Shown here piece by piece: positions 1-64,000 of a DNA stretch of 64,000 nt. The notes under the pieces are model-generated. The model made no database searches. It worked only from the letters and a program-made list of their open reading frames with translations, and was not told the origin of the DNA. Position 1 is the first letter of the stretch. Each line of letters opens with the position of its first letter. A program made the position numbers and the translations under genes. This stretch comes from Streptomyces sp. NRRL S-350. Its GTDB lineage: Bacteria > Actinomycetota > Actinomycetes > Streptomycetales > Streptomycetaceae. Location: assembly GCF_000719705.1 (NCBI RefSeq), contig NZ_JOHO01000008.1, positions 1-64,000 on the forward strand. Direction: 5' to 3'.

Positions 1-147
1 CAGGTCGAGGTCGCCGGGTTCGGTGTCGCCGCCGAGGCCCGCGATGCGGTCGCCCGCGATCGTGAGCCGGTCGCCGTCGACGACGCCGCCGGGCAGGACG
101 AGTCGGGCGCCGGCCAGGGCGGTACGGTCACGGTCCGCGGTGGTCAC
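1..147 (-). CDS. nagA: N-acetylglucosamine-6-phosphate deacetylase, N-terminal part (cut by window edge)
   Basis: Only the first 49 codons are present; the gene runs off the left edge. The GTG start (145-147) overlaps the TGA stop of the upstream ROK kinase in a GTGA junction, so the two are translationally coupled. The translated start contains ARLVLPGGVVDG and ADR-type strands (LTIAGDRIAGLG) typical of the small beta-sandwich that begins amidohydrolases of the NagA type. NagA removes the acetyl group from GlcNAc-6-phosphate in the cytoplasm, giving glucosamine-6-phosphate. Identity rests on this short N-terminus and on the nagK-nagA order known in Streptomyces. Confidence 0.75.
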   Translation of the reverse strand, partial: MTTADRDRTALAGARLVLPGGVVDGDRLTIAGDRIAGLGGDTEPGDLDL

Positions 148-1091
148 GCGGTCACCTCCATGGAGAGCAGGTCCCAGGCGAGCAGGCCCGCGCCCAGGGA
201 CGCGGCGGTGTCTTTGAGCATGGCGGGTACGACCTTTGGGGGCATCTGGAAGGTCAGGCGCTCGGTGACCGCCGCCCGCAGCGGGGTGAAGAGCGTGTCC
301 CCGGCCTCGGCCAGCCCGCCGCCGACGATCACCGTGGAGGGGTCGAGCAGGCTCTGGGCGAGGACGATGCCGTCCGCCAGGGCGTCGACGGCCCGCTGCC
401 AGACCGCGAGCGCGCGGTCGTCCCCGGCGTCCACCGCGGCGGCGCAGGAGGCCGCGTCGGCGGCGGGGTCGCCGTCGGCCTCGGCCCAGGCGCGGGAGAC
501 GGCGGAGGCGGAGGCGAGCGTCTCCAGGCAGCCGCGGGCGCCGCAGCCGCAGGGGAGTCCGCCGGGCCGGACCACGACGTGGCCGATCTCGCCGCCGTAG
601 CCGTGCGCGCCGGCCTCGATCCGGCCGTCGATGCCGATCGCGCCGGCGATGCCGGTGCCGAGGGCGACGAACAGGAAGCGGTCGACGCCCCGGCCGGCAC
701 CGAGCCGGCCCTCGGCCAGGCCGCCCGAGCGCACGTCGTGGCCGAGGGCCACCGGCATCGCGGAGCCGTCGGCGGCGGCCAGGCGCTCGCCGAGGAGCTT
801 GCGCAGGGGGAGGTCCCGCCAGCCGAGGTTGGCGGAGAAGACCGCGATGCTGTTCTCCTCGTCGATCGTCCCCGGGACGGCCACCCCGGCCGCGAGCGGG
901 GCGACGCCGAAGCGGCTGCGGCCCTCGTGCGCCAGGTCGGTGGCGAAGTCGAGGATGGCGGCGACGACGGCGTCCGGTCCGTGCTCCCGCCCGGTCGGTC
1001 GGCGTGCCTCGAACAGCACGGAGCCGTCCTGGGCGAGCAGCGCGGCCTTCATGCCGGTGCCGCCTACATCGAGTGCGATGACGTGCTTCAC
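144..1091 (-). CDS. nagK: ROK-family sugar kinase, probable N-acetylglucosamine kinase
   Basis: Protein of 315 aa with the ROK-family layout. The phosphate-binding DVGGTGMKA motif is at residues 8-16, a catalytic Asp lies in GHDVRSG near residue 119, GGEIGH ends at His171, and the zinc-binding CGCGARGCLE motif (Cys181, Cys183, Cys188) follows. It should phosphorylate GlcNAc entering the cell as free sugar, feeding NagA, with which it overlaps by 4 nt. The length is normal for the family. Two dre-like sites just upstream (1119-1134, 1141-1156) suggest repression by DasR, released by glucosamine-6-phosphate. A glucokinase-like specificity cannot be excluded from sequence alone, but the nagA linkage favours GlcNAc. 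Confidence 0.85.
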   Translation of the reverse strand: MKHVIALDVGGTGMKAALLAQDGSVLFEARRPTGREHGPDAVVAAILDFATDLAHEGRSRFGVAPLAAGVAVPGTIDEENSIAVFSANLGWRDLPLRKLLGERLAAADGSAMPVALGHDVRSGGLAEGRLGAGRGVDRFLFVALGTGIAGAIGIDGRIEAGAHGYGGEIGHVVVRPGGLPCGCGARGCLETLASASAVSRAWAEADGDPAADAASCAAAVDAGDDRALAVWQRAVDALADGIVLAQSLLDPSTVIVGGGLAEAGDTLFTPLRAAVTERLTFQMPPKVVPAMLKDTAASLGAGLLAWDLLSMEVTA

Positions 1092-1118
1092 GGAGGACAG
1101 TTTCCCCCGGGTGGTAGA

Positions 1119-1134
1119 AGAGGTCTAGTCCAGT
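1119..1134. promoter_or_regulatory. DasR-responsive element (dre-like site 1) before nagK
   Basis: The 16-mer AGAGGTCTAGTCCAGT matches the published DasR consensus A(C/G)TGGTCTAGACCA(C/G)T at 14 of 16 positions. It lies 28 nt upstream of the nagK start codon, a position suited to a repressor site for the leftward nagK-nagA operon. Binding is inferred from the motif only. Confidence 0.7.
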
Positions 1135-1140
1135 TGGGTG

Positions 1141-1156
1141 ATTGGTCTGGTCCATA
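1141..1156. promoter_or_regulatory. DasR-responsive element (dre-like site 2)
   Basis: ATTGGTCTGGTCCATA matches the dre consensus at 11 of 16 positions, with the core TGGTCT and CCA kept. It sits 6 nt from dre-like site 1, so the two could form a tandem operator for nagK-nagA. Confidence 0.45.
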
Positions 1157-1312
1157 CTGGGTGAGCTTTGTCGCAGCTGCGGGGGTGTGCGGCGCTTTGG
1201 GGTGGGGGCGTACGGAGGCGAACGGGGGCGGTCGGAGCCCGATCCGGGCGCTCGCGTTGCGCATCGTGCAACGACCCGGGGCACTTCGATAACTACTGGG
1301 GCGTGGCGGACC

Positions 1313-1328
1313 AGTGGTGTGGACCAGT
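1313..1328. promoter_or_regulatory. DasR-responsive element (dre-like site 3) before the sugar-binding lipoprotein
   Basis: AGTGGTGTGGACCAGT matches the dre consensus at 14 of 16 positions. It lies about 85 nt upstream of the TTG start of the rightward solute-binding protein, and a second short palindrome (GGACCAGTGGTCC, 1321-1333) overlaps it. It may place the binding protein under DasR together with nagK-nagA. The rest of 1092-1413 shows no gene. Confidence 0.6.
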
Positions 1329-1413
1329 GGTCCGCGACTTTGGCAGTGTGGCGATCCCCCTACCGGAGCCCCCCATTCCGGCAGCAGTTCTTCCCCGTAA
1401 GGCGGTACCCGCG

Positions 1414-2694
1414 TTGAACAGGCGCGTCCACGTTCCCACCCGTGTGCTCGGCAGTGTCCTGGCCGGAGCACTGGCACTCACCGCGGTCGGCGCGTGCGGC
1501 GGGCAGGGCGGCGGGACCGTCACCCTGAAGCTGGTCGCCGCGGACTACGGGGAGAACGCGGAGACCGGCTCCCAGCACTACTGGGGCGACATCGTCAAGG
1601 CGTTCGAGGCCGCCAACCCCGGGATCAGGGTCAGCGTCGAAGTGGACAGCTGGACCGAGATCGGCAAGAAGGTCGAGGACATGATCGCGGCCGGGAAGTC
1701 GCCGGACCTGCTGCAGACCGGCGGCTTCGCCGACCAGGTCGCGGCGAACCGGCTGTACCCGGCCTCGGACGTGCTCTCCGTGGACACCCAGGCCGACTTC
1801 CTGGACACCTTCGCCCACGCCGGGCAGGTGCTCGGGACGCAGTACGGGATCCCGTTCGTGTCCTCCTCGCGGGTGCTCTTCTACAACAAGGCGATGTTCC
1901 GGCAGGCGGGGATCGCGCAGCCGCCGACCACCTGGAGCGAACTGCGGCAGGACGCCGAGAAGATCAAGGCCAAGGTGCCGGGGGTGACTCCGTACGGGCT
2001 CCCGCTGGGGCCCGAGGAGGCGCCGGCCGAATCCATGCTGTGGACGCTGAGCGGCGGCGGGAGCATCTCCGACGACGTGGGCAACTACACCATCGACAGC
2101 ACCCAGAACCAGGCGACGTTCAACTGGCTGAAGGCCAACCTGGTGAGCACCGGGCTGACGTACCCGGACCCGGGGAAGATGAACCGGACCCCGGTGTTCC
2201 AGGACTTCGCGACGGGGAAGGTCGCGATGCTGAACGGGCACCCGACGCTGCTGCGGATGGCGACCGGGGGGAACATCGACTTCGGGACGGCGCCGATCCC
2301 CAAGAAGGACGGCGTGGGGCGCACCGGCAGCCTCGGGGTCGCGGACTGGATGATGGCGTTCAAGGCGAACGGGCACAAGAACGAGATCAAGAAGTTCCTG
2401 TCGTTCGTCTACGGCCGGGACAACCAGCTGAAGTTCGACGAGCAGTACAACCTGCTGCCGGTCACCCAGGACGCGTTCGACCGGATGTCGACGGACCCCA
2501 AGCACGCGGACCTCAAGCAGTTCGCCGTCGGGCTCGGCAACGCGAGCTTCTACCCGTTCGGGGATCCCGCGTGGGGCGAGGTCAGCAACCGGATCAAGGC
2601 GGGGATCGGGCAGGCCGTGACGGGCGATCCCAAGCAGGTGCTCGGCGGGCTGCAGGACGCGGCGGTGAAGGAGGCGGCACGGGTCCGCAAGTAG
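1414..2694 (+). CDS. Sugar ABC transporter solute-binding lipoprotein (family 1)
   Basis: Protein of 426 aa if started at TTG 1414, chosen because it gives a clean lipoprotein signal: a basic start, a hydrophobic stretch and a VGAC lipobox with Cys at about residue 29. An AAGG element sits about 10 nt upstream. The open frame extends further 5' but without a signal-like sequence. The mature part has the extracellular family 1 binding fold typical of oligosaccharide and amino-sugar importers, with YGIPFVSSSRVLFYNK and a C-terminal DPAWGEV region. It would bind sugar outside the membrane. No permease or ATPase gene is adjacent, so it must rely on transporter subunits encoded elsewhere. It is divergent from nagK, with a good dre site upstream. 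The ligand is not known; an amino sugar is an inference from context. Confidence 0.85.
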   Translation: MNRRVHVPTRVLGSVLAGALALTAVGACGGQGGGTVTLKLVAADYGENAETGSQHYWGDIVKAFEAANPGIRVSVEVDSWTEIGKKVEDMIAAGKSPDLLQTGGFADQVAANRLYPASDVLSVDTQADFLDTFAHAGQVLGTQYGIPFVSSSRVLFYNKAMFRQAGIAQPPTTWSELRQDAEKIKAKVPGVTPYGLPLGPEEAPAESMLWTLSGGGSISDDVGNYTIDSTQNQATFNWLKANLVSTGLTYPDPGKMNRTPVFQDFATGKVAMLNGHPTLLRMATGGNIDFGTAPIPKKDGVGRTGSLGVADWMMAFKANGHKNEIKKFLSFVYGRDNQLKFDEQYNLLPVTQDAFDRMSTDPKHADLKQFAVGLGNASFYPFGDPAWGEVSNRIKAGIGQAVTGDPKQVLGGLQDAAVKEAARVRK

Positions 2695-2708
2695 GACCCG
2701 TCGGCGGC

Positions 2709-2732
2709 CCCGGCCCCGGACTCGGGGCCGGG
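2709..2732. terminator. Bidirectional hairpin between lipoprotein and cupin genes
   Basis: A 10-bp perfect stem (2709-2718 with 2723-2732) and a 4-nt GACT loop lie in the short gap between two converging genes. There is no U tract, as usual for streptomycete terminators. Confidence 0.5.
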
Positions 2733-2748
2733 CGCGGCGGCTCCGCCC

Positions 2749-3159
2749 TCAGGGCCGCGCGGCCCCGCTCTCGGGGCGCTCCCGGGGCAGCGTGATCGCG
2801 TAGGCCTTGCGCAGGGTCTCGTGGACCGTCCAGGTGGTGCGGTCGCCCTCGCGCAGGACCGCGCAGTCGCCGGGGCCGACCTCCAGGGTCGGGCCGCCCT
2901 CGATCTCGACGGTGGCCCGGCCGCTGAGGACCACGAACATCTCGTCGGCCTCGACGTCGGTGACCATGCCCGGGGTGATCTGCCAGATGCCGCGCAGCTG
3001 CCGGCCGTCGGCGGACTCGGTGAGCACCCGGCCGGTGACCTCGGGGGTGCCGGAGACGATCCGGGACGGGTCGAGCGGGTCGGGTTCGAGGTCGGCGGCG
3101 GGGACGTGCAGGGCGAAGGCGGGCGCGGCGGACGTGCTGGGCGTGGTCGGCGTGGTCAT
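2749..3159 (-). CDS. Cupin-domain protein
   Basis: Protein of 136 aa started at ATG 3159, giving MTTPTTPSTS and a compact single cupin. The frame is open much further upstream, but that stretch has no coding character. GIWQITPGM at about 57-65, the strand pair around DEMFVVLSGRATVEI (72-86), then VGPGDCAVLREGDRTTW form the small beta barrel of the RmlC cupin group (ethanolamine-utilisation EutQ-like type). Only a few of the usual metal-binding histidines are present. The function is therefore open: small-molecule binding or a simple isomerase. It converges with the lipoprotein gene. Confidence 0.75.
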   Translation of the reverse strand: MTTPTTPSTSAAPAFALHVPAADLEPDPLDPSRIVSGTPEVTGRVLTESADGRQLRGIWQITPGMVTDVEADEMFVVLSGRATVEIEGGPTLEVGPGDCAVLREGDRTTWTVHETLRKAYAITLPRERPESGAARP

Positions 3160-3261
3160 GGGGGCGACGTTAGCGGCGGCGCGGGAGCGGTGGGGCGAGC
3201 AGTGTGTGTCGGGGTCGCACGGGAGAATGACACTCCGTAGCGGTGGGCGGAGGTGTGCGCG

Positions 3262-3489
3262 GTGGGCGAGCTGAGTGAGCGGGACCGGGCGGTGCTGGCG
3301 CTGGAGGGGCGGCAGTGGCGGACGGCGGGGGCCAAGGAGCGGGCGATCCGGGAGGAGCTGGGGCTCTCCTCCACGCGGTACTACCAGCTGCTGAACGCGC
3401 TGCTGGACCGGCAGGAGGCGCTGGCCCACGCGCCGGTGCTGGTGAACCGGCTGCGGCGGATCCGGGCCGCCCGGCGCGAGGCCCGCTGA
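3262..3489 (+). CDS. DUF3263 small helix-turn-helix-like protein
   Basis: Protein of 75 aa with the actinobacterial DUF3263 pattern: LSERDRAVLALE, then a WRTAGAKERAIREELGLS segment that looks like a helix-turn-helix, then STRYYQLLNALLDRQEAL and a basic tail (RLRRIRAARREAR). GTG 3262 is preferred over the in-frame GTG 3253 because GGAGG at 3249-3253 is then correctly spaced. The SxRYYQxLN motif recalls sigma-factor and MerR recognition helices, so DNA binding is likely, but no function is established. It stands alone between cupin and otsB. Confidence 0.7.
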   Translation: MGELSERDRAVLALEGRQWRTAGAKERAIREELGLSSTRYYQLLNALLDRQEALAHAPVLVNRLRRIRAARREAR

Positions 3490-3540
3490 AGCGGGCGCGG
3501 GCGCCCGGGGCCGGGGGCGTTCCCGGGCGGGGCCGGGGGT

Positions 3541-4392
3541 ATGGGCCCCGGTATGGAATTCGAAGAGATGTGGGTGCCGGGGACCGAAGCCGGGCGGGAC
3601 GGGGTGCGCGCGATCCTGCGGGCGCCCCGGGACGCGGTGGTCGGATTGGACTTCGACGGGACGTTGGCGCCGATCGTGGCGGACCCGAGCCGGGCCAGGG
3701 CGCACCCGGGGGTGGCGGGGGCGCTGCGGGTGCTGGCGTCGGAGGTCGGGGCCGTGGTGGTGGTGACGGGGCGGCCCGCGGCGTTGGCGGTGGAGTACGG
3801 GGGCCTGGCCGACGTGCCGGGCGTCGTGGTGCTGGGGCACTACGGGGCCGAGCGGTGGGCGGACGGCGAGGTGACGGCACCGGAGGTGCATCCCGGCGTG
3901 GCGCGGGTGCGGGAGGAGTTGCCCGGGGTGCTGGCGCGGGCGGGGGCGCCGGAGGGCACGGCGCTGGAGGACAAGGGCCGGGCGGTCGCGGTGCACACCC
4001 GGCGGGCGGCGGCGCCGCAGGAGGCGCTGGAGCTGCTGCGGGCGCCGGTGGAGGAGCTGGCGGCCGGGTATGGGCTGGTGGTGGAGCCGGGGCGGCTGGT
4101 GCTGGAGCTGCGGCCGCCGGGGGTGGACAAGGGCGCGGCGTTGACCGGGTTCCTGCGGGAGCGGGGGGCCCGGTCGGTGCTGTACGCCGGGGACGACCTG
4201 GGGGACGTGGCGGCCTTCGCGGCGGTGGAGAAGCTGCGGGGCGAGGGGGTCGCCGGGCTGCTGGTGTGCAGCGCGGCGGTCGGGGACGCGCCCGTGCGCG
4301 AACTCGCCGACCGGGCGGACCTGGTGGTCCCGGGCCCGGCCGGCGTGGTGGAGCTGTTGGAGGCGTTGGGGGAGGCCCTCACGGGGAGTTGA
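3541..4392 (+). CDS. otsB: Trehalose-6-phosphate phosphatase
   Basis: Protein of 283 aa, a HAD-superfamily phosphatase. Motif I is LDFDGTLAPI (nucleophile Asp37, Asp39), motif II is VVVTGRP (74-80), a Lys lies in GVDKGAAL, and motif IV is YAGDDLGD (215-222) with three acidic residues. It dephosphorylates trehalose-6-phosphate made by OtsA. ATG 3541 is preceded by a G-rich stretch; ATG 3553 is an alternative start. The gene converges on otsA and their ends overlap by 14 nt, so the two steps of trehalose synthesis are next to each other but not in one operon. Confidence 0.9.
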   Translation: MGPGMEFEEMWVPGTEAGRDGVRAILRAPRDAVVGLDFDGTLAPIVADPSRARAHPGVAGALRVLASEVGAVVVVTGRPAALAVEYGGLADVPGVVVLGHYGAERWADGEVTAPEVHPGVARVREELPGVLARAGAPEGTALEDKGRAVAVHTRRAAAPQEALELLRAPVEELAAGYGLVVEPGRLVLELRPPGVDKGAALTGFLRERGARSVLYAGDDLGDVAAFAAVEKLRGEGVAGLLVCSAAVGDAPVRELADRADLVVPGPAGVVELLEALGEALTGS

Positions 4393-5863
4393 GCGGGGCC
4401 AGCGCGTCGAGCTGGTCGAGGAACCACTGCTGCGGGGGCAGCGCGGTGGCCGCCGCCGCGAGGCGCTTGGTGCGGTCGGCGCGCTCCTCCGGCGGCATGG
4501 TGAGGGCGTCGTGGAGGGCGTCCGCGGTGGCGATGACGTCGTACGGGTTGACGCTGAGGGCGTCCCCGGCCAGCTCCGCGTGGGCGCCGGCCTCGCGGGA
4601 GAGGACCAGGGCGCAGCCGTCGTCGGAGACCACGGGCACCTCCTTGGCGACCAGGTTCATGCCGTCCCTGATCGGGTTGACCAGGGCGACGTCGGCCAGC
4701 CGGTAGGCGGCGAGGGAGCGCGCGAAGTCGTCGTCGACGTGGAGGATCAGCGGCTGCCAGGTGGGGGTGGCGAACTCGGCGTCGATCTCCTCGGCGAGCC
4801 GCCGGACCGTGGCGGTGTACTCCCGGTACTCGGCCAGGTCGGTGCGGGACGGGTAGGCGAAGGCGATGTGGACCACCCGGTCGTGCCACTCGGGGCGGGT
4901 GCGGAGCAGGTGCCGGTAGGCCAGGAGGCCGCGGACGATGTTCTTGCTCAGCTCGGTGCGGTCGACCCGGACGATGGTGCGGCGGTCGCCGACGGCCGTG
5001 CGCAGGGCGGCGAGGCGGTCGTCCACGTCGGGGCGGTGGGAGCGCTCGCGCAGGAAGTCGGCGTCGGCGCCGAGGGCGTGCACGCCGAGCCTGGTGGTGC
5101 GGCCGTCGAGGGTGACGGTCAGCGCGTCGTGGTCCACGGTGGCGCCGAGGAGGTCCTCGCAGCAGGCGGCGAAGGCGCGGGCCCAGCGCTCGGTGAGGAA
5201 GCCGGCCCGGTCGGCGCCCAGGATGCCGGTGAGGACGGCGCGGCCGACGTCGTCGGGCAGCAGCCGGTAGTAATCGGGCGGGGCCCAGGGGGTGTGCGAG
5301 AAGTGGCCGATCCGGAGGTCGGGGCGGGCTTCGCGGAGCAGGGCCGGGGTGAGGGACAGGTGGTAGTCCTGGACGAGGACCGCGGCGCCCGGGGCGGCTT
5401 CGGCGGCCAGGGCTTCGGCGAAGGCGGCGTTGTAGGCCTGGTAGGCGGCCCATTCGGTGCGGAAGTCGGCGTCGAAGGCGGGGGCGGTGGGGGTCGCGTA
5501 GAGCAGGTGGTGGACGAACCAGAGGGTGGAGTTGGCGACGCCGTTGTAGGCGCGGGCGAAGGTCTCGGGGTCGATGTCCAGCATCCGGACGGCCTGTCCG
5601 CCGACGTCGTGGCCGGCCAGGTCCAGGCGCCCCTCGGGGGCCTCTCCGGCGGCTCTGCGGTCCGCGTCGCCGAGGGCCGCGCAGACCCAGACGGCGTTCG
5701 GGTCGTCGATCGCGGAGAGGCCGGAGACCAGGCCGCCGCCGCCTCGTCGGAGGGTCAGCGTGCCGTCGTCGGCGGTGCTGAACGACACCGGTCCCCGGTT
5801 GGATGCCACCAGGACGGGGGCGGTGCCGGTTGCACTCGAACGTTCGGTCGTGAGATCGCCCAT
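4379..5863 (-). CDS. otsA: Alpha,alpha-trehalose-phosphate synthase (GT20)
   Basis: Protein of 494 aa started at ATG 5863. It carries the GT20 landmarks: LVASNRGPVSF (18-28), FVHHLLY (117-122), VQDYHLS (164-170), GHFSHTPW (187-193), the nucleotide-phosphate pocket DRTELSKNI (301-309) and NPIRDGMNLVAKE (396-408). It transfers glucose from UDP- or GDP-glucose to glucose-6-phosphate. The glycine-rich loop GGGGLVSGL (41-49) is also typical. It follows gpgS by 38 nt on the same strand and is probably co-transcribed with it. An upstream extension of the frame overlaps gpgS and is rejected. Confidence 0.92.
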   Translation of the reverse strand: MGDLTTERSSATGTAPVLVASNRGPVSFSTADDGTLTLRRGGGGLVSGLSAIDDPNAVWVCAALGDADRRAAGEAPEGRLDLAGHDVGGQAVRMLDIDPETFARAYNGVANSTLWFVHHLLYATPTAPAFDADFRTEWAAYQAYNAAFAEALAAEAAPGAAVLVQDYHLSLTPALLREARPDLRIGHFSHTPWAPPDYYRLLPDDVGRAVLTGILGADRAGFLTERWARAFAACCEDLLGATVDHDALTVTLDGRTTRLGVHALGADADFLRERSHRPDVDDRLAALRTAVGDRRTIVRVDRTELSKNIVRGLLAYRHLLRTRPEWHDRVVHIAFAYPSRTDLAEYREYTATVRRLAEEIDAEFATPTWQPLILHVDDDFARSLAAYRLADVALVNPIRDGMNLVAKEVPVVSDDGCALVLSREAGAHAELAGDALSVNPYDVIATADALHDALTMPPEERADRTKRLAAAATALPPQQWFLDQLDALAPLNSP

Positions 5864-5901
5864 GGTTGGGATGTTGCCTGAGGCCAGGGGTGGCAAACCC
5901 C

Positions 5902-6933
5902 TCAGTGCCGGGTCGCGTATTCGGGGACGGTGTGCATGGGCGGCCGTTCCAGGGCGGTGATCGGGTGGGTGCTCGGGGTGAAGATGGGAGCCCCGCCGGC
6001 CGAGGCCCGGGGGACGGTTTCCGGGGCGCGGGCGAACTGGGTGAGGTAGGGGTGCACCAGGTCGGCGGAGGCCTTGAGCCGGTGGGCGCGGTCGAGCCGT
6101 TCGAGGGCGGTGCGGTAGATGGTGGCGGCCATCCGGCCGAGGGCCTGGCCGTCCTGGTGGCGGTGGTGCCGGACGCCGACGTCCACCTGCGCCAGGGCGT
6201 CCAGGCCGACCAGCTCCAGCGCGTCGACCAGCAGGCCGAGTTCGACCCCGTAGCCGGTGGGGAAGGGAAGCCGTTCGAGCAGCGAGCGGCGGGCCGCGTA
6301 CTCGCCGCCGAGGGGCTGGACGAAACCGGCGAGCTCCGGCCAGTGGAGGTTGAGCAGGGGGCGGGCGACGAGTTCGGTGACCCGGCCGCCGCCGGCCGGG
6401 ACGACGGCGCCGGACTCGGTTTCCAGCGGGCGGTCGTACATGGCCTTCACCAGCTGGATGGACCCGTCGGTCAGCAGCGGCCCGACGATGCCGGAGACGA
6501 AGGCCGGGTCGAACTCGCGCAGGTCGGCGTCCACGAAGCAGACGACGTCGCCGCGGGTGACCAGCAGGGAGCGCCACAGCACCTCGCCCTTGCCGGGGAC
6601 GGCGGGCAGCCGGGGCAGGATGGCGTCGCGGTGCTCGACCCGGGCGCCGGCCTCGGCGGCGACGGCGGCGGTGGCGTCGGAGGAGCCGGAGTCGACCACG
6701 ACGAGCTCGTCGACGAGCGGGAGGCGCTCCATCAGCTCCCGGCGGACGGTGCGGACGATGTCGCCGACGGTGGCCTCCTCGTCCAGGGCGGGCAGGACGA
6801 CGCTGACCGTGCGGCCGGTCCGTTCCTTGGCCGCGAGGAGGTCTTCGACCGGCCGGTCGGCCGCGCTCCAGGACCGGCGGCGCAGCCAGGACGCGGCCTG
6901 CGGCAGGAGCTCGGGGGTCGGTTCGGCGGGCAC
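5902..6933 (-). CDS. gpgS: Glucosyl-3-phosphoglycerate synthase (GT81)
   Basis: Protein of 343 aa started at GTG 6933, with GAGGAG about 8 nt upstream. It has a GT-A fold with VVLPALDEE (45-53), VVDSGSSD (79-86), GKGEVLWRSL (114-123) and the metal-binding DADLREFDPAFV (135-146), the pattern of glucosyl-3-phosphoglycerate synthases. It joins glucose from an NDP donor to 3-phosphoglycerate, the first step towards glucosylglycerate, a compatible solute and a precursor of methylglucose polysaccharide in mycobacteria. It lies upstream of otsA in the same direction. No gpgP phosphatase gene is seen nearby; OtsB is a trehalose-phosphate enzyme and not an obvious substitute. Confidence 0.85.
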   Translation of the reverse strand: MPAEPTPELLPQAASWLRRRSWSAADRPVEDLLAAKERTGRTVSVVLPALDEEATVGDIVRTVRRELMERLPLVDELVVVDSGSSDATAAVAAEAGARVEHRDAILPRLPAVPGKGEVLWRSLLVTRGDVVCFVDADLREFDPAFVSGIVGPLLTDGSIQLVKAMYDRPLETESGAVVPAGGGRVTELVARPLLNLHWPELAGFVQPLGGEYAARRSLLERLPFPTGYGVELGLLVDALELVGLDALAQVDVGVRHHRHQDGQALGRMAATIYRTALERLDRAHRLKASADLVHPYLTQFARAPETVPRASAGGAPIFTPSTHPITALERPPMHTVPEYATRH

Positions 6934-7083
6934 GGAAGTCTCCTCGGCGGGGTCGGGTGGGACGGCTCATCTCGCGTGGCGGACGGTCCCGTTCGGGTTC
7001 GACGCCTTCGGATACAGTCTTCGTACAGCGGTCGGACCTTTGCACGCCGGGGTCACCGTTGAGCGCCACCACAATTTCACAAG

Positions 7084-7215
7084 CTCATCCAGAGGGACTG
7101 AGGGAACGGCCCGTTGACGTCCCGGCAACCTTCTCGCCCGCCCGTCGTCCACGGGCCCCGGCGGGACAGGTGCCAATTCCGGCCTGTGGCGCGACCGCGC
7201 CGCGGGGAAGATGAG
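7084..7215 (+). promoter_or_regulatory. SAM-I (S-box) riboswitch in the metM leader
   Basis: The leader shows the S-box conserved blocks in order. P1 is CTCATC (7084-7089) pairing with GATGAG (7210-7215). The block CAGAGGGACTGAGGGAACGG (7090-7109) follows, then CCGGCAACC (7122-7130), and the AGGTGCCAATTCC block (about 7168-7180), which is highly diagnostic for S-adenosylmethionine binding. The 3' strand of P1 runs directly into the purine-rich GGAGAGAGG that should serve as ribosome binding site for metM. SAM-stabilised P1 would therefore mask it, implying translational repression by SAM. The aptamer assignment comes from the sequence; the mode of control is inferred. Confidence 0.88.
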
Positions 7216-7234
7216 GAGAGAGGCCTCCGCCACC

Positions 7235-8530
7235 ATGGCTATCACCGTGACGACCCCTTCCGGTGCCGCACCCGTTGCCGTCGATCTCGGCCCCGCCGCC
7301 GCCCTGTCCTGCCGGGAGTGCGGAACCCGTTTCCCGCTCGGCCCCAGCTTCGCGTGCCTGGAGTGTTTCGGCCCGCTGGAGATCGCCTACGAGTTCGGCA
7401 GCGAGAGCGCCGAGGAACTGCGCAAGCGGATCGAGTCCGGACCGGCGTCCGTCTGGCGCTACGCGCCGCTGCTGCCCGTCCCGGCCGACGTGGCGTCCAA
7501 GCCCAACCTGAACCCGGGGTGGACCCCGCTGGTGAAGGCGGACAACCTGGGCCGGGAGCTCGGCTTCACCGCCCAGCTGCACATCAAGGACGACTCCGGG
7601 AACCCGACCCACTCCTTCAAGGACCGCGTGGTGGCCTGCGCCATCGAGGCGGCCCGGGCGTTCGGGTACACGACGCTGTCCTGCTCGTCGACCGGCAACC
7701 TGGCCGGCGCGGTGGGTGCGGCGGCCGCCCGGGCGGGGCTGCGCTCCTGCGTGTTCATCCCGCACGACCTGGAGCAGGCCAAGGTCGTCATGGCCGGGGT
7801 GTACGGCGGCGAGCTGGTCGGTATCGAGGGCACCTACGACGACGTGAACCGCTTCTGCTCGGAGCTGATCGGCGACCCGGCCGGCGAGGGCTGGGGCTTC
7901 GTCAACGTCAACCTGCGGCCGTACTACGGCGAGGGCTCCAAGACGCTGGCGTACGAGATCTGCGAGCAGCTCGGCTGGCGGCTGCCGGAGCAGATCGTGA
8001 TCCCGATCGCCTCCGGCTCGCAGCTGACGAAGATCGACAAGGGGCTGCAGGAGCTGATCAAGCTCGGCCTGGTCGAGGACCGGCCGTACCGGATCTTCGG
8101 TGCCCAGGCCGAGGGCTGCTCGCCGGTGTCGGCCGCCTACAAGGCGGGCCGGGACGTGATCAAGCCGGTCAAGCCGAACACCATCGCCAAGTCGCTGGCG
8201 ATCGGCAACCCGGCCGACGGCCCGTACGTGCTGGACATCGCCCGTCGGACCGGCGGTGCCGTGGAGGACGTCACGGACGCCGAGGTCGTGGCGGCGATCC
8301 GGCTGCTGGCGCGGACCGAGGGGATCTTCGCCGAGACCGCGGGCGGGGTGACCGTCGGCGTGCTGAAGAAGCTGGTCGAGACCGGGCAGCTGGATCCGGC
8401 CAAGGAGACCGTCGCGATCAACACCGGCGACGGGCTGAAGACGCTGGACGCCGTCTCCGACGCCGGGATGACCGCCGTCATCCGCCCGACGCTGGACTCG
8501 TTCCGCGCCGCCGGCCTCGCGTCCGCCTGA
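7235..8530 (+). CDS. metM: Threonine-synthase-like PLP enzyme, probable homocysteine synthase MetM
   Basis: Protein of 431 aa, fold-type II PLP enzyme. It starts with a zinc-ribbon-like part (Cys26, Cys29, Cys41, Cys44). The PLP lysine is in SFKDR (Lys129), the phosphate loop is SSTGNLAG (151-158), and GSGSQLTKI-type residues follow. Annotation pipelines usually call it ThrC. In Streptomyces a ThrC homologue (MetM) encoded beside a sulfur carrier (MetO) is known to turn O-phosphohomoserine plus carrier thiocarboxylate into homocysteine. The SAM-I riboswitch upstream and metO downstream both fit that role rather than threonine synthesis. ATG 7235 is chosen because the in-frame ATG at 7211 lies inside the riboswitch P1 helix. 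Plain threonine synthase remains possible if no other thrC exists in the genome. Confidence 0.8.
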   Translation: MAITVTTPSGAAPVAVDLGPAAALSCRECGTRFPLGPSFACLECFGPLEIAYEFGSESAEELRKRIESGPASVWRYAPLLPVPADVASKPNLNPGWTPLVKADNLGRELGFTAQLHIKDDSGNPTHSFKDRVVACAIEAARAFGYTTLSCSSTGNLAGAVGAAAARAGLRSCVFIPHDLEQAKVVMAGVYGGELVGIEGTYDDVNRFCSELIGDPAGEGWGFVNVNLRPYYGEGSKTLAYEICEQLGWRLPEQIVIPIASGSQLTKIDKGLQELIKLGLVEDRPYRIFGAQAEGCSPVSAAYKAGRDVIKPVKPNTIAKSLAIGNPADGPYVLDIARRTGGAVEDVTDAEVVAAIRLLARTEGIFAETAGGVTVGVLKKLVETGQLDPAKETVAINTGDGLKTLDAVSDAGMTAVIRPTLDSFRAAGLASA

Positions 8531-8569
8531 ACCCGCCCGCCGCGCAGGGCCGCGCCGCCGCCCGCCGGC

Positions 8570-8703
8570 AGGCCGCACCCCGCAAGGCCGCACCCCGCAA
8601 GGCCGCACCCCCGCAAGGCCGCACCCCCGCAAGGCCGCACCCCCGCAAGGCCGCCCCGCCGCACCCCGCAAGACCGCACCTCCCGCAAGGCCGCACCCCG
8701 CTA
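8570..8703. repeat. Degenerate tandem repeat between metM and metO
   Basis: About eight imperfect copies of a 15-16 bp unit (GCAAGGCCGCACCCCC) fill most of the 181-nt gap between the two genes. The units vary mainly in the length of the C run and by small deletions, as expected from replication slippage. No start codon, hairpin or protein is evident in it. It ends immediately before the AGGAGAG ribosome binding site of metO. Confidence 0.85.
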
Positions 8704-8711
8704 GGAGAGCC

Positions 8712-8990
8712 ATGAGCGCCAACGTCCGCATCCCGACCATCCTGCGCACCTACACCGGCGGCGCCGCCGAGGTGACCGCCGAGGGCGCCACCCTGGCCGA
8801 GGTCATCGCCGACCTGGAGAAGAACCACCCGGGCATCGCGGCCCGCGTGCTGGACGACACCGGCAAGCTGCGCCGCTTCGTGAACGTCTACGTGAACGAC
8901 GACGACGTGCGCTTCGCCGAGGGCCTGGCGACCGAGATCAAGGACGGCGCCGGCGTCTCGATCATTCCGGCGGTGGCCGGCGGCTGCTGA
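8712..8990 (+). CDS. metO: MoaD/ThiS-family sulfur carrier protein (CysO/MetO type)
   Basis: Protein of 92 aa with the ubiquitin-like fold of CysO: IPTILRTYTGG near the start, LRRFVNVYVNDDDVRFAEGL in the middle and SIIPAVAGGC at the end. Sulfur carriers work through a C-terminal Gly-Gly thiocarboxylate. Here one extra Cys follows the di-glycine (codons GGC GGC TGC TGA), so the tail must be trimmed by a JAMM-type peptidase before activation. It has a good AGGAGAG site 5 nt before the ATG. It lies downstream of metM and should supply sulfur for MetM. CysM-dependent cysteine synthesis is a second possible use, since the protein strongly resembles mycobacterial CysO. Confidence 0.85.
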   Translation: MSANVRIPTILRTYTGGAAEVTAEGATLAEVIADLEKNHPGIAARVLDDTGKLRRFVNVYVNDDDVRFAEGLATEIKDGAGVSIIPAVAGGC

Positions 8991-9014
8991 GCCGTTCCCG
9001 CCCGCCTCGCCGGT

Positions 9015-9063
9015 CGGCCGCCCGTACCCACGGAATTCCGTTCTCCGTCGGTACGGGCGGCCG
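9015..9063. terminator. Hairpin terminator after metO
   Basis: A perfect 14-bp stem (CGGCCGCCCGTACC at 9015-9028 with 9050-9063) encloses a 21-nt loop that itself contains a short CGGAATTCCG palindrome. It sits 25 nt after the metO stop and probably ends the riboswitch-metM-metO transcript. Confidence 0.75.
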
Positions 9064-9546
9064 ATCGCATTCCGGCGGGAATGTTTTCCGGTCGAGCCGG
9101 AGTAGAGTGTGGCTCGGCTGGGAACAGGACTTCCCTTTCGGCCCTCCGCGGATGTCCGCGCCGTTCCGCCCGGAGGACGTCCGGCCGGTGAGACCGGGCC
9201 GTGAAACATGTCAGGCGGATGTCAGAATTCCCGCAGGCATTTGGGTAATTCGTCCGCTATGTCCGACGTGAAATGCCGAGATCTTCCCGGTTCGGGCCGC
9301 CCTGTCCCTTCGTGCCGCAACGCAAAGACCGGCGGCTGACCCTGTTGCAGAGGGCGTCGATCCGGATACATTCAGCGGCGGTCGACGCAATCACCCGCTC
9401 ACCGGGGGCCGTTGGGTGTTCCGTGCGGAGGGTTGCGGCGTGCACGGCTGCGCCCAGGGGGGGTTCCCCGGGCCGGCCTTCAAACCAACCCGGGCCCGCG
9501 ACCTGCGGGCGCGTGAAGGGCCAGCACAGCACTAGGGGAGTTCGGA
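9064..9546 (+). other. Long non-coding leader region before the cold shock gene
   Basis: About 480 nt without a convincing gene. The first part is comparatively AT-rich (around 9070-9260) and could hold the promoter. The remainder is likely 5' untranslated leader, with GGGGAG at 9533-9538 as ribosome site. Long structured leaders are common for cold shock genes. I see no known riboswitch motif in it. Confidence 0.5.
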
Positions 9547-9753
9547 ATGGCTCAGGGCACCGTCAAGTGGTTCAACGCGGAGAAGGGCTACGGCTTCATC
9601 GCGGTCGACGGTGGTGCGGACGTCTTCGTCCACTACAGCGCGATCCAGATGGACGGCTACCGCACCCTCGAGGAGGGCCAGCGGGTCGAGTTCGAGATCT
9701 CCCAGGGACAGAAGGGCCCGCAGGCGGACATGGTCCGCGCCGCGGCGGGCTGA
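9547..9753 (+). CDS. Cold shock protein, CspA family
   Basis: Protein of 68 aa consisting of one cold shock domain. It has [15 protein letters not shown] with RNP1 (KGYGFI, 14-19) and RNP2 (VFVHYSAI, 26-33), followed by [20 protein letters not shown]. It is a single-stranded nucleic acid chaperone that melts RNA structure in the cytoplasm. Length and composition match the small streptomycete Csp proteins. It has a strong AGGGGAG site and a long leader, and lies immediately before groEL2 but separated from it by the CIRCE-controlled promoter, so it is probably transcribed alone. Confidence 0.95.
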
Positions 9754-9925
9754 CCCCTTCCGACCCCAGGAGCTCGGCGCGGCCCCACGGCTGGTGACCA
9801 CTCGCTTCTCGGCGGGCCCGTGCGACACGCGTCGTACGGGTCCGTCGGCGTTCCCGGGGGTTCTCCCGGGCGTTCCCGGCGTTGGCCGGGAAGTCCCGCC
9901 GACGGCTCGCGGGTCGCCCTCGGGG

Positions 9926-9952
9926 CTTGCACTCGACCACCGTGAGTGCTAA
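9926..9952 (+). promoter_or_regulatory. CIRCE element 1 (HrcA operator) before groEL2
   Basis: CTTGCACTC-N9-GAGTGCTAA fits the CIRCE consensus TTAGCACTC-N9-GAGTGCTAA with the right half perfect and two mismatches in the left half. The left half overlaps a plausible -35 hexamer (TTGCAC, 9927-9932) and the right half overlaps the -10 area, so HrcA binding would block the promoter. Confidence 0.85.
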
Positions 9953-9961
9953 TCATTGGCG

Positions 9962-11731
<1,770 letters not shown>

Positions 11732-11768
11732 TCCTGATCGTCCCGATCGGATCGGCTGGTTCCTCGTC

Positions 11769-11804
11769 CGTGTGGGCGGCTCCCTTCGGGGAGCCGCCCA
11801 CACG
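11769..11804. terminator. Strong hairpin terminator after groEL2
   Basis: A perfect 16-bp stem (11769-11784 with 11789-11804) is closed by a stable TTCG tetraloop, 37 nt after the groEL2 stop. Confidence 0.85.
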
Positions 11805-11844
11805 GCGTTTCCGGGCTGCCGGTGTTTCGCGAGAAGATGGACGG

Positions 11845-12201
11845 ATGGCTTCCGACGACATCGAGACCGCCCTGCACAACGCGCGGGCCCTGATCCTGGC
11901 CGACCTCACCGCGCGGGACGTGGCGGACGCCGCCGTCGTCTCGCTGGTGGAGCAGGCCGTGACGCACCGCCGCTGGTGGCTGGAGCAGTGGCCGGACGGC
12001 ACCGAGTACGTGCTCGGGCTCATCGCGCAGGACGTCCAGGACGCGCTGCTGGAGGCGTACGGCCGCTGGCCGCTGTGCACCGGCTGCGCGGCCGACGGGG
12101 ATCCGCACGCGCTGGGCGTGGAGCCGGAGCTGGGGCCGGAGCCGCACTGGGTGTGCGGCAAGCAGGGCGCGGTGGTCGCTCCGGTGGGGAAGCTGTCCTA
12201 G
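11845..12201 (+). CDS. Conserved hypothetical protein
   Basis: Protein of 118 aa started at ATG 11845 with a GAGAAG element upstream. The N-terminal half is helical and acidic. The middle contains a Trp-rich stretch (HRRWWLEQWPDGTEYV) and the end has a CTGCAADGDPHALGVEPELG segment and HWVCGKQGAVVAPVG. The Cys-x-x-Cys plus a later Cys may bind a metal. I do not recognise a family with known function. Its stop overlaps the stop of the converging HD-domain gene by 4 nt. Confidence 0.7.
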   Translation: MASDDIETALHNARALILADLTARDVADAAVVSLVEQAVTHRRWWLEQWPDGTEYVLGLIAQDVQDALLEAYGRWPLCTGCAADGDPHALGVEPELGPEPHWVCGKQGAVVAPVGKLS

Positions 12202-12869
12202 CCGGGCACTTCGAGCTGTTCGGGCCGTTCGAGCCGGGCGAGCTCCGCCGTGAGGTTGGCACGGGCGGCGTCCGCGAAGCGCTCCCGGGCGGCCCGGGTG
12301 CGGTAGAGGGCCGGGAGCGCGAGCAGCCGGCGCAGGACCGCGGCCCGGCCCGCCGTGAAGTCCGGCTCGGGGACGAAGCCGTACTCCTCCCGGACCGCGG
12401 CCGCGTACGCCGCGTACGCCTCGGGGCTGCCGCCGAGGACGGCGAGGTCCGCGTCGCAGAGCACTTCGCCGTCGCGGTCGCCCGGCGCCGGGTCGTGGGC
12501 GACGGTGAGCAGCACCAGCCGTTCGACCTCGGTGACGCGGGCGGCGGGCAGGCCGGCCCCGGTCAGGGCGCGGGCGGCCAGGGCGGCGCTGCGCTCCTCG
12601 TTCTCGGTGCGGTCGGGTCGGTAGACGGCGTCGTGGAACCAGGCCGCGAGGCGGACGGCGTCCGGGTCGGCGGCGTGCCCGGCGAGGTCGTCGACGTGCC
12701 GCAGGACCGCGTGCAGGTGCTCGGCGGTGTGGTAGCGACGTTGCGGTTCGGACCAGCGGCGCAGCAGTTCCCGGCCGTACGGTCCGGGGTCGGCGGTGGC
12801 ACCGCAGCGGTGCAGCAGGGCGGTCCAGGCGGCGAGCAGGTCGTCCTCGGTGGTCGGCATGACCGTCAT
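12198..12869 (-). CDS. HD-superfamily phosphohydrolase
   Basis: Protein of 223 aa started at ATG 12869 (ATG 12860 is also possible). It has the metal-site order of small HD hydrolases: YHTAEHLHAVLRHVDDL, then WFHDAVYRP (the HD pair), TENEERSAAL, and CDADLAVLGG. Such proteins are predicted metal-dependent phosphohydrolases; the substrate is unknown. It is divergent from padR with about 55 nt between the starts, so the two may share a promoter region. The upstream open frame to 12968 would run over the padR start and is rejected. Confidence 0.8.
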   Translation of the reverse strand: MTVMPTTEDDLLAAWTALLHRCGATADPGPYGRELLRRWSEPQRRYHTAEHLHAVLRHVDDLAGHAADPDAVRLAAWFHDAVYRPDRTENEERSAALAARALTGAGLPAARVTEVERLVLLTVAHDPAPGDRDGEVLCDADLAVLGGSPEAYAAYAAAVREEYGFVPEPDFTAGRAAVLRRLLALPALYRTRAARERFADAARANLTAELARLERPEQLEVPG

Positions 12870-12924
12870 TGTGGCGGGTGGTCCCGGTGGACGTGATGTG
12901 CCGTTCAACGATATATGTAGACGT

Positions 12925-13308
12925 ATGACAGAACGCTCCATGCAGGAGCCGACGCTGCTTCTGCTCACCGCGCTGGCCGACGCCCCCAGGCACGGCTACG
13001 CGCTCATCCAGGAGATCGCCGCGATCTCCGACGGCCGGGTCAAGATGCGGACCGGGACGCTGTACGGCGCGCTCGACCGGCTGCTGGGCCAGGGCCTGAT
13101 CGAGGTGGCTGCCGAGGAGGTGGTGGACGGCCGGGCGCGGCGCACCTACGCGCTGACCGACGCCGGACGGGGCGCTCTCGCCGCCGAGGCCGAGCGCCTG
13201 CGAGCGGTCGCCACCGAGGCCGAGCGCCGGCTCACGAAGATCCGGTCGATGCTGCCGGGGAAGGCCGGGTCGCAGGGGCGGCCCGCCGCGGGAGGAGGAC
13301 TCTCATGA
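12925..13308 (+). CDS. PadR-family transcriptional regulator
   Basis: Protein of 127 aa with a PadR winged helix: LLLLTALADAPRHGYALIQEI, then GRVKMRTGTLYGALDRLLGQGLIEV, then RARRTYALTDAGRGAL, and a C-terminal helix with Arg/Glu heptads for dimerisation. The AT-rich ACGATATATGTAGACGT directly before the ATG contains a -10-like TATATG about 8 nt from the start, so the transcript may be leaderless. The gene overlaps the following membrane-protein gene by 4 nt (ATGA). PadR-membrane protein pairs are common in actinobacteria, the regulator controlling its own operon. Confidence 0.9.
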   Translation: MTERSMQEPTLLLLTALADAPRHGYALIQEIAAISDGRVKMRTGTLYGALDRLLGQGLIEVAAEEVVDGRARRTYALTDAGRGALAAEAERLRAVATEAERRLTKIRSMLPGKAGSQGRPAAGGGLS

Positions 13309-14264
13309 CCATGCCGGTGATCGGTCCCGCGCCCTCGGCGGTGCTGCGGGCCGCGTTGCAGCTCTACCCGGCGCAGTACCGCCGTGAGCGCGGTGAGGAA
13401 CTGGCCGAGGTGTTCGCCGACACGACGGCCGCCGGCGGTCGCGCGGCGGTCGGCCGGGAGGTGCTCGGCCTGGCGGTGTACGGGCTGCGGGTGCGGCTCG
13501 GGCTGACCGGCGGGTCGGCGGCCGGACGGCTGCTCGCGCTGGTGGCGCCGATGATCGCCGGTGCCGTGGTCGGGGCCACCATGGTGCCCTGGGTGACCGC
13601 CCTGGAACGGACCACCAGGTGGCTGGCCTGGGACGACTCGTTCGGGAACCACCTCCGGGCCTTCGGCCCGCCGGCGGCCGCGCTGCTGCTCGGGGTGGCG
13701 GCCCTGCTGGGGCGGTGGACGGCCGTACGGGTCACCGCGATGCTCCTGGGCGCCGTCGGACTGTACGACCTGGGCGACGCCGCCTGGCAGACGTCCGGGC
13801 TCGACGTCTGGTGGGTCGGCTACGTCGGGATGGCCTCGCTGCCGTTCGTGGTGGCCGGGCTGCTGCTGGTCGCGGCGCCGACCGACCTGCTGCCGCGGCC
13901 CGGCCTGCGGACGGGTGGCCTGGTGCTGGCCTCGATGGTCGCGGGCGGCCTGCTGGAGGCGGTCCAGAACTGGGACGACACGACCTTCCCGCTGGACCGT
14001 CAGTGGTTCGTGGTGATGCTGATCGCCCCGGTGCTGCTGACCTTCGCCGGCCTGCGCGGGCGGATGGGGCCGGCGGCGGTGGGGCTGGCGATGCTGGTGC
14101 TGACCGGGCCCGGCAGCCTGTTCAACATCTGGCGGGAGTCCGGCGGGATCTCGCACCTGCTGCCGCTGGCGGTGCCGATGGTGGCTCTGCTGGCGCTGGT
14201 GGCGGTGGCGGAGCGCCGGTTCGGCCCACGGGAGAACTTCGGGATGGTGCCGGGGCGGGTGTGA
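13305..14264 (+). CDS. Integral membrane protein co-encoded with PadR
   Basis: Protein of 319 aa. A cytoplasmic N-terminal part (LQLYPAQYRRERGEELAEVF), commonly seen in PadR-partner membrane proteins, is followed by roughly eight hydrophobic segments from about residue 65 to the end. One loop contains ERTTRWLAWDDSFGNHL. It has no transporter motif I recognise. It is translationally coupled to padR (4-nt overlap), so it is the likely regulated target, perhaps in envelope stress. Behind its stop are two 16-bp direct copies of GTGTGACGGGCGCCCG (14259-14274, 14276-14291). Confidence 0.8.
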   Translation: MTMPVIGPAPSAVLRAALQLYPAQYRRERGEELAEVFADTTAAGGRAAVGREVLGLAVYGLRVRLGLTGGSAAGRLLALVAPMIAGAVVGATMVPWVTALERTTRWLAWDDSFGNHLRAFGPPAAALLLGVAALLGRWTAVRVTAMLLGAVGLYDLGDAAWQTSGLDVWWVGYVGMASLPFVVAGLLLVAAPTDLLPRPGLRTGGLVLASMVAGGLLEAVQNWDDTTFPLDRQWFVVMLIAPVLLTFAGLRGRMGPAAVGLAMLVLTGPGSLFNIWRESGGISHLLPLAVPMVALLALVAVAERRFGPRENFGMVPGRV

Positions 14265-14376
14265 CGGGCGCCCGGGTGTGACGGGCGCCCGAGTGTGGCG
14301 GGCGTCCCCGGGCCGGCGTGACCGGAACCGGGGGCGCGGTCTCGCCGGGGGCGGGCGGGTGTGGCAACCTACTGAT

Positions 14377-15063
14377 ATGTCTAGACCAATTTTGGAAGTC
14401 ATCGCGCTGACGCCGCAGGACGCCCGGGCCGCCGAGTCGGGCGGCGCCGACCGGCTCGAACTGGTCACGGACATGGCCGCCGACGGGCTCACCCCGTCCG
14501 TCGAGGACTTCGGCCGGATCCGCGCCGCCGTCGCCGTCCCGCTGCGCGTCATGCTCCGGATCCGCGACGGCTTCGCCCCCGGCGACCTGGACGGCCTCGC
14601 CGCCCGCGCCGCCGCCCTGCGGGCCGAAGGCGCCGAGGAGTTCGTCTTCGGCTTCCTCGACGCCGACGGCGCCGTCGACCTCGCCGCCACCGCGGCCGTC
14701 GCCGAGGCGGTGGCCGGCTGCCGCTGGACCTTCCACCGGGCGATCGACCACAGCGCCGACCGCGCCGCCCTGCGGGCCGCCGTGGGCGCGCTGCCCGGGC
14801 TGGACACCTTCCTCACCTCGGGCTCGGCCGCCGGGGTGGACGCCGGGCGCGAGGTGCTCGCCGCCGAGCTGGCGCGCGGCGGCGAACCCGGCTACCGGCA
14901 GCGGATCCTGATCGGCGGCGGTCTGCGGGCCGAACACCTGAAGGAGCTGCGGGCGGAGGGCTTCGACGCCTTCCACGTCGGCGGCGCGGTGCGGGCCGAC
15001 GGCTGGCGGACGCCGGTGGACCCGGCCAAGGTCGCCGAGTGGCGGGACGCGATCGACGCCTGA
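14377..15063 (+). CDS. cutC: CutC-family protein (TIM barrel)
   Basis: Protein of 228 aa with the CutC signature: LEVIALTPQDARAAESGGADRLEL at the start, then LRVMLRIRDGFAPGDLD, FGFLDADG, CRWTFHRAID and LTSGSAAG, ending with FHVGGAVR. It forms a TIM barrel historically linked to copper homeostasis; the real reaction is unresolved. ATG 14377 opens a strikingly AT-rich first few codons, including the rare Arg codon AGA, which may help initiation. The start codon region also contains TCTAGACCA, resembling half a dre site. Confidence 0.88.
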   Translation: MSRPILEVIALTPQDARAAESGGADRLELVTDMAADGLTPSVEDFGRIRAAVAVPLRVMLRIRDGFAPGDLDGLAARAAALRAEGAEEFVFGFLDADGAVDLAATAAVAEAVAGCRWTFHRAIDHSADRAALRAAVGALPGLDTFLTSGSAAGVDAGREVLAAELARGGEPGYRQRILIGGGLRAEHLKELRAEGFDAFHVGGAVRADGWRTPVDPAKVAEWRDAIDA

Positions 15064-15064
15064 G

Positions 15065-15098
15065 CCCGCACCGGCGGGGCCGGTCCCGCCGGTGCGGG
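15065..15098. terminator. Bidirectional hairpin between cutC and helD
   Basis: A perfect 14-bp stem (CCCGCACCGGCGGG, 15065-15078, with 15085-15098) and 6-nt loop start 2 nt after the cutC stop and 17 nt before the helD end. It can serve both converging genes. Confidence 0.8.
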
Positions 15099-15114
15099 GC
15101 CGGCCCCGCCGTCG

Positions 15115-17190
15115 TCAGCGCAGCTGCTCGGGCAGCGGCTCGCCGTGCAGCACGGTCAGCCCCGAGACGGCGCGGGTCAGCGCCACGTACAGCCGCCGAA
15201 GGCCGGTCCGCTCGTCCGGCTCGCCGGCGATCACCGCGGCCGGCTCGTCCAGCACCACGTAGTCGTACTCCAGGCCCTTGGCCAGCGACGCCGGGACGAG
15301 CGTGAGTCGGGCCCCGGCGCTGGTCTCGGCGCCGGGGGCCAGGTGCGGCAGGCCCGCCGCGGCCAGCGCCTCGGCGAGCAGCGGGATCCGGGCGTCGGCG
15401 GCGATCAGTCCGGTCGAGCCCTCGCGCGCCAGGGACTCCCGGCAGGCGGCGATCACCGCCGCCGTCACGCTCCCGTCCGCGACGTGGCGGACCGTCAGCG
15501 AGCCGGGCGCCTCGCGGACGGAGGTGGCCGGGGCCAGGCCCGGGGCGATCGCCGGGAGCAGCCGGGAGGCGTACACGATGACCTCCTCCGGCACCCGGAA
15601 GCCCTTGGTCAGCTCCTCGATGTGCGCGTCCGGCTTGCCGAGGTGGTGCAGTGCGTCCGGCCAACTGGCCGTCGCCCACGGGGTGGTGCCCTGGGCGAGG
15701 TCGCCGAGGACGGTCGCCGAACCGGTGGTGCACCGGCGGCCGACCGCGCGGTACTGCATCGGGGAGAGGTCCTGCGCCTCGTCCAGCACCACGTGCCCGA
15801 GCGACGGCGTGCGCTGCACCAGGTCCGTCGCCTCGTCCACCAGGACGGCGTCGGCCGGCGTCCAGCGGGCGGTCTTCACCGAGCGGCCGGGCTTGGGCCA
15901 CAGCACCGCCGCCTGCTCCTCGGGGGTCAGCACGCCTTCGGCGCACGCGGCCAGGAACTCCGGGTCGGAGAGCAGCCGCAGGACCAGCTTCGCCGGATCG
16001 ACGGCGGGCCAGCACTCCTTGACCACCGCCTTGACCGCGCTGTTGCGGGCCACCGCGTCCTGCACCCGGTCGTCCGGAGCCTCGCCGCCCTGCTCCATCT
16101 TCAGCAGCACGGCGTGTGCGATGCGCTGCGGCAGGGCGTCCCTGGCGGCACCGTAGCGGACCTCACGATCCTTCAACTCCTCGATGATATCGGCGAGTTC
16201 GTACGCCGGGACGCGCCAGCGGCGGGAGCCGCGGACCACCACGCAGGGCTCGTCGGGCAGCTTGATGCCCGCCCGCACCGCGCGGCGCAGCACCTCGGCC
16301 ATCCTGGCGTCGCCCTTCAGCCGGGCCGCCTCCGGGCCGTCCTCGCCCCGGACCTCGACGTGCCCGACCAGCTGCTGCACGGTGGCCTGGGCGACCTCCA
16401 GCTCGCCGAGGGCCGGGAGCACCTGCTCGATGTAGGAGAGGAACGCGTTGTTCGGCCCGATCACCAGGGTGCCGGTGCGGGCCAGGCGCTCCCGGTGCGC
16501 GTACAGCAGGTACGCGACGCGGTGCAGGCCGACGGCCGTCTTCCCGGTGCCGGGCGCCCCCTGGACGCAGATGGTGCCCGTCATGTCGGAGCGGACGATC
16601 TCGTCCTGCTCGGGCTGGATGGTGGCCACGATGTCGCGCATCGGGCCGACGCGGGGCTTCTCGATCTCGGCGGCGAGCAGCGCGGAGGCGGTCGATCCCC
16701 CGGCGGAGCCGGTGAATGCCGCTGCCGCGGAGTCGGTGAGGTGCTCGTCCTCGTAGGCCGTGAGTTCGCCGCCGGTGTACCCGAAGCGGCGGCGGCGCTC
16801 GACGCCCATCGGCTCGGTGCGGGTGGCCCGGTAGAACGGCTGGGAGACCGGCGCACGCCAGTCGATGACCATCGGGTTGCCGTCGGCGTCGTGGACGTGG
16901 CGGCGGCCGATGTAGAAGTTCTCTCCCCCTCCGCCCTCGCTCAGTTCCTCGCTGACCGCGTGCAGGTAGTCCAGGCGGCCGAAGAAGAGCGGGGTGTGGG
17001 AGAGGTCGGCCAGGGCGGCGATCCTGGAGTCGATCTGGTCGCGCAGGACGGCGGCGGACACCCAGGTGCCGGTCACGTCGCGCAGGTCGAGCGACTCGAC
17101 GTCCTCGCGCATCGCTCGCAGCGCGGCCCGGGACGAGGCCAGGTGATCGCGTTCGCGCTGGAGGGGGTCGGTGGTGGGGGTGGCGGGCAC
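15115..17190 (-). CDS. helD: HelD-type UvrD/Rep-family helicase (RNA polymerase-associated)
   Basis: Protein of 691 aa from GTG 17190, preferred because GGGAAGG lies 6 nt upstream; GTG 17244 would add 18 residues without a ribosome site. The layout is that of actinobacterial HelD: a long N-terminal coiled-coil arm (ERDHLASSRAALRAMREDVE), DWRAPVSQPFYRAT, Walker A GAPGTGKTAVGLHR, then VLDEAQDLSPMQYRAVGRR (Walker B), EELTKGFRVPEEV, and the C-terminal LTRAVSGLTVLHGE. HelD proteins bind stalled RNA polymerase, remove it from DNA and assist recycling. A pure DNA helicase role cannot be excluded. It converges with cutC. Confidence 0.85.
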   Translation of the reverse strand: MPATPTTDPLQRERDHLASSRAALRAMREDVESLDLRDVTGTWVSAAVLRDQIDSRIAALADLSHTPLFFGRLDYLHAVSEELSEGGGGENFYIGRRHVHDADGNPMVIDWRAPVSQPFYRATRTEPMGVERRRRFGYTGGELTAYEDEHLTDSAAAAFTGSAGGSTASALLAAEIEKPRVGPMRDIVATIQPEQDEIVRSDMTGTICVQGAPGTGKTAVGLHRVAYLLYAHRERLARTGTLVIGPNNAFLSYIEQVLPALGELEVAQATVQQLVGHVEVRGEDGPEAARLKGDARMAEVLRRAVRAGIKLPDEPCVVVRGSRRWRVPAYELADIIEELKDREVRYGAARDALPQRIAHAVLLKMEQGGEAPDDRVQDAVARNSAVKAVVKECWPAVDPAKLVLRLLSDPEFLAACAEGVLTPEEQAAVLWPKPGRSVKTARWTPADAVLVDEATDLVQRTPSLGHVVLDEAQDLSPMQYRAVGRRCTTGSATVLGDLAQGTTPWATASWPDALHHLGKPDAHIEELTKGFRVPEEVIVYASRLLPAIAPGLAPATSVREAPGSLTVRHVADGSVTAAVIAACRESLAREGSTGLIAADARIPLLAEALAAAGLPHLAPGAETSAGARLTLVPASLAKGLEYDYVVLDEPAAVIAGEPDERTGLRRLYVALTRAVSGLTVLHGEPLPEQLR

Positions 17191-17617
17191 AGCGAACCTT
17201 CCCGGCTGCCCCGGTGGCGGGCGCAGCGGATCGATGGAGCTCACGGTGGGGTCAGCCGACCGGTTGCCGTGCGGTCGGCGCCTCCCCCGGCTGCCTGCGG
17301 GACTTCAGCAGGTACCACGGTGCGGGAGGGGGCAGACGGACGATCCTAGTCCCGTCCGCCCCGGGGTTTCCAGCGGTGCCGGTCCCGGAGCCGGCGCTCC
17401 GGGGCCCGGCGTCGCGGAGCCTGGTTCCGGGCGGCGGTTCTCGGGGTTCCGGGTCACGGTTCCGGGCGGCGGTTCTCGGGGTTCCGGTCGGGCGGGCTCG
17501 GGGTTCTCCCCGCCCGGATCTCGGGGGCGTCCGTACACCCGGAGGACGACCCCGGGCCCGGCGGGTACGGCCTTTGGAGTGATGCCGTCGGCCGGTCGGG
17601 TGCCTACCGTGGAATAC
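17191..17617. other. Gene-free region between helD and a small ORF
   Basis: About 430 nt without a convincing gene. It contains the leftward helD promoter region and G-rich direct repeats (see 17423-17487). TACCGT at 17605-17610, just before the small ORF at 17618, could be a -10 element. Confidence 0.5.
17423..17487. repeat. Exact 30-bp direct repeat, two copies
   Basis: Positions 17423-17452 and 17458-17487 are identical 30-mers beginning GGTTCCGGGCGGCGG and ending GGGGTTCCGG, separated by 5 nt. They are non-coding in all plausible frames. Confidence 0.9.
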
Positions 17618-17779
17618 ATGAGCACCCGGAACCGCAACCCCCGAACCGGCCCGGCCGGCGCCACCGCCGCCCCTGGGCGCCACCGCAATCCGCTGAGCAC
17701 CGTCGTCCGCAACCTCGGCATCGCCCTGGACACCGCCGCGCGCGTGATCTTCCTCGGGCGCGACGGCGTCCGCTTCTGA
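17618..17779 (+). CDS. Small basic hypothetical protein
   Basis: Protein of 53 aa (ATG 17618). The N-terminal half is rich in Arg, Asn and Pro and looks disordered. The C-terminal half (LSTVVRNLGIALDTAARVIF, then LGRDGVRF) could form an amphipathic or membrane-associated helix. The G/C-rich third positions and a conserved-looking C-terminus support a real gene, but I know no function. It is isolated between helD and the converging XPB gene. Confidence 0.5.
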   Translation: MSTRNRNPRTGPAGATAAPGRHRNPLSTVVRNLGIALDTAARVIFLGRDGVRF

Positions 17780-17786
17780 GCCCAGC

Positions 17787-17818
17787 GCGTCACACGGGCC
17801 CCGCGTCACACGGGCCCC
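17787..17818. repeat. Tandem 16-bp repeat behind the small ORF
   Basis: Two exact copies of GCGTCACACGGGCCCC (17787-17802, 17803-17818) are followed by degenerate third and fourth copies to about 17850, filling the gap before the XPB stop codon. Confidence 0.8.
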
Positions 17819-17855
17819 GCGTCACACAGCCCTGGGTGTCACCGGGCCCTGGGCG

Positions 17856-19493
17856 TCACAGGACGTCGTCCGCGTCGATGATGCGGTACGCGTAGCCCTG
17901 CTCGGCCAGGAAGCGCTGCCGGTGGGCGGCGAAGTCCTGGTCCACGGTGTCCCGGGCGACCACCGAGTAGAAGTGGGCCGCATGGCCGTCCGCCTTGGGG
18001 CGCAGCACCCGGCCGAGGCGCTGGGCCTCCTCCTGGCGGGAGCCGAAGGTCCCGGAGACCTGGATGGCGACCGTGGCCTCGGGCAGGTCGATCGAGAAGT
18101 TCGCGACCTTGGAGACCACCAGGACGCCGATCTCCTTGTTGCGGAAGGCCTCGAAAAGCTTCTCGCGCTGGTTGTTGGTGGTCTCGCCCTTGATCACCGG
18201 GGCGTCCAGGGCCTCCCCGAGCTCGTCGAGCTGGTCGATGTACTGGCCGATGATCAGCGTCTGGTCGTTCTCGTGCTTCTTGACCAGCGCCTCCACCACC
18301 CGCCGCTTGGTCGCCGTGGTGGCGCAGAAGCGGTAGCGCTCCTCCGGCTCGGCGGTCGCGTAGGCGAGCCGTTCGGAATCGGTCAGGGTGACCCGCACCT
18401 CGCAGCAGTCGGCGGGCGCGATGTAGCCCTGCGCCTCGATCTCCTTCCACGGCGCGTCGAAGCGCTTGGGGCCGATCAGGCTGAACACGTCGCCCTCGCG
18501 GCCGTCCTCGCGCACCAGCGTGGCGGTCAGGCCGAGCCGGCGGCGGGCCTGCAGGTCGGCGGTGAACTTGAACACCGGGGCCGGCAGCAGGTGCACCTCG
18601 TCGTAGACCACCAGGCCCCAGTTGCGGGCGTCGAACAGCTCCAGGTGGGCGTAGACGCCCTTCCGCTTGGTCGTCATCACCTGGTAGGTGGCGATGGTGA
18701 CCGGGCGGATCTCCTTCCGCGTCCCGCTGTACTCGCCGATCTCGTCCTCGGTGAGCGAGGTGCGCTTGACCAGTTCGTGCTTCCACTGGCGGGCCGACAC
18801 GGTGTTGGTGACCAGGATCAGCGTCGTCGACTTGGCGTGCGCCATCGCCGCCGCGCCGACCAGCGTCTTGCCCGCGCCGCAGGGCAGCACGACGACGCCG
18901 GAGCCGCCGTGCCAGAAGCCCTCGACGGCCTGCGCCTGGTAGGGGCGCAGCTGCCAGCCGTCCTCCGCCAGGTCGATCGGGTGGGCCTCGCCGTCCACGT
19001 ACCCGGCGAAGTCCTCGGCGGGCCAGCCGAGCTTGAGCAGCACCTGCTTGATCTGCCCGCGCTCGGAGGGGTGCACCACGACGGTGTCGGGGTCGACCCG
19101 GGCGCCGACCAGCGGGGCGATCTTCTTGGAGCGCAGCACCTCCTCCAGCACCGGGCGGTCGGTGGTGGTGAGCACCAGCCCGTGCGTCGGGTGCTTGAGC
19201 AGCTGGAGCCGGCCGTAACGGCCCATGGTGTCGGCCACGTCCACCAGCAGGGCGTGCGGCACCGGGTAGCGCGAGTACGTCACCAGGGCGTCGACCACCT
19301 GCTCGGCGTCGTGCCCGGCGGCCCGCGCGTTCCACAGCCCGAGCGGCGTCACCCGGTACGTGTGCACGTGCTCGGGCGCCCGCTCCAGCTCGGCGAACGG
19401 GGCGATGGCGCGGCGGCAGTCGGCGGCCTTGGGGTGGTCGATCTCCAGGAGGAGAGTTTTGTCGCTCTGGACGATCAGTGGTCCGTCGTTCAC
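17856..19493 (-). CDS. XPB/Ssl2-type DNA repair helicase
   Basis: Protein of 545 aa, superfamily 2. An N-terminal domain (1-175, with DVADTMGRYGRLQLLKHP) precedes the helicase core: RPYQAQAV (183-190), Walker A LPCGAGKTLVG (203-213), TNTVSARQWKHEL, DEVH (298-301), LTATLVREDG and a C-terminal SGTFGSRQEEAQRLGRVLRP (motif VI). Bacterial XPB is a 3'-5' helicase/translocase believed to act in DNA repair. In mycobacteria its gene is beside a helicase-associated WYL-like protein; the same partner occurs here at 20559-23060 on the same strand, with two small genes in between. Confidence 0.93.
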   Translation of the reverse strand: MNDGPLIVQSDKTLLLEIDHPKAADCRRAIAPFAELERAPEHVHTYRVTPLGLWNARAAGHDAEQVVDALVTYSRYPVPHALLVDVADTMGRYGRLQLLKHPTHGLVLTTTDRPVLEEVLRSKKIAPLVGARVDPDTVVVHPSERGQIKQVLLKLGWPAEDFAGYVDGEAHPIDLAEDGWQLRPYQAQAVEGFWHGGSGVVVLPCGAGKTLVGAAAMAHAKSTTLILVTNTVSARQWKHELVKRTSLTEDEIGEYSGTRKEIRPVTIATYQVMTTKRKGVYAHLELFDARNWGLVVYDEVHLLPAPVFKFTADLQARRRLGLTATLVREDGREGDVFSLIGPKRFDAPWKEIEAQGYIAPADCCEVRVTLTDSERLAYATAEPEERYRFCATTATKRRVVEALVKKHENDQTLIIGQYIDQLDELGEALDAPVIKGETTNNQREKLFEAFRNKEIGVLVVSKVANFSIDLPEATVAIQVSGTFGSRQEEAQRLGRVLRPKADGHAAHFYSVVARDTVDQDFAAHRQRFLAEQGYAYRIIDADDVL

Positions 19494-19664
19494 GCGGGGA
19501 AGCCCTCCACTGGCTGACAGGGTGGTTTGACGCAGACCCTCCAGTGTCGCGCATTCCGCCGGGAACGTGGGCGGGCTGCTTCAAGGGCCGCTCCCGGGGG
19601 CTTCCTGGGGGCTTCCGGCGTGCTTCGGGGGTGCTTCGGGGGTACTTCCGGGGCGCTTCGGGGA

Positions 19665-20069
19665 CTACTTCCACTCGTGGAGGGTGCCGGTCATCTTTCC
19701 GGCGGGGTCCGTCTCGAACTCGAAGAGGCCGACGACGCCGTTGAGGCGTTCGAGCTGGGGCGAGGTGGTGGAGAAGAAGAGCGCGCCCCGGAAGCTGGTG
19801 CCGCCGCTCTCGGTGAAGTGGCCGATGCCGCTGCCGTGCCAGCCGACGCCCTGGCCGTCGGCGGTCATGTCGACGCCCTGGCCCTCGCCGTAGAGGGAGC
19901 CGTCGGCGCGCTGTTCGGATTCGTAGGTGGCGATGGAGCTGACCGTCGTGCCGTAGTAGCTGGCGGTGCCGCGGATGGACACCTCGACGATCGGGTGCCC
20001 GTCGCCGGTGGCGAGGACCCGCCGACCGGTCTCTTCGCCCTGTATCTCGCCGATCAGTTCGCCGAGCAT
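19665..20069 (-). CDS. Conserved hypothetical beta-rich protein
   Basis: Protein of 134 aa started at ATG 20069, with AAGGAGG 7 nt upstream. It is rich in Gly, Thr and alternating hydrophobic residues (VLATGDGHPIVEVSIRGTAS, IGHFTESGGTSFRGALFF), as in a small beta barrel. It has no signal peptide or membrane segment. Similar proteins with an allene-oxide-cyclase-like barrel exist, but I cannot assign it. It lies between XPB and the secreted small protein. Confidence 0.7.
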   Translation of the reverse strand: MLGELIGEIQGEETGRRVLATGDGHPIVEVSIRGTASYYGTTVSSIATYESEQRADGSLYGEGQGVDMTADGQGVGWHGSGIGHFTESGGTSFRGALFFSTTSPQLERLNGVVGLFEFETDPAGKMTGTLHEWK

Positions 20070-20196
20070 GGTGGGTGCCTCCTTGTCCGAGAACCCCCCG
20101 CGTGGCCGGGAACCCCTCTTCCCGGACTACGCCGGTGGGAGCGGCCCGTCAATTGCTTCGAGTGACCACGGTGAGTGCTCGCTCGTTGAGCTGGTC

Positions 20197-20448
20197 ATGA
20201 AGAAGTCGAAGCGCGTTCTCACCGCACTCGCCCTGATGGGCACGGCCTTCGCCGCCACCGCCTCCTCGGCCGGCTCGGCCCACGCCCTCGCGGGCATCGG
20301 CGAGGGGCCCGGCGGCCTGCTCGCGGCGCCCGGATTCCTCCTCGCGGACACCGTCACCGGGGGCGAACTGCCGGTCGGGCAGGGACAGATCGGCAGCCTG
20401 GCGGACCAGGCGGTCAAGGAGAAGATGAAGGAGTCGCAGGGGCACTGA
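20197..20448 (+). CDS. Small secreted protein
   Basis: Protein of 83 aa. MKKSKRV, a hydrophobic helix (LTALALMGTAFAA) and a signal-peptidase site SAHA-LA at about residue 30 make a clear Sec signal. The mature part is about 53 aa, Gly- and Leu-rich, with no Cys (GGLLAAPGFLLADTVTGG), ending in a charged helix (DQAVKEKMKESQGH). It is not a chaplin or rodlin by sequence. Its function is unknown; a surface role in aerial growth is only a guess. Confidence 0.7.
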   Translation: MKKSKRVLTALALMGTAFAATASSAGSAHALAGIGEGPGGLLAAPGFLLADTVTGGELPVGQGQIGSLADQAVKEKMKESQGH

Positions 20449-20558
20449 CGCAGGGCACGGCGTAGCGGCGCCGGACCAGGGCGCCGCGGCGGAGCACGTC
20501 GGGGCGGGGCCCACCGGGGCGGGGCACGTCGGGGCGGGGCACACCCGGGCGGGGCGTC

Positions 20559-23060
20559 CTACTCGTCCAACTCCGCGACGCCGGTGATGCGGTGGAGGGC
20601 GAAGGTGCGGAGTTCGTCGGCGTGGTGGTCGAAGGCGGTGACGAAGCCGCCTTCGACCTTCACCGGGTCGATGATGCGCTGGCTGGCGATGCCCTCGGCG
20701 TTGAGGTAGCCGATCCACATCCGCTCGCCGAGGAGGACGGCCGTCTGGAGGGCGGCCAGGGTCTCGGCGGCCGCGGTGCGGGGGAGGTGGCGCGGATCGG
20801 GGGTGGGTTCGCGGCGGGCGGCGGTGGCGGCCCGGTCGCCGGCCCGGATGGCCTTGACGGCGGCGGCGAGGAGGGTGTCGTCGGGGGTGGGCGGGCCGTC
20901 GGGGACGGGCGCAGGTGCCGTCCGGGGCGGGGTGCGGTGGCTGTCCGGGCGGGTGATCAGCACATCGCCCTCGGCGGATTCGGCGGCCGGTGCGTAGCCC
21001 ATGGCGCGCAGCGCGGCGAGCAGGACGTCGGGTGCGGCCTGGGAGGCGAGGACGGTGGGGGCGAGCAGCCGCAGTCGCAGGTCGGCGGAGCGGCGGTCGG
21101 CGAGCACCTCGTTCAGCAGGGACGGGTCGTCGCAGCGCAGGTAGGAGGAGGCGGCGCCGACCCGGAGGATGCCGTGCCGGCGGGCGACGTCGTCGATCAG
21201 GTACGCGAGCGGCTGCGGGACGGGCGTACGGCTGTGCTGGTCCAGGAACGTCCGCAGGTCGGCGGCGGTGCGTCCGGCGTCGAGGGCGCGGCGGACGGAC
21301 GCCGGGGTGAAGCGGTAGACGGTGGCGCCGCCCTTGGACTCGATGTCGGCGCACAGGGCGAGGGCGTGGGCGAGGGGGGTGAGCAGCGGGCCGGGGGCGA
21401 TCGCGGTGAGGTCCGGCTGGAGGATCACGTGGTCGAGCGGTTGCGGGAGCAGCGGCGCGAGCACCTCGGCCGGGTCGGCTTCGGCGGTGAGCAGGGCGCG
21501 GGCGGGGGCGGCGAGGGCGCCGCGGCCGGTGACGCCGAGGAGTTCGGCCTCGTCGAGGGTCCAGGCGGTGAGGTGGTCGCGCAGTTCGCGGCCGTCGGGG
21601 CCGGTGGGGCCGCCGCGCAGCGGGCGCTGCCAGCGCAGGGTGGGGAGGAGTTCGTCGGCGGTGGCCGGGGTGCCGGGCGGGAGTTCGGCGAGCAGGGCGA
21701 GCGCGGCGCGGCGGACGGACGGGGCGAGGGTGCGGTCGAGTTCGGGGCCGAGGGCGGCGCGCGGCTTGCCCTTGCCGTCCGGGGTGCCGGTGAGGGCGGG
21801 GACGCGGGTGGCGGCGAGCCAGGCGGCGGCGAGGACGGACCAGCGTTCGGCGGTGTCCAGTTGCAGCCAGCTGTCGTACACCGGGGTGGGGGCCCACCGC
21901 TCGTCCACTTCGCCGTCGGGTGCCAGCAGGCCGGCGGTGTAGGCGAGTTCGAGCCAGAAGGCGGCCTGCTGCTCGGTGGTCTCCAGGGCTTGGGCGGTGC
22001 GCTTGAGGTCGCGGACGCCGAGGCCGCCGGCGCGCAGGGTGAGCGGCGGGGTGAGGCCCAAGCCGTCCAGCAGGTCCTCGACGGTCTTGACGGCGGTGTG
22101 CGCCTGTCCGGCCGCGGCGCTGTCCACGACCTGGGGGTCGCGCGGGGCGGCGGCGGGTGCGGGCTCGGGCTGCAGCGGCTCGACGGTGCGGTGGCTTCGG
22201 CCGCCGCGCAGGTGCAGGGCGAGTTCGCGGGGCAGGACCACGCTGCCGGGGCTGGTGGGCAGCAGCAGGCCGCGGGCGAGCAGCCATTCGACGGGGCTCT
22301 GCGCGTCCTCGGCGGTGACCGGGCGGGTGGCGTCCGGGACGGTGCCGGTGGGCGGGCCCCAGACCAGCCGGTCCAGCAGCCGCAGCGCGGCCTCGGGGGC
22401 GGTGTCGAGGAGCGCGGTGCAGGCGGCGCGGTCGGTGAGCTGGGCGGTGAGCGCGGCGACGGCGGTGACCGGGTCGGGGGTGGGGGGCTGCCCGGTCGAG
22501 GCGAGCAGCTGCTGCAGCCGGGCCGGGGACATGCCGACGGTGGCGTCGGCGAGGGTCGGGCCGAGGCCGGTGCGGCCGGGGTTGGCGGCGGTCGGGGCGA
22601 GCGCTTCGCGGACGGCGAGGACCAGCCGCAGGCCGTTGTCGGGCCCCCAGAGGAGCGCCCGGTCGCGCAGGGTGGCGATCGCGCGGGGCAGCTCGGCGGC
22701 GACGGCGGCCCGGTCGGCCGGGGTCAGCGGGGTGGCGCCGGGATGCGGTTTGACCTTGGCGGGGCCGGTCAGCAGGGTGCGGACGGTGGCCGCGGAGGTG
22801 CCGTCGGGGGCGGTGGCCAGCGCCTCGGCGACCTGCAGGGTGAACCGGTCGAGCCGCTCCAGGGCGCGCAGCGCGGAGGCGCGCGAGGAGAGCCGGGCGG
22901 ACAGCTGCGTGAGGTCGCCGGGGACGGGGTTCAGCAGGTCGGGGCGGGAGCGGAGCAGGGCCGCGAGCCCGTCGTCGGGACGGGCGCGCAGTTCCTCGGC
23001 GAGGGTGCGCGGGCCGGTGGCGGACCTGCCCCGGCGTTGGTGGCCCTGCTGTGTGGTCAT
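20559..23060 (-). CDS. Helicase-associated protein with C-terminal WYL-like region (XPB partner)
   Basis: Protein of 833 aa. The N-terminus has TLAEELRARPDDGLAALLRSRPDLL, the opening typical of actinobacterial XPB-partner proteins. A helicase C-terminal-like middle follows (LLPQPLDHVILQPDLTAIAPGP, then TVYRFTPASVRRALDAGRTA). The end (ERMWIGYLNAEGIASQRIID and FDHHADELRTFALHRITGV) resembles a WYL ligand-sensing domain. In mycobacteria the homologue is encoded next to XPB, suggesting a common DNA-repair complex. The family carries no obvious catalytic motif. It is divergent from the membrane protein at 23333. Confidence 0.85.
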   Translation of the reverse strand: MTTQQGHQRRGRSATGPRTLAEELRARPDDGLAALLRSRPDLLNPVPGDLTQLSARLSSRASALRALERLDRFTLQVAEALATAPDGTSAATVRTLLTGPAKVKPHPGATPLTPADRAAVAAELPRAIATLRDRALLWGPDNGLRLVLAVREALAPTAANPGRTGLGPTLADATVGMSPARLQQLLASTGQPPTPDPVTAVAALTAQLTDRAACTALLDTAPEAALRLLDRLVWGPPTGTVPDATRPVTAEDAQSPVEWLLARGLLLPTSPGSVVLPRELALHLRGGRSHRTVEPLQPEPAPAAAPRDPQVVDSAAAGQAHTAVKTVEDLLDGLGLTPPLTLRAGGLGVRDLKRTAQALETTEQQAAFWLELAYTAGLLAPDGEVDERWAPTPVYDSWLQLDTAERWSVLAAAWLAATRVPALTGTPDGKGKPRAALGPELDRTLAPSVRRAALALLAELPPGTPATADELLPTLRWQRPLRGGPTGPDGRELRDHLTAWTLDEAELLGVTGRGALAAPARALLTAEADPAEVLAPLLPQPLDHVILQPDLTAIAPGPLLTPLAHALALCADIESKGGATVYRFTPASVRRALDAGRTAADLRTFLDQHSRTPVPQPLAYLIDDVARRHGILRVGAASSYLRCDDPSLLNEVLADRRSADLRLRLLAPTVLASQAAPDVLLAALRAMGYAPAAESAEGDVLITRPDSHRTPPRTAPAPVPDGPPTPDDTLLAAAVKAIRAGDRAATAARREPTPDPRHLPRTAAAETLAALQTAVLLGERMWIGYLNAEGIASQRIIDPVKVEGGFVTAFDHHADELRTFALHRITGVAELDE

Positions 23061-23332
23061 TCGACCTAGGTTAGTCGGGCGGGCGGACGGCAGGGTGTCC
23101 CTCGGGCGCGCGGACGCTCGGGGGCTCTTTCTGCCCGGGCGGCTCGGGCGGCACGGGCGGCGCGGGCGCTGTTGCCACTCGGGGCGGCTCGGGGCGGCTC
23201 GTACGCTCCGCCCCGGCGGCCCGTACGCTCCGGCCGGGCCGGTGGACTCGCGTGGGCGGGGGCCTGGTGGGTAGCGTCACGCCGAGGGCGGTTCGGTGGG
23301 CGGCCGGGTACGGGCGAGGCGGGGTGTCGGTG

Positions 23333-24283
23333 ATGACGGACGGCGAGTGGTGGCGCAAGAGCGGGCCGTGGAGCGAGCGTTCGGGCGGGGCAGCGCAGGA
23401 GCAAGCCGCGCAGGGGCCCGTCACGCAGGGTGACGCCGGGCCGGGTGGTGCCGCGGGGGCGCCTGTCCCCGCGGACGCCGGGGACGCCCCGTCCGGGCCC
23501 GCCGCCGACCCTGACAGCGTGTACGACCCGCCGGCGCCGAGTGCCGGCGGGATGCCGTCCGTCCCGCTGTACCCGCCGGACGCCATCGACGCCGAGGCCA
23601 GGGCCGCCGCGATCCCGCCGCCCACGGTGAGCAGCACCGGCCCGTGGACCATGACGGTGTTCGACTTCTCGGACGGGCCGGAGCCCGCGCCGAAGCCGGT
23701 CCCCGAGCAGCGGGCGGCGGAGGCCGGACCGGCGGTGGGACCGGCCGGGGCGCCGGCTCAGCCCGGGGTGGATCCGAAGCAGTCGACGAAGCCGGGGCGG
23801 CCGAGGCTGAGGAAGGCCAAGGCGAAAGCGGCCGCCGAGGCGGCTGCTGCCGCCGCCGCTGCCGCCGCTGCGGGGAAGGACAAGGGCGGGGGCAAGGGCG
23901 CCGGCAAGGGTGGAGGCGCCCGCAGACCGTCTCCGCTGATCCTGCTCTCCAGCGCGCTGCTGGTCGGCGGCGCCGTCAGCGGCTTCTTCCCGGCCATGCT
24001 GGCCGGTTGGGGCCTCGGCTACCTCTCCCGCCAACTCTCCGACCTGATGCGCAAGTTCGTGATCCTGGGCATCCCGCTGATCACCATGAGCGGGACGACC
24101 CTGTACGCCATGCGGCAGGCCAAGCAGGGCGCCGGCCAGGGTGGTGGCGGCCTGCAGTCCGGCTCCCCGCTGGGGCAGATCAGCTGGTCGTCGGCCCCGG
24201 ACGTGCTGCGGCTGTCGGCGGTGGCCTCGGCGGTGGTCCTGCTGCTGGTCGCGATGCGCCGCCGCCCGCCGCAGCAGGGCTGA
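23333..24283 (+). CDS. Membrane protein with long disordered cytoplasmic part
   Basis: Protein of 316 aa started at ATG 23333, with GAGGCGGGG upstream. About 200 residues rich in Pro, Gly and Ala (with MTVFDFSDGPEP near 125) are followed by an alanine run and a Lys/Gly block (GKDKGGGKGAGKGGG). Two close hydrophobic segments come next (SPLILLSSALLVGGAVSGFF, FVILGIPLITMSGTTLYAM), and a last one near the C-terminus (LSAVASAVVLLLVAM). The function is not recognised. The Lys/Gly block could contact nucleic acid or phospholipid. Confidence 0.75.
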   Translation: MTDGEWWRKSGPWSERSGGAAQEQAAQGPVTQGDAGPGGAAGAPVPADAGDAPSGPAADPDSVYDPPAPSAGGMPSVPLYPPDAIDAEARAAAIPPPTVSSTGPWTMTVFDFSDGPEPAPKPVPEQRAAEAGPAVGPAGAPAQPGVDPKQSTKPGRPRLRKAKAKAAAEAAAAAAAAAAAGKDKGGGKGAGKGGGARRPSPLILLSSALLVGGAVSGFFPAMLAGWGLGYLSRQLSDLMRKFVILGIPLITMSGTTLYAMRQAKQGAGQGGGGLQSGSPLGQISWSSAPDVLRLSAVASAVVLLLVAMRRRPPQQG

Positions 24284-24323
24284 GGCGGGCGGCGGAGGCC
24301 TGCGGCGGGCGGTGGGTGCGGGG

Positions 24324-24358
24324 CCGGGCCGGCACCCGAGGAGGGGTGGCCGGCCCGG
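24324..24358. terminator. Bidirectional hairpin
   Basis: CCGGGCCGGC (24324-24333) pairs with GCCGGCCCGG (24349-24358) around a 15-nt loop, in the 120-nt gap between two converging genes. Confidence 0.55.
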
Positions 24359-24404
24359 CGGACTGCTTTCCGTTCTGCGTCGCCTGCTTGTCGTTCTGCG
24401 TGGC

Positions 24405-27224
24405 CTACTTGTGGATGAAGTAGCCGGAGCTGTCGACGACGGCGTGGGTGCTGCCGTTGTGGTTGTAGAGGGTGACGGTGCCGTCGCTGCCGACCGGCAC
24501 GATGGCGTGGGTGGCGACGGTCTGGCCGGCGGCGAAGTTCACGTTGGAGACGTCGGGGCGATCGGTGCCGCCCGGGTAGACGGCGAGGAAACCGTCGCTG
24601 GTGGGCTCCGTGGCGGTGACGTTCAGGACGGCGCCGGTCGCGCCGGTGGGCAGGCCGCCGACCGGGATGCTGCTGTACGGCGCGAGCTTGCCCGGGCTGA
24701 CGCGGGTGTCGAGCAGGCGGGTCGGGTCGGTGGCGACGAACAGGTGCTGACCGCTCGGGCCGTAGTAGCCGAAGAGGTCGGCGATGACGTGCAGGCTGCC
24801 CGCGTTGTTGCAGACCTGGACGGTGCCGTCGTCCGCGATCTTGGCGATGACCTGGTTGGACGTGGTCTGGCCGGCCTTGAAGTTGAGGTTCGAGCTGTAC
24901 AGCGCCGACCCGTTGCCCACCGAAAGGTTGCCGTCCTGGTCGGGCTCGGTGGCGGTGACGTTGAGGACGACGCTGGTCGCGTCGTCCGGGACGCCGTTGG
25001 TGCCGCGGACCTTGAGCTTGGTCACCGGCACCGGCCAGGGGGTGCCGCACAGCGAGCTGATCCGGCCGGCCGGGACGCCGGTGCCGTCGCGGGAGTCCAT
25101 GATGCGCTTCGGCTGGAGCGGCGAGTACAGGTTCGGGCCGCGAGGGGTGTACTCGCCCTGGATGTCGATCACGAGGTCGACCGCCGCGCCGGAGTCGGCG
25201 TTCCAGACGGCGATCTTGAAGTCGTTGCCCACCGGGACGGTGACCAGGTTGGGGACGGCCGCCCCCGGGACGTAGTTGAGGCTGGAGCTCTCCGGTCGGG
25301 GCCGGTCGTCCGGGCCGAGGCTCAGGAAGCCCTGCCCCTCGGCGTTGACCGCGGTGACGTTGACGACGATCGCGGTCGCGTCCCAACTGACCGGCCAGTA
25401 CTGGTTCTTCAGGTCGATGGTGAGCTTCTGGCCGGGGGTGAGCTTGGGCGTGCCGTAGCTCGGCTGCCGGGTGTCCAGGGTCCGCTGGGCGCCGTAGCCG
25501 TCGAAGCCGGCGGGCTTGGTGGTCACGGTCAGCCGCTGGGACGTGCTGGCCTGCTCGCCGCCGCGGTTGGTGAACGTGAGGGTGACGGTGTACTCGCCCG
25601 GGTGCGGGAAGTCGTGCCGGACGGAGTTCGACAGGTAGGTGAGGTCGGTGCCGCTCCCGTCGCCGAAGTCGAGCCGCCCCTTGTCGACGGTCCAGGAACT
25701 GGTGGAGCCGGAGGTGTCGAACTCGTAGGAGAGCGGGCCGCAGCCGTTCGGGGCCGTGCACGGCTTCGCGGTGAACGACGCCTTGGGCGGTGCGGGCTCG
25801 GCCACCACGATCCCGTGATCCTGGACGGCGCGGTAGGTGAGCCCCTCGGGGGTGGTCACCGTCAGCTTGGTGGTGAACGTCCCGGCCCGGGTGTAGGTGT
25901 GGTCGGCGGTCGGCTGGGTGGTGACGGTCGGGGCCGTGCCGTCGCCGAAGTCGAAGCTGTAGGAGAGGGCGGCCGGCCAGTTCTGGCTGACGGTGGCCTT
26001 GGCGGTCACCGGTCGCGGGTACGGGCCGGTCTCGCCGGTGACGAGGACCGCCTGGCGGGTGACGCCCTGGCGTTCGATCGCCCCCCGGTCGCGGATGCCG
26101 CCGCCCGTGCCGGTGTTGGCGGCGCCCGGGTCGTCGGACGGGCTGTTGCCGTAGTAGTCGGTGGGCAGCACGCCCGGCGCGGCGGCATCGGCGGAGTCGA
26201 TGGCGGGGGAGCCCTGGTCGGGCCCGTCGCTGAGGTGCGGGTCGCCCGCGAGGTCGTGTGCGCCCTGGCCGGTGGCGGTGCGCAGCGCGGTGGGGCCGGA
26301 GTAGGACTGGCCGTTCCAGAGGTACGGGACTCGGCCGTTTACTGCGCCGGGGTTGACGAGGTTGTAGTCCAGGCCGGTGCCCGGTACCGCCTCCGGAGTG
26401 ACCTCGATGGCCGGGGCGGGCGCCACGCCGGTGCACGCGGACGCGCTGCCGGTGACGACGTTGTTGCGGATGGCGGAGCCGGTGGCGGCGCCGGTCAGCC
26501 GGATGCCCGAACCGCAGCCGTCGAGCACGGAGTTGGACGTCACCACCGAGCCGGGGGCGCCGGCCAGGACGATTCCGCCGGCCTCGGATCCGGTGATGTA
26601 GTTCGTCGACACCACGGTGTCGTGGACGCCGGCCTCGACCTGGACGGCGGCCGTGTGCGCGGCGTGGACGGAGTTGCGGCTCACGGTCACGTGGTCGCTC
26701 GCGCCGGTGACGTGGATCTCCGGGTCCGTACCGAAGGCCCGGGCCGTGTTCAGGTGGTCGATCGTGACGCGGGAGGAATCGGTGACCACGATCGGGGAGA
26801 CGTTGGCCTGGGCGCCGAAGCCGTGGATGACGACGTCGGTGGCTCCCTTGACGGTGAACGCGGGGCCGTTGGTCGACTGGACGAGGGCTCCGAAGCCCTG
26901 GACCTCCGGATCGTCCGTCGTGCCGGTGGTGAAGGTGATCGGCTTCCCGGGCGCGCCCGAGCGGTTGATCAGCACCGACTCCGAATAGGACCAGGAGTTT
27001 CGGACCACCACCGTCTGGCCCGGCTGGACGGTCTTCGCCGCCGCGGAGATGGTGCAGAGCGGTAGGGCCGCGGAGGCGGGACCGGTGTCCGAGCAGGCAA
27101 CCGAATTGTCGACGTAGAGCCGGTCACCGGGGGCGTCCGCCGCGGCCGCGAACGGCACGGGCAGGACGACTGCGGTGAGCAGGGCCGAAGTGCCCGCCAG
27201 CGAGGCGAGCCTTCCGACGTTCAT
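24405..27224 (-). CDS. Secreted beta-helix / PKD / triple-repeat surface protein
   Basis: Protein of 939 aa with a signal peptide ending near AFAAAADA (about residue 30). Residues about 35-385 form a right-handed parallel beta helix (VVIHGF, VTIDHLN, VTVSRNSVH, VVSTNYITG, VVTSNSVLDG ladders). Two PKD-like domains follow (SFDFGDGTAPTV, RLDFGDGSGTDL; about 390-580). Then come three tandem repeats of about 115-120 aa, each with DTR or DSR, VVLNVTATEP-type, LN-phi-x-x-G and a final D-x-x-GYY/GYF-like motif (about 585-939). It would be exported and could bind carbohydrate or cell-wall polymer. No LPXTG anchor is present. It is not a recognised lyase, since the catalytic residues of pectate lyases are not evident. 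Confidence 0.88.
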   Translation of the reverse strand: MNVGRLASLAGTSALLTAVVLPVPFAAAADAPGDRLYVDNSVACSDTGPASAALPLCTISAAAKTVQPGQTVVVRNSWSYSESVLINRSGAPGKPITFTTGTTDDPEVQGFGALVQSTNGPAFTVKGATDVVIHGFGAQANVSPIVVTDSSRVTIDHLNTARAFGTDPEIHVTGASDHVTVSRNSVHAAHTAAVQVEAGVHDTVVSTNYITGSEAGGIVLAGAPGSVVTSNSVLDGCGSGIRLTGAATGSAIRNNVVTGSASACTGVAPAPAIEVTPEAVPGTGLDYNLVNPGAVNGRVPYLWNGQSYSGPTALRTATGQGAHDLAGDPHLSDGPDQGSPAIDSADAAAPGVLPTDYYGNSPSDDPGAANTGTGGGIRDRGAIERQGVTRQAVLVTGETGPYPRPVTAKATVSQNWPAALSYSFDFGDGTAPTVTTQPTADHTYTRAGTFTTKLTVTTPEGLTYRAVQDHGIVVAEPAPPKASFTAKPCTAPNGCGPLSYEFDTSGSTSSWTVDKGRLDFGDGSGTDLTYLSNSVRHDFPHPGEYTVTLTFTNRGGEQASTSQRLTVTTKPAGFDGYGAQRTLDTRQPSYGTPKLTPGQKLTIDLKNQYWPVSWDATAIVVNVTAVNAEGQGFLSLGPDDRPRPESSSLNYVPGAAVPNLVTVPVGNDFKIAVWNADSGAAVDLVIDIQGEYTPRGPNLYSPLQPKRIMDSRDGTGVPAGRISSLCGTPWPVPVTKLKVRGTNGVPDDATSVVLNVTATEPDQDGNLSVGNGSALYSSNLNFKAGQTTSNQVIAKIADDGTVQVCNNAGSLHVIADLFGYYGPSGQHLFVATDPTRLLDTRVSPGKLAPYSSIPVGGLPTGATGAVLNVTATEPTSDGFLAVYPGGTDRPDVSNVNFAAGQTVATHAIVPVGSDGTVTLYNHNGSTHAVVDSSGYFIHK

Positions 27225-27474
27225 GAGTGGATTCCTCCGAGGGGGTGGCCCGTGACGGGCGCCGCGCGCGACTGGAAGAGTCGCGCGGGAGGCATCTTGT
27301 CCGACCGTTGTCGAACTGTCACGCCGGTTCCGGGTGGAGCGTCCGGATGATCGGCATTGTCGGGATAGTCCCGAGCGATGTGGTGCGAGGGGTGCGGTGC
27401 GAGGGGTGTGGTGCGAGCTGTGGAAGACGGACTGCGGGGCGTGCGGCGACGGTCGTGGGCGTGACCCGGGGCGG

Positions 27475-27717
27475 TCAACCGGCCTGGTGGGCCGCCATGC
27501 CGAGGATCCCGGCGGCCACGGCGGCCGGATCGTCGGTGGGCAGGGCAGGGCAGGGCAGGGCGTGGCCGGCGTCGGGGACGAGCTCGACCCGCGCGGTCGG
27601 GGCGAGGAGGCGGAGCCGGGCTGCGGCCTGGGGGGCGTCGTGGAGGGCGCTGCGCTCGCCGAGGAGGACGAGGGCGGAGGCGCTGGCGGTCCTCACGCAC
27701 CACCTGGACGAGCTGTT
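27475..27717 (-). pseudogene. C-terminal remnant of an alpha/beta hydrolase
   Basis: The leftward frame reads ASALVLLGERSALHDAPQ, then LRLLAPTARVELVPDAGHALP and AVAAGILGMAAHQA. This is the last quarter of an alpha/beta hydrolase, with the Asp-containing loop replaced by Glu/Arg and the catalytic His in AGHALP. The nucleophile elbow and lid are absent, and no start or ribosome site precedes it. The histidine loop carries a short expansion of CCCTG units (27540-27558). It is best read as a decayed gene lying between two intact ones. Confidence 0.7.
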
Positions 27718-27857
27718 CCGGCCGGCCCCGTCCGCCGACTGACGGCGCCGGCGTCCCGGAGCAGGGGCCGCCCCCGCGCCCGGCCGGGGGTTAACACCCG
27801 TACGGGAAGGGTGCTTTCCCCGTTCTTCGGGCCGCCCCGCCGCACCAGACTCGGGGC

Positions 27858-28907
27858 ATGCCCACACAGCCCCTGACGATGACCGAAGCCCCCGCCCCGA
27901 AGGCGGCCGGTGCCGGCAGCGACTTCGCCCAGCTGAGCCGCCGGATCGCCGACGAGGGCCTGCTCGACCGGCGCCCCGGCTACTACGCCGCTCGCATGGC
28001 CCTGGTGCTCGCCGCGTTCCTCGGCGGCTGGTGCGCCCTGTTCGCGCTCGGCGACACCTGGTGGCAGCTCGGCCTGGCAGCGGCGATGTCCGTCGTCTTC
28101 ACCCAGGTCGCCCTGCTCTCGCACGACCTGGCGCACCGCCAGGTGTTCAGTCGGCGCCTGCCGAGCGAGATCGGCGGCCGGATCGCCGCCAACCTGCTGA
28201 TGGGCATGAGCTACGGCTGGTGGATGAACAAGCACACCCGCCACCACGCCAATCCGAACCACGAGGAACGGGATCCCGACGTCGCCCCCGACCTCGTCGT
28301 GTGGTCCAAGCGGCAGGCCCGGCAGGCGAGCGGGATCGCCCGGTTCATCGGGCGCCGGCAGGCGTACCTGTTCGTCCCGCTGCTCCTGCTGGAAGGCCTC
28401 AACCTCAGCTTCAACAGCTTCCGCGCACTGCGCAGCCCCACGATGAAGCGGCCGGTGCTGGAAGGCACCCTGCTGGTCGTCCACTTCGTGGCCTACTTCG
28501 GACTGATCTTCGCCGCGCTCCCTGCGGGCAAGGCGATCGCCTTCTTCGCCGTCCACCAGGCGCTGCTCGGTGTGTACCTGGGCTCCGTCTTCGCCCCGAA
28601 CCACAAGGGCATGCTGATGGTGACGCCGGAGATGAAGCTCGACTTCCTGCGCCGCCAGGTGCTCACCTCGCGCAACGTGCGGGGCGGCGTGGTCGTCGAC
28701 TCGGTGATGGGCGGCCTCAACTACCAGGTGGAACACCACCTCTTCCCCAGCATGCCGACCCCCGCGCTCGGCCGGGCCGCCCGGATCACCCGGGAGTTCT
28801 GCGCGGAGAAGGACATCCCGTACTACGAGACGGGGCTGCTGCGGTCGTACCGCGAGATCTTCACCCACCTGCACCGGACGGGCGAGCCGATCCGCTCCGG
28901 TGGGTGA
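27858..28907 (+). CDS. Membrane fatty acid desaturase
   Basis: Protein of 349 aa with the three histidine boxes of acyl desaturases: HDLAH (89-93), HTRHH (126-130) and QVEHH (290-294). Around them are four membrane segments in two hairpins. Together the boxes hold a di-iron centre that inserts a double bond into membrane acyl chains using oxygen. The QVEHH form, rather than HNxHH, points to the DesA3/front-end-like group. ATG 27858 is used; ATG 27879 is possible. No ferredoxin or reductase gene is adjacent. A 21-bp hairpin follows the gene. Confidence 0.93.
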   Translation: MPTQPLTMTEAPAPKAAGAGSDFAQLSRRIADEGLLDRRPGYYAARMALVLAAFLGGWCALFALGDTWWQLGLAAAMSVVFTQVALLSHDLAHRQVFSRRLPSEIGGRIAANLLMGMSYGWWMNKHTRHHANPNHEERDPDVAPDLVVWSKRQARQASGIARFIGRRQAYLFVPLLLLEGLNLSFNSFRALRSPTMKRPVLEGTLLVVHFVAYFGLIFAALPAGKAIAFFAVHQALLGVYLGSVFAPNHKGMLMVTPEMKLDFLRRQVLTSRNVRGGVVVDSVMGGLNYQVEHHLFPSMPTPALGRAARITREFCAEKDIPYYETGLLRSYREIFTHLHRTGEPIRSGG

Positions 28908-28921
28908 GCGAGTTCGAAACA

Positions 28922-28966
28922 CGGAGGGAGTGGGAGGTCGGCCCCGCCGACCTCCCACTCCCTCCG
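28922..28966. terminator. Very strong hairpin terminator after the desaturase
   Basis: A 21-bp perfect stem (28922-28942 with 28946-28966) has a CCC loop and contains GGGAGTGGGAGGTCGGC. It closes the desaturase transcript and separates it from the following accessory locus. Confidence 0.9.
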
Positions 28967-29031
28967 GTGTCCAGGCCGCCAGTTGAAGTCGAACATGAGA
29001 CGTTCCTGACTGTCGGAGACGGGAGAGAACC

Positions 29032-29787
29032 ATGGCCAGGCGGTTGCGGGTGGTGGGCAGCACCTCGGGGGTCGGTGACTGCCCGACGCTGTACGAGGAT
29101 GTGGACACTGGTGAGGTGGTGGTGCAGGGGCACGCGGTGACCGACCCGGAGGAGGTGGCACAGCTCAAGTACGTGAAGGACGATGAAGGCTTCGTAGTCG
29201 TGCCCCGCGAACTGCTCGTGAGGTTCGCACCGAAGGAGGCAGCACTCGTGCCGGAGTTCGTTCCCCAGCAGAAGATCACCGAGTTCATCAACGACGGCTT
29301 CGAGCACACCGCCTGGCGGTTGGAGACGAGGACCGGGTACCTCTCCGACAAGCAGATGCCCTCGTACGCGGAGTTCTTGCGCACGGGGGACACCGCAGGT
29401 GAGGTCGGGCACCCGTGGTTCGAGAACGTGCGCCGCATGATCGGCAAGGGCAAGAGGTTCGAGCGCGTCCGCCTGGTGGACAACCCGCCCACCGAGGGGC
29501 AGCGGTATCTGCTGGCATGCGCCCGGACCAACGTGGCTGCCGGCGAGGACATCCGGTACATGTGGCGATCGGGCGCCGAGGCGGCCGGGCTGGCCGGGCT
29601 GTCGGACTTCTGGCTCTTCGACTCCCGCACCGTCGCGCGCTTCCACTTCGAAGGAGAGCGGACCGTGGGCATGGAGCTGGTCACTGAGCCGTTGGAGGTC
29701 CTGCGAGCCTGCCAGGCCCGCGATGCCGCCTGGCACCACGCGACGCGCTACGAGGAGTTCAGGGCTCAGGTACCTTCCGGCATGTGA
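29032..29787 (+). CDS. DUF6879-type protein fused to a small N-terminal module
   Basis: Protein of 251 aa. Residues 1-72 (RRLRVVGSTSGVGDCPTLYE, then LKYVKDDEGFVVVPRELLVR) match a small protein that in streptomycetes usually precedes a separate DUF6879 gene. Residues 73-251 are the DUF6879 part (FEHTAWRLETRTGYLSDKQ, RYLLACARTNVAAGEDIRYM, DFWLFDSRTVARFHFEGER). The internal GTG at 29248 has its own GGAGG 8 nt upstream, so a second, shorter product may still be made. DUF6879 genes accompany WhiJ-type XRE regulators, as here. The function is unknown. Confidence 0.8.
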   Translation: MARRLRVVGSTSGVGDCPTLYEDVDTGEVVVQGHAVTDPEEVAQLKYVKDDEGFVVVPRELLVRFAPKEAALVPEFVPQQKITEFINDGFEHTAWRLETRTGYLSDKQMPSYAEFLRTGDTAGEVGHPWFENVRRMIGKGKRFERVRLVDNPPTEGQRYLLACARTNVAAGEDIRYMWRSGAEAAGLAGLSDFWLFDSRTVARFHFEGERTVGMELVTEPLEVLRACQARDAAWHHATRYEEFRAQVPSGM

Positions 29788-29799
29788 GCCCAGGCTGCG

Positions 29800-30198
29800 G
29801 TGGTCGCCCGTATGGAGCGACAGAGGGTGCTGAAGGATCGGTTCCGAGCGTTCCATTTCCTGGTGTGGGAAGGGGCTGTTGTCTCCCGTCTCTGCCCTCC
29901 GGCCGTACTCGCCGACCAACTGGAGTTTCTGGTGCCGTGGTTGGCGGGCGGGAACGTACGCCTTGGGATAGTGCCCTTCACCGCTCACCTGGGAGTTCCC
30001 GCGGGAGTGGGTTTCTCGATCCACGACGACACCTTGGTGGTGACCGAGTCATGGCACGCGGAGATGTGGCTGGACGATCCGGCGGACGTTGCGCTTCACA
30101 TCCGGGCGTGGGATGCGTTGGCGGAGAGCGCTGTCTACGGTCCGGCTGCTCATCGCGTGATTGCCAGGGCCGCCCGTGCGCTTCGTGAGACGCATTGA
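29800..30198 (+). pseudogene. DUF5753 regulator lacking its helix-turn-helix half
   Basis: Frame of about 132 codons beginning at GTG 29800 in the same phase as the preceding gene, 12 nt after its stop. It contains VVARMERQRVL, FLVWEGAVVSRLC, ADQLEFLV, VRLGIVPFTAHLG and VVTESWHAEMW, the C-terminal DUF5753 ligand-binding half of Scr1/WhiJ-type XRE regulators. The N-terminal DNA-binding domain and the first part of DUF5753 are missing, and no ribosome site is seen. It looks like the product of a deletion that joined it to the DUF6879 gene. Confidence 0.75.
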
Positions 30199-30288
30199 GG
30201 AACCGCCCGGAGTTCTCCGCCTCAACATGGGAGGTGGCGTTGCGGCCCCTCGCGCGGCTGTGCGCGAGGGGCCGGGAACGGGTCAGGC

Positions 30289-30387
30289 GTGGTGGTCGAA
30301 CTCGCCGGCCTTGATGCCGTGGAGGAGGGAGGCGAGGGCGGCGGGGGAGGTGCGGAGGATGATGTGGCCCTCGTCGGACTCGCGGAG
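30289..30387. repeat. Exact 99-bp direct repeat, copy 1
   Basis: Identical to 30541-30639 (offset 252 nt), starting GTGGTGGTCGAACTCGCCGG and ending GACTCGCGGAG. It encodes the DUF397 tail on the reverse strand. Confidence 0.95.
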
Positions 30388-30540
30388 CATGCCGGACCCT
30401 TTCGCAGGTTTCGAGCGGTCTTGCGAGCCACGTCGCGAGGGTCGTCCTCGCTCCGCGCCGAGGTTGCAGGGTCCGCCGCGATGGATCCGGATGGCGTGGC
30501 GCGATTCAAGCACGTGAAGGACGCTTGCTCCAGCCTGTCA

Positions 30541-30639
30541 GTGGTGGTCGAACTCGCCGGCCTTGATGCCGTGGAGGAGGGAGGCGAGGGCGGCGGGGGA
30601 GGTGCGGAGGATGATGTGGCCCTCGTCGGACTCGCGGAG
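30541..30639. repeat. Exact 99-bp direct repeat, copy 2
   Basis: Second copy of the 99-bp repeat. Perfect identity over the full length indicates a recent duplication or gene conversion. Confidence 0.95.
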
Positions 30640-30654
30640 TGGTTCTGAGGCATC

Positions 30655-31515
30655 TCAGCCTTTCAAGTCCTTGACTGTCCGGTGAATGAGGTCCCGCGAT
30701 CTCTCTTCGCTGAGGGCAACCTTCTCGATGCGGTCGAATATCTTGCGGTAGGAGTCAAGGTCGTTCAGCGAGTCGAAGAACATCGGACCCGCTGATGTCT
30801 CCACCTCGACTGTGTCGAGTTCGGGTACCACTCCGAACGAGTAGACAAGATTCTCGATGGGGCCCGGATAGGTGTCAGCGGTGAACGGGACGACGTGGAT
30901 TCTGACATCTTCCCTATGGGAGTCGTCGATGAGGGAGCGAAGTTGATCTATCAGTGTGTGGGTGCCTCCGAAGCGCGTGAGGAGGCTGGACTCGTGCAGG
31001 TAGACCTCGTGATTCCGGTGAGGGCTCCGAAGAATCTGGTTCCTGCGTTCCGCGCGGAAGTCGATGCGTAGTTCGAGTTCGTCGTCCGGAAGACGCGGGA
31101 TGCGGCGGTTGAACATCCCCCGGGCGTAGTCCTTGGTCTGTAGGGGCCCGGGGATGAGAGGGGAGGTCCAGGACCTGATCGTTCCTGCAGCGAAGTCCTC
31201 GTGCTCGGCGGAGGCGAGCAGGGTGTCAGGGAGGCGATTGCGGTACTGCTCCCACCAGCCTTTGCCGCGTGAACTGATGATGTCGTTGAGAGCGCTGATG
31301 AGCGGCCGGTTCTCGGACTTGCAGGCTGTGGCAATGGTCCGGAGTCGATCTGCGCTGACGCTGGTCTTGCCGTTCTCCATCTGCGTCACCTGCGCTGGGC
31401 TCACTCCGAGTGCTCGCGCAAGCTCGCTGCCTCCGAGCCCGGCTTGCTCTCGCATCCTTCGGAGTTCACTGCCCAGGCGGCGCTGACGGAAGGTTGGGTT
31501 CTGGCGGCCAGGCAT
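30655..31515 (-). CDS. XRE-family regulator with DUF5753 (WhiJ/Scr1 type)
   Basis: Protein of 286 aa. The N-terminal helix-turn-helix is RRMREQAGLGGSELARALGV, then SPAQVTQMENGKTSVSADRL (about 19-58). DUF5753 fills the rest (GPLQTKDYARGMFN, ELRIDFRAERRNQIL, VYLHESSLLTRFGG, IDQLRSLID, IHVVPFTADTYPG, DTVEVETSAGPMFFD). Such regulators control a neighbouring DUF397 or ATP-binding partner and influence development and antibiotic timing in streptomycetes. The reading frame is visibly less GC-rich than the flanking core genes. It is divergent from the ATP-binding gene at 31776, with a clear inverted repeat between them. Confidence 0.9.
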   Translation of the reverse strand: MPGRQNPTFRQRRLGSELRRMREQAGLGGSELARALGVSPAQVTQMENGKTSVSADRLRTIATACKSENRPLISALNDIISSRGKGWWEQYRNRLPDTLLASAEHEDFAAGTIRSWTSPLIPGPLQTKDYARGMFNRRIPRLPDDELELRIDFRAERRNQILRSPHRNHEVYLHESSLLTRFGGTHTLIDQLRSLIDDSHREDVRIHVVPFTADTYPGPIENLVYSFGVVPELDTVEVETSAGPMFFDSLNDLDSYRKIFDRIEKVALSEERSRDLIHRTVKDLKG

Positions 31516-31598
31516 GGGTTCCTCTCTGCATCATGTGGGGTCAGTGTGCCGCTATCCCGGCTGAGGAGGCCATCTGTCCCTCGGAAGAGGGAACTTCG

Positions 31599-31628
31599 GC
31601 AGAACTACCTAATTTTAAGTAGTTCTGC
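31599..31628. promoter_or_regulatory. Inverted-repeat operator candidate between XRE and ATP-binding genes
   Basis: GCAGAACTAC (31599-31608) and GTAGTTCTGC (31619-31628) form a perfect 10-bp inverted repeat around the AT-rich spacer CTAATTTTAA. In this GC-rich genome such a site stands out. It sits in the 260-nt divergent region and is the natural candidate operator for the XRE regulator. Confidence 0.65.
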
Positions 31629-31775
31629 GCTATGGTCGACCCAACTCGATCCGACGGATCGTCAGTAACGCCTGCTAGCAAGCACCGCAGAGCAGCCATG
31701 TCCTCTACCTGGCCTGGCTCACGGCGACATGTGTTCCGCCGGTTCTTCCCTCACTCACGCCTCGGGAGAAGTCCC

Positions 31776-32138
31776 ATGCGTCACCTCAACACGCCCTCCA
31801 TCGCCATCGCCCGTCAGTCCCTCCTCGACACCATGACCCGCGTCGGCTGGGCCCCGTCCGCCATCTTCGACGCGCAGCTCGCGCTCGTTGAGCTGCTGGT
31901 CAACGCCTGGAGGCACGGCGCCACCCCCGCGCCGGTCGTCCAGATCATCTCGATCGACGGCTCGCTCCGCGTCTCCGTCACGGACGAGAGCCCGGTTCCG
32001 CCCTCCCCGCAGCTGCTGGACCTGTTCGCCGAGTCCGGCCGGGGTCTCCAGCTGGTCGCCGGCCTCAGCCACCGCTGGGGCGTCGACCCGCAGGAGCGCG
32101 GGAAGTCCGTCTGGTTCGAGTTGGACGGTGCCGCGTGA
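31776..32138 (+). CDS. ATP-binding protein, RsbW-like anti-sigma-factor family
   Basis: Protein of 120 aa from ATG 31776, with GGGAGAAG 5 nt upstream. It has the HATPase_c_2 motifs: N-box ELLVNAWRHG (Glu39, Asn43, His47), G1-like VTDESPVPP (68-76) and G2 GRGLQLV (88-94). It is a small stand-alone GHKL ATPase of the kind that accompanies WhiJ-type regulators in streptomycetes, thought to act as a kinase or switch partner. It begins an operon with two small overlapping ORFs. Confidence 0.88.
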   Translation: MRHLNTPSIAIARQSLLDTMTRVGWAPSAIFDAQLALVELLVNAWRHGATPAPVVQIISIDGSLRVSVTDESPVPPSPQLLDLFAESGRGLQLVAGLSHRWGVDPQERGKSVWFELDGAA

Positions 32139-32383
32139 ACCGCCACCCGATGAAGCCGACCGACCCCCGGATCCGGCACTACACCGATCGGCACATCCGC
32201 ACGCTCCTGGCCGAAGTCCAGGAGCGCGGCAGGAAGTTCGGCCTGATCTTTCCCTCGGCCGACACCGACAGGACCATCAACGGCCGCGTGCTCGTCCGTT
32301 TCAACACCGCGCCCGCGTCGACCCTCCTGAACCTCCTCACCCTCCTCCTCGACGCCGATCGCGAGACGTGGTGCGATTCCTGA
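32135..32383 (+). CDS. Small hypothetical protein downstream of the ATP-binding gene
   Basis: Protein of 82 aa from GTG 32135, overlapping the previous stop (GTGA). It is basic in the first half (IRHYTDRHIRTLLAEVQERG) and hydrophobic near the end (LLNLLTLLLDAD). I recognise no domain. Translational coupling to the ATPase supports it as real and functionally connected. Confidence 0.6.
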   Translation: MNRHPMKPTDPRIRHYTDRHIRTLLAEVQERGRKFGLIFPSADTDRTINGRVLVRFNTAPASTLLNLLTLLLDADRETWCDS

Positions 32384-32484
32384 TCGGGGCGGCCTTCGCC
32401 GTCCTCCTCGCCCTCGCCTTCGCGACCGTCGCCCTGGGTGTCGTCACCGCCCTCCGCGCGCCCCCGCCCGACGAGGACGCGTAG
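32371..32484 (+). CDS. Very small single-pass membrane protein
   Basis: Protein of 37 aa from GTG 32371: VRFLIGAAFAVLLALAFATV, then ALGVVTALRAPPPDEDA. One strong membrane helix is followed by an acidic tail. It overlaps the previous ORF by 13 nt in another frame, and no good ribosome site is visible, so it would depend on coupling. The clear hydrophobic pattern and the terminator directly behind it favour a real gene. Confidence 0.45.
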   Translation: MRFLIGAAFAVLLALAFATVALGVVTALRAPPPDEDA

Positions 32485-32494
32485 GGGCACGCGG

Positions 32495-32533
32495 AGGAGG
32501 GCCGCGACCACCCCCGTTGGTCACGGCCCTCCT
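32495..32533. terminator. Bidirectional hairpin terminator
   Basis: A 16-bp stem with one mismatch (32495-32510 with 32518-32533; AGGAGGGCCG arm) and a 7-nt loop. It ends the ATPase operon and the converging SnoaL-like gene. Confidence 0.8.
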
Positions 32534-32557
32534 GCTCTCTCGCCCTTCCCTGCGGGC

Positions 32558-32926
32558 TCAGCGCTTCTTCTCGAAGCCGGCCAGCAGGCCGCGCGGGTCG
32601 AAGGTGACCCGGATCCGGGTGATCTTGCCGTTCTCCACGTGCATCCAGTTCACCGTCGGCGTGGGCTCCGCGATGCTGGTGTTCAGCTCGAACCAGGTGA
32701 TGACCTCGTCGCCCTCGGCGACGCGCACCTTCACGTCGATCTTTTCCAGCACTTGCCCGAGGCCCCTCAGGCCGCCCAGGGCCTCTTCCACGCCCGAGGC
32801 CGTGCCCAGCGCTCCGACGAAGTCCACGTCGTCGGCCAGCAGTCCCCGGATCGTGTCGAAGTCGCCCGCCTCCCAGGCGGTGAAGTAGGTCTCGGCAAGC
32901 TCACGCGCTGTCTTCGTCGTCGTCAT
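32558..32926 (-). CDS. SnoaL-like / NTF2-fold protein
   Basis: Protein of 122 aa from ATG 32926 (GGATGGAG just upstream). TARELAETYFTAWEAGDFDT, then IRGLLADDVDFVGALG, the central strands and VNWMHVENGKITRIRVTFDP are typical of the SnoaL-like cone-shaped fold. Members are small hydrolases, isomerases or binding proteins. No partner enzyme is adjacent, so the substrate is unknown. Confidence 0.85.
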   Translation of the reverse strand: MTTTKTARELAETYFTAWEAGDFDTIRGLLADDVDFVGALGTASGVEEALGGLRGLGQVLEKIDVKVRVAEGDEVITWFELNTSIAEPTPTVNWMHVENGKITRIRVTFDPRGLLAGFEKKR

Positions 32927-33223
32927 GACTCCATCCTTCCTCCGGCCCATTCATCCGTCCAACAGATGGATCGGATGCTTGTCATCACCACTGGTGATGA
33001 AGTTTCCCGAGTCGGGCGACCCGTCGGAGTGCGGGTGACACAGTGTGGGGCATCTCGGTGTTGACCGACAGTGATTACCGCAGGGTGCGGCGCGAGAAGC
33101 CACCTTCCGTCACGAGCGGATCCGCCGGGCCGAATCACACTGAGTGAATGTCAGATATGCACGTTTCGCCCGTTCCGCACCGGCAAGGAGCCGGTGTAGG
33201 AGAAGTGAAGGAGGCGTGAACCA

Positions 33224-34201
33224 ATGATCACCGAACAGCAGGCTCGTTCCATGCTGCACCACCCCGTCCATGACGCACAGGGGAACAAGATCGGCAAAGC
33301 GGACCACATGTACCTCGACGACGCCACCGGCAAGCCGGAGTGGGTCAGCGTCAAGACCGGGTGGTTCGGGACGAGCGAGTCGTTCGTGCCGATCCGTGAG
33401 GCCCGGGTCGTGGACGACCACCTTGAGGTGCCCTACCCCAAGGACAAGGTCAAGGATGCGCCGAACGTCGACGTGGACGGCGGCGGACACCTCTCCGAAC
33501 GCGAGGAGCGTCGGCTCTACCGGCACTACGGCATCGCCTGGGACGACGCCTGGAAGGCCGCCAACCAGCCCGGCAACGGCGGCTGGGCCCACGCGGGCAG
33601 CGGGACCGCAGCCGCCGCCGGCACCTCCGCCGCCGCCGGCACCTCCGCCGCCGCCGGCACCTCCGCCGCTGCCGGTACCTCTGCGGCCGCCGCCACCCCC
33701 TCCGCCGCCGCGCGGACGGGCCCGCGCCAGGGGCGGGACGACGACGCGATGACCCGTTCCGAGGAGCGGATGCGCGTCGGCGTCGAGCGGTACGAGGCCG
33801 GCCGCGCGAGGCTGCGCAAGTACGTCGTCACCGAGGAGGAGCAGCGGACGGTGCCCGTGCGGCACGAGGAGGTCCGCATCGAGCGCGAACCCATCACCGA
33901 GGCCAACCGGGGCCAGGCGCTGTCCGGCGAGTCCATCTCGGAGGCCGAGCACGAGGTCACCCTGCACGCCGAGCGGCCAGTGGTGCGCACCGAGGCGGTT
34001 CCGGTCGAGCGGGTGCGGCTGGTGACCGAGGAGCACGTCGAGGAGGAGGCCGTCACCGGGCAGGTGCGCAAGGAGCGCATCGAAGCCGAACTCCCGGACG
34101 GTGAGCCGGAGAAGATGCGAGGCGCGCAGACGCGAGGCACGCAGACGCGAGGCACGCAGAAGAGCAGCGGAGAGATCCCCGGCAAGGACCGTCGACGCTG
34201 A
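33224..34201 (+). CDS. PRC-barrel plus DUF2382 stress-type protein
   Basis: Protein of 325 aa with GAAGGAGG upstream of ATG 33224. Residues 1-75 form a PRC barrel (VHDAQGNKIGKADHMYLDDA, SFVPIREARVV). A linker of five AAAGTS-type repeats (about 128-160) follows. The C-terminal DUF2382 (about 185-295) has YVVTEEEQRTVPVRHEEV, VERVRLVTEEHVEEEAV and VRKERIEAEL. A last QTRGTQTRGTQ repeat precedes the basic end. Homologues occur in stress-induced gene sets of actinobacteria and Deinococcus-like bacteria; the molecular role is unknown. The linker repeats are also 18-bp DNA repeats, so length may vary between strains. Confidence 0.9.
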   Translation: MITEQQARSMLHHPVHDAQGNKIGKADHMYLDDATGKPEWVSVKTGWFGTSESFVPIREARVVDDHLEVPYPKDKVKDAPNVDVDGGGHLSEREERRLYRHYGIAWDDAWKAANQPGNGGWAHAGSGTAAAAGTSAAAGTSAAAGTSAAAGTSAAAATPSAAARTGPRQGRDDDAMTRSEERMRVGVERYEAGRARLRKYVVTEEEQRTVPVRHEEVRIEREPITEANRGQALSGESISEAEHEVTLHAERPVVRTEAVPVERVRLVTEEHVEEEAVTGQVRKERIEAELPDGEPEKMRGAQTRGTQTRGTQKSSGEIPGKDRRR

Positions 34202-34241
34202 CGGCCCCGCCCGCCACCCCCCGAGAACGCGGCTCCCGACG

Positions 34242-34280
34242 GCAGGGGCGGCGACCGTCACCGACGGTCGCCGCCCCTGC
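34242..34280. terminator. Strong hairpin terminator after the PRC-barrel gene
   Basis: A perfect 18-bp stem (34242-34259 with 34263-34280) closed by the loop ACC, 41 nt after the stop codon and 51 nt before the LysR start. Confidence 0.9.
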
Positions 34281-34330
34281 ACGTGCATCAGCGGTACGGA
34301 TGGGACACCCGTCCGTTATCGTCATCGGCT

Positions 34331-35218
34331 ATGGAGATCCACCAACTGCGCTACTTCGCCGCCGTCGTCGACGAAGGCTCCTTCACGGCCGCAGCCGGGC
34401 GCCTGCACGTCAGCCAGTCCGGCATCAGTACCCAGGTCGCCAAGCTGGAGCGCGAGTTGGGGCAGCAACTCCTCGTCAGGTCCGGCCGCCGAGCCCGCCT
34501 CACCCCCGCAGGGGAGGCGGTGCTCCCGCTCGCGAAGAACGCCCTCGCCACCCTCGATGCCATCCAGCACACCGCCGCCGAGTTCGCCGAGGCGGTGCGC
34601 GGGCGAGTCCGGCTCGGCATGATCATGGGTTGCTCGATCCCGCCGTTCCTGGACGCCGTCGCCGAACTCGGCCGCACCCACCCCGGCATCGACCTCAGCC
34701 TGCACGAAGGCCACTCCGACCGCCTCCAGGCGCAGGTCCGGTCCGGCGGCCTGGACCTGGCCCTGATCGGTTTCGCGGGCGACGCCGACCCGGACCTGGA
34801 CGTCGACGTCGTCGTGGACGAGCGGATCGTCGCCGTCGTCCCGGTCGGCCACCCGCTCGACCGCCACGAGCTCAAGCTCGCCGACCTCCAGGGCGAGAAG
34901 GTCCTCTGCCTCTCCCCGGGCACCGGTCTGCGGGCCGCCTACGAGGACTCCTGCCGGCGGCTCGGCCTCGACCCGCGCGTGGACATCGACGTCAGCTCCC
35001 CGCTCGCGGTGCTCCGCCTCGCCGAGCGCGGCGCCGGGGTCGCCGTCCTCAGCGCCTCCTCCGTGCAGGGCGCCGGCTTGCGGGCCGTACCGATCACCGA
35101 CGCGGCGACGTACGCCCGGCTCGGCCTGGCCACCCGGCACGACCAGCACTCCCCGGCGGTCCGGCTGCTGCGCGACAAACTCCGTACGGCGCTCGCCGGT
35201 TCCCGCGCCCCGGCCTAA
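34331..35218 (+). CDS. LysR-family transcriptional regulator
   Basis: Protein of 295 aa. The winged helix is MEIHQLRYFAAVVDEGSFTA, then AAGRLHVSQSGISTQVAKLE and RELGQQLLVR. The periplasmic-binding-like effector domain follows (RVRLGMIMGCSIPPFLDAVA, LALIGFAGDADPD, VVPVGHPLDR). ATG 34331 is the family-typical start. Its stop TAA overlaps the TAG of the converging TIGR03086 gene. The effector and target are unknown; no divergent partner is present. Confidence 0.93.
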   Translation: MEIHQLRYFAAVVDEGSFTAAAGRLHVSQSGISTQVAKLERELGQQLLVRSGRRARLTPAGEAVLPLAKNALATLDAIQHTAAEFAEAVRGRVRLGMIMGCSIPPFLDAVAELGRTHPGIDLSLHEGHSDRLQAQVRSGGLDLALIGFAGDADPDLDVDVVVDERIVAVVPVGHPLDRHELKLADLQGEKVLCLSPGTGLRAAYEDSCRRLGLDPRVDIDVSSPLAVLRLAERGAGVAVLSASSVQGAGLRAVPITDAATYARLGLATRHDQHSPAVRLLRDKLRTALAGSRAPA

Positions 35219-35802
35219 GCCTTCCAGCGCGGGTCGCGCCCGGAGGCGGCCAGCGCGCGGTCCAGCGCGGAGGCGCCGTCGGGCAGGGCGACCGGCTCGG
35301 CGAAGCCCTCGTACCGGCGGTACAGCTCGGCGTTCTCCGCCACGATCTCCCCGACCAGCTCGGCGAGGTCCGCGTCGACCTCGATCCGGCCGCCGGTCGC
35401 CCGGGCGACGTCCCAGCCGTGCAGCACCAGTTCCAGGATCAGCATCCGGGCGATGCCCGCCGCCGGTACCGGGGAGCCGCCGAGGTCGACGTCGCCCTCC
35501 CAGGCGGCCGGGTCGGCCCAGGCCGCGACGGCGCGGTCCAGCTGCGCCGCGTAGCCGGAGCGCCAGTCGGCGTCGGCCGTGAAGTCCCGCGAGACCAACT
35601 CCTCGGGCAGTTCGACCCGCCGTGCCCGGTGCTCCAGGCCGTGCGAGGTGTAGAGCACCCAGTGGTTGATCAGCCCGCGCGTGTCGAAGCCCGGGCAGGG
35701 CGTCGGCGCGTCCAGCGGGTGGCCGGCCGGGACTGCGGCGGCGACATCGGCTGCGGCGGAGGCGGCGCGGGCCAGGAAGGGGTGCATCGGGTGGGCGTTC
35801 AT
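35215..35802 (-). CDS. TIGR03086-family metal-binding protein (DinB / mycothiol-enzyme fold)
   Basis: Protein of 195 aa from ATG 35802. It carries LDAPTPCPGFDTRGLINHWV, the signature of this family, plus ELVLHGWDVARATG near residue 130. These place the metal-binding His residues of the DinB/maleylpyruvate-isomerase fold. Members are predicted mycothiol- or metal-dependent enzymes; no substrate is known. It shares 4 nt with the end of the LysR gene. Confidence 0.85.
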   Translation of the reverse strand: MNAHPMHPFLARAASAAADVAAAVPAGHPLDAPTPCPGFDTRGLINHWVLYTSHGLEHRARRVELPEELVSRDFTADADWRSGYAAQLDRAVAAWADPAAWEGDVDLGGSPVPAAGIARMLILELVLHGWDVARATGGRIEVDADLAELVGEIVAENAELYRRYEGFAEPVALPDGASALDRALAASGRDPRWKA

Positions 35803-35962
35803 GGCCCCCAGCCTGCACCCGGCCATGCCACCCGGTCTTGAAGAAACGCGACGCCGGCCGTGACACCGAACCCCGCGCCGACCGACCCCGGCCGCGACGC
35901 TGCCCCGTGGCGCCGGCCGTGACGCTCCCCGCGACCCTGAACCCGGCGCTAACCTGGCCGTC

Positions 35963-36763
35963 ATGGACCCTGCGGACTCGCCCGATCTCGGCCGCGGCGT
36001 GCTCCACCCGGCCCGGGCGGCCGAACTGATCGGCGTGGACCGGCTCGCGCCCGATCCCGAGGTGGCGCGGTTCGTCGAGTTCTACTGGGTGGTCCGCTGG
36101 GACCTGCACGGCCTGCCCCCGTACGAGCAGAAGGTGCTCGCCCATCCGAACGTCCACCTGGTCTTCGAGGAACCCCGGGCCCGCGTCTACGGGGTGGACC
36201 GCTCGCTGTTCGTCCGCCGCCTGGAGGGCGCGGGGCGGGTCCTGGGCGTGAAGTTCCGCCCGGGCGCCTTCCGGCCGTTCGCGGGCGGCCCGGTGAGTGC
36301 GCTGGCCGATCGATCGTTCCCGGCCGGCGAGTTCTTCGGGCCGACGGCCGACCGCCTCAACTCGGCCGTGCTGCAGGGGGACCAGGGCGATCCGGCGGCC
36401 CTCGCGGACGCCTTCCTGCTGCCCCGGCTGCCCGCGCCCGACCCGGTCGCCGAGGAGGTCGCCGCGATGGTGGACCGCATCACCGGCTCGCCGGACCTGC
36501 GCCGGGTGGACGACCTGGCCGGGGAGTTCGGCCTCGGCGTGCGCCGCCTGCAGCGCCTGTTCGCCGAGTACGTCGGCGTCTCCCCGAAGTGGGTGCTGCG
36601 CCGCGCGCGGCTGCACGAGGCGGCCGAACGGGCCGTCTCCGGCGGCGAGTTGGACCTGGCCGCACTCGCCGCCGAGCTGGGCTACGCCGACCAGGCGCAC
36701 CTCACCCGCGACTTCACCGCCGCGGTCGGCGTCTCCCCGGCCCGCTATGCGGCGGCGGGCTGA
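35963..36763 (+). CDS. AraC-family transcriptional regulator
   Basis: Protein of 266 aa. The N-terminal part (VARFVEFYWVVRWDL, HPNVHLVFEEPRARVYGVD, LGVKFRPGAFRPF) is the sensor fold found in many actinobacterial AraC proteins. The C-terminal double helix-turn-helix is VDDLAGEFGLGVRRLQRLFA, then EYVGVSPKWVLRRARLHEA and LAALAAELGYADQAHLTRDF, followed by VGVSPARYAA. The target is unknown. The 3' end overlaps the converging VC0807-family gene by 19 nt. Confidence 0.92.
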   Translation: MDPADSPDLGRGVLHPARAAELIGVDRLAPDPEVARFVEFYWVVRWDLHGLPPYEQKVLAHPNVHLVFEEPRARVYGVDRSLFVRRLEGAGRVLGVKFRPGAFRPFAGGPVSALADRSFPAGEFFGPTADRLNSAVLQGDQGDPAALADAFLLPRLPAPDPVAEEVAAMVDRITGSPDLRRVDDLAGEFGLGVRRLQRLFAEYVGVSPKWVLRRARLHEAAERAVSGGELDLAALAAELGYADQAHLTRDFTAAVGVSPARYAAAG

Positions 36764-37452
36764 CCGGCTTCGGCCACGGCGGCCGCCTCGGCGGCGGCCC
36801 GGCCCCGGGCGCTGGCCCGCTTGGCGTAGACGATGGTGAAGTAGACCAGCCCGCCGAGCACCACGTACGGGAGGACGTTGTTGACCGTCACCACGGTGCC
36901 GTGCGAGAGCGTGTAGACCAACACGATCCGCAGCACGGCCTCCAGGACGAACGCCACGCCCCACACGATGGTCAGGTTGCGCTGGACCCGGCGGAAGCCC
37001 GGGTACTGCCACATGGAGTTCCACCAGGCGACCATCTCCGGCGTGCCGTCCGTGGCGAACTTGCGGCCGAAGTAGAACATGATCGGCTTCGGCGCGGCGA
37101 GCGAGGCGAGGTAGAGCACGCCGAGCAGGCCCGAGACGAAGGAGTCCTTGGCCAGCAGCATCTTCGGGTCCTGCGGCCCGATCAGCGCGACGACGAGGGT
37201 CAGGGCGACGAACACCAGGGAGACGATGGCGAACTCGTCCAACCGGCGGTGCCAGAGCAGGTAGATCACGGTGTCGACGACCGGCCCCAGGCCCGAGAGC
37301 AGGATGGCGGTGGACTCGCTGTAGCCGTGGTCGTGCAGCTGGTTGTAGATCAGGATCGGGGCGACGACGTTGAAGCCGATGCTGATCAGCCAGCCGAGGG
37401 CGGCCGCCCCGCCCTTCCGGGCAGGAGCCTGTGGTGCTGCGCTAGTTGACAC
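36745..37452 (-). CDS. VC0807-family integral membrane protein
   Basis: Protein of 235 aa from GTG 37452, with five to six membrane helices. ALGWLISIGFNVVAPILIYN, LLSGLGPVVDTVIYLLWHRR, FYFGRKFAT, then FRRVQRNLTIVWGVAFVLEA are characteristic of this group. It may act in transport or as a membrane factor; no function is established. The 270 nt upstream (37453-37724) hold only its promoter region and GC-rich low-complexity DNA. Confidence 0.8.
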   Translation of the reverse strand: MSTSAAPQAPARKGGAAALGWLISIGFNVVAPILIYNQLHDHGYSESTAILLSGLGPVVDTVIYLLWHRRLDEFAIVSLVFVALTLVVALIGPQDPKMLLAKDSFVSGLLGVLYLASLAAPKPIMFYFGRKFATDGTPEMVAWWNSMWQYPGFRRVQRNLTIVWGVAFVLEAVLRIVLVYTLSHGTVVTVNNVLPYVVLGGLVYFTIVYAKRASARGRAAAEAAAVAEAGQPAAA

Positions 37453-37724
37453 TGTGTCGTCCCCCGGGGTGGTGAGCTGTGAATTTCGCGGATCATTCTG
37501 ACGGGCCCGCAGGTCAGGCGTCTAACGCCGGACCGAATCGTGATCGATCGTGCCCGAGCGGGCCGGTCCCCGACGGGCCGGTCCCGCGCGGGCCCCGGCG
37601 CACGCCCCCCGGCACGCCCCCCGGCTCGCGCGCCGAGTCGTGTCCCGGCCCACGCCCCCGGGCCGCGTCCCGGCTCGTACTCCCCGGCCGGCTCACGCTC
37701 CCCGGCCGGCCCGACCCTCGCGGC

Positions 37725-38801
37725 TCACGCTCCGAGGAAGCGCTGCAGTTCGTCCAGCATGTAGTTGGCCCCGGTGTAGCCGATCCCCTGGAACCACAGC
37801 TGGTCGTCCACCGGGAACGCCCGGTGCGCCCGGACCGCCCCCAGCGCCTGCCAACCCGGGCTCGCCAGCGTCGCGTTGGTGCCCGCCGTCTCCGGATCGC
37901 CGTACGTCGCGTACAGCAGCAGGTCGCCGTCCGCCTTCCCGATCTGGTCCAGCGGGATCTCGAAGTCCGACTGGTCGACGTTCTGCGCGTCCGGCCGGCC
38001 CGCCTGCGCGTCGGCGAGCACCGTCCCGGGGAAGCTCTGCCGGCCGAACAGCCGGATCCCGCCGCCCTCGACGAACCGCACCAGGCTCACCTTCCGCCCC
38101 GACAGCTTCGCCGCCGAGAGTGCCTGCACCACCTGTGCGACGTGCTTCTGGTACGAGCCGACGAAGGCCGCCGCGGCGGCCTCCCGGCTCAACGCCTGGG
38201 CGTGCAGCTGGAAGTCGGACTTCCACGGCGCCCCGGTGGTCTGGGTGAGCACGGTCGGGGCGATGTCCCGCAGCTGGTCGTACCGGTCGCCGTCGCGGGC
38301 CTGGTTGGAGAGGATCAGGTCCGGCCGCAGCGCCCGTACGGTCGGCAGGTCCGGCGCGCCGGCCGGGCCGACCAGGCGGATCCCGGCGGTGCGGGAGGCC
38401 GGCCAGTAGTCGGGGTAGCGGGTGTCCCGGGCGGGGAGCGCGGCGCCGATCGGGGTGATGCCGAGGGTCAGCGCGGAGTCGAGCACGTCGGTGTCCAGCA
38501 CGACGACCCGCATCGGTGCGCCCGGCACCTGCACGGGCCCGGTGGCGGTGTTCACGGTCACCGGTGGCACCGGCGCGGCGGACGGGCTCGCGCTCGTGCT
38601 CGCGGTCGCGCTGCTCCCGGCGCTCCCCGCACCCCCGGGGCTCACGGCGCTCCCCGCGCGCGCCGCGGTCTCGGCGCTCCCCGCCGCCGTGCCGGTGCCC
38701 GCCCGCGGCTCGGCGCCCGGACGCGACGCGCCGCCGGCGCACGCCGCGAGCGCGGCCCCGCCGAGGCCGGCGAGGAGGGTACGGCGGGCGATCCGGGGCA
38801 T
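37725..38801 (-). CDS. Ferric-siderophore ABC transporter substrate-binding lipoprotein
   Basis: Protein of 358 aa with a twin-arginine-like lipoprotein signal: RIARRTLLAGLGGAALAACA, Cys at about 21. A long Ala/Ser/Gly linker (22-80) leads to a FepB/TroA-type binding fold (VVVLDTDVLDSALTLGITPI, RALRPDLILSN, LFGRQSFPGTVLADAQAG, ANYMLDELQRFLGA). It should capture a ferric siderophore outside the membrane for the permease pair encoded upstream. It is the last gene of the four-gene importer operon, 88 nt after the ATPase gene. The siderophore type cannot be told. Confidence 0.9.
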   Translation of the reverse strand: MPRIARRTLLAGLGGAALAACAGGASRPGAEPRAGTGTAAGSAETAARAGSAVSPGGAGSAGSSATASTSASPSAAPVPPVTVNTATGPVQVPGAPMRVVVLDTDVLDSALTLGITPIGAALPARDTRYPDYWPASRTAGIRLVGPAGAPDLPTVRALRPDLILSNQARDGDRYDQLRDIAPTVLTQTTGAPWKSDFQLHAQALSREAAAAAFVGSYQKHVAQVVQALSAAKLSGRKVSLVRFVEGGGIRLFGRQSFPGTVLADAQAGRPDAQNVDQSDFEIPLDQIGKADGDLLLYATYGDPETAGTNATLASPGWQALGAVRAHRAFPVDDQLWFQGIGYTGANYMLDELQRFLGA

Positions 38802-38889
38802 CGGCGGTCCTCAGGAGGCGAGGCGAGGGGCGGGCGCCGTCGATTATGTCCGAATTGGGAGGTGAAGTGCCGGTAAGCGTGCCGTGCCG

Positions 38890-39708
38890 TCAGGCGTCCA
38901 CGGCCGTCGTCGCCGCGGCGGCCCACGGGGCACCGGGAACGACCAGTGGCGTGCCCGTGACCGGATCCGGGACGACGACCGAGTCCAGCCCGAACACGTC
39001 CCGTACGAGCTCCGCCGTCACCACGTCCCCGGGCGGCCCCTGGGCCACTATCCGGCCGTCCCGCATCGCCACCAGGTGGTCCGCGTACCGGGCGGCCTGG
39101 TTGAGGTCGTGCAGCACGGCGACGACCGTCCGGCCGCGCTCCACGTTCAGCCGGCGGACCAGGTCCAGCACCTCCACCTGGTGCGCGATGTCGAGGTAGG
39201 TGGTCGGCTCGTCCAGCAGCAGGATGTCGGTGCCCTGGGCGAGCGCCATCGCGATCCAGGCGCGCTGGCGCTGGCCGCCCGACAGCTCGTCCATGCTGCG
39301 GTCGGCCAGCTCCGTGGTGGAGGTGCGCTCCAGTGCCTCCGCGACCGCCGTCTCGTCCTCCGTCGACCACTGCTGCCACCAGCTCTGGTGCGGCTGGCGG
39401 CCGCGCGAGACCAGGTCGGACACCGAGATGCCCTCCGGGGCCGTCGGCGACTGCGGCAGCAGGCCGAGCCGCTGGGCGATCCGCTTGGTCGGGATCCGCG
39501 CCAGCTCCTCGCCGTCCAGCAGCACCGCGCCCGCGACCGGCTTCAACAGGCGGCCGAGGGCCCGCAGGAGCGTCGACTTGCCGCAGGCGTTCGGCCCGAC
39601 GATCACCGTCACCCGCCCGTCCGGGACGCGGACGTCCAGGCCCTCGACGACCGTGCGCGCCTCGTAGGCCAGGGTGAGGCCCCGGGCCTCCAGGCGGTGA
39701 GCGGACAT
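38890..39708 (-). CDS. Siderophore ABC transporter ATP-binding protein (FepC type)
   Basis: Protein of 272 aa from ATG 39708, whose A is shared with the TGA of the permease gene (TGATG); GGAGG is upstream. Walker A is GPNACGKST (38-46), with Q-loop PQSPTAPEG, signature [10 protein letters not shown], Walker [13 protein letters not shown] and H-loop VLHDLNQA. It powers uptake through the two FecCD permeases. The long frame upstream of the ATG is a shadow of the permease gene. Confidence 0.95.
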
Positions 39709-40754
39709 CAGGAACCTCCACGGCGGGATCGGATGAGCAGCCACATCAGGTACGGCGCGCCGACCATGCCGGTCACCACGCCCACCGGAAGCTCGGTCGG
39801 CGCCAGCAGCCGCCGGGCGACCAGGTCGGCGAGGGACACCACCAGCGCGCCGGTCAGCGCCGAGCAGAACAGCGGGACCTGCGCCGAGCGGGCCAGCCGC
39901 AGCGCGATCTGCGGCGCCGTCAGCGCGACGAAGTCCACCGGCCCGGCGGCCCCGGCCGCGCCCGCGGCCAGCACGACGCCCAGCAGCGCCATGCCCAGCC
40001 GGATCCGGTCCAGTCGCAGGCCGAGGCCGACGGCGGTCGCGTCGTCGAAGGAGATCGACCGCTGGGCGCGGGCCGCCCACAGGGCGACCGGCGCGGCGGC
40101 GAGCAGCAGCCAGGCGAGCCACCCGGCCTGGTCGTAGCCGGAGCCGTTCAGGCTGCCCGTCATCCAGACCTTGGCGGCCTGGGCCTGGAAGCCGTCGCCC
40201 TTTGTGAGGAACACGGAGGTGAGGGACGACAGGGCGACGCTGATCCCGATGCCGACCAGGACGAAGCGCTGCGCGTGCAGCCCCCGCCGCCACGCCAGGG
40301 CGTACACCAGCAGCCCGGCGACCACACCGCCGGCCACCGCCGCGTACGGCGCCTGACCGGTCGAGCCGACCACGCCGTACGCCATCAGGCCGACCACGGT
40401 CGCCGTCGCGCCCCAGGTCACGCCCACCACGTCCGGGCTGGCCAGCGGATTGCGGGCGACGGTCTGCACCAGCGCCCCGGCGAGCCCGAGCGCCGCGCCG
40501 ACCAGCAGTCCGACCACCACCCGGGGCAGCCGGAACTCGCCGACCACCAGCTCGTCCGGGCTCGGCCGCCCGAGGACCACCTTCACCACCTCGGCCGGCG
40601 AGACGGTGGACTCGCCCAGGCACAGCGAGGCCACCACCGTCGCGGCGAGCGCCGCCAGCAGCCCGGCCACGGCGTACGTCGACCGCCGGTGCACCAGGAA
40701 CGACGCCCGCCCGGCCCGCACCACCGAGTAGCCGCGCAGCGAGACGGAACTCAT
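39708..40754 (-). CDS. FecCD-family siderophore permease, second subunit
   Basis: Protein of 348 aa with about ten membrane helices. [46 protein letters not shown], then [20 protein letters not shown] are FecCD hallmarks; the Gly-rich EAA-like loop contacts the ATPase. It starts at ATG 40754, overlapping the first permease by 4 nt, and forms a heterodimer with it. Confidence 0.93.
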
Positions 40755-41797
40755 GCCGCCACCACCTTCCGCCGCCGGACCAGGGCCACCAGCACCGGGA
40801 CGCCGACCAGGGCGGTCATCACGCCCGCCGGCACCTCCGACGGCGGGAACAGCACCCGGCCGAGGGTGTCGGCGAGCAGCAGCAGGGCCGGCCCGAGGAC
40901 GGCGGAGAAGGCGAGGATCCAGCGGTGGTCGGCGCCCGCGACGGCGCGGGCCGCGTGCGGGACGGCGAGGCCGACGAAGGCGATCGGGCCGGCCGCCGCG
41001 ACCGCCGAGCCGGTCAGCACCGTCGCACCGAGGGCGCCGGCCGCCCGGACCAGGCCGGTCTTCGCGCCCAGGCCCTTCGCCGTGTCGTCGCCGAGGGCCA
41101 GCGCGTCCAGTCCGCGGGCCACCGCGACCACCAGCACCGTGCCGACCGCCAGGAAGGGCAGCAGCTGCCAGGCGACGTCCGAGGTCCGCCCGGAGAGCGA
41201 GCCGACGTGCCAGAAGCGGAACTGGTCCATGGTGGCCGCGTCCGTGGTCAGCACCAGGGAGTTGAGCGAGGCGACGAAGGCGGACATCGCCGAGCCGGCC
41301 AGCGCCAGCTTGATCGGCGTCGCCCCGCCCCGGCCGCGCCCGGCGAGCCCGTAGACCAGCACGGTCGCGATCACCGCGCCCGCGAAGCCGAACCAGACGT
41401 ACCCGGTCAGGGTGGAGACGCCGAAGCCGGAGATCGCGACGACCACACCGGCCGCCGCGCCCTGGGAGACGCCGAGGATGCCGGGATCGGCGATCGGATT
41501 GCGGGTCAGCCCCTGCATGACGGCCCCGGCCAGGCCGAGTGCCGCGCCGACGGCCAGGCCGACGACCGTGCGCGGCACCCGCAGCTCGCGGACCACCACG
41601 GCGTCGGCGGTGCCGCCGCCGTGCAGGAGGGCGTCGAGGGTCCGGTCGAACGGGATGGTCCGGCTGCCGACGGCGAGGCTCAGCAGCACCGCGGCGGCCA
41701 GGACGGCCAACGCGGCGGCGAGCCACGGTATTCGGCGCCGAGGGGCGCGGTGCGGCGTGCGGGGCGCGCCGGGCGGTGCTGTGGCGTCGTCGGTCAT
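40751..41797 (-). CDS. FecCD-family siderophore permease, first subunit
   Basis: Protein of 348 aa, paralogue of the next gene: [62 protein letters not shown], and [20 protein letters not shown] at the end. It is the first gene of the importer operon. A candidate iron box lies 16-34 nt upstream of its ATG, so iron repression by DmdR1/IdeR is expected. Confidence 0.93.
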
Positions 41798-41812
41798 GAG
41801 CCCTCTCCGCAG

Positions 41813-41831
41813 ACAACTCAGGTAAACCTAA
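41813..41831 (-). promoter_or_regulatory. Candidate iron box (DmdR1/IdeR operator)
   Basis: The 19-mer ACAACTCAGGTAAACCTAA matches the IdeR/DmdR consensus TTAGGTTAGGCTAACCTAA at 12 of 19 positions. The right half (AACCTAA) is intact and the left half weak. It lies directly before the siderophore importer operon. Confidence 0.55.
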
Positions 41832-41896
41832 GTTCCCCCGGGAAGCCTGGGCAAATTGCCTCGTGGTGCGGCCCGTCCGTTGGATAGCCTGGCGCC

Positions 41897-42526
41897 ATGC
41901 CCGCGACCTCCCCCGCCCCGCTCACCGTCGGCTTCGACCTCGACATGACGCTGCTGGACACCCGGCCGGGTATCCGCGCCACCTACCTGGCGCTCTCCGC
42001 CGAGACCGGCACCCCCATCGACGCCGACCTGGCGGTCACCCGGCTCGGCCCGCCGCTGCTGGAGGAGATCCGCAACTGGTTCCCGGAGGAGGAGGTGGGG
42101 CGGGCCGTGACGCGCTACCGCGAGCTCTACCGCGACCACGCCTTCGCCCCGACCGTCCCCCTCCCCGGCGCCCACGCCGCCGTCGACGCGGTCCGCGGCC
42201 ACGGCGGCCGGGTCGCGGTGATCACCGGCAAGTACGAGCCCAACGCCCGCCTCCACCTGGAGCACGCCGGCATGACGGCGGACGTGCTGATCGGCGACCT
42301 GTGGGCGGAGACCAAGGGCGCCGCGCTGCGCGAGCACGGCGCGAGCATCTACGTCGGCGACCACCTCGGCGACATCCGGGGCGCCCGGCACGCGGAGGCC
42401 GTCGCGGTCTGCGTGCCCACCGGCCCGTACAGCGCCGAGGAGCTGCGCGAGGCGGGCGCGGACGTGGTGCTGGCGGACCTCACCGAGTTCCCCGGCTGGC
42501 TCGCCGCGCACCTGGCCGCCGGTTAG
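41897..42526 (+). CDS. HAD-family hydrolase, phosphoglycolate-phosphatase-like
   Basis: Protein of 209 aa. Motif I is VGFDLDMTLLDTRPG (nucleophile Asp, acid Asp, with Met in place of the usual Gly at the x position). A helical cap follows, then motif II VAVITGKYEPN, a Lys in AETKGAAL and motif IV YVGDHLGDIRGAR. It dephosphorylates a small metabolite; phosphoglycolate is only one possibility. It is divergent from the siderophore operon. Confidence 0.87.
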   Translation: MPATSPAPLTVGFDLDMTLLDTRPGIRATYLALSAETGTPIDADLAVTRLGPPLLEEIRNWFPEEEVGRAVTRYRELYRDHAFAPTVPLPGAHAAVDAVRGHGGRVAVITGKYEPNARLHLEHAGMTADVLIGDLWAETKGAALREHGASIYVGDHLGDIRGARHAEAVAVCVPTGPYSAEELREAGADVVLADLTEFPGWLAAHLAAG

Positions 42527-42572
42527 GGCTCGGCCGGGGCTGCCGGCGCCCGGCCCGGCGGCAGACTGCCGC

Positions 42573-42614
42573 CAGGCCCCAGGCCCCAGGCCCCAGGCCC
42601 CAGGCCCCAGGCCC
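42573..42614. repeat. Seven-bp tandem repeat
   Basis: Six exact copies of CAGGCCC in a row, followed by a degenerate seventh, in the gap between two converging genes. It is likely a slippage-prone microsatellite. Confidence 0.9.
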
Positions 42615-42619
42615 CGGGC

Positions 42620-42856
42620 CTACGGCTGCGGGTCGACCCGGCGGCGCTGGGCCCGCGCGTTGACGAACAGGCCGGTCAGCGCGGCCAGGAACCCGGCCGG
42701 CATCAGCATGCTCAGCCAGTACGCGGCCGTGGGCAGCGGCGTCAGGTGCAGGAACAGCGGGACGAAGGTGACCAGGGTGGCGAGTGCGCCGAGACCGAAG
42801 ACGATCGCCCCGGCCTTGACGTACACGTCGCCGGGATCGGCGCTCTGGCTGCTCAC
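42620..42856 (-). CDS. Small membrane protein
   Basis: Protein of 78 aa from GTG 42856, with GAGGAGTG 8 nt upstream. Two hydrophobic helices (AGAIVFGLGALATLVTFVPL, AAYWLSMLMPAGFLAALTGL) are followed by a basic tail (NARAQRRRVDPQP). It is conserved in type with small streptomycete membrane proteins. The function is unknown. Confidence 0.75.
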   Translation of the reverse strand: MSSQSADPGDVYVKAGAIVFGLGALATLVTFVPLFLHLTPLPTAAYWLSMLMPAGFLAALTGLFVNARAQRRRVDPQP

Positions 42857-43327
42857 GTCTGCTCACTCCTCGGGGCGGGGTAGGACCGCCCCCAGTCTGG
42901 CAGAGCGGCCGCCGGAGCCGCCCACCGGAGCGGGCCGGTCACGTTGCGCAGTTTCCCGGAAGCTCAACGTTTTGATCCCTGCTGGGCGGGGGTATGCAGG
43001 GGGTGCCGAGGGGCGCTGCAGGTGCGCCCCGTGTCCTCAGACCCGGGGGTGTGCCGATGGACCGCGCGCAGACGCGACCCGGCCGTGCCAGTACCGGGTC
43101 GCCCGCGACCGCGAGATCCCCGCGCCCCACCGCCCCGAACGGGCCTCGGACCGCGGATCCTTCGCGGAACGCGGATGAGGCAGTCACGGACCGTTAGTCT
43201 GCTCCTGACAGCGTGCTGACCATGAGCGCCCGCGGGCGCCGAGCCGAGGTCGGCCGCGTTCTTCCCACCACCCAGTGATCCCCGGCCAGGGCCGGGATCC
43301 CTCACACCCATTCGAGGACTGTTCGAG
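42857..43327 (+). other. Gene-free region before the CSD protein
   Basis: About 470 nt with no convincing gene. It should hold the leftward promoter of the small membrane protein and the rightward promoter and leader of the cold-shock-domain gene. The repeated GGGATC-type palindrome (CCCCGGCCAGGGCCGGGATC, around 43278-43300) may fold in that leader. Confidence 0.45.
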
Positions 43328-43711
43328 ATGCCCACCGGCCAGGTCAAGTGGTTCAACGAGACGAAGGGCTTCGGCTTCCTGTCGCGCGACGACGGCGGCG
43401 ACGTCTTCGTCCACACCAAGGCGCTGCCCGCCGGTGTCACCGTGCTGAAGCCGGGTCAGCGGGTCGAGTTCGGCGTGGTCGCCGGCCACCGCGGCGACCA
43501 GGCGATGGCCGTGCAACTGCTGGACGCGCTGCCCTCGGTGGCCGCCGCCCAGCGCAAGAGCGCCGACGACATGGCCCCGATCGTCCAGGACCTCATCACC
43601 ACCCTGGACGCGGTGCTGCCCGGCCTCCAGCGCGGGCGCTACCCCGCCAAGCCGACCGGCCAGAAGCTGGCCGCCCTGCTGCGCGCGGTGGCCGACCAGT
43701 TCGACGTCTGA
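43328..43711 (+). CDS. Cold-shock-domain protein with C-terminal extension
   Basis: Protein of 127 aa. The cold shock domain is in residues 1-66 (GQVKWFNETKGFGFLSRDDG, VFVHTKALP; RNP1 KGFGFL, RNP2 VFVHT). A helical extension of about 60 aa follows (MAPIVQDLITTLDAVLPGLQ, GQKLAALLRAVADQFDV). The extension distinguishes it from the 68-aa Csp in this window and may mediate protein contact. It converges with mqnD, 11 nt apart. Confidence 0.93.
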   Translation: MPTGQVKWFNETKGFGFLSRDDGGDVFVHTKALPAGVTVLKPGQRVEFGVVAGHRGDQAMAVQLLDALPSVAAAQRKSADDMAPIVQDLITTLDAVLPGLQRGRYPAKPTGQKLAALLRAVADQFDV

Positions 43712-43722
43712 GCGGCCCGGAG

Positions 43723-44577
43723 TCACCCGAACGCGAGCGCACCCGGGTCCAGCGGGGGCACCAGCCCCTCCGCGGCGGCCCGGGTGAGCAGCGCGCGGAC
43801 GGCCGCGTAACCCTCCTCACCGAGGTCCTCGGTGAACTCGGTCACGTACAGCCCGATGTGCTGGTTGGCGACGTCCAGGTCCATCTCCTGGGCGTGCTCC
43901 AGCACGTAGGCGCGGCCCGCCGCGGGATCCGCCCAGGCCTGCCGGACGGAGGCGCGGATCGCGTCGGTGACCGCCCGCAGCCGCTCGGCGCCGAGCGAGC
44001 GCTTGGCGACGATCGCGCCCAGCGGGATCGGCAGGCCGGTCTCCCGCTCCCAGGCCTCGCCCATGTCGGCCAGGCTGTGCAGGCCGTACTGCCGGTAGGT
44101 GAAGCGGGCCTCGTGGATCACCAGACCGGCGTCCACCCGCCCGTCCCGGACGGCCGGCATGATCTCGTGGAACGGCAGGACGACGATCTCGCCGAAGCCG
44201 CCCGGCACCGCCTTCGCCGCCCACAGCCGGAACAGCAGGTAGGCGGTGGAGCGCTCGGAGGGCACCGCGACGGTCTTCCCGGCGAGGTCGGCGGGGGACG
44301 CGACGCCCGGCAGGGTGAGCACCAGCGGGCCGCAGCCGCGCCCGAGCGCGCCGCCGCAGGGCAGCAGTGTGTACTCGTCCAGGACCCACGGCAGTGCGCC
44401 GTAGCTGATCTTCAGGACGTCCAGCTCGCCGCGCTCGGCCATGCCGTTGGTGACGTCGATGTCGGCGAAGGTCACCCGGGGGGCGTCCGCCCCGGGCAAC
44501 AGGCCGTGCGCCCAGGCGTGGAAGACGAAGGTGTCGTTCGGGCAGGGCGAGTACGCGATGCTCAGCCGTTCAGCCAC
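43723..44577 (-). CDS. mqnD: 1,4-dihydroxy-6-naphthoate synthase (futalosine pathway)
   Basis: Protein of 284 aa from GTG 44577. It starts LSIAYSPCPNDTFVFHAWAH and continues with LDVLKISYGALPWVL, CGGALGRGCGPLV, VPSERSTAYLLFRLW and AGLVIHEARFTYRQYGL, the MqnD pattern on a periplasmic-binding-like fold. It converts cyclic dehypoxanthine futalosine to 1,4-dihydroxy-6-naphthoate in menaquinone synthesis. It overlaps mqnB by 16 nt and is co-transcribed after it. Confidence 0.95.
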   Translation of the reverse strand: MAERLSIAYSPCPNDTFVFHAWAHGLLPGADAPRVTFADIDVTNGMAERGELDVLKISYGALPWVLDEYTLLPCGGALGRGCGPLVLTLPGVASPADLAGKTVAVPSERSTAYLLFRLWAAKAVPGGFGEIVVLPFHEIMPAVRDGRVDAGLVIHEARFTYRQYGLHSLADMGEAWERETGLPIPLGAIVAKRSLGAERLRAVTDAIRASVRQAWADPAAGRAYVLEHAQEMDLDVANQHIGLYVTEFTEDLGEEGYAAVRALLTRAAAEGLVPPLDPGALAFG

Positions 44578-45356
44578 GGCCGGCCTCCTCGATCGGTTCG
44601 TGAAGCGGCAGCCAGTTCGTGGACGGGCAGCGCCGCGAAGGCCCGCTCCAGGGCGGTCAGAGCCTCGCCGATCCGCCAGGCGGCCCGGTCGCGCGGGCCC
44701 ACCGGGTTGGACACGGTGCGCAGTTCGAGGGCGGGCACGCCGTACCGGGCGGCGGCCTCGGCCACGCCGAAGCCCTCCATCGCCTCGGCGGCGGCGCCCG
44801 GGTGGCGGGCGGCCAGCGCGGCGGCCCGCGCGGCGCTGCCGGTGACGGTGGAGACGGTCAGCACCGGGCCGGTGACGACCCCCGGGCCGCCCGGCCCGCC
44901 CAGCGCCTCGGCGAGGAGCGCCACGGCGGCCGGGGGCGGGGTGTGCCGGACGGTGCCGAAGCCCAGTTCGGCGACGTCGGCGAAGCCCTCGGGGGTCTCG
45001 GCGCCGAGGTCCGCGGCGACGATCGCGTCGGCCACCACCGTGGCGCCCACCGGGGCGTGCGGGGCGAAGCCGCCGGCGATCCCGGCCGAGAGGGCCACGG
45101 CGTACGGGTGAGCGGCCAGCGCGGCGGTCGCGGCGGCCGCGGCGGCGGCCGGGCCGACCCCGGCGGCCAGGACGTCCACCGGAGCGCCCCCGGCGCGGTG
45201 CAGCGTGCCGCCGGGCAGCGGCCGGGCGACGGCCCCGCCGGGCAGGCCGCGCAGCACCGCTTCGGCCTCCGCGGGCACCGCGACGACGACGAGCAGCCGG
45301 GCCCGCGCGGGGCCCGGCTGCCCGTGCTCGCCGTCTCCGGCGTCGTGCGCGGTCAT
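44562..45356 (-). CDS. mqnB: Futalosine hydrolase
   Basis: Protein of 264 aa with a nucleoside-phosphorylase fold: LLVVVAVPAEAEAVLRGL, VDVLAAGVGPAAAAAA, AVALSAGIAGGFAPHAPVGA, then EAMEGFGVAEAAARYGVPAL (catalytic Glu region) and ELRTVSNPVGPRDR. It releases hypoxanthine from futalosine, giving dehypoxanthine futalosine. Together with mqnD it shows that this organism makes menaquinone by the futalosine route. mqnA and mqnC are not in this window. Confidence 0.93.
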   Translation of the reverse strand: MTAHDAGDGEHGQPGPARARLLVVVAVPAEAEAVLRGLPGGAVARPLPGGTLHRAGGAPVDVLAAGVGPAAAAAAATAALAAHPYAVALSAGIAGGFAPHAPVGATVVADAIVAADLGAETPEGFADVAELGFGTVRHTPPPAAVALLAEALGGPGGPGVVTGPVLTVSTVTGSAARAAALAARHPGAAAEAMEGFGVAEAAARYGVPALELRTVSNPVGPRDRAAWRIGEALTALERAFAALPVHELAAASRTDRGGRPWLNG

Positions 45357-45366
45357 CGCGGAACCG

Positions 45367-45897
45367 TCAGCTGTCCTGGGTCTTCAGCTGGAAGTACCAG
45401 ACGGCGATCGGGTTGTCCGAGTTCTTGTCGCCCTCGACCACGGTGACCAGGGTCGTGCCGCTGGCGTTGAGCACCTTGTTCGCCTGCTGGGCACCCGACC
45501 AGGTCGGGCCCTTGGCGTACGAGGCCAGGCTGGTGCGCCCGCCGCTGCTCGACGAGCCGCCGTTGGTGAAGGCCCACCAGCCCGACTTCGCCACGTTGGG
45601 GGAGACGCCGACGCCGACCGAGTCGCTCGACACCACGTCCGAGGTCGGCAGGGAGCCGTCCTTCAGGGCCTGGGTGGCCTTGTCCTGGCACGCCTGCTGG
45701 AGGTCCTCGGTGATCGGGCTGCCGTTGTTCCAGCACAGCGGCTCCGCGACGGTCGAGCTGTTGCCGACCGTCAGGGTGGCCTGGTGGGAGATGTGCGCGG
45801 TCTGATCGGAGGCGATGGCGACGGAGGTGCCCACCGTGGCGGCGCCGACCACGACGACGGCGCCGATGGCGGCGATGGCACGGGCATTGAGGCTCAT
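45367..45897 (-). CDS. Exported or membrane-anchored hypothetical protein
   Basis: Protein of 176 aa. The N-terminal helix (RAIAAIGAVVVVGAATVGTS, then VAIASD) is a signal peptide or anchor. The outer part has two Cys (PLCWNN, QQACQDKA) that may form a disulfide, a Ser/Gly-rich loop (FTNGGSSSSGGRTSLASYAK) and a final VWYFQLKTQDS. It lies 10 nt upstream of mqnB on the same strand, so it may be co-transcribed with the mqn genes. The function is unknown. Confidence 0.75.
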   Translation of the reverse strand: MSLNARAIAAIGAVVVVGAATVGTSVAIASDQTAHISHQATLTVGNSSTVAEPLCWNNGSPITEDLQQACQDKATQALKDGSLPTSDVVSSDSVGVGVSPNVAKSGWWAFTNGGSSSSGGRTSLASYAKGPTWSGAQQANKVLNASGTTLVTVVEGDKNSDNPIAVWYFQLKTQDS

Positions 45898-45969
45898 GGG
45901 TCAGAATCTACCGGGCCGCGCCGGTCGCGCTACGCGGGGGTCGGCCACCGCGTGTTGCCGTGCGGCCCG

Positions 45970-47571
45970 TCAGGCCACCCGGGGCGCCGTGGGGTGGCGC
46001 CGCCAGCCCACCCGGAAGAGCGAGCGGAGCGTCCACAGCAGCGCCGCGCCGACCACCGCGGCGGCGACCGACAGGCCCAGCGTCCCGTTCAGCGGCAGCA
46101 GGATGCCCACCGCGCCGCCCGCCACCCAGGACAGCTGCATCAGCGTCTCGGAACGGGCGAAGGCCGAGGTCCGCACCGCCTCCGGGACGTCCCGCTGGAT
46201 CAGCGCGTCCAGCGCCAGCTTGCCCAGCGAGGCCGCCATCCCGGCCACCCCCGCGACCAGGATCACCGTCACCACGCCGTACCAGAGCGCGGCCGCGGCC
46301 GTCACACAGGTCGCCAGCAGCAGCATCGCGGTGACGGTCGCCTCCGGGCCCCGGGTGCGCAGCCAGGAGCCGAACACCGAGCCCAGCGCGTTGCCCGTCC
46401 CCGCCGCCAGCGCCACCAGGCCCAGCGCCACCGTCGGCTGCAGGCCGCCGATCGGCTCCTCCCGCAGCAGGAACGCCAGGAACATCACCAGGAAGCCGAC
46501 CAGCCACTTCATCGCCGACATCGCCCGCAGCGCCAGCACCACCGACGGGCCGACGGTGCGCAGCGAGGCCTTGACCGGCGGATCGCGGTGGATCAGGTGC
46601 GAGCCCCCGCCGTGCACCTCGGCGTGCAGGACGGCCCGCTGCTCGCCCTTGGCCGAGTCCACGGTGTGCGGCAGGTGGAAGGCCATCAGGGTGCCGATCA
46701 CGAACACCAGGAAGGCGCCGCGCAGCGGCCAGCCCGGGCCGATCAGGTGCAGCAGCCCGCCCACCGCCGCGGCCACGCCGGTGGCCAGCAGCCCGGCCAG
46801 GGTGACCCGGGAGTTCGCCTTCACCAGGGACAGCCGGCTCGGCAGCAGCCGGGGCACCACGACGCTGCGCACCACCCCGTACGCCTTGGACGCCACCAGG
46901 ACGCCGAGCGCCTCCGGGTAGAGCGCGAGGCCGCCGCCGGAGATCACCCCGGCCATCGTCCACGCCAGCACCGCCCGGGCCAGCATCGCCATCGCCATGG
47001 CCGCCCGGCGGCCGTGCGGCAGGCGGTCCAGCAGCGGGCCGATCACCGGGGCGAGGAGGGCGAACGGGGCCATCGTGATCAGCAGGTACAGCGCGACCCG
47101 GCCGCGGGCCTCCCCGGTGGGCACCGAGAAGAAGATGGTCGACGCCAGCGCGATGGTGATCAGCATGTCGCCGAAGGAGTTGATCGCGTGCAGTTCGATC
47201 AGCTTCGCGAGTCCGGACTCGCCCGCGCCCTCGGCGGCGGTGGCCCGGCGGATCCTGCGGCCGGTGCCGTGCACCAGCTTGCCGGTGCGGGCGCCGACGG
47301 CGGAGACGGCGCGGACCAGGAACCGGCGGCGGGGCTCGGGGGCCTCCTCCGCGGCGCCGTCCGCCTGCGGGGCGCCGGCCGGCCCGGGGGTGCCGGGCCC
47401 GCCGTGCTTGGTCAGGTCCACGCGGGCCGCGGGCGCCTCGGACCCGTCCGCCGGCTGCGGTTCTCCCGCGCCGGGGACCGGAGGCTGCAGTCGCGGCACG
47501 GCGTCCTCCTGGTCGGGGCTGCCGGCCTGCGAGGCGTGCAGTGCGTGCTGCGACGGGTTGTGGTCCGCCAC
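45970..47571 (-). CDS. MFS transporter
   Basis: Protein of 533 aa from GTG 47571 (AGGATGG upstream). A disordered N-terminal region of about 100 aa rich in Pro and Ala is followed by twelve membrane segments. Recognisable parts are IELHAINSFGDMLITIALAS, LLDRLPHGRRAAMA (the MFS motif A-like loop) and RDVPEAVRTSAFARSETLMQ. The substrate is unknown. It is divergent from the DUF3027 gene. Confidence 0.85.
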   Translation of the reverse strand: MADHNPSQHALHASQAGSPDQEDAVPRLQPPVPGAGEPQPADGSEAPAARVDLTKHGGPGTPGPAGAPQADGAAEEAPEPRRRFLVRAVSAVGARTGKLVHGTGRRIRRATAAEGAGESGLAKLIELHAINSFGDMLITIALASTIFFSVPTGEARGRVALYLLITMAPFALLAPVIGPLLDRLPHGRRAAMAMAMLARAVLAWTMAGVISGGGLALYPEALGVLVASKAYGVVRSVVVPRLLPSRLSLVKANSRVTLAGLLATGVAAAVGGLLHLIGPGWPLRGAFLVFVIGTLMAFHLPHTVDSAKGEQRAVLHAEVHGGGSHLIHRDPPVKASLRTVGPSVVLALRAMSAMKWLVGFLVMFLAFLLREEPIGGLQPTVALGLVALAAGTGNALGSVFGSWLRTRGPEATVTAMLLLATCVTAAAALWYGVVTVILVAGVAGMAASLGKLALDALIQRDVPEAVRTSAFARSETLMQLSWVAGGAVGILLPLNGTLGLSVAAAVVGAALLWTLRSLFRVGWRRHPTAPRVA

Positions 47572-47854
47572 AAGCCCATCCTGCCCCAGAATCGCCGTTA
47601 CAACGCGGGAATGCACCCCCTCGGCGCGGCCCGCGGAACCGGCGCGTCCGCCCCGGACTGTGCCGGGGCACCGACCGGCGGGTAGCCTGCCCAAGGTCCG
47701 ACCACGGGCGCCGGAGCGCCGGCAGTCCGGTCGAGCGGCGCGGTCGGTACCCGAGGCGGCCCCCGGTCGCGCAGAATGGACGAGGGACTACCGAGCCGCG
47801 ACGGAATGGGCAACACGCCGTGGGCGACAGAAGAACTGGGAGAGAATCGACGCC

Positions 47855-48748
47855 GTGAGTGCTGCGATGCGAAGCCGTACCCCCGACCGGCTCTGTGCCG
47901 AGGCCGTCGAACTCGCCCGCCAGGCAGCCGTGGAGGCCGTCGGGGCGGAGGTCGTCGGCGGGCACCGAGGTGTCCAGGCGGACGCCGACCGCGTCGTCAC
48001 CCACACCTTCGCGTGCCTGGACGCGGCCTACCGGGGCTGGCACTGGGCGGTCACCGTGGCCCGCGCCCCGCGCGCCAAGAACGTCACCCTGGACGAGGTC
48101 GTCCTGCTGCCCGGCCCCGACGCCGTCCTCGCCCCCGAGTGGGTGCCGTGGAGCGAGCGGCTGCGCCCCGGCGACATGGGCCCCGGCGACCTGCTGCCGA
48201 CCGACGCCGACGACGTGCGCCTGGAGCCCGGCTGGACCGGCGAGGACGAGCCCGCGCCGAACTCCGCGATCGCCCTCGTCGACGACGAGGACCTGGTCGT
48301 CACCGACCCGCACGTCCAGCCCGCCCCGGCCCGCGCCAGGATCGACGCCGTCGCCGAGGAGCTCGGCCTCGGCCGCAGCCGGGTGCTCTCCCGGATCGGC
48401 CTGCACCTGGCCGCCGAGCGCTGGGAGAAGGCCCACGGCCCGCAGACCCCGATGGCGCAGGCCGCCCCGGCGTCGTGCGCGAGCTGCGGCTTCCTCGTCC
48501 CGATCGGCGGCTCGCTCGGCCAGGCCTTCGGCGTGTGCGGCAACGAGTTCGGGCCGGCCGACGGACAGATCGTCTCCTTCGCGTACGGCTGCGGCGGGCA
48601 CTCCGAGGCTGCCGTCATCCCGGCTCCGCCCGCGCCGTCCGAGCTGATCCTGGACGAGCTGGTGGTCGAGCCCATGCAGCTCCACCCGGACCGCACCTCC
48701 GGCTCCGTCGAGCCGGACGCCCCCGCCGAGGAACTCGGCCACTCCTGA
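47855..48748 (+). CDS. DUF3027 protein
   Basis: Protein of 297 aa from GTG 47855, with GGGAGAG upstream. HTFACLDAAYRGWHWAVTVA, VLLPGPDAVLAPEWVPW, WSERLRPGDMGPGDLLPT and a putative zinc ribbon (CASCGFLVPI, CGNEFGPADGQIVSF, GCGGHSE) are the DUF3027 pattern. It is a conserved actinobacterial core protein of unknown function. The zinc ribbon suggests nucleic acid or protein binding. It is followed by a strong terminator and then the sacsin-like ATPase. Confidence 0.9.
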   Translation: MSAAMRSRTPDRLCAEAVELARQAAVEAVGAEVVGGHRGVQADADRVVTHTFACLDAAYRGWHWAVTVARAPRAKNVTLDEVVLLPGPDAVLAPEWVPWSERLRPGDMGPGDLLPTDADDVRLEPGWTGEDEPAPNSAIALVDDEDLVVTDPHVQPAPARARIDAVAEELGLGRSRVLSRIGLHLAAERWEKAHGPQTPMAQAAPASCASCGFLVPIGGSLGQAFGVCGNEFGPADGQIVSFAYGCGGHSEAAVIPAPPAPSELILDELVVEPMQLHPDRTSGSVEPDAPAEELGHS

Positions 48749-48755
48749 CACCCTT

Positions 48756-48800
48756 GCCGCACGGCCCGCCCCGGTGACGAACCGGGGCGGGCCGTGCGGC
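48756..48800. terminator. Strong hairpin terminator after DUF3027
   Basis: A perfect 20-bp stem (48756-48775 with 48781-48800; GCACGGCCCGCCCCGGT arm) with a GACGA loop, 7 nt after the stop codon. Confidence 0.9.
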
Positions 48801-48921
48801 GTTCGCGGGCCGGGCGGCGGGGCGGTCGTCGCCCGGCCCCGCGAGGCCGTGGTCGGGAGCAGTCGGTGGGGCAGGGAAGAATGCCCTACGACGTACAGGG
48901 CGGCGGAAGGCGGCAGGTCCA

Positions 48922-51900
48922 GTGGAACCTCGGATCATCGGCAGCAGCACGGACGAGCACTTCGCGGACCCCTTCGGGAGCGCCGCGCTGCGCCGGCGGG
49001 TGCTGGACGCCTGGGCCGCCTCGCCGGCCCGGTTCCGGGAGGACGCCAACGCCGAGGAGGAGCTGGCGCTCGGCGGCTACCGGGACCGGCTGGTGGTCGA
49101 GTTGGCGCAGAACGCGGCCGACGCGGCGGTCCGCGCCGGGCACGGCCCCGGCCGGCTGCGGCTGACCCTCGCCGACGGCGTGCTCGCCGCCGCCAACACC
49201 GGCGCCGCGCTGGACGCGACCGCCGTCGAGTCGCTGTCCACCCTGCGGGCCTCCTCCAAGCGCGGCGAGACGCCCGCCGTCGGCCGGTTCGGAGTCGGCT
49301 TCGCCGCCGTCCTCGCCGTCACCGACGAGCCCGCCGTGCTCAGCGCCGCCGGCGGCGTGCGCTGGTCGCTCGGCGAAGCCCGGGCGCTGGCCGAGTCGCA
49401 GCCCGCCCTGACCGACGAACTGCGCCGCCGGGACGGCCACGTGCCGCTGCTGCGGCTGCCGTTCGCCGCCGAGGGCCCCGCACCCGAGGGCTACGACACG
49501 GTGGTCGTGCTGCCGATGCGGGACGCCGCCGCCGAGGACCTGACCCGCCGTCTGCTGGCCGGGATCGACGACGCGCTGCTGCTCACCCTGCCCGGCCTCG
49601 CCGAGGTCGTGGTGGAGACCCCGGAGAGCACCCGGACGCTCACCCGGTCCGCCGCCGAGACCCGCCCGGACGGCGTCACCGAGGTCACCATCACCGACGA
49701 CGCGGGCGGCCGGCTGCGGCAGACGCTCTGGCAGACCGCCGGCGCCTCCGGCCGCCTCGACGCCGAACTGCTCGCCGACCGGCCCACCGAGGAACGCGCC
49801 CGCCCGTACTGGACGGTGACCTGGGCCGTCCCGGTCGGCGGGGACGGCACCCCGCAGCAGCCCGCCATCGCCTCCGTGCTGCACGCGCCCACCCCCAGCG
49901 ACGAACCGATCGGCCTGCCCGCCCTGCTGATCGCCTCGTACCCGCTGGACTCCACCCGCCGGCACGTCGCCCCCGGCCCGCTGGCCGACTTCCTCACCGA
50001 GCGCGCCGCCGACAGCTACGCCGACCTGCTGCGTGCCCGGGGCGCCGACCTCGGCTCGCTCGGCCTCGTCCCCGGGCCGCTCGGCCAGGGCGCCCTGGAC
50101 AACGCGCTGCGCACGGCGGTGTTGTCCCGGCTGCCCGACACGCCGTTCCTGCCGCACCCCGCGCCCGTCGAGGAGGGCACGCCCGCGCTGCGGCCCCGGG
50201 ACGCCACGCTGCTGGAGGGCGCGGACGGCTCCGTGGTCGACGCGCTCGCGCCGATCTTCCCCGGCCTGCTGCCGGCCGGCCTGGAGCGCCGCACCGAGCT
50301 GCGGGTCCTGAACGTGCGCCGGGTACCGCTGGCCGAGGTGGTCGACCAGCTCGGCGGCCTCGACCGCGAGCCCGCCTGGTGGCGCAACCTGTACGCCGCA
50401 CTCGGCGGCGCCGACCCGGAAGCCCTCGGCGCGCTGCCCGTCCCGCTCGCCGACGGCCGGACGGTCACCGGACCCCGGCGCGTCCTGCTGCCCTCCGAGG
50501 ACGCCGACTGGGCGGCCTTCCCCGGCTACCCCGAATCGCTGGCCGGCGCGCTCGCCGCGCTCGACCTGCGCCTCGCCCACCCGGAAGCCGCCCACCCGCT
50601 GCTCGCCAAGCTCGGCGCCGGCACCGCCACCCCCGCCGGAGTCCTGGACACCCCCGAGGTGCGGGCCGCCGTCGCCCGCTCCTACCAGGTGGCCGAGGAC
50701 GACCTGGACGCGGCGCTCGAACTCGCCGACGCCGTCCTGGCGCTGGTGAAGGCCGCCGCCGCGGAACCGGGCGAACACCCGTGGCTGGCCCGGCTGGCCC
50801 TGCTCGACGACGAGGGCGAGCCGGCCCGCGCCGGCGAACTCGTCCTGCCCGGCAGCCCGTTCGCCGCCCTGGCGCGCGAGGAGGACGCCGGCTGGCTGGA
50901 CGACGAACTGCTGGAGCGCTGGGGGTCCGAGGTGCTCGCGGCCGTCGGCGTGCTGGCGGACTTCGTGCTGGTGCGCGCCGAGGACGTCGTCCTCGACCCC
51001 GACGACCTGGAACGGCTCGACCCCACCGCCCCGGCCGACCGGGCCGCCGGCGGCCACCCCACCGGCCTGCTGGACGAGGCGCCGGACGGGCTCGCCGACT
51101 GGGCCGAGGACGCGCTGGAGGCCCTGCAGGCCGACGAGGCCCTCGGCGTCCCGCCGGTGGCCGCCGAACTGCTGGCCGTGCGCGACCTCGACCTCGTCGA
51201 CGACGACGCCTGGCCCGAGGCCCTGGCCGCACTGGCCCGCCCGCCGTACCGGGACGCCGTGGTCGCCCCGGTGCGCACGCTCCTGCCGGACGGCTCGTAC
51301 GCCGACCTGCCGCCGTACACCGCCTGGTGGCTGCGCGACCACCCGGTGCTGGACGGCCGCGAGCCCGCCGGGCTGCGCGCCGCCGGGGCCGACCCGCTGC
51401 TGCGCGGCCTCTACGACGAGGCGCGCACCACCCTGGACGAGCAGTTCCTGCACGCGCTCGGGGTGCGCACCACCCTGGCCGCACTGCTCGCCGAGCCGCA
51501 CGGCCCGGACGAGGTGCTGGACCGGCTGACCGACCCGGCCGCCGAGATCGGCCACCGCCAACTGCACGGCATCCACAGCGCGTTGGCCCGGGTGGCACCC
51601 GACCGGATCGAACCGCTGGACGTGGTGCGGGCGCTGCCGCCGCTGGACCCGGCCACCGGTCGCCGACCGGCCCACACGGTGGTGGTGGACGCCACCGAGG
51701 CGGTCGTCGCCGACGCCCCCGACCTGGTCCAGCTGCTGCACCCGTACCCGCTGCTGCCGGTCGCCCCGGCGCTCGCGGCCGACCTCGCCGAGCGGCTGCA
51801 CGTGTCGCTGGCCAGCGAGGTGGCCGGCGGCCGGGTGCTCTCCGAGGGCGCGCTGCACCGCGTGCCCGCCGTGGTGCGCGAGCTGCTGCCCGGCTGCCCC

Positions 51901-52218
51901 GTCGCGTACGAGGAGCACGAGGAACTGCTGGTCGTCGGGCCGGACGGCGGCGAGGCCGCGGTGGACTGGCGCTGGGACCCGGAGGCGGACGCCCCGGAGG
52001 CCCCGTACGATCCGGAGCTGGCCGAAGCCGAGGACGAGGACGACGAGTTCGAGGTGCCCCCGGTGCCCGGCCTGCTGCACGCGGCCACACCGGAGGGCCT
52101 CGCGGCCGGTCTCGCCTGGTCCGTCGGACAGTGGCACCGCCGCTTCGAGGTCCTGGCCGCGCTCAGCGAGCCGGACCGCGCGTACGAGCTGTCGGCGGCC
52201 CGGGACTTCGAGGGCTGA
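48922..52218 (+). CDS. Sacsin-like / Hsp90-type ATPase, 1098 aa
   Basis: Starts at GTG 48922. The N-terminal part is a GHKL ATPase: N-box VVELAQNAADAAV (58-70; Glu60, Asn64, Asp67) and G2-type VGRFGVGFAAVLAVTDEPA (120-138). A middle of about 300 aa contains YWTVTWAVPVGGDG. The long C-terminal two thirds have no domain I recognise, and an acidic DPELAEAEDEDDEFE stretch lies near the end. The ATPase resembles sacsin and Hsp90 repeats, so a chaperone-like role is likely but unproven. It is a large single gene between strong terminators, conserved in type across streptomycetes. A very long frame on the opposite strand is a shadow. Confidence 0.88.
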   Translation: MEPRIIGSSTDEHFADPFGSAALRRRVLDAWAASPARFREDANAEEELALGGYRDRLVVELAQNAADAAVRAGHGPGRLRLTLADGVLAAANTGAALDATAVESLSTLRASSKRGETPAVGRFGVGFAAVLAVTDEPAVLSAAGGVRWSLGEARALAESQPALTDELRRRDGHVPLLRLPFAAEGPAPEGYDTVVVLPMRDAAAEDLTRRLLAGIDDALLLTLPGLAEVVVETPESTRTLTRSAAETRPDGVTEVTITDDAGGRLRQTLWQTAGASGRLDAELLADRPTEERARPYWTVTWAVPVGGDGTPQQPAIASVLHAPTPSDEPIGLPALLIASYPLDSTRRHVAPGPLADFLTERAADSYADLLRARGADLGSLGLVPGPLGQGALDNALRTAVLSRLPDTPFLPHPAPVEEGTPALRPRDATLLEGADGSVVDALAPIFPGLLPAGLERRTELRVLNVRRVPLAEVVDQLGGLDREPAWWRNLYAALGGADPEALGALPVPLADGRTVTGPRRVLLPSEDADWAAFPGYPESLAGALAALDLRLAHPEAAHPLLAKLGAGTATPAGVLDTPEVRAAVARSYQVAEDDLDAALELADAVLALVKAAAAEPGEHPWLARLALLDDEGEPARAGELVLPGSPFAALAREEDAGWLDDELLERWGSEVLAAVGVLADFVLVRAEDVVLDPDDLERLDPTAPADRAAGGHPTGLLDEAPDGLADWAEDALEALQADEALGVPPVAAELLAVRDLDLVDDDAWPEALAALARPPYRDAVVAPVRTLLPDGSYADLPPYTAWWLRDHPVLDGREPAGLRAAGADPLLRGLYDEARTTLDEQFLHALGVRTTLAALLAEPHGPDEVLDRLTDPAAEIGHRQLHGIHSALARVAPDRIEPLDVVRALPPLDPATGRRPAHTVVVDATEAVVADAPDLVQLLHPYPLLPVAPALAADLAERLHVSLASEVAGGRVLSEGALHRVPAVVRELLPGCPVAYEEHEELLVVGPDGGEAAVDWRWDPEADAPEAPYDPELAEAEDEDDEFEVPPVPGLLHAATPEGLAAGLAWSVGQWHRRFEVLAALSEPDRAYELSAARDFEG

Positions 52219-52224
52219 GCCGGC

Positions 52225-52434
52225 TCAGCGGCCCCGGGCCCGCAGGCGCCCGTAGACGGTGGCGGCGACGGTCAGCCAGACCGCGCCGAGCGTCACCAGC
52301 GCCGCGGCCCGCAGCGAGGGTGTCGGCCTGACCACCAGGCCGACACCCGCCATCGCCAGCGCGGTCAGCGCCACCGCCAGCAGTCCGCCGAGGAAGGCGA
52401 TGAACGCCTCCAATTCCCCACCTCTGCGCGCCAT
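52225..52434 (-). CDS. Small two-helix membrane protein
   Basis: Protein of 69 aa (ATG 52434): AFIAFLGGLLAVALTALAMA, then AALVTLGAVWLTVAATVYGR, and a short basic end. It converges 6 nt from the sacsin-like gene. The function is unknown. Confidence 0.7.
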   Translation of the reverse strand: MARRGGELEAFIAFLGGLLAVALTALAMAGVGLVVRPTPSLRAAALVTLGAVWLTVAATVYGRLRARGR

Positions 52435-52546
52435 TCGGCACCCCCTCCCGGGCCATCATCCGATGCGCGCGGGCGGCTTGTCACGCACCAAGGGCACGTG
52501 GCCCGGTCAGGTGACGCGGTCGGGCGGCCCCGGTCGGGTGGCCCGC

Positions 52547-55063
52547 TCACTCCAGGCCGCGGCGCTTCATGAAGCGCCAGACGATCTCCAGGGCGATGCC
52601 GCAGACCACGGCGATGGCGACACCCACCAGCGGGTCGCGGACGCCGGTCAGGGAGAGCTGGAAGAACTCCTTCAGCGGCGGCACCAGCAGGACCAGGGCG
52701 AACGCGCCGCACATGGCGCCGATCAGCAGCAGCCGCCACCACGTGTACGGGCGGGCGACGATGGCGAGGACCCAGATGGCGATCAGGAAGAGCGTCAGGG
52801 TGGCCACGCTGGTGTCGGCCTTGAGGTCGGTCGCGTGGTCGGCGCGGGCGAGCGCGTAGGCGACGAAGGTGCCCGTCCCGGCGATGACGCCACCCGGGAC
52901 GGCCAGCCGCAGCACGCGCTTCACGAAGCCGGTCCGCGCCCGTTCGTTGTTGGGGGCGAGTGCGAGGAAGAAGGCCGGCACGCCGATGGTCAGCGAGGAC
53001 AGCACGGTGGAGTGCCGGGGCAGGAACGGGTACGGCGAGTGGGTGAAGATCACCAGCAGCGCCAGCAGGACCGAGTAGACCGTCTTCACCAGGAACAGGG
53101 ACGCGACCCGTTCGATGTTGCCGATCACCCGGCGGCCCTCGGCGACCACCGACGGCAGGGTGGCGAAGGAGTCGTCGAGCAGCACGATCTGGGCGACCGC
53201 CTTGGTGGCGTCCGAACCGGTGCCCATCGCCACGCCGATGTCGGCGTCCTTGAGGGCGAGCACGTCGTTGACGCCGTCGCCGGTCATCGCCACGGTGTGG
53301 CCGCGGGACTGCAGCGCGCCGACCAGCAGGCGCTTCTGCCGCGGGGTGACCCGGCCGAAGACACTCGTCCGGTCGGCGGTCTCGGCCAGCTCCTCGGGGC
53401 CGGTGGGCAGGGTCCGGGCGTCCAGCGGGTGGTCGGCACCGGGCAGGCCCAGGTGGGCGGCCACCGCGCCGACGGAGACCGCCGCGTCGCCGGAGATGAC
53501 CTTGGCCCGGACCTGCTGGCCCTCGAAGTACCGCAGGGTGTCGGCGGCATCGCCGCGCAGCCGCTGCTGCAGCACCACCAGGGCGAGCGGGGTGAGGTCG
53601 GCCGCCGGGTCGGGGGAGTCCAACGGGACGGGCGTGCGGCCCAGCAGCAGCACCCGCAGGCCCCGGGCACCCAGTTCGTCCACCTCGGCCAGTGCCGGGT
53701 GCCCGGCGGGCAGCAGGACGTCGGGGGCGCCCAGCAGCCAGCTGGCCTCGCCGCCCTGCGGCTCCAGCAGTTGCACGCCGCTCCACTTGCGGGCGGAGGA
53801 GAAGGGCATCGCCTCGATCACCCGCCAGCCGTCGCGGCCCGCGGGCCCGCCGGGGCCGCCACCGGAACCGCCGTCGCCGGCGCCCTCTCCGGGGCCGCCG
53901 TCGCTGCCGCCCTCGCCGCGCCCGTACGCGTCGATGACCGCCTGCATGGACGGGTTGGGGCGGGCGTCGGCGCCGGCCATCACGGCGAGCGCGTGCTCGA
54001 CGGTGTCCCGGTCGACGGCGGCGGGCTCCCCGTCCGACAGCACCCGCAGGTCGACCACGTCCATGCCGCCCTCGGTCAGCGTGCCGGTCTTGTCCAGGCA
54101 GACGGTGTCGACCCGGGCGAGGCCTTCGATCGCCGGGAGCTCCTGGACCAGGCACTGCCTGCGGCCGAGCCGGACCACCCCGATCGCGAAGGCCACCGAG
54201 GTCAGCAGCACCAGGCCCTCGGGAACCATCGGGACGATGCCGGCCACCATGCGCCGCACGGCCTCGCGCCAGTCCCGGTCCTCGACGGCCAGCTGGCTGA
54301 TGATCAGGCCGACCGCGGTGGGGATCAGCAGGTAGGTGATGAACCGCAGGATGCTGTCGATGCCGGTGCGCAGCTCCGACTTCACCAGGGTGAACTTGCT
54401 GGCCTCCTCGGCGAGCTGCGCCGCGTAGGCCTGGCGGCCGACCTTGGTGGCGGTGAACGCGCCCGCGCCGGCCACCACGAAGCTGCCGGACATCACCTGG
54501 TCGCCCGGCTGCTTGAGGACGGGGTCGGGCTCGCCGGTGAGCAGGGACTCGTCGACCTCCAGGCCGTCGGCCTCGGTGACCTCGCCGTCCACGATCACCT
54601 TGTCGCCGATGCCGAGCAGCACGGTGTCGTCGAGGACGATCTCGGAGACGCCGATCTGCTGGACGGTGCCGTCCCGGCGGACCTGGGGGCGGGCCTCGCC
54701 GATCAGGGCCAGACTGTCCAGGGTCTTCTTGGCGCGCAGCTCCTGGATGATGCCGATCGCCGTGTTGGCGACGATGACCAGGCCGAACAGGCCGTCCTGG
54801 ATCGGGCCGACGACCAGGATGATCCCGAACATCACGCCGATGATCGCGTTGAAGCGGGTGAAGACGTTGGCCCGGACGATCTCCCTGGTGGAGCGACTGG
54901 AGCGCACCGGGACGTCGTTGACCAGGCCCTTCGCGGCCCGCTCGGCCACTTCGGCGGCGGTCAGCCCACCGCGCCGACCGGGCAGCAGCCCGAGGGGGTG
55001 GGCCCCGTCCGGGTGGTCCCGGTCGGTCGGCCGCTCTTCCGCTGGCTGGGCAGGCTGCGTCAT
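52547..55063 (-). CDS. Cation-translocating P-type ATPase (CtpE type)
   Basis: Protein of 838 aa. The actuator loop is TGEPDP (176-181), the membrane motif is VPMVPEGL (277-284), the phosphorylation site is DKTGTLT (324-330) and the hinge is MTGDGVNDVLALKDADIG with GTGSDATKAVAQIVLLDD. The PEGL-type membrane motif and overall size match the actinobacterial CtpE group, for which calcium uptake is reported in mycobacteria. A Gly/Pro-rich insertion (EGGSDGGPGEGAGDGGSGGG) interrupts the nucleotide-binding domain and is probably a disordered loop. Metal specificity is inferred by family only. Confidence 0.9.
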   Translation of the reverse strand: MTQPAQPAEERPTDRDHPDGAHPLGLLPGRRGGLTAAEVAERAAKGLVNDVPVRSSRSTREIVRANVFTRFNAIIGVMFGIILVVGPIQDGLFGLVIVANTAIGIIQELRAKKTLDSLALIGEARPQVRRDGTVQQIGVSEIVLDDTVLLGIGDKVIVDGEVTEADGLEVDESLLTGEPDPVLKQPGDQVMSGSFVVAGAGAFTATKVGRQAYAAQLAEEASKFTLVKSELRTGIDSILRFITYLLIPTAVGLIISQLAVEDRDWREAVRRMVAGIVPMVPEGLVLLTSVAFAIGVVRLGRRQCLVQELPAIEGLARVDTVCLDKTGTLTEGGMDVVDLRVLSDGEPAAVDRDTVEHALAVMAGADARPNPSMQAVIDAYGRGEGGSDGGPGEGAGDGGSGGGPGGPAGRDGWRVIEAMPFSSARKWSGVQLLEPQGGEASWLLGAPDVLLPAGHPALAEVDELGARGLRVLLLGRTPVPLDSPDPAADLTPLALVVLQQRLRGDAADTLRYFEGQQVRAKVISGDAAVSVGAVAAHLGLPGADHPLDARTLPTGPEELAETADRTSVFGRVTPRQKRLLVGALQSRGHTVAMTGDGVNDVLALKDADIGVAMGTGSDATKAVAQIVLLDDSFATLPSVVAEGRRVIGNIERVASLFLVKTVYSVLLALLVIFTHSPYPFLPRHSTVLSSLTIGVPAFFLALAPNNERARTGFVKRVLRLAVPGGVIAGTGTFVAYALARADHATDLKADTSVATLTLFLIAIWVLAIVARPYTWWRLLLIGAMCGAFALVLLVPPLKEFFQLSLTGVRDPLVGVAIAVVCGIALEIVWRFMKRRGLE

Positions 55064-55115
55064 GGCACCGACTCTACGGGCGCCTTATGTCCGATGCGTG
55101 CCGCTAACGGACGGT

Positions 55116-55418
55116 TCAGTCCGACCGGGTGGCCGGGTCCTGGCCGCCGTCGTCCGCGGGGTGTTCGGCCGCCGCGGCGGCGCGGCTGCGGGCGATCGCG
55201 TCCCGCCGGGCCCGGCAGTACCAGAGGCCGATCAGGCCGAGCAGGCCGCCGGAGAGGCAGATCCAGGGCCAGGTGCCGTGGCCGTGCTCGGAGAGGGTGC
55301 CCTGGAAGGGCAGCAGGGCGAGGAAGGCCACGAACCACAGCACCGTGCCGCCGCCGACGATGGCGACGTCGTTGGCCTCCAGCGGAGGGGGCGAGGGGTG
55401 CAGTGGCGTCTTGGGCAT
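55116..55418 (-). CDS. DUF2530 membrane protein
   Basis: Protein of 100 aa from ATG 55418. PPPLEANDVAIVGGGTVLWF and WPWICLSGGLLGLIGLWYCR RARRDAI-type residues form the two membrane helices and basic boundary of DUF2530. The C-terminus is acidic. It is a conserved actinobacterial protein of unknown function. Its promoter region faces the purine permease gene. Confidence 0.85.
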   Translation of the reverse strand: MPKTPLHPSPPPLEANDVAIVGGGTVLWFVAFLALLPFQGTLSEHGHGTWPWICLSGGLLGLIGLWYCRARRDAIARSRAAAAAEHPADDGGQDPATRSD

Positions 55419-55678
55419 GGGGCCTAGCGTACGGTGCGGCGGGCGCGCGGTCGTCGTCACGGCGGGCTGTCCTGGCGCCGTGCGCGGCCCCGCGGGGCGC
55501 GGTGGGGATCCGGCGGGCCCGGCGCATGCCCCCGTGGGCTCCGGAGAGGGCCCGGCGCGGTGCTCTACGCGCGAAGATAGCGCGGCTGGGACCGGGAAAC
55601 CATACTTGAAGTTCTGCGCCCGGCCACCGTCGCCCCGGGCACTCCCCCCTCCTCAGCTCCCCCACAGAGGACGCACGC

Positions 55679-57139
55679 ATGCCTGTGGTCCAGCCGACCA
55701 CCGAGTCGCCCGAACCCGCCGACACCGCGCCCCAGCCCCCCACCGGCGCCGTCGACCGCTACTTCCGGATCAGCGAGCGCGGCTCCAGCCTCCCGCGCGA
55801 GATCCGCGGCGGAATCGCCACCTTCTTCACCATGGCGTACATCCTGGTGCTGAACCCGATCATCCTGGCGAGCGCCACGGACATGACCGGGGCCCACCTG
55901 GACAGCGCCCAGCTGGTCACCGCCACCGCCCTCACCGCCGGCCTCACCACCCTGCTGATGGGCGTGATCGGCAACGTCCCGATCGGCCTGGCGGCCGGCC
56001 TGGGCGTCAACACCATCGTGGCGCTGCAGCTCGCCCCCAGGATGACCTGGCCGGACGCCATGGGCATGGTCGTGCTGGCCGGTTTCGCGATCATGCTGCT
56101 GGTCGCCACCGGGCTGCGCGAGCGGGTCATGAACGCCGTCCCGCTGGGGCTGCGCAAGGCCATCGCGATCGGCATCGGCCTGTTCATCGCCCTGGTCGGC
56201 CTGGTCGACTCCGGCTTCGTCAGCCGCATCCCGGACGCCGCGCACACCACCGTCCCGCTGCAGCTCGGCGGCAACGGGCACCTGCTCGGCTTCCCCGTGC
56301 TGGTCTTCGTGGTCGGCCTGCTGCTCACCCTGATCCTGGTGATCCGCAAGGTGCCCGGCGCGATCCTGATCAGCATCGCGGTCTCCACCGCACTCGCCGT
56401 GGTGATCGACAAGCTGGTCGACATCCCGGCGCTCAAGTGGGGGCTGACCGTTCCGACCTGGCCGGGCAACCCGGTCGCCGCGCCGGACTTCGGGCTGGTC
56501 GGCAAGGTCAGCCTGTTCGGCGGCTTCGAGAAGGTCGGCGTGCTGACCGGCGTGCTGTTCGTCTTCACCGTGCTGATGTCGTGCTTCTTCGACGCGATGG
56601 GCACCATCCTCGGCGTGGCCGACGAGGCCCACCTGCTGGACGGGAAGGGCGACCTGCCCGGCATCAACAAGATCCTGATGGTCGACGGCATCGCCACCGC
56701 GGCCGGCGGCGCCACCTCCGCCTCCGCCAACACCTGCTTCGTCGAGTCGACCGCGGGCGTCGGCGAGGGCGCCCGGACGGGCTTCGCCTCGATCGTCACC
56801 GGCCTGCTCTTCGTGGTGGCGCTCTTCCTGACCCCGCTCGCCACCATGGTCCCCGCCCAGGCCGCCACCCCGGCCCTGGTCACGGTCGGCTTCCTGATCC
56901 TGGCCAACTCGGTCAAGGAGATCGACTGGGCCGACTACACGATCGCGATCCCGGCCTTCCTGACCATGGTGATGATGCCGTTCACCTACAGCATCACCAA
57001 CGGCATCGGCTTCGGCTTCATCGCCTTCTGCGTCCTGCGCCTGGCCGTCGGCCGCGGGCGCAGCGTGCCGGCCCCGCTGTACGTGGTGGCGGCGGTGTTC
57101 GCCTTCTACTACCTGATGCCGGCCTTCGGCCTGCTCTGA
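55679..57139 (+). CDS. NCS2-family purine permease (AzgA-like)
   Basis: Protein of 486 aa with about 12-14 membrane helices. RGGIATFFTMAYILVLNPII, PIGLAAGLGVNTIVALQLAP, FVFTVLMSCFFDAMGTILGV, GATSASANTCFVESTAGVGE and KEIDWADYTIAIPAFLTMVM are landmarks of the AzgA/PbuG group of hypoxanthine-guanine-adenine importers. It would take up nucleobases with protons or sodium. It is transcribed alone. Four 9-bp repeats follow its stop codon. Confidence 0.93.
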   Translation: MPVVQPTTESPEPADTAPQPPTGAVDRYFRISERGSSLPREIRGGIATFFTMAYILVLNPIILASATDMTGAHLDSAQLVTATALTAGLTTLLMGVIGNVPIGLAAGLGVNTIVALQLAPRMTWPDAMGMVVLAGFAIMLLVATGLRERVMNAVPLGLRKAIAIGIGLFIALVGLVDSGFVSRIPDAAHTTVPLQLGGNGHLLGFPVLVFVVGLLLTLILVIRKVPGAILISIAVSTALAVVIDKLVDIPALKWGLTVPTWPGNPVAAPDFGLVGKVSLFGGFEKVGVLTGVLFVFTVLMSCFFDAMGTILGVADEAHLLDGKGDLPGINKILMVDGIATAAGGATSASANTCFVESTAGVGEGARTGFASIVTGLLFVVALFLTPLATMVPAQAATPALVTVGFLILANSVKEIDWADYTIAIPAFLTMVMMPFTYSITNGIGFGFIAFCVLRLAVGRGRSVPAPLYVVAAVFAFYYLMPAFGLL

Positions 57140-57142
57140 CCC

Positions 57143-57178
57143 CGTACGGTCCGTACGGTCCGTACGGCCCGTACGGAC
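57143..57178. repeat. Four tandem 9-bp repeats behind the purine permease
   Basis: CGTACGGTC occurs twice exactly and then twice with one change (CGTACGGCC, CGTACGGAC), directly after the stop codon. The CGTACG core is palindromic. Confidence 0.85.
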
Positions 57179-57265
57179 CGAGCGGCCCCCCACGGCCCGA
57201 CCGGACCACGGCCCCGACCGGCCCCGCACCCACCCGGGTGCGGGGCCGCGGCGCTTTCCGGCCGG

Positions 57266-57715
57266 TCAGTGGGCGCAGAACTCGTTCCCCTCCGGATCCC
57301 GCATGACGGTCCACTCGCCGCCCGGCTCCTCGACGTGCCGCACGACGGTGGCACCGAGGGCTTCGAGCCGGGCGACGATGGCCCCGCGCTCGCCGGGCGC
57401 GGCGTGGACGTCGAGGTGCAGACGGTTCTTGCCCTGCTTGGGCTCGGGGACGGCCTGGAAGAGGATGCGGCGGCCGAGGCCGGTGTCCGAGGCGGGGTCG
57501 AACGGGTCCTCGGGGTGGCGGACGGCGGCCAGGGTGCGCCAGGCGGGGCGGCCGTCCACCTCGGTGACGGCGTCCGGGCCGATCGCGCCGGCGTCGAGCA
57601 GGCGTCCGATCAGCGGGCCGTGGTCCTCCGGCGCGTAGTCCAGCGCGGCGGCCCAGAAGGCGGCCTGGCGGTGCGGGTCGGCGCAGTCGATGACGAGCTT
57701 CCAGTGCAGTGGCAT
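57266..57715 (-). CDS. VOC-family (glyoxalase-like) protein
   Basis: Protein of 149 aa from ATG 57715 (family start PLHWKLVIDCADPHRQAAFW; ATG 57727 is possible). It continues with LGRRILFQAVPEPKQGKNRL, HLDVHAAPG and EPGGEWTVMRDPEGNEFC. This is the two-module VOC fold; a divalent-metal enzyme or bleomycin-resistance-like binding protein is possible. The substrate is unknown. Confidence 0.85.
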   Translation of the reverse strand: MPLHWKLVIDCADPHRQAAFWAAALDYAPEDHGPLIGRLLDAGAIGPDAVTEVDGRPAWRTLAAVRHPEDPFDPASDTGLGRRILFQAVPEPKQGKNRLHLDVHAAPGERGAIVARLEALGATVVRHVEEPGGEWTVMRDPEGNEFCAH

Positions 57716-57844
57716 GCAACCGTTCATAGCGGTTGCGCCGCCGGCCGGGCAGCGACCGCGCCGGGAATGTCAAAAAGGCGCCTGTGTAGGCCAGTTGGCT
57801 GGGGGAATACTGGCTGGACGGAGAAGGGGGAGGGGACTCGGTCG

Positions 57845-58768
57845 ATGGTGCAACAGGATCCGCCCGGGGGAGTCGAGGCGCAGCTGCTGCCGGAGCTGTT
57901 CCGGACGGCGGACAAGGCCTCGCTGGACGGCCAGCGCGAGACGCTGCGCTGGTACCGCGGCCTCATCGCGATGCTGGTGGTCGCCGCGCTGATCGGGTCG
58001 TTCCCGGGCCCGGAGCACGACGGCGACTTCGACCCCTGGCCGCTGTTCTCGGTGGCCGCCTTCCTGGTGGCCGGCTACTTCTGGTCGCGGCTGCGCCGCA
58101 GCAACCCGCAGGGCCGCTGGTACGAGGCCCGGGCGGCGGCCGAGTCGGTCAAGACGCTGGCCTGGAAGTACACCGTGCGGGCCCGGCCGTTCGACGGCGA
58201 GGCGCAGTCCGAGGACGTGGACCGCGGCTACCTGCTGCAGGTCGAGGACGTGCTGCGGGCCTTCGAGGACCCGGAGATCGTGCCGCCCGACACCGTCGCC
58301 GAGATCACCCCGGAGATGCGGCGGCTGCGCGCCGAGAGCCTGACCGCCCGGCGCACCCTCTACCTGCGCACCCGGGTCGAGGGCCAGCGCACCTGGTACC
58401 GCTCCCGGGCCGAGTCCTGCGACTCGCAGGCCGTCTCCTGGGGGCTCGGCATCGCGGCGCTGATCATCATCGGCGCGGCGGCGGCCGTCGCCCAGGCCAC
58501 CGGCGCGCTGCAGGTGCACGTCTTCGGCGCCAGCTCGGCCGCGGCCGCGTCGATCATCGCCTGGACGCAGCTCAAGCAGCTCCGCCCGCTGGCCACCGCC
58601 TACCAGCTGGCCGCGCGTGAGCTGGAGAACGTCGGCAACCAGCTCTCGGACCTGGACCTCAAGGCGCCGGACGCCGAGGCCCGCTGGGCCCGGCTGGCCG
58701 CCGAGGCGGAGGACGCCGTCTCCCGGGAGCACACCACCTGGCGGGCCCGGCGGGCGTTCCCGCGCTAG
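57845..58768 (+). CDS. DUF4231 / SLATT-type membrane protein
   Basis: Protein of 307 aa from ATG 57845. One membrane hairpin lies at 40-80 (GLIAMLVVAALIGSF, PLFSVAAFLVAGYFWSRLRR) and another at 200-245 (AVSWGLGIAALIIIGAAAAV, ASIIAWTQLKQLRPLATAYQ). Helical segments with YEARAAAESVKTLAWKY and TRVEGQRTWYRSRAES surround them. This layout matches the SLATT/DUF4231 group, predicted membrane effectors often linked to nucleotide-sensing defence systems. Here no sensor or nuclease is adjacent, so a house-keeping role is equally likely. Confidence 0.75.
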   Translation: MVQQDPPGGVEAQLLPELFRTADKASLDGQRETLRWYRGLIAMLVVAALIGSFPGPEHDGDFDPWPLFSVAAFLVAGYFWSRLRRSNPQGRWYEARAAAESVKTLAWKYTVRARPFDGEAQSEDVDRGYLLQVEDVLRAFEDPEIVPPDTVAEITPEMRRLRAESLTARRTLYLRTRVEGQRTWYRSRAESCDSQAVSWGLGIAALIIIGAAAAVAQATGALQVHVFGASSAAAASIIAWTQLKQLRPLATAYQLAARELENVGNQLSDLDLKAPDAEARWARLAAEAEDAVSREHTTWRARRAFPR

Positions 58769-58867
58769 GGCAACTCTGGAAAACGGCTGGGGAGATCGGG
58801 CGAAGGAGCACCACACCGGGCGCACAGGTGTGCGGGGTGCGTGAGGGTCGGGCGCCGAGGTGCGAAC

Positions 58868-58880
58868 CGTAATCGTTACG
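58868..58880. promoter_or_regulatory. Short inverted repeat upstream of hoxX
   Basis: CGTAA-TCG-TTACG is a perfect palindrome around 3 nt, 57 nt before the hoxX TTG start. It could be a regulator site. Support is limited to symmetry and position. Confidence 0.35.
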
Positions 58881-58937
58881 TGTCCATGTCGTGGTTTCAT
58901 CGCCTCCGCGCGACCCCTGTAACGCCGGAGGCCCCCC

Positions 58938-60650
58938 TTGCGCATTCTCCTGATCGCCAGCGCTTTCAACAGCCTGACCCAGCGCGTCCACACCGAGCTG
59001 CGCGAGCGCGGCCACCAGGTCGCCGTGCAGCTCGCCCTCGGCGACGACCAGATGCGGGCGGCGGTGGAGCGCACCGATCCCGAGCTGATCGTCTGCCCGA
59101 TGCTCACCAAGGCCGTGCCGCAGGACATCTGGTCCACCCGGACGGTCCTGATCGTGCACCCCGGTCCCAAGGGCGACCGCGGCCCCTCCTCGCTCGACTG
59201 GGCGATCACCGAGGGGGCGCAGCGGTGGGGCGTCACCGTGCTGCAGGCCGTCGAGGAGATGGACGCCGGCGACATCTGGGCGTCCGTCGAGTTCACCGTC
59301 CCCGCCTGCGGCAAGAGCGAGCTCTACCGGGGCGAGGTCGCCGACGCCGCCACCGAGGCCGTCCTGCTGGCCGTCCAGCGCTACGAGGGCGGCCTGTTCA
59401 CCCCCGAACCGCTGGACTACGACCGGCCCGACGTCCACGGAGAGCTGCGGCCCTTCCTGCGCCAGGAGGTGCGCCGGATCGACTGGGAGCGGGACGACAC
59501 CGCCACCGTGCTGCGCAAGCTGCGCGCCGCCGACTCCCAGCCCGGCGTGCTGGACGAGCTGTACGGGCGGGAGTTCTTCCTGCACGGCGGCCACCCCGAG
59601 GACGAACTGCGCGGCCCGGTGCCCGGCGCCGTGCTGGCCACCCGGGACGGCGCGATCTGCCGGGCCACGGTGGACGGCGCGGTGTGGATACCCCAGCTGC
59701 GCCCGCGCCGCACGCCCGGCGGCCCGGCCACCTTCAAGCTGCCGGCCGCGACGGTGCTCGCCGGCGAACTGCACCGGGTGCGCGAGGTGCCGGTGAGCCC
59801 GGAGTCGGCCGGCCGCCGCGACACCTGGTCGGAGCTGCGCTACCGCGAGGAGGGCGAGGTCGGCTACCTCGAGTTCGCCTACCCGGGCGGGGCGATGAGC
59901 ACCGACCAGTGCCGCCGGCTGCTCGCCGCCTACCGCGAGGCGGCCGACCGGCCCACCTCGGTGCTGGTGCTCGGTGCGCCGCGCGACTTCTACTCCAACG
60001 GGATCCAGCTCAACGTCATCGAGGGCGCGGCCTTCCCGGCGCTGGAGTCCTGGGAGAACATCAACGCGATGGACGACTTCGTCGAGGCCGTCCTGACCAC
60101 CACGGACAAGGTCACCGTCGCGGCCCTCGCCGGGAACGCGGCGGCCGGCGGCCTGATGATGGCGCTCGCCGCGGACGAGGTGTGGTGCCGCGACTCGGCG
60201 GTGCTCAACCCGCACTACCGCCTGATGGGCCTGTACGGCTCCGAGTACTGGACGTACACCCTGCCGCGCCGGGTCGGTGCGCAGTGGGCGGAGCGGCTCA
60301 CCACCGAGGCGCTGCCGGTCGGCGCCGAGCAGGCCCGCAGGATCGGCCTGGTCGACCGTACGGCCGGCGGCGACGCGGTGGCGTTCCGCCGCTGGGTGGC
60401 CCGGGAGGCGGCCCGGATCGCCGCCTCGACGGAGCTCACCGGGCGGCTGGTGGACAAGAAGCGCCGCCGGGCCGCCGACGAGGAGGCGAAGCCGCTGGCC
60501 GAGTACCGGGCGGAGGAGCTGCGGCGGATGCACGCCAACTTCTACCGGGCGGGGGAGCCGTACCACGCGCTGCGGCGGGACTTCGTCCACAAGGTCTGCC
60601 CGGTGGCCACCCCGGAGCACCTGACCGGGCTGCTCGGGCGCCCCGAGTAG
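58938..60650 (+). CDS. hoxX: HoxX-type hydrogenase maturation protein (CO synthase for the NiFe centre)
   Basis: Protein of 570 aa from TTG 58938 (GGAGG 6 nt upstream). The N-terminal half is a formyltransferase-like domain (MRILLIASAFNSLTQRVHTE, VLIVHPGPKGDRGPSSLDWA). The C-terminal half from about 300 is enoyl-CoA-hydratase-like (LGAPRDFYSNGIQLNVIEGA, ALAGNAAAGGLMMALAADEV, HYRLMGLYGSEYW). This domain pair is specific to HoxX, which makes CO from N10-formyl-THF for the active site of aerobically matured [NiFe] hydrogenases. No hydrogenase or hyp genes are in this window, which is unusual. Confidence 0.88.
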   Translation: MRILLIASAFNSLTQRVHTELRERGHQVAVQLALGDDQMRAAVERTDPELIVCPMLTKAVPQDIWSTRTVLIVHPGPKGDRGPSSLDWAITEGAQRWGVTVLQAVEEMDAGDIWASVEFTVPACGKSELYRGEVADAATEAVLLAVQRYEGGLFTPEPLDYDRPDVHGELRPFLRQEVRRIDWERDDTATVLRKLRAADSQPGVLDELYGREFFLHGGHPEDELRGPVPGAVLATRDGAICRATVDGAVWIPQLRPRRTPGGPATFKLPAATVLAGELHRVREVPVSPESAGRRDTWSELRYREEGEVGYLEFAYPGGAMSTDQCRRLLAAYREAADRPTSVLVLGAPRDFYSNGIQLNVIEGAAFPALESWENINAMDDFVEAVLTTTDKVTVAALAGNAAAGGLMMALAADEVWCRDSAVLNPHYRLMGLYGSEYWTYTLPRRVGAQWAERLTTEALPVGAEQARRIGLVDRTAGGDAVAFRRWVAREAARIAASTELTGRLVDKKRRRAADEEAKPLAEYRAEELRRMHANFYRAGEPYHALRRDFVHKVCPVATPEHLTGLLGRPE

Positions 60651-60720
60651 CGGCCGGAGACGGCGCGACGCCCGGCCGGGGCGGGGGCCCGGCCGGGCGT
60701 CGGCGTTCCGTCGTCGGGCC

Positions 60721-61554
60721 TCAGTGCCGGGCGCCGGCCCCGGCCGGCCGCTTCCGCCGCTGCTGCGGGGGGACGCGGGGGGCCCGCGGGGGCAGCGGGG
60801 CGGCCGGCCCGGCCAGCAGGGGCTGCGAGTCGGGGCGGCTCGGGGAGACGGCGAAGGCCAGTGAGCCGAAGAAGACGTAGCAGCCGAGGCCGACCCCGAG
60901 CGGGAAGATGAACTGCAGGGCCATCACGCCGCCCTCGGTGCTGCGCGAGAGGTCCACCTGGACCGACAGCGCCGCCATGCCCGTGTAGTGCATGGCGCAG
61001 ACTGCCACGCCCATCACCGGCGCCGCCGCGAGCACGGCGACCGTGCCGCGGATATTCAGCGCGGCCCAGAGCGCGGCCGTCGCCGCGACCACCGCGATGA
61101 CGAGCGAGAGCACCACCGTGAGGCGGTCGAAGCCCAGCCGGCCGGGCAGGACCATCGCGGCCATGCCCAGGTAGTGCATCGCGGCGACGCCGAGTCCGGT
61201 GGTCAGCCCGCCGACCAGGAGCGCCAGGGCGGGGCGGCGGCGCCAGTACCCGACGGTGAAGAGCCCGACGCCGACCATGGCGACGGCGACCAGCAGGCTG
61301 AGCACCGTCAGCCCGGGCCGGTAGCTGATCTCGACGCCGGTCACGGAGAAGCCGAGCATCGCGATGAAGTGCATGGACCAGATGCCGGCGCCGAGCGAGG
61401 TCGACGCGAAGAGCAGCCAGGCAACCCGGGTGCGGCCCTTGGAGACGAGTGCCCAGCGGGCGCTGCGCAGGGCGACGAAGGAGCCGACGCAGGCGACGAA
61501 GTACGAGATCGCAGGTGTCAACCAGCCGTGGTCGGCATGGTGGATCGCACCCAA
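60721..61554 (-). CDS. MHYT-domain integral membrane sensor
   Basis: Protein of 277 aa from TTG 61554 (GGGAGC 6 nt upstream). It has seven to eight membrane helices and the three MHYT motifs: WSMHFIAM (59-66), AAMHYLGM (124-131) and CAMHYTGM (186-193). The Met/His residues are predicted to bind copper at the outer face, and the domain is proposed to sense O2, CO or NO. No output domain follows; the C-terminus is a Pro/Arg-rich tail. It converges with hoxX. Confidence 0.9.
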   Translation of the reverse strand: MGAIHHADHGWLTPAISYFVACVGSFVALRSARWALVSKGRTRVAWLLFASTSLGAGIWSMHFIAMLGFSVTGVEISYRPGLTVLSLLVAVAMVGVGLFTVGYWRRRPALALLVGGLTTGLGVAAMHYLGMAAMVLPGRLGFDRLTVVLSLVIAVVAATAALWAALNIRGTVAVLAAAPVMGVAVCAMHYTGMAALSVQVDLSRSTEGGVMALQFIFPLGVGLGCYVFFGSLAFAVSPSRPDSQPLLAGPAAPLPPRAPRVPPQQRRKRPAGAGARH

Positions 61555-61860
61555 TTGAGCTCCCTGGACGAGGGGTTGAGGGCGTCAGGACTCGGGCGGA
61601 CGTGGCCGGCGGAAGAGCCGGGGGCGGGCGCGCGGCAGTGGGCGCGGCAGCGGGGGGAGAGTTCCGCCGAAGGTGAGACCTGACGTGTGATGCCCCTGAC
61701 AACGGGGGACAGTAGCCACTGTCCGGCGGTCGCACAATGTTCGTGGTTTTCGTGAAATCCCAGGTCAGGGGGGGCCTTTACCGGGCCTACATGATCTTGG
61801 CACGAAGTCCTGACATCGCCTGCGCATGCTCCTGACGTCGCTTGCGCCCCCATTTGTGCC
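61555..61860 (-). other. Gene-free region upstream of the MHYT gene
   Basis: About 305 nt without a convincing gene. It must hold the leftward MHYT promoter. Near 61808-61848 an imperfect direct repeat occurs (CCTGACATCGCCTGCGC and CCTGACGTCGCTTGCGC, 20 nt apart). Otherwise I see no structure. Confidence 0.45.
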
Positions 61861-62346
61861 TTACTCCAACGGGGCCAGCCCGAACGGGTGGCCGGCTGGG
61901 TCGATCAGCACCCTGAGCGTGCGGCCGTGCTGGTAGGCGGGTTCGGTCGCGCCGAGCGCGAGGGCCCGCGCGGTGGACTCGTCCAGGTCGTCCACGTAGA
62001 AGTCGAGGTGGAAGTGCTTGCTGCCGTCCGGCTCCGTCCACGGCTCCGGCCGGTACCCGTTCACCCGGCCGAAGCCCAGCGGGCTGCCGCCCTCCGGGTT
62101 GTCGAGGATCGCGAAGTTCTCGTCGACGTGGCGGGTCTCCCAGCCCAGCAGCGCGCCGTAGAACGAGGCCAGCGCGACCGGGTCGGCGCAGTCGATGGTG
62201 ACCATGGCGAGCCGGGCGAAGCCGGTGTCGCCCGGAGCGTTCCGGGCTCCCGGTGCACCCGGTGTGCCCTGGGTGCCCTGCTCGGCCGATGCGGACGGCG
62301 TGGCCTGCGAGGACGGCGCGGACTGCTCGGAGACGAGGTCGGACAT
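61861..62346 (-). CDS. VOC-family protein with disordered N-terminus
   Basis: Protein of 161 aa from ATG 62346. A Ser/Ala/Gly-rich tail of about 40 aa precedes one VOC domain (FARLAMVTIDCADPVALASF, FYGALLGWETRHVDENFAIL, HFHLDFYVDDLDESTARALA, LRVLIDPAGHPFGLAPLE). His and Glu residues for a metal are present. Enzyme or antibiotic-binding activity is unknown. It is divergent from marR, so it may be under MarR control. Confidence 0.85.
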   Translation of the reverse strand: MSDLVSEQSAPSSQATPSASAEQGTQGTPGAPGARNAPGDTGFARLAMVTIDCADPVALASFYGALLGWETRHVDENFAILDNPEGGSPLGFGRVNGYRPEPWTEPDGSKHFHLDFYVDDLDESTARALALGATEPAYQHGRTLRVLIDPAGHPFGLAPLE

Positions 62347-62438
62347 GGCTGGTCGGCCCTTCTGGGAGTCGAGACCTGAGGCCCATGACCAATATGGCAC
62401 CGGGCCGGTGCTCCGGCACGGTGGGGATCTCGTTTTCC

Positions 62439-62464
62439 TTAGCGAGAGTAATGACGTAAGCTAA
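62439..62464. promoter_or_regulatory. Inverted-repeat operator candidate before marR
   Basis: TTAGC (62439-62443) and GCTAA (62460-62464) frame an AT-rich 16-nt spacer ending 4 nt before the marR ATG and about 90 nt from the divergent VOC start. It is a plausible autoregulatory MarR site; the half-sites are short. Confidence 0.45.
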
Positions 62465-62468
62465 AGAG

Positions 62469-62903
62469 ATGCCCGAGATGTCCGAGCAGGACCTCGCAGC
62501 GATCAGTCAGCTGCGGTCGTCCACGATGCGCCTCTCCCGACGACTCAAACACCAGCGGGTGGAGGAGTCACTGAGTCCCACCGAGATGGGAGTACTGGGC
62601 ACCCTCGCCCGGTGCGGAAAGGCGACGCCGGGTGAGCTCGCCCGGAAGGAGCACGTGCAGCCGCCTTCGATGACCAGGATCGTCGCGATGCTGGAGGAGA
62701 AGGGGCTGGTGCGGCGCGAGCCGCACCCCGAGGACCGCCGCCAGGTGGTCGTCAGCAGCACCGAGCAGGCCGAGACGATCCTCGCGGAGAGTCGTCGGCG
62801 CCGAAACGTCTGGCTCGCCGAGCTCGCCCAAGGGCTCGACGAGGAGGAATGGGCCGTCCTCCGGGAGGCCGCGCCCGTGCTCTACAAGCTCGCACACCTC
62901 TAG
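62469..62903 (+). CDS. MarR-family transcriptional regulator
   Basis: Protein of 144 aa. The winged helix-turn-helix is LSPTEMGVLGTLARCGKATP, then GELARKEHVQPPSMTRIVAM and LEEKGLVRREPHPEDRRQVV, with the wing DRR. Helical ends form the dimer. It probably represses the following MFS exporter and itself, and the ligand would be the exported toxic compound. The ATG is preceded by AAAGAG. Confidence 0.93.
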   Translation: MPEMSEQDLAAISQLRSSTMRLSRRLKHQRVEESLSPTEMGVLGTLARCGKATPGELARKEHVQPPSMTRIVAMLEEKGLVRREPHPEDRRQVVVSSTEQAETILAESRRRRNVWLAELAQGLDEEEWAVLREAAPVLYKLAHL

Positions 62904-63026
62904 GCACGCCGACCCCGGCCCCGCCGGCCGGGAGAACAAGGAGCCCCCATCACCGCAGGACCGACCACCGACACCAGGAGCGCGACGGCCACCGCCATGG
63001 CCGTCGCGCCGCGAGGGGAGAACACC

Positions 63027-64000
63027 GTGACACCGCCGGTCGCAGCCAGCGCCGCCGCCATCCGTACCGACGAACCGACCACCGACCCCGCCGCGGCGAC
63101 CGCCGCGGCCGCCGACGCCCAGGCACCCGCCCCCGCGGGGCAGCCCGGCAACGGCGACGACGACCCCGACGAACGCACCGCGGCGGACCCCGCCGCTCAG
63201 CGCCGAACCCCTTCGGCCGCATCTCCCACAGGAGCCGAGTTCACCCGGCCCGGGGGGATGTTCTCCTCCCTCCGCGTTCGCAACTACCGCTACTACTTCG
63301 CCGGCCAGGTGGTGTCCAACACCGGCACCTGGATGCAGCGCATCGCCCAGGACTGGCTGGTGCTGAGCCTCACCGGCAGCCCGCTCGCGGTCGGCATCAC
63401 CACCGCCATGCAGTTCCTGCCGATGCTGCTGCTCGGGCTCTTCGGAGGCGTCCTCGCCGACCGGATGCCCAAGCGCAGGCTGCTGATCTACACCCAGGGC
63501 GCGATGGGCCTGCTCGCCGCGGGCCTCGCCGTACTGACCGTCGGCGGCGTCGTGACGCCGTACTACGTGTACGCCTTCGCGCTGCTGCTCGGCCTGGTCA
63601 CCGTCGTGGACAACCCGACCCGGCAGGCCTTCGTCTCCGAGATGGTCGGGCCCGAGGACCTGGCCAACGCGGTCAGCCTGAACGCCGCCAACTTCCAGAC
63701 CGCCCGACTGGTCGGCCCCGCCGTCGCGGGCCTGCTGATCGCCGCCGTCGGCAGCGGCTGGGCCTTCGCCGTCAACGCGCTGTCCTTCGCCGCCGTGATC
63801 GGCGGACTGCTGGCGATGCGGGAGGGCGAACTGCGCCCGACCGCGCGGATCGCCCGGGACAAGGGCCAGCTGCGGGAGGGCCTGCGCTACGTCAAGGAGC
63901 GGCCCGAACTGCTCTGGCCGATGGTGCTGGCCGGATTCATCGGGACCTTCGGGTTCAACTTCCCGACGCTGCTCTCCGGCTTCGCGTACGACACCTTCAA
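63027..64000 (+). CDS. MFS exporter (EntS/DHA3-like), truncated by window end
   Basis: The frame is open to the edge; 324 codons are seen. GTG 63027 is chosen because AGGGGAG lies 7 nt upstream; ATG 62997 is an alternative. About 75 disordered residues precede FSSLRVRNYRYYFAGQVVSN. Membrane helices follow, with GTWMQRIAQDWLVLSLTGSP, FGGVLADRMPKRRLLIYTQG (motif A) and TVVDNPTRQAFVSEMVGPED. This matches MFS_3 exporters of siderophores and drugs. It lies 123 nt after marR in the same direction and is its probable target. Confidence 0.88.
   Translation, partial: MTPPVAASAAAIRTDEPTTDPAAATAAAADAQAPAPAGQPGNGDDDPDERTAADPAAQRRTPSAASPTGAEFTRPGGMFSSLRVRNYRYYFAGQVVSNTGTWMQRIAQDWLVLSLTGSPLAVGITTAMQFLPMLLLGLFGGVLADRMPKRRLLIYTQGAMGLLAAGLAVLTVGGVVTPYYVYAFALLLGLVTVVDNPTRQAFVSEMVGPEDLANAVSLNAANFQTARLVGPAVAGLLIAAVGSGWAFAVNALSFAAVIGGLLAMREGELRPTARIARDKGQLREGLRYVKERPELLWPMVLAGFIGTFGFNFPTLLSGFAYDTF

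What the first reader, a model, noticed from the sequence alone, without database searches (positions are those of the whole stretch)
7084..8990. SAM riboswitch controls a PLP enzyme plus sulfur carrier: a homocysteine-forming unit, not threonine synthesis
Seen: an S-box aptamer, then a ThrC-like enzyme, then a CysO/MoaD-type carrier. Known: in Streptomyces a ThrC homologue (MetM) with a neighbouring carrier (MetO) makes homocysteine from O-phosphohomoserine. Inference: SAM shuts off this route by feedback, diverting O-phosphohomoserine back to threonine. The unit explains how a strain lacking classical metX/metB-type genes could make methionine, and shows that a thrC label here would be misleading.
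Basis: partly seen in the sequence, partly recalled or inferred. Interest (0 to 1): 0.82.

Follow-up and report, generated by a model that had tools for sequence, protein, structure and literature searches.

The report
SAM-switched homocysteine operon labelled threonine synthase
An RNA switch that should sense SAM sits in front of two genes that very probably make homocysteine for methionine rather than threonine; the arrangement is already described in Streptomyces, and here it is confirmed in a Kitasatospora-type genome and found to recur in many other actinobacteria.

Summary
One SAM (S-box, RF00162) aptamer lies at 7082-7217 + (70.4 bits), metM follows at 7235-8530 and a CysO/MoaD-type carrier, metO, at 8712-8990. 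All 61 sampled genomes of the genus (own included) have the same order. Correction: metB-type PF01053 genes are present.

The kind is known. MetM/MetO is Hasebe 2024 (not held); PMC12172450 credits it with a SAM riboswitch upstream of S. albulus metM; PMC8079986 lists the S-box before SLIV_16930-16925 as "threonine biosynthesis".

Additions: in 396 genomes across the phylum, the S-box lies just upstream of metM in at least 100 of 141 metM genomes. MetO of this genus usually ends -GGC, so it should need trimming. The 17-nt gap before the start codon leaves no room for a terminator, so translational control is likely. SAM binding and catalysis were not tested.

The parts
7082..7217 (+). SAM-I (S-box) riboswitch aptamer
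   Evidence: RF00162, 70.4 bits, whole model
7084..7089 (+). 5' arm of P1 (CUCAUC), pairs with 7210-7215 (GAUGAG)
   Evidence: Alignment; pairs checked; aptamer begins AGCTCATCC or TGCTCATCC in 61 of 61 genus leaders
7215..7223 (+). Purine-rich presumed ribosome-binding region overlapping and following the 3' arm of P1, followed by CCUCC
   Evidence: Sequence; GAGAGGCCTC or GAAAGGGCCTC after the aptamer in 59 of 61; function inferred
7235..8530 (+). metM: PLP enzyme of the threonine synthase fold; SFKDR lysine codon at 7619-7621; N-terminal CxxC...CxxC at 7310-7366
8557..8699 (+). About 16-nt tandem repeat array filling an unusually long metM-metO gap (181 nt; 19-104 nt in the 60 other genus genomes)
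8712..8990 (+). metO: CysO/MoaD-type sulfur carrier, C-terminus AVAGGC
   Evidence: PF02597, PDB relative 3dwg
8985..8987 (+). Codon for the extra C-terminal Cys after Gly-Gly
   Evidence: Sequence; -GGC in 29 of 30 other complete metO of the genus, -GG in one

Best explanation
This is the MetM/MetO homocysteine-forming operon under SAM-riboswitch feedback. Inferred mechanism: a JAMM protease removes the extra Cys of MetO; MoeZ adenylates its Gly-Gly end and loads it as a thiocarboxylate; MetM, a PLP enzyme of the threonine synthase fold, takes O-phosphohomoserine and uses MetO-COSH as sulfur donor to make homocysteine, where ThrC would add water to make threonine. When SAM is high, P1 of the aptamer is held closed over or next to the ribosome-binding region 17-19 nt before the start codon, metM translation falls, and O-phosphohomoserine is left to the separate ThrC. 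Shown here: the parts, their order, their conservation, the separate thrC, MoeZ and Mec in the genome, and no match to acyl-homoserine makers. Inferred: catalysis, SAM response, translational mode, trimming of the Cys.
For: RF00162 match. S-box, metM, metO order in 61 of 61 genus genomes, in 80 of 80 named loci, and S-box upstream of metM in at least 100 of 141 metM genomes of the phylum sample. Separate ThrC matching solved ThrC at 431-479 bits against 153-185 bits for MetM; MetM and ThrC are 35% identical and differ in motifs that the solved ThrC share. No MetX or HTS match. MoeZ, 745.9 bits against a cut-off of 647; JAMM protease gene beside a second carrier and a cysK/cysM-type gene. Published: SCO4293 and SCO4294 listed among co-regulated sulfate assimilation genes (PMC2267785 passages; that they are the orthologues is recalled, not tested). 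Hasebe 2024 reported MetM/MetO function (recalled; second-hand).
Against: Nothing biochemical was tested. PMC12172450 (passages) reports that Microcystis ThrC, 51.6% identical to S. albulus MetM and next to a metO-like gene, works as threonine synthase and threonine deaminase and that methionine did not rise, so MetM-like proteins can do ThrC chemistry. metB-type genes exist. In folding, P1 forms as well without as with enforcement (ensemble -100.8 against -100.6 kcal/mol) and the ribosome-binding region is partly paired in all states tried, so the switch itself is not demonstrated. 41 of 141 metM genomes showed no adjacent S-box and 18 of 98 loci no metO.
Confidence: 0.88

Rival explanations
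1. It is a second threonine synthase, or a threonine synthase/deaminase, and the riboswitch balances the aspartate family by lowering threonine synthesis when SAM is high.
For: It passes the TIGR00260 thrC cut-off. The Microcystis relative (51.6% identical to S. albulus MetM) has threonine synthase and deaminase activity (PMC12172450 passages). Every name printed for the best 120 homologues is 'threonine synthase', but these are automatic labels.
Against: Canonical ThrC in a hom-thrC-thrB order; metO next to it in 61 of 61 genus genomes (and the window); SAM rather than threonine as the expected signal; divergent shared ThrC motifs.
Confidence: 0.06
2. Homocysteine is made mainly by a PF01053 enzyme, and metM/metO is an auxiliary or sulfide-scavenging route.
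For: Two strong PF01053 genes; the C11 one passes the NF005871 cystathionine gamma-synthase cut-off (677.4 against 513 bits). Plant cystathionine gamma-synthase uses O-phosphohomoserine (recalled).
Against: No acyl-homoserine maker found (for MetX the control genomes ring only below the curated cut-off). The C11 gene lies about 4 kb from a gene that I recognise from its sequence as a cystathionine beta-synthase, as in reverse transsulfuration. The genome's only S-box is on metM.
Confidence: 0.05

Closest known systems
MetM/MetO of Streptomyces albulus (Hasebe 2024, AEM 90:e01247-24; not held; recalled and seen second-hand in PMC12172450)
   Same: ThrC-like PLP enzyme followed by a sulfur carrier, with an upstream SAM riboswitch; 82-85% identity of the window's MetM to many named Streptomyces homologues in the same arrangement
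   Different: Kitasatospora-type genome; MetO with an extra C-terminal Cys; repeat-filled metM-metO gap. The S. albulus sequence itself was not compared
S-box before SLIV_16930-SLIV_16925 in S. lividans TK24 (PMC8079986, passages with Table 3)
   Same: RF00162 riboswitch before a two-gene transcript filed under threonine biosynthesis
   Different: That paper names the function threonine biosynthesis; orthology was not tested by sequence here
CysM/CysO/Mec cysteine synthesis of mycobacteria
   Same: Sulfur carrier thiocarboxylate as donor to a PLP enzyme; an apparent mec-cysO-cysM group is elsewhere in this genome
   Different: Product and PLP enzyme type differ; metM/metO has no mec beside it in the window
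Canonical threonine synthase ThrC
   Same: Fold family, SFKDR lysine motif, presumed substrate O-phosphohomoserine
   Different: Shared ThrC motifs altered, N-terminal CxxC pair added, separate ThrC in the genome

Membership tests
SAM-I (S-box) riboswitch RF00162 | Covariance-model score above the gathering score | tested here: met
   70.4 against 44.4 bits
SAM-I (S-box) riboswitch RF00162 | Binds SAM and changes expression of the next gene | not testable with these tools
   Inference only
MetM/MetO homocysteine unit | ThrC-like PLP enzyme directly followed by a ThiS/MoaD-type carrier | tested here: met
MetM/MetO homocysteine unit | Separate ThrC and no acyl-homoserine maker in the same genome | tested here: met
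   MetB-type genes are nevertheless present
MetM/MetO homocysteine unit | Direct sequence relation to S. albulus MetM and MetO | not tested
   Those sequences were not fetched; 82-85% identity to named Streptomyces loci
MetM/MetO homocysteine unit | Makes homocysteine from O-phosphohomoserine and MetO thiocarboxylate | not testable with these tools
   Needs an enzyme assay
Sulfur carrier protein (CysO/MoaD/ThiS) | ThiS family domain and a C-terminal Gly-Gly | tested here: met
   PF02597; Gly-Gly present but followed by one Cys
Threonine synthase (ThrC) | Motifs shared by solved ThrC: NPTGSFKDRG, VNSVNP..EGQKT, PVGNAGN | tested here: not met
   MetM has NPTHSFKDRV, VNLRPYYGEGSKT, PIASGSQLT; the TIGR00260 score cut-off is met all the same

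The most novel reading that the evidence does not exclude
The S-box/metM/metO unit is an old, phylum-wide SAM feedback module of Actinomycetota rather than a Streptomyces speciality; and in the Kitasatospora lineage MetO is made as a pro-carrier ending Gly-Gly-Cys, which equals the carrier-cysteine adduct that Mec-type JAMM proteases cut, so one protease shared with the cysO-cysM pathway would gate both cysteine and methionine synthesis.
Probability: 0.3. Interest if true: 0.5.

Novelty: new member of a known kind. Interest (0 to 1): 0.3.

Why it matters
Homologues of this gene are named threonine synthase wherever the best 120 rows print a name, and PMC8079986 files an S-box of this kind under threonine biosynthesis, so models of amino-acid metabolism in antibiotic producers can put the homocysteine step and its feedback in the wrong place. 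The wide distribution suggests an annotation rule: a ThrC-like gene with an S-box before it and a small carrier ending near AVAGG after it is a candidate homocysteine synthase.

Tried and rejected
Folding the leader (free, P1 enforced, P1 forbidden) gave no clean two-state switch. A start at ATG 7211 inside P1 was rejected: out of frame in 14 of 61 relatives. Intrinsic termination before metM was rejected: 17 nt between aptamer and start codon, and the only terminator-like site in 6900-9150 is on the - strand at 8845-8830, about as many as in shuffles. The sigma-70-type promoter scan found nothing. Choosing the downstream ORF by greatest length failed because of high G+C and was replaced by tblastn; in a few rows the listed starts are unreliable, so the start was recounted by motif. 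A third ThrC-like gene (L052, G000:C10), about 30% identical to MetM, was not pursued. S-box against metO adjacency: 70 of 81 against 10 of 17, Fisher p 0.014; 2 of 100 loci with too little sequence downstream were dropped, and the test ignores shared ancestry, so it is only suggestive. No structure prediction was run.

Full report
OBSERVATION. cmscan of the whole window gives one RF00162 (SAM, S-box) match, 7082-7217 +, 70.4 bits; it is the only RF00162 match found in the genome. The next ORF, from ATG 7235, is a PF00291 PLP enzyme of the threonine synthase group. The next, 8712-8990, is a PF02597 carrier closest in the PDB to 3dwg, a mycobacterial antigen that I know as CysO.

START CODON AND LEADER. 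In 61 genomes of the genus, own included, 61 have an S-box and in 61 it lies directly before metM; 17 of 61 have a second S-box elsewhere. ATGGC follows the aptamer at 18, 17 or 19 nt in 47, 11 and 3 of 61, so the earlier ATG inside P1 is not the start. The last 13 nt of the aptamer match, GGGAAGATGAGGA, are the same in 61 of 61, and GAGAGGCCTC or GAAAGGGCCTC follows in 59 of 61. There is no room for an intrinsic terminator (17 nt). Translational control by P1 at the ribosome-binding region is the likely mode, but the folding models did not resolve a switch: P1 is predicted closed without any ligand term.

GENOME CONTEXT. The PALP search found 14 genes, metM included. One is a canonical ThrC of 366 aa between a homoserine dehydrogenase-like and a homoserine kinase-like ORF (the two neighbours were recognised from their sequences, not by a family search). 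It matches four solved ThrC at 431-479 bits; MetM matches the same four at 153-185 bits; the two are 35% identical. TIGR01392 (MetX) and PF04204 (HTS/MetA) found nothing. Controls: the MetX search rings in 9 of 14 known genomes but passes its cut-off in none; HTS rings in 8 of 14, 6 over the cut-off. PF01053 gives two strong genes: one at C11 passes a cystathionine gamma-synthase model and lies about 4 kb from a gene that looks like cystathionine beta-synthase; the other, at C42, passes none of the 25 models shown. MoeZ is present, as is an apparent mec-cysO-cysM group at C34 (the cysM there passes only the general cysKM model). Four ThiS-family genes were found in all.

ACTIVE SITE. The solved ThrC and the genome's own ThrC share NPTGSFKDRG, VNSVNP..EGQKT and PVGNAGN; MetM has NPTHSFKDRV, VNLRPYYGEGSKT and PIASGSQLT. 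This supports, without proving, different chemistry on a shared substrate. Against it, a Microcystis relative of MetM is reported to make and deaminate threonine (PMC12172450 passages).

DISTRIBUTION. In the 80 named loci kept (593 or more stretches had matched), 80 have the S-box core within 400 nt before the metM match and 80 have metO; the core occurs 80 times in 1.14 Mb counted over both strands. In 396 genomes drawn across the phylum, 141 have MetM at E up to 1e-60 and 199 have an S-box, 192 over the cut-off (with strict filters that lose weak matches). The printed S-box list was cut short: from the rows printed, 57 lie just upstream of metM, 5-173 nt. I fetched 48 of 49 further metM rows whose genomes had an unprinted S-box (the one left out is a second, weaker row of G395); 43 of 48 had the S-box upstream on the same strand, up to 234 nt from the aligned start of metM, one overlapping it by 27 nt. 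That makes at least 100 of 141 genomes. The other 41: 31 with no S-box found, 5 with one listed elsewhere, 5 fetched without one nearby (one of these, L293, has metM at a contig end). Of 12 loci fetched from the S-box-free genomes, 0 had one. Among the 100 metM loci a metO-like ORF follows in 80 of 98 with room: 58 end exactly AVAGG, 1 has another AGG end, 19 carry extra residues, 2 are unclear.

CARRIER END. In the genus, 29 of 30 other metO read to the end finish -GGC and one -GG; the remaining 30 fetched were cut short; the window's finishes -GGC. In the named set 66 end -GG, 13 -GGC, 1 -GGA. A residue after Gly-Gly must be removed before activation; Mec is the obvious candidate, because Gly-Gly-Cys is what its CysO-cysteine substrate looks like (recalled biochemistry; inference).

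WHAT IS KNOWN. Hasebe et al. 2024 described MetM/MetO; it is not held and I rely on recall and on passages of PMC12172450, which contrasts Microcystis with S. albulus metM and its upstream SAM riboswitch. PMC8079986 (passages) lists RF00162 before SLIV_16930-SLIV_16925 under threonine biosynthesis. PMC2267785 (passages) lists SCO4293 and SCO4294 with sulfate assimilation genes; PMC3293853 (passages) reports ArgR binding upstream of SCO4293; that SCO4293/4294 are the orthologues is recalled. [quoted passage not shown] PMC1262725 (passages, 2005) saw no conserved RNA structure before actinobacterial methionine operons. The listings of searches showed me no paper on the phylum-wide S-box/metM link or the -GGC end, but most subscription papers, Hasebe 2024 included, are outside the library.

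VERDICT. The additions are a Kitasatospora-type member, the phylum-wide association, and the -GGC carrier end.

Noticed in passing
L061-L074, L105-L107: A second S-box in 17 of 61 genus genomes lies about 200 nt before an ORF whose start reads like an IclR-family (NdgR-like, recalled) regulator in 17 of 17; the family was tested for one, L062. The window's genome lacks this copy.
   Followed up: partly
8531-8711: The metM-metO gap is 181 nt and filled by a tandem repeat of about 16 nt; the gap is 19-104 nt in the 60 other genus genomes.
   Followed up: partly
L300, L304-L306, L308-L310: Seven MetM homologues from S-box-free genomes also lack an adjacent metO; six of the seven are from one family, f15. 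They may use a distant carrier or do another reaction.
   Followed up: no
L052 (G000:C10:65013-65876): A third ThrC-like PLP enzyme, 409 aa, about 30% identical to MetM; role unknown.
   Followed up: no
9928-9988: Two CIRCE-like palindromes (motif recalled, read by eye) before the groEL-like ORF that starts near 10110.
   Followed up: no
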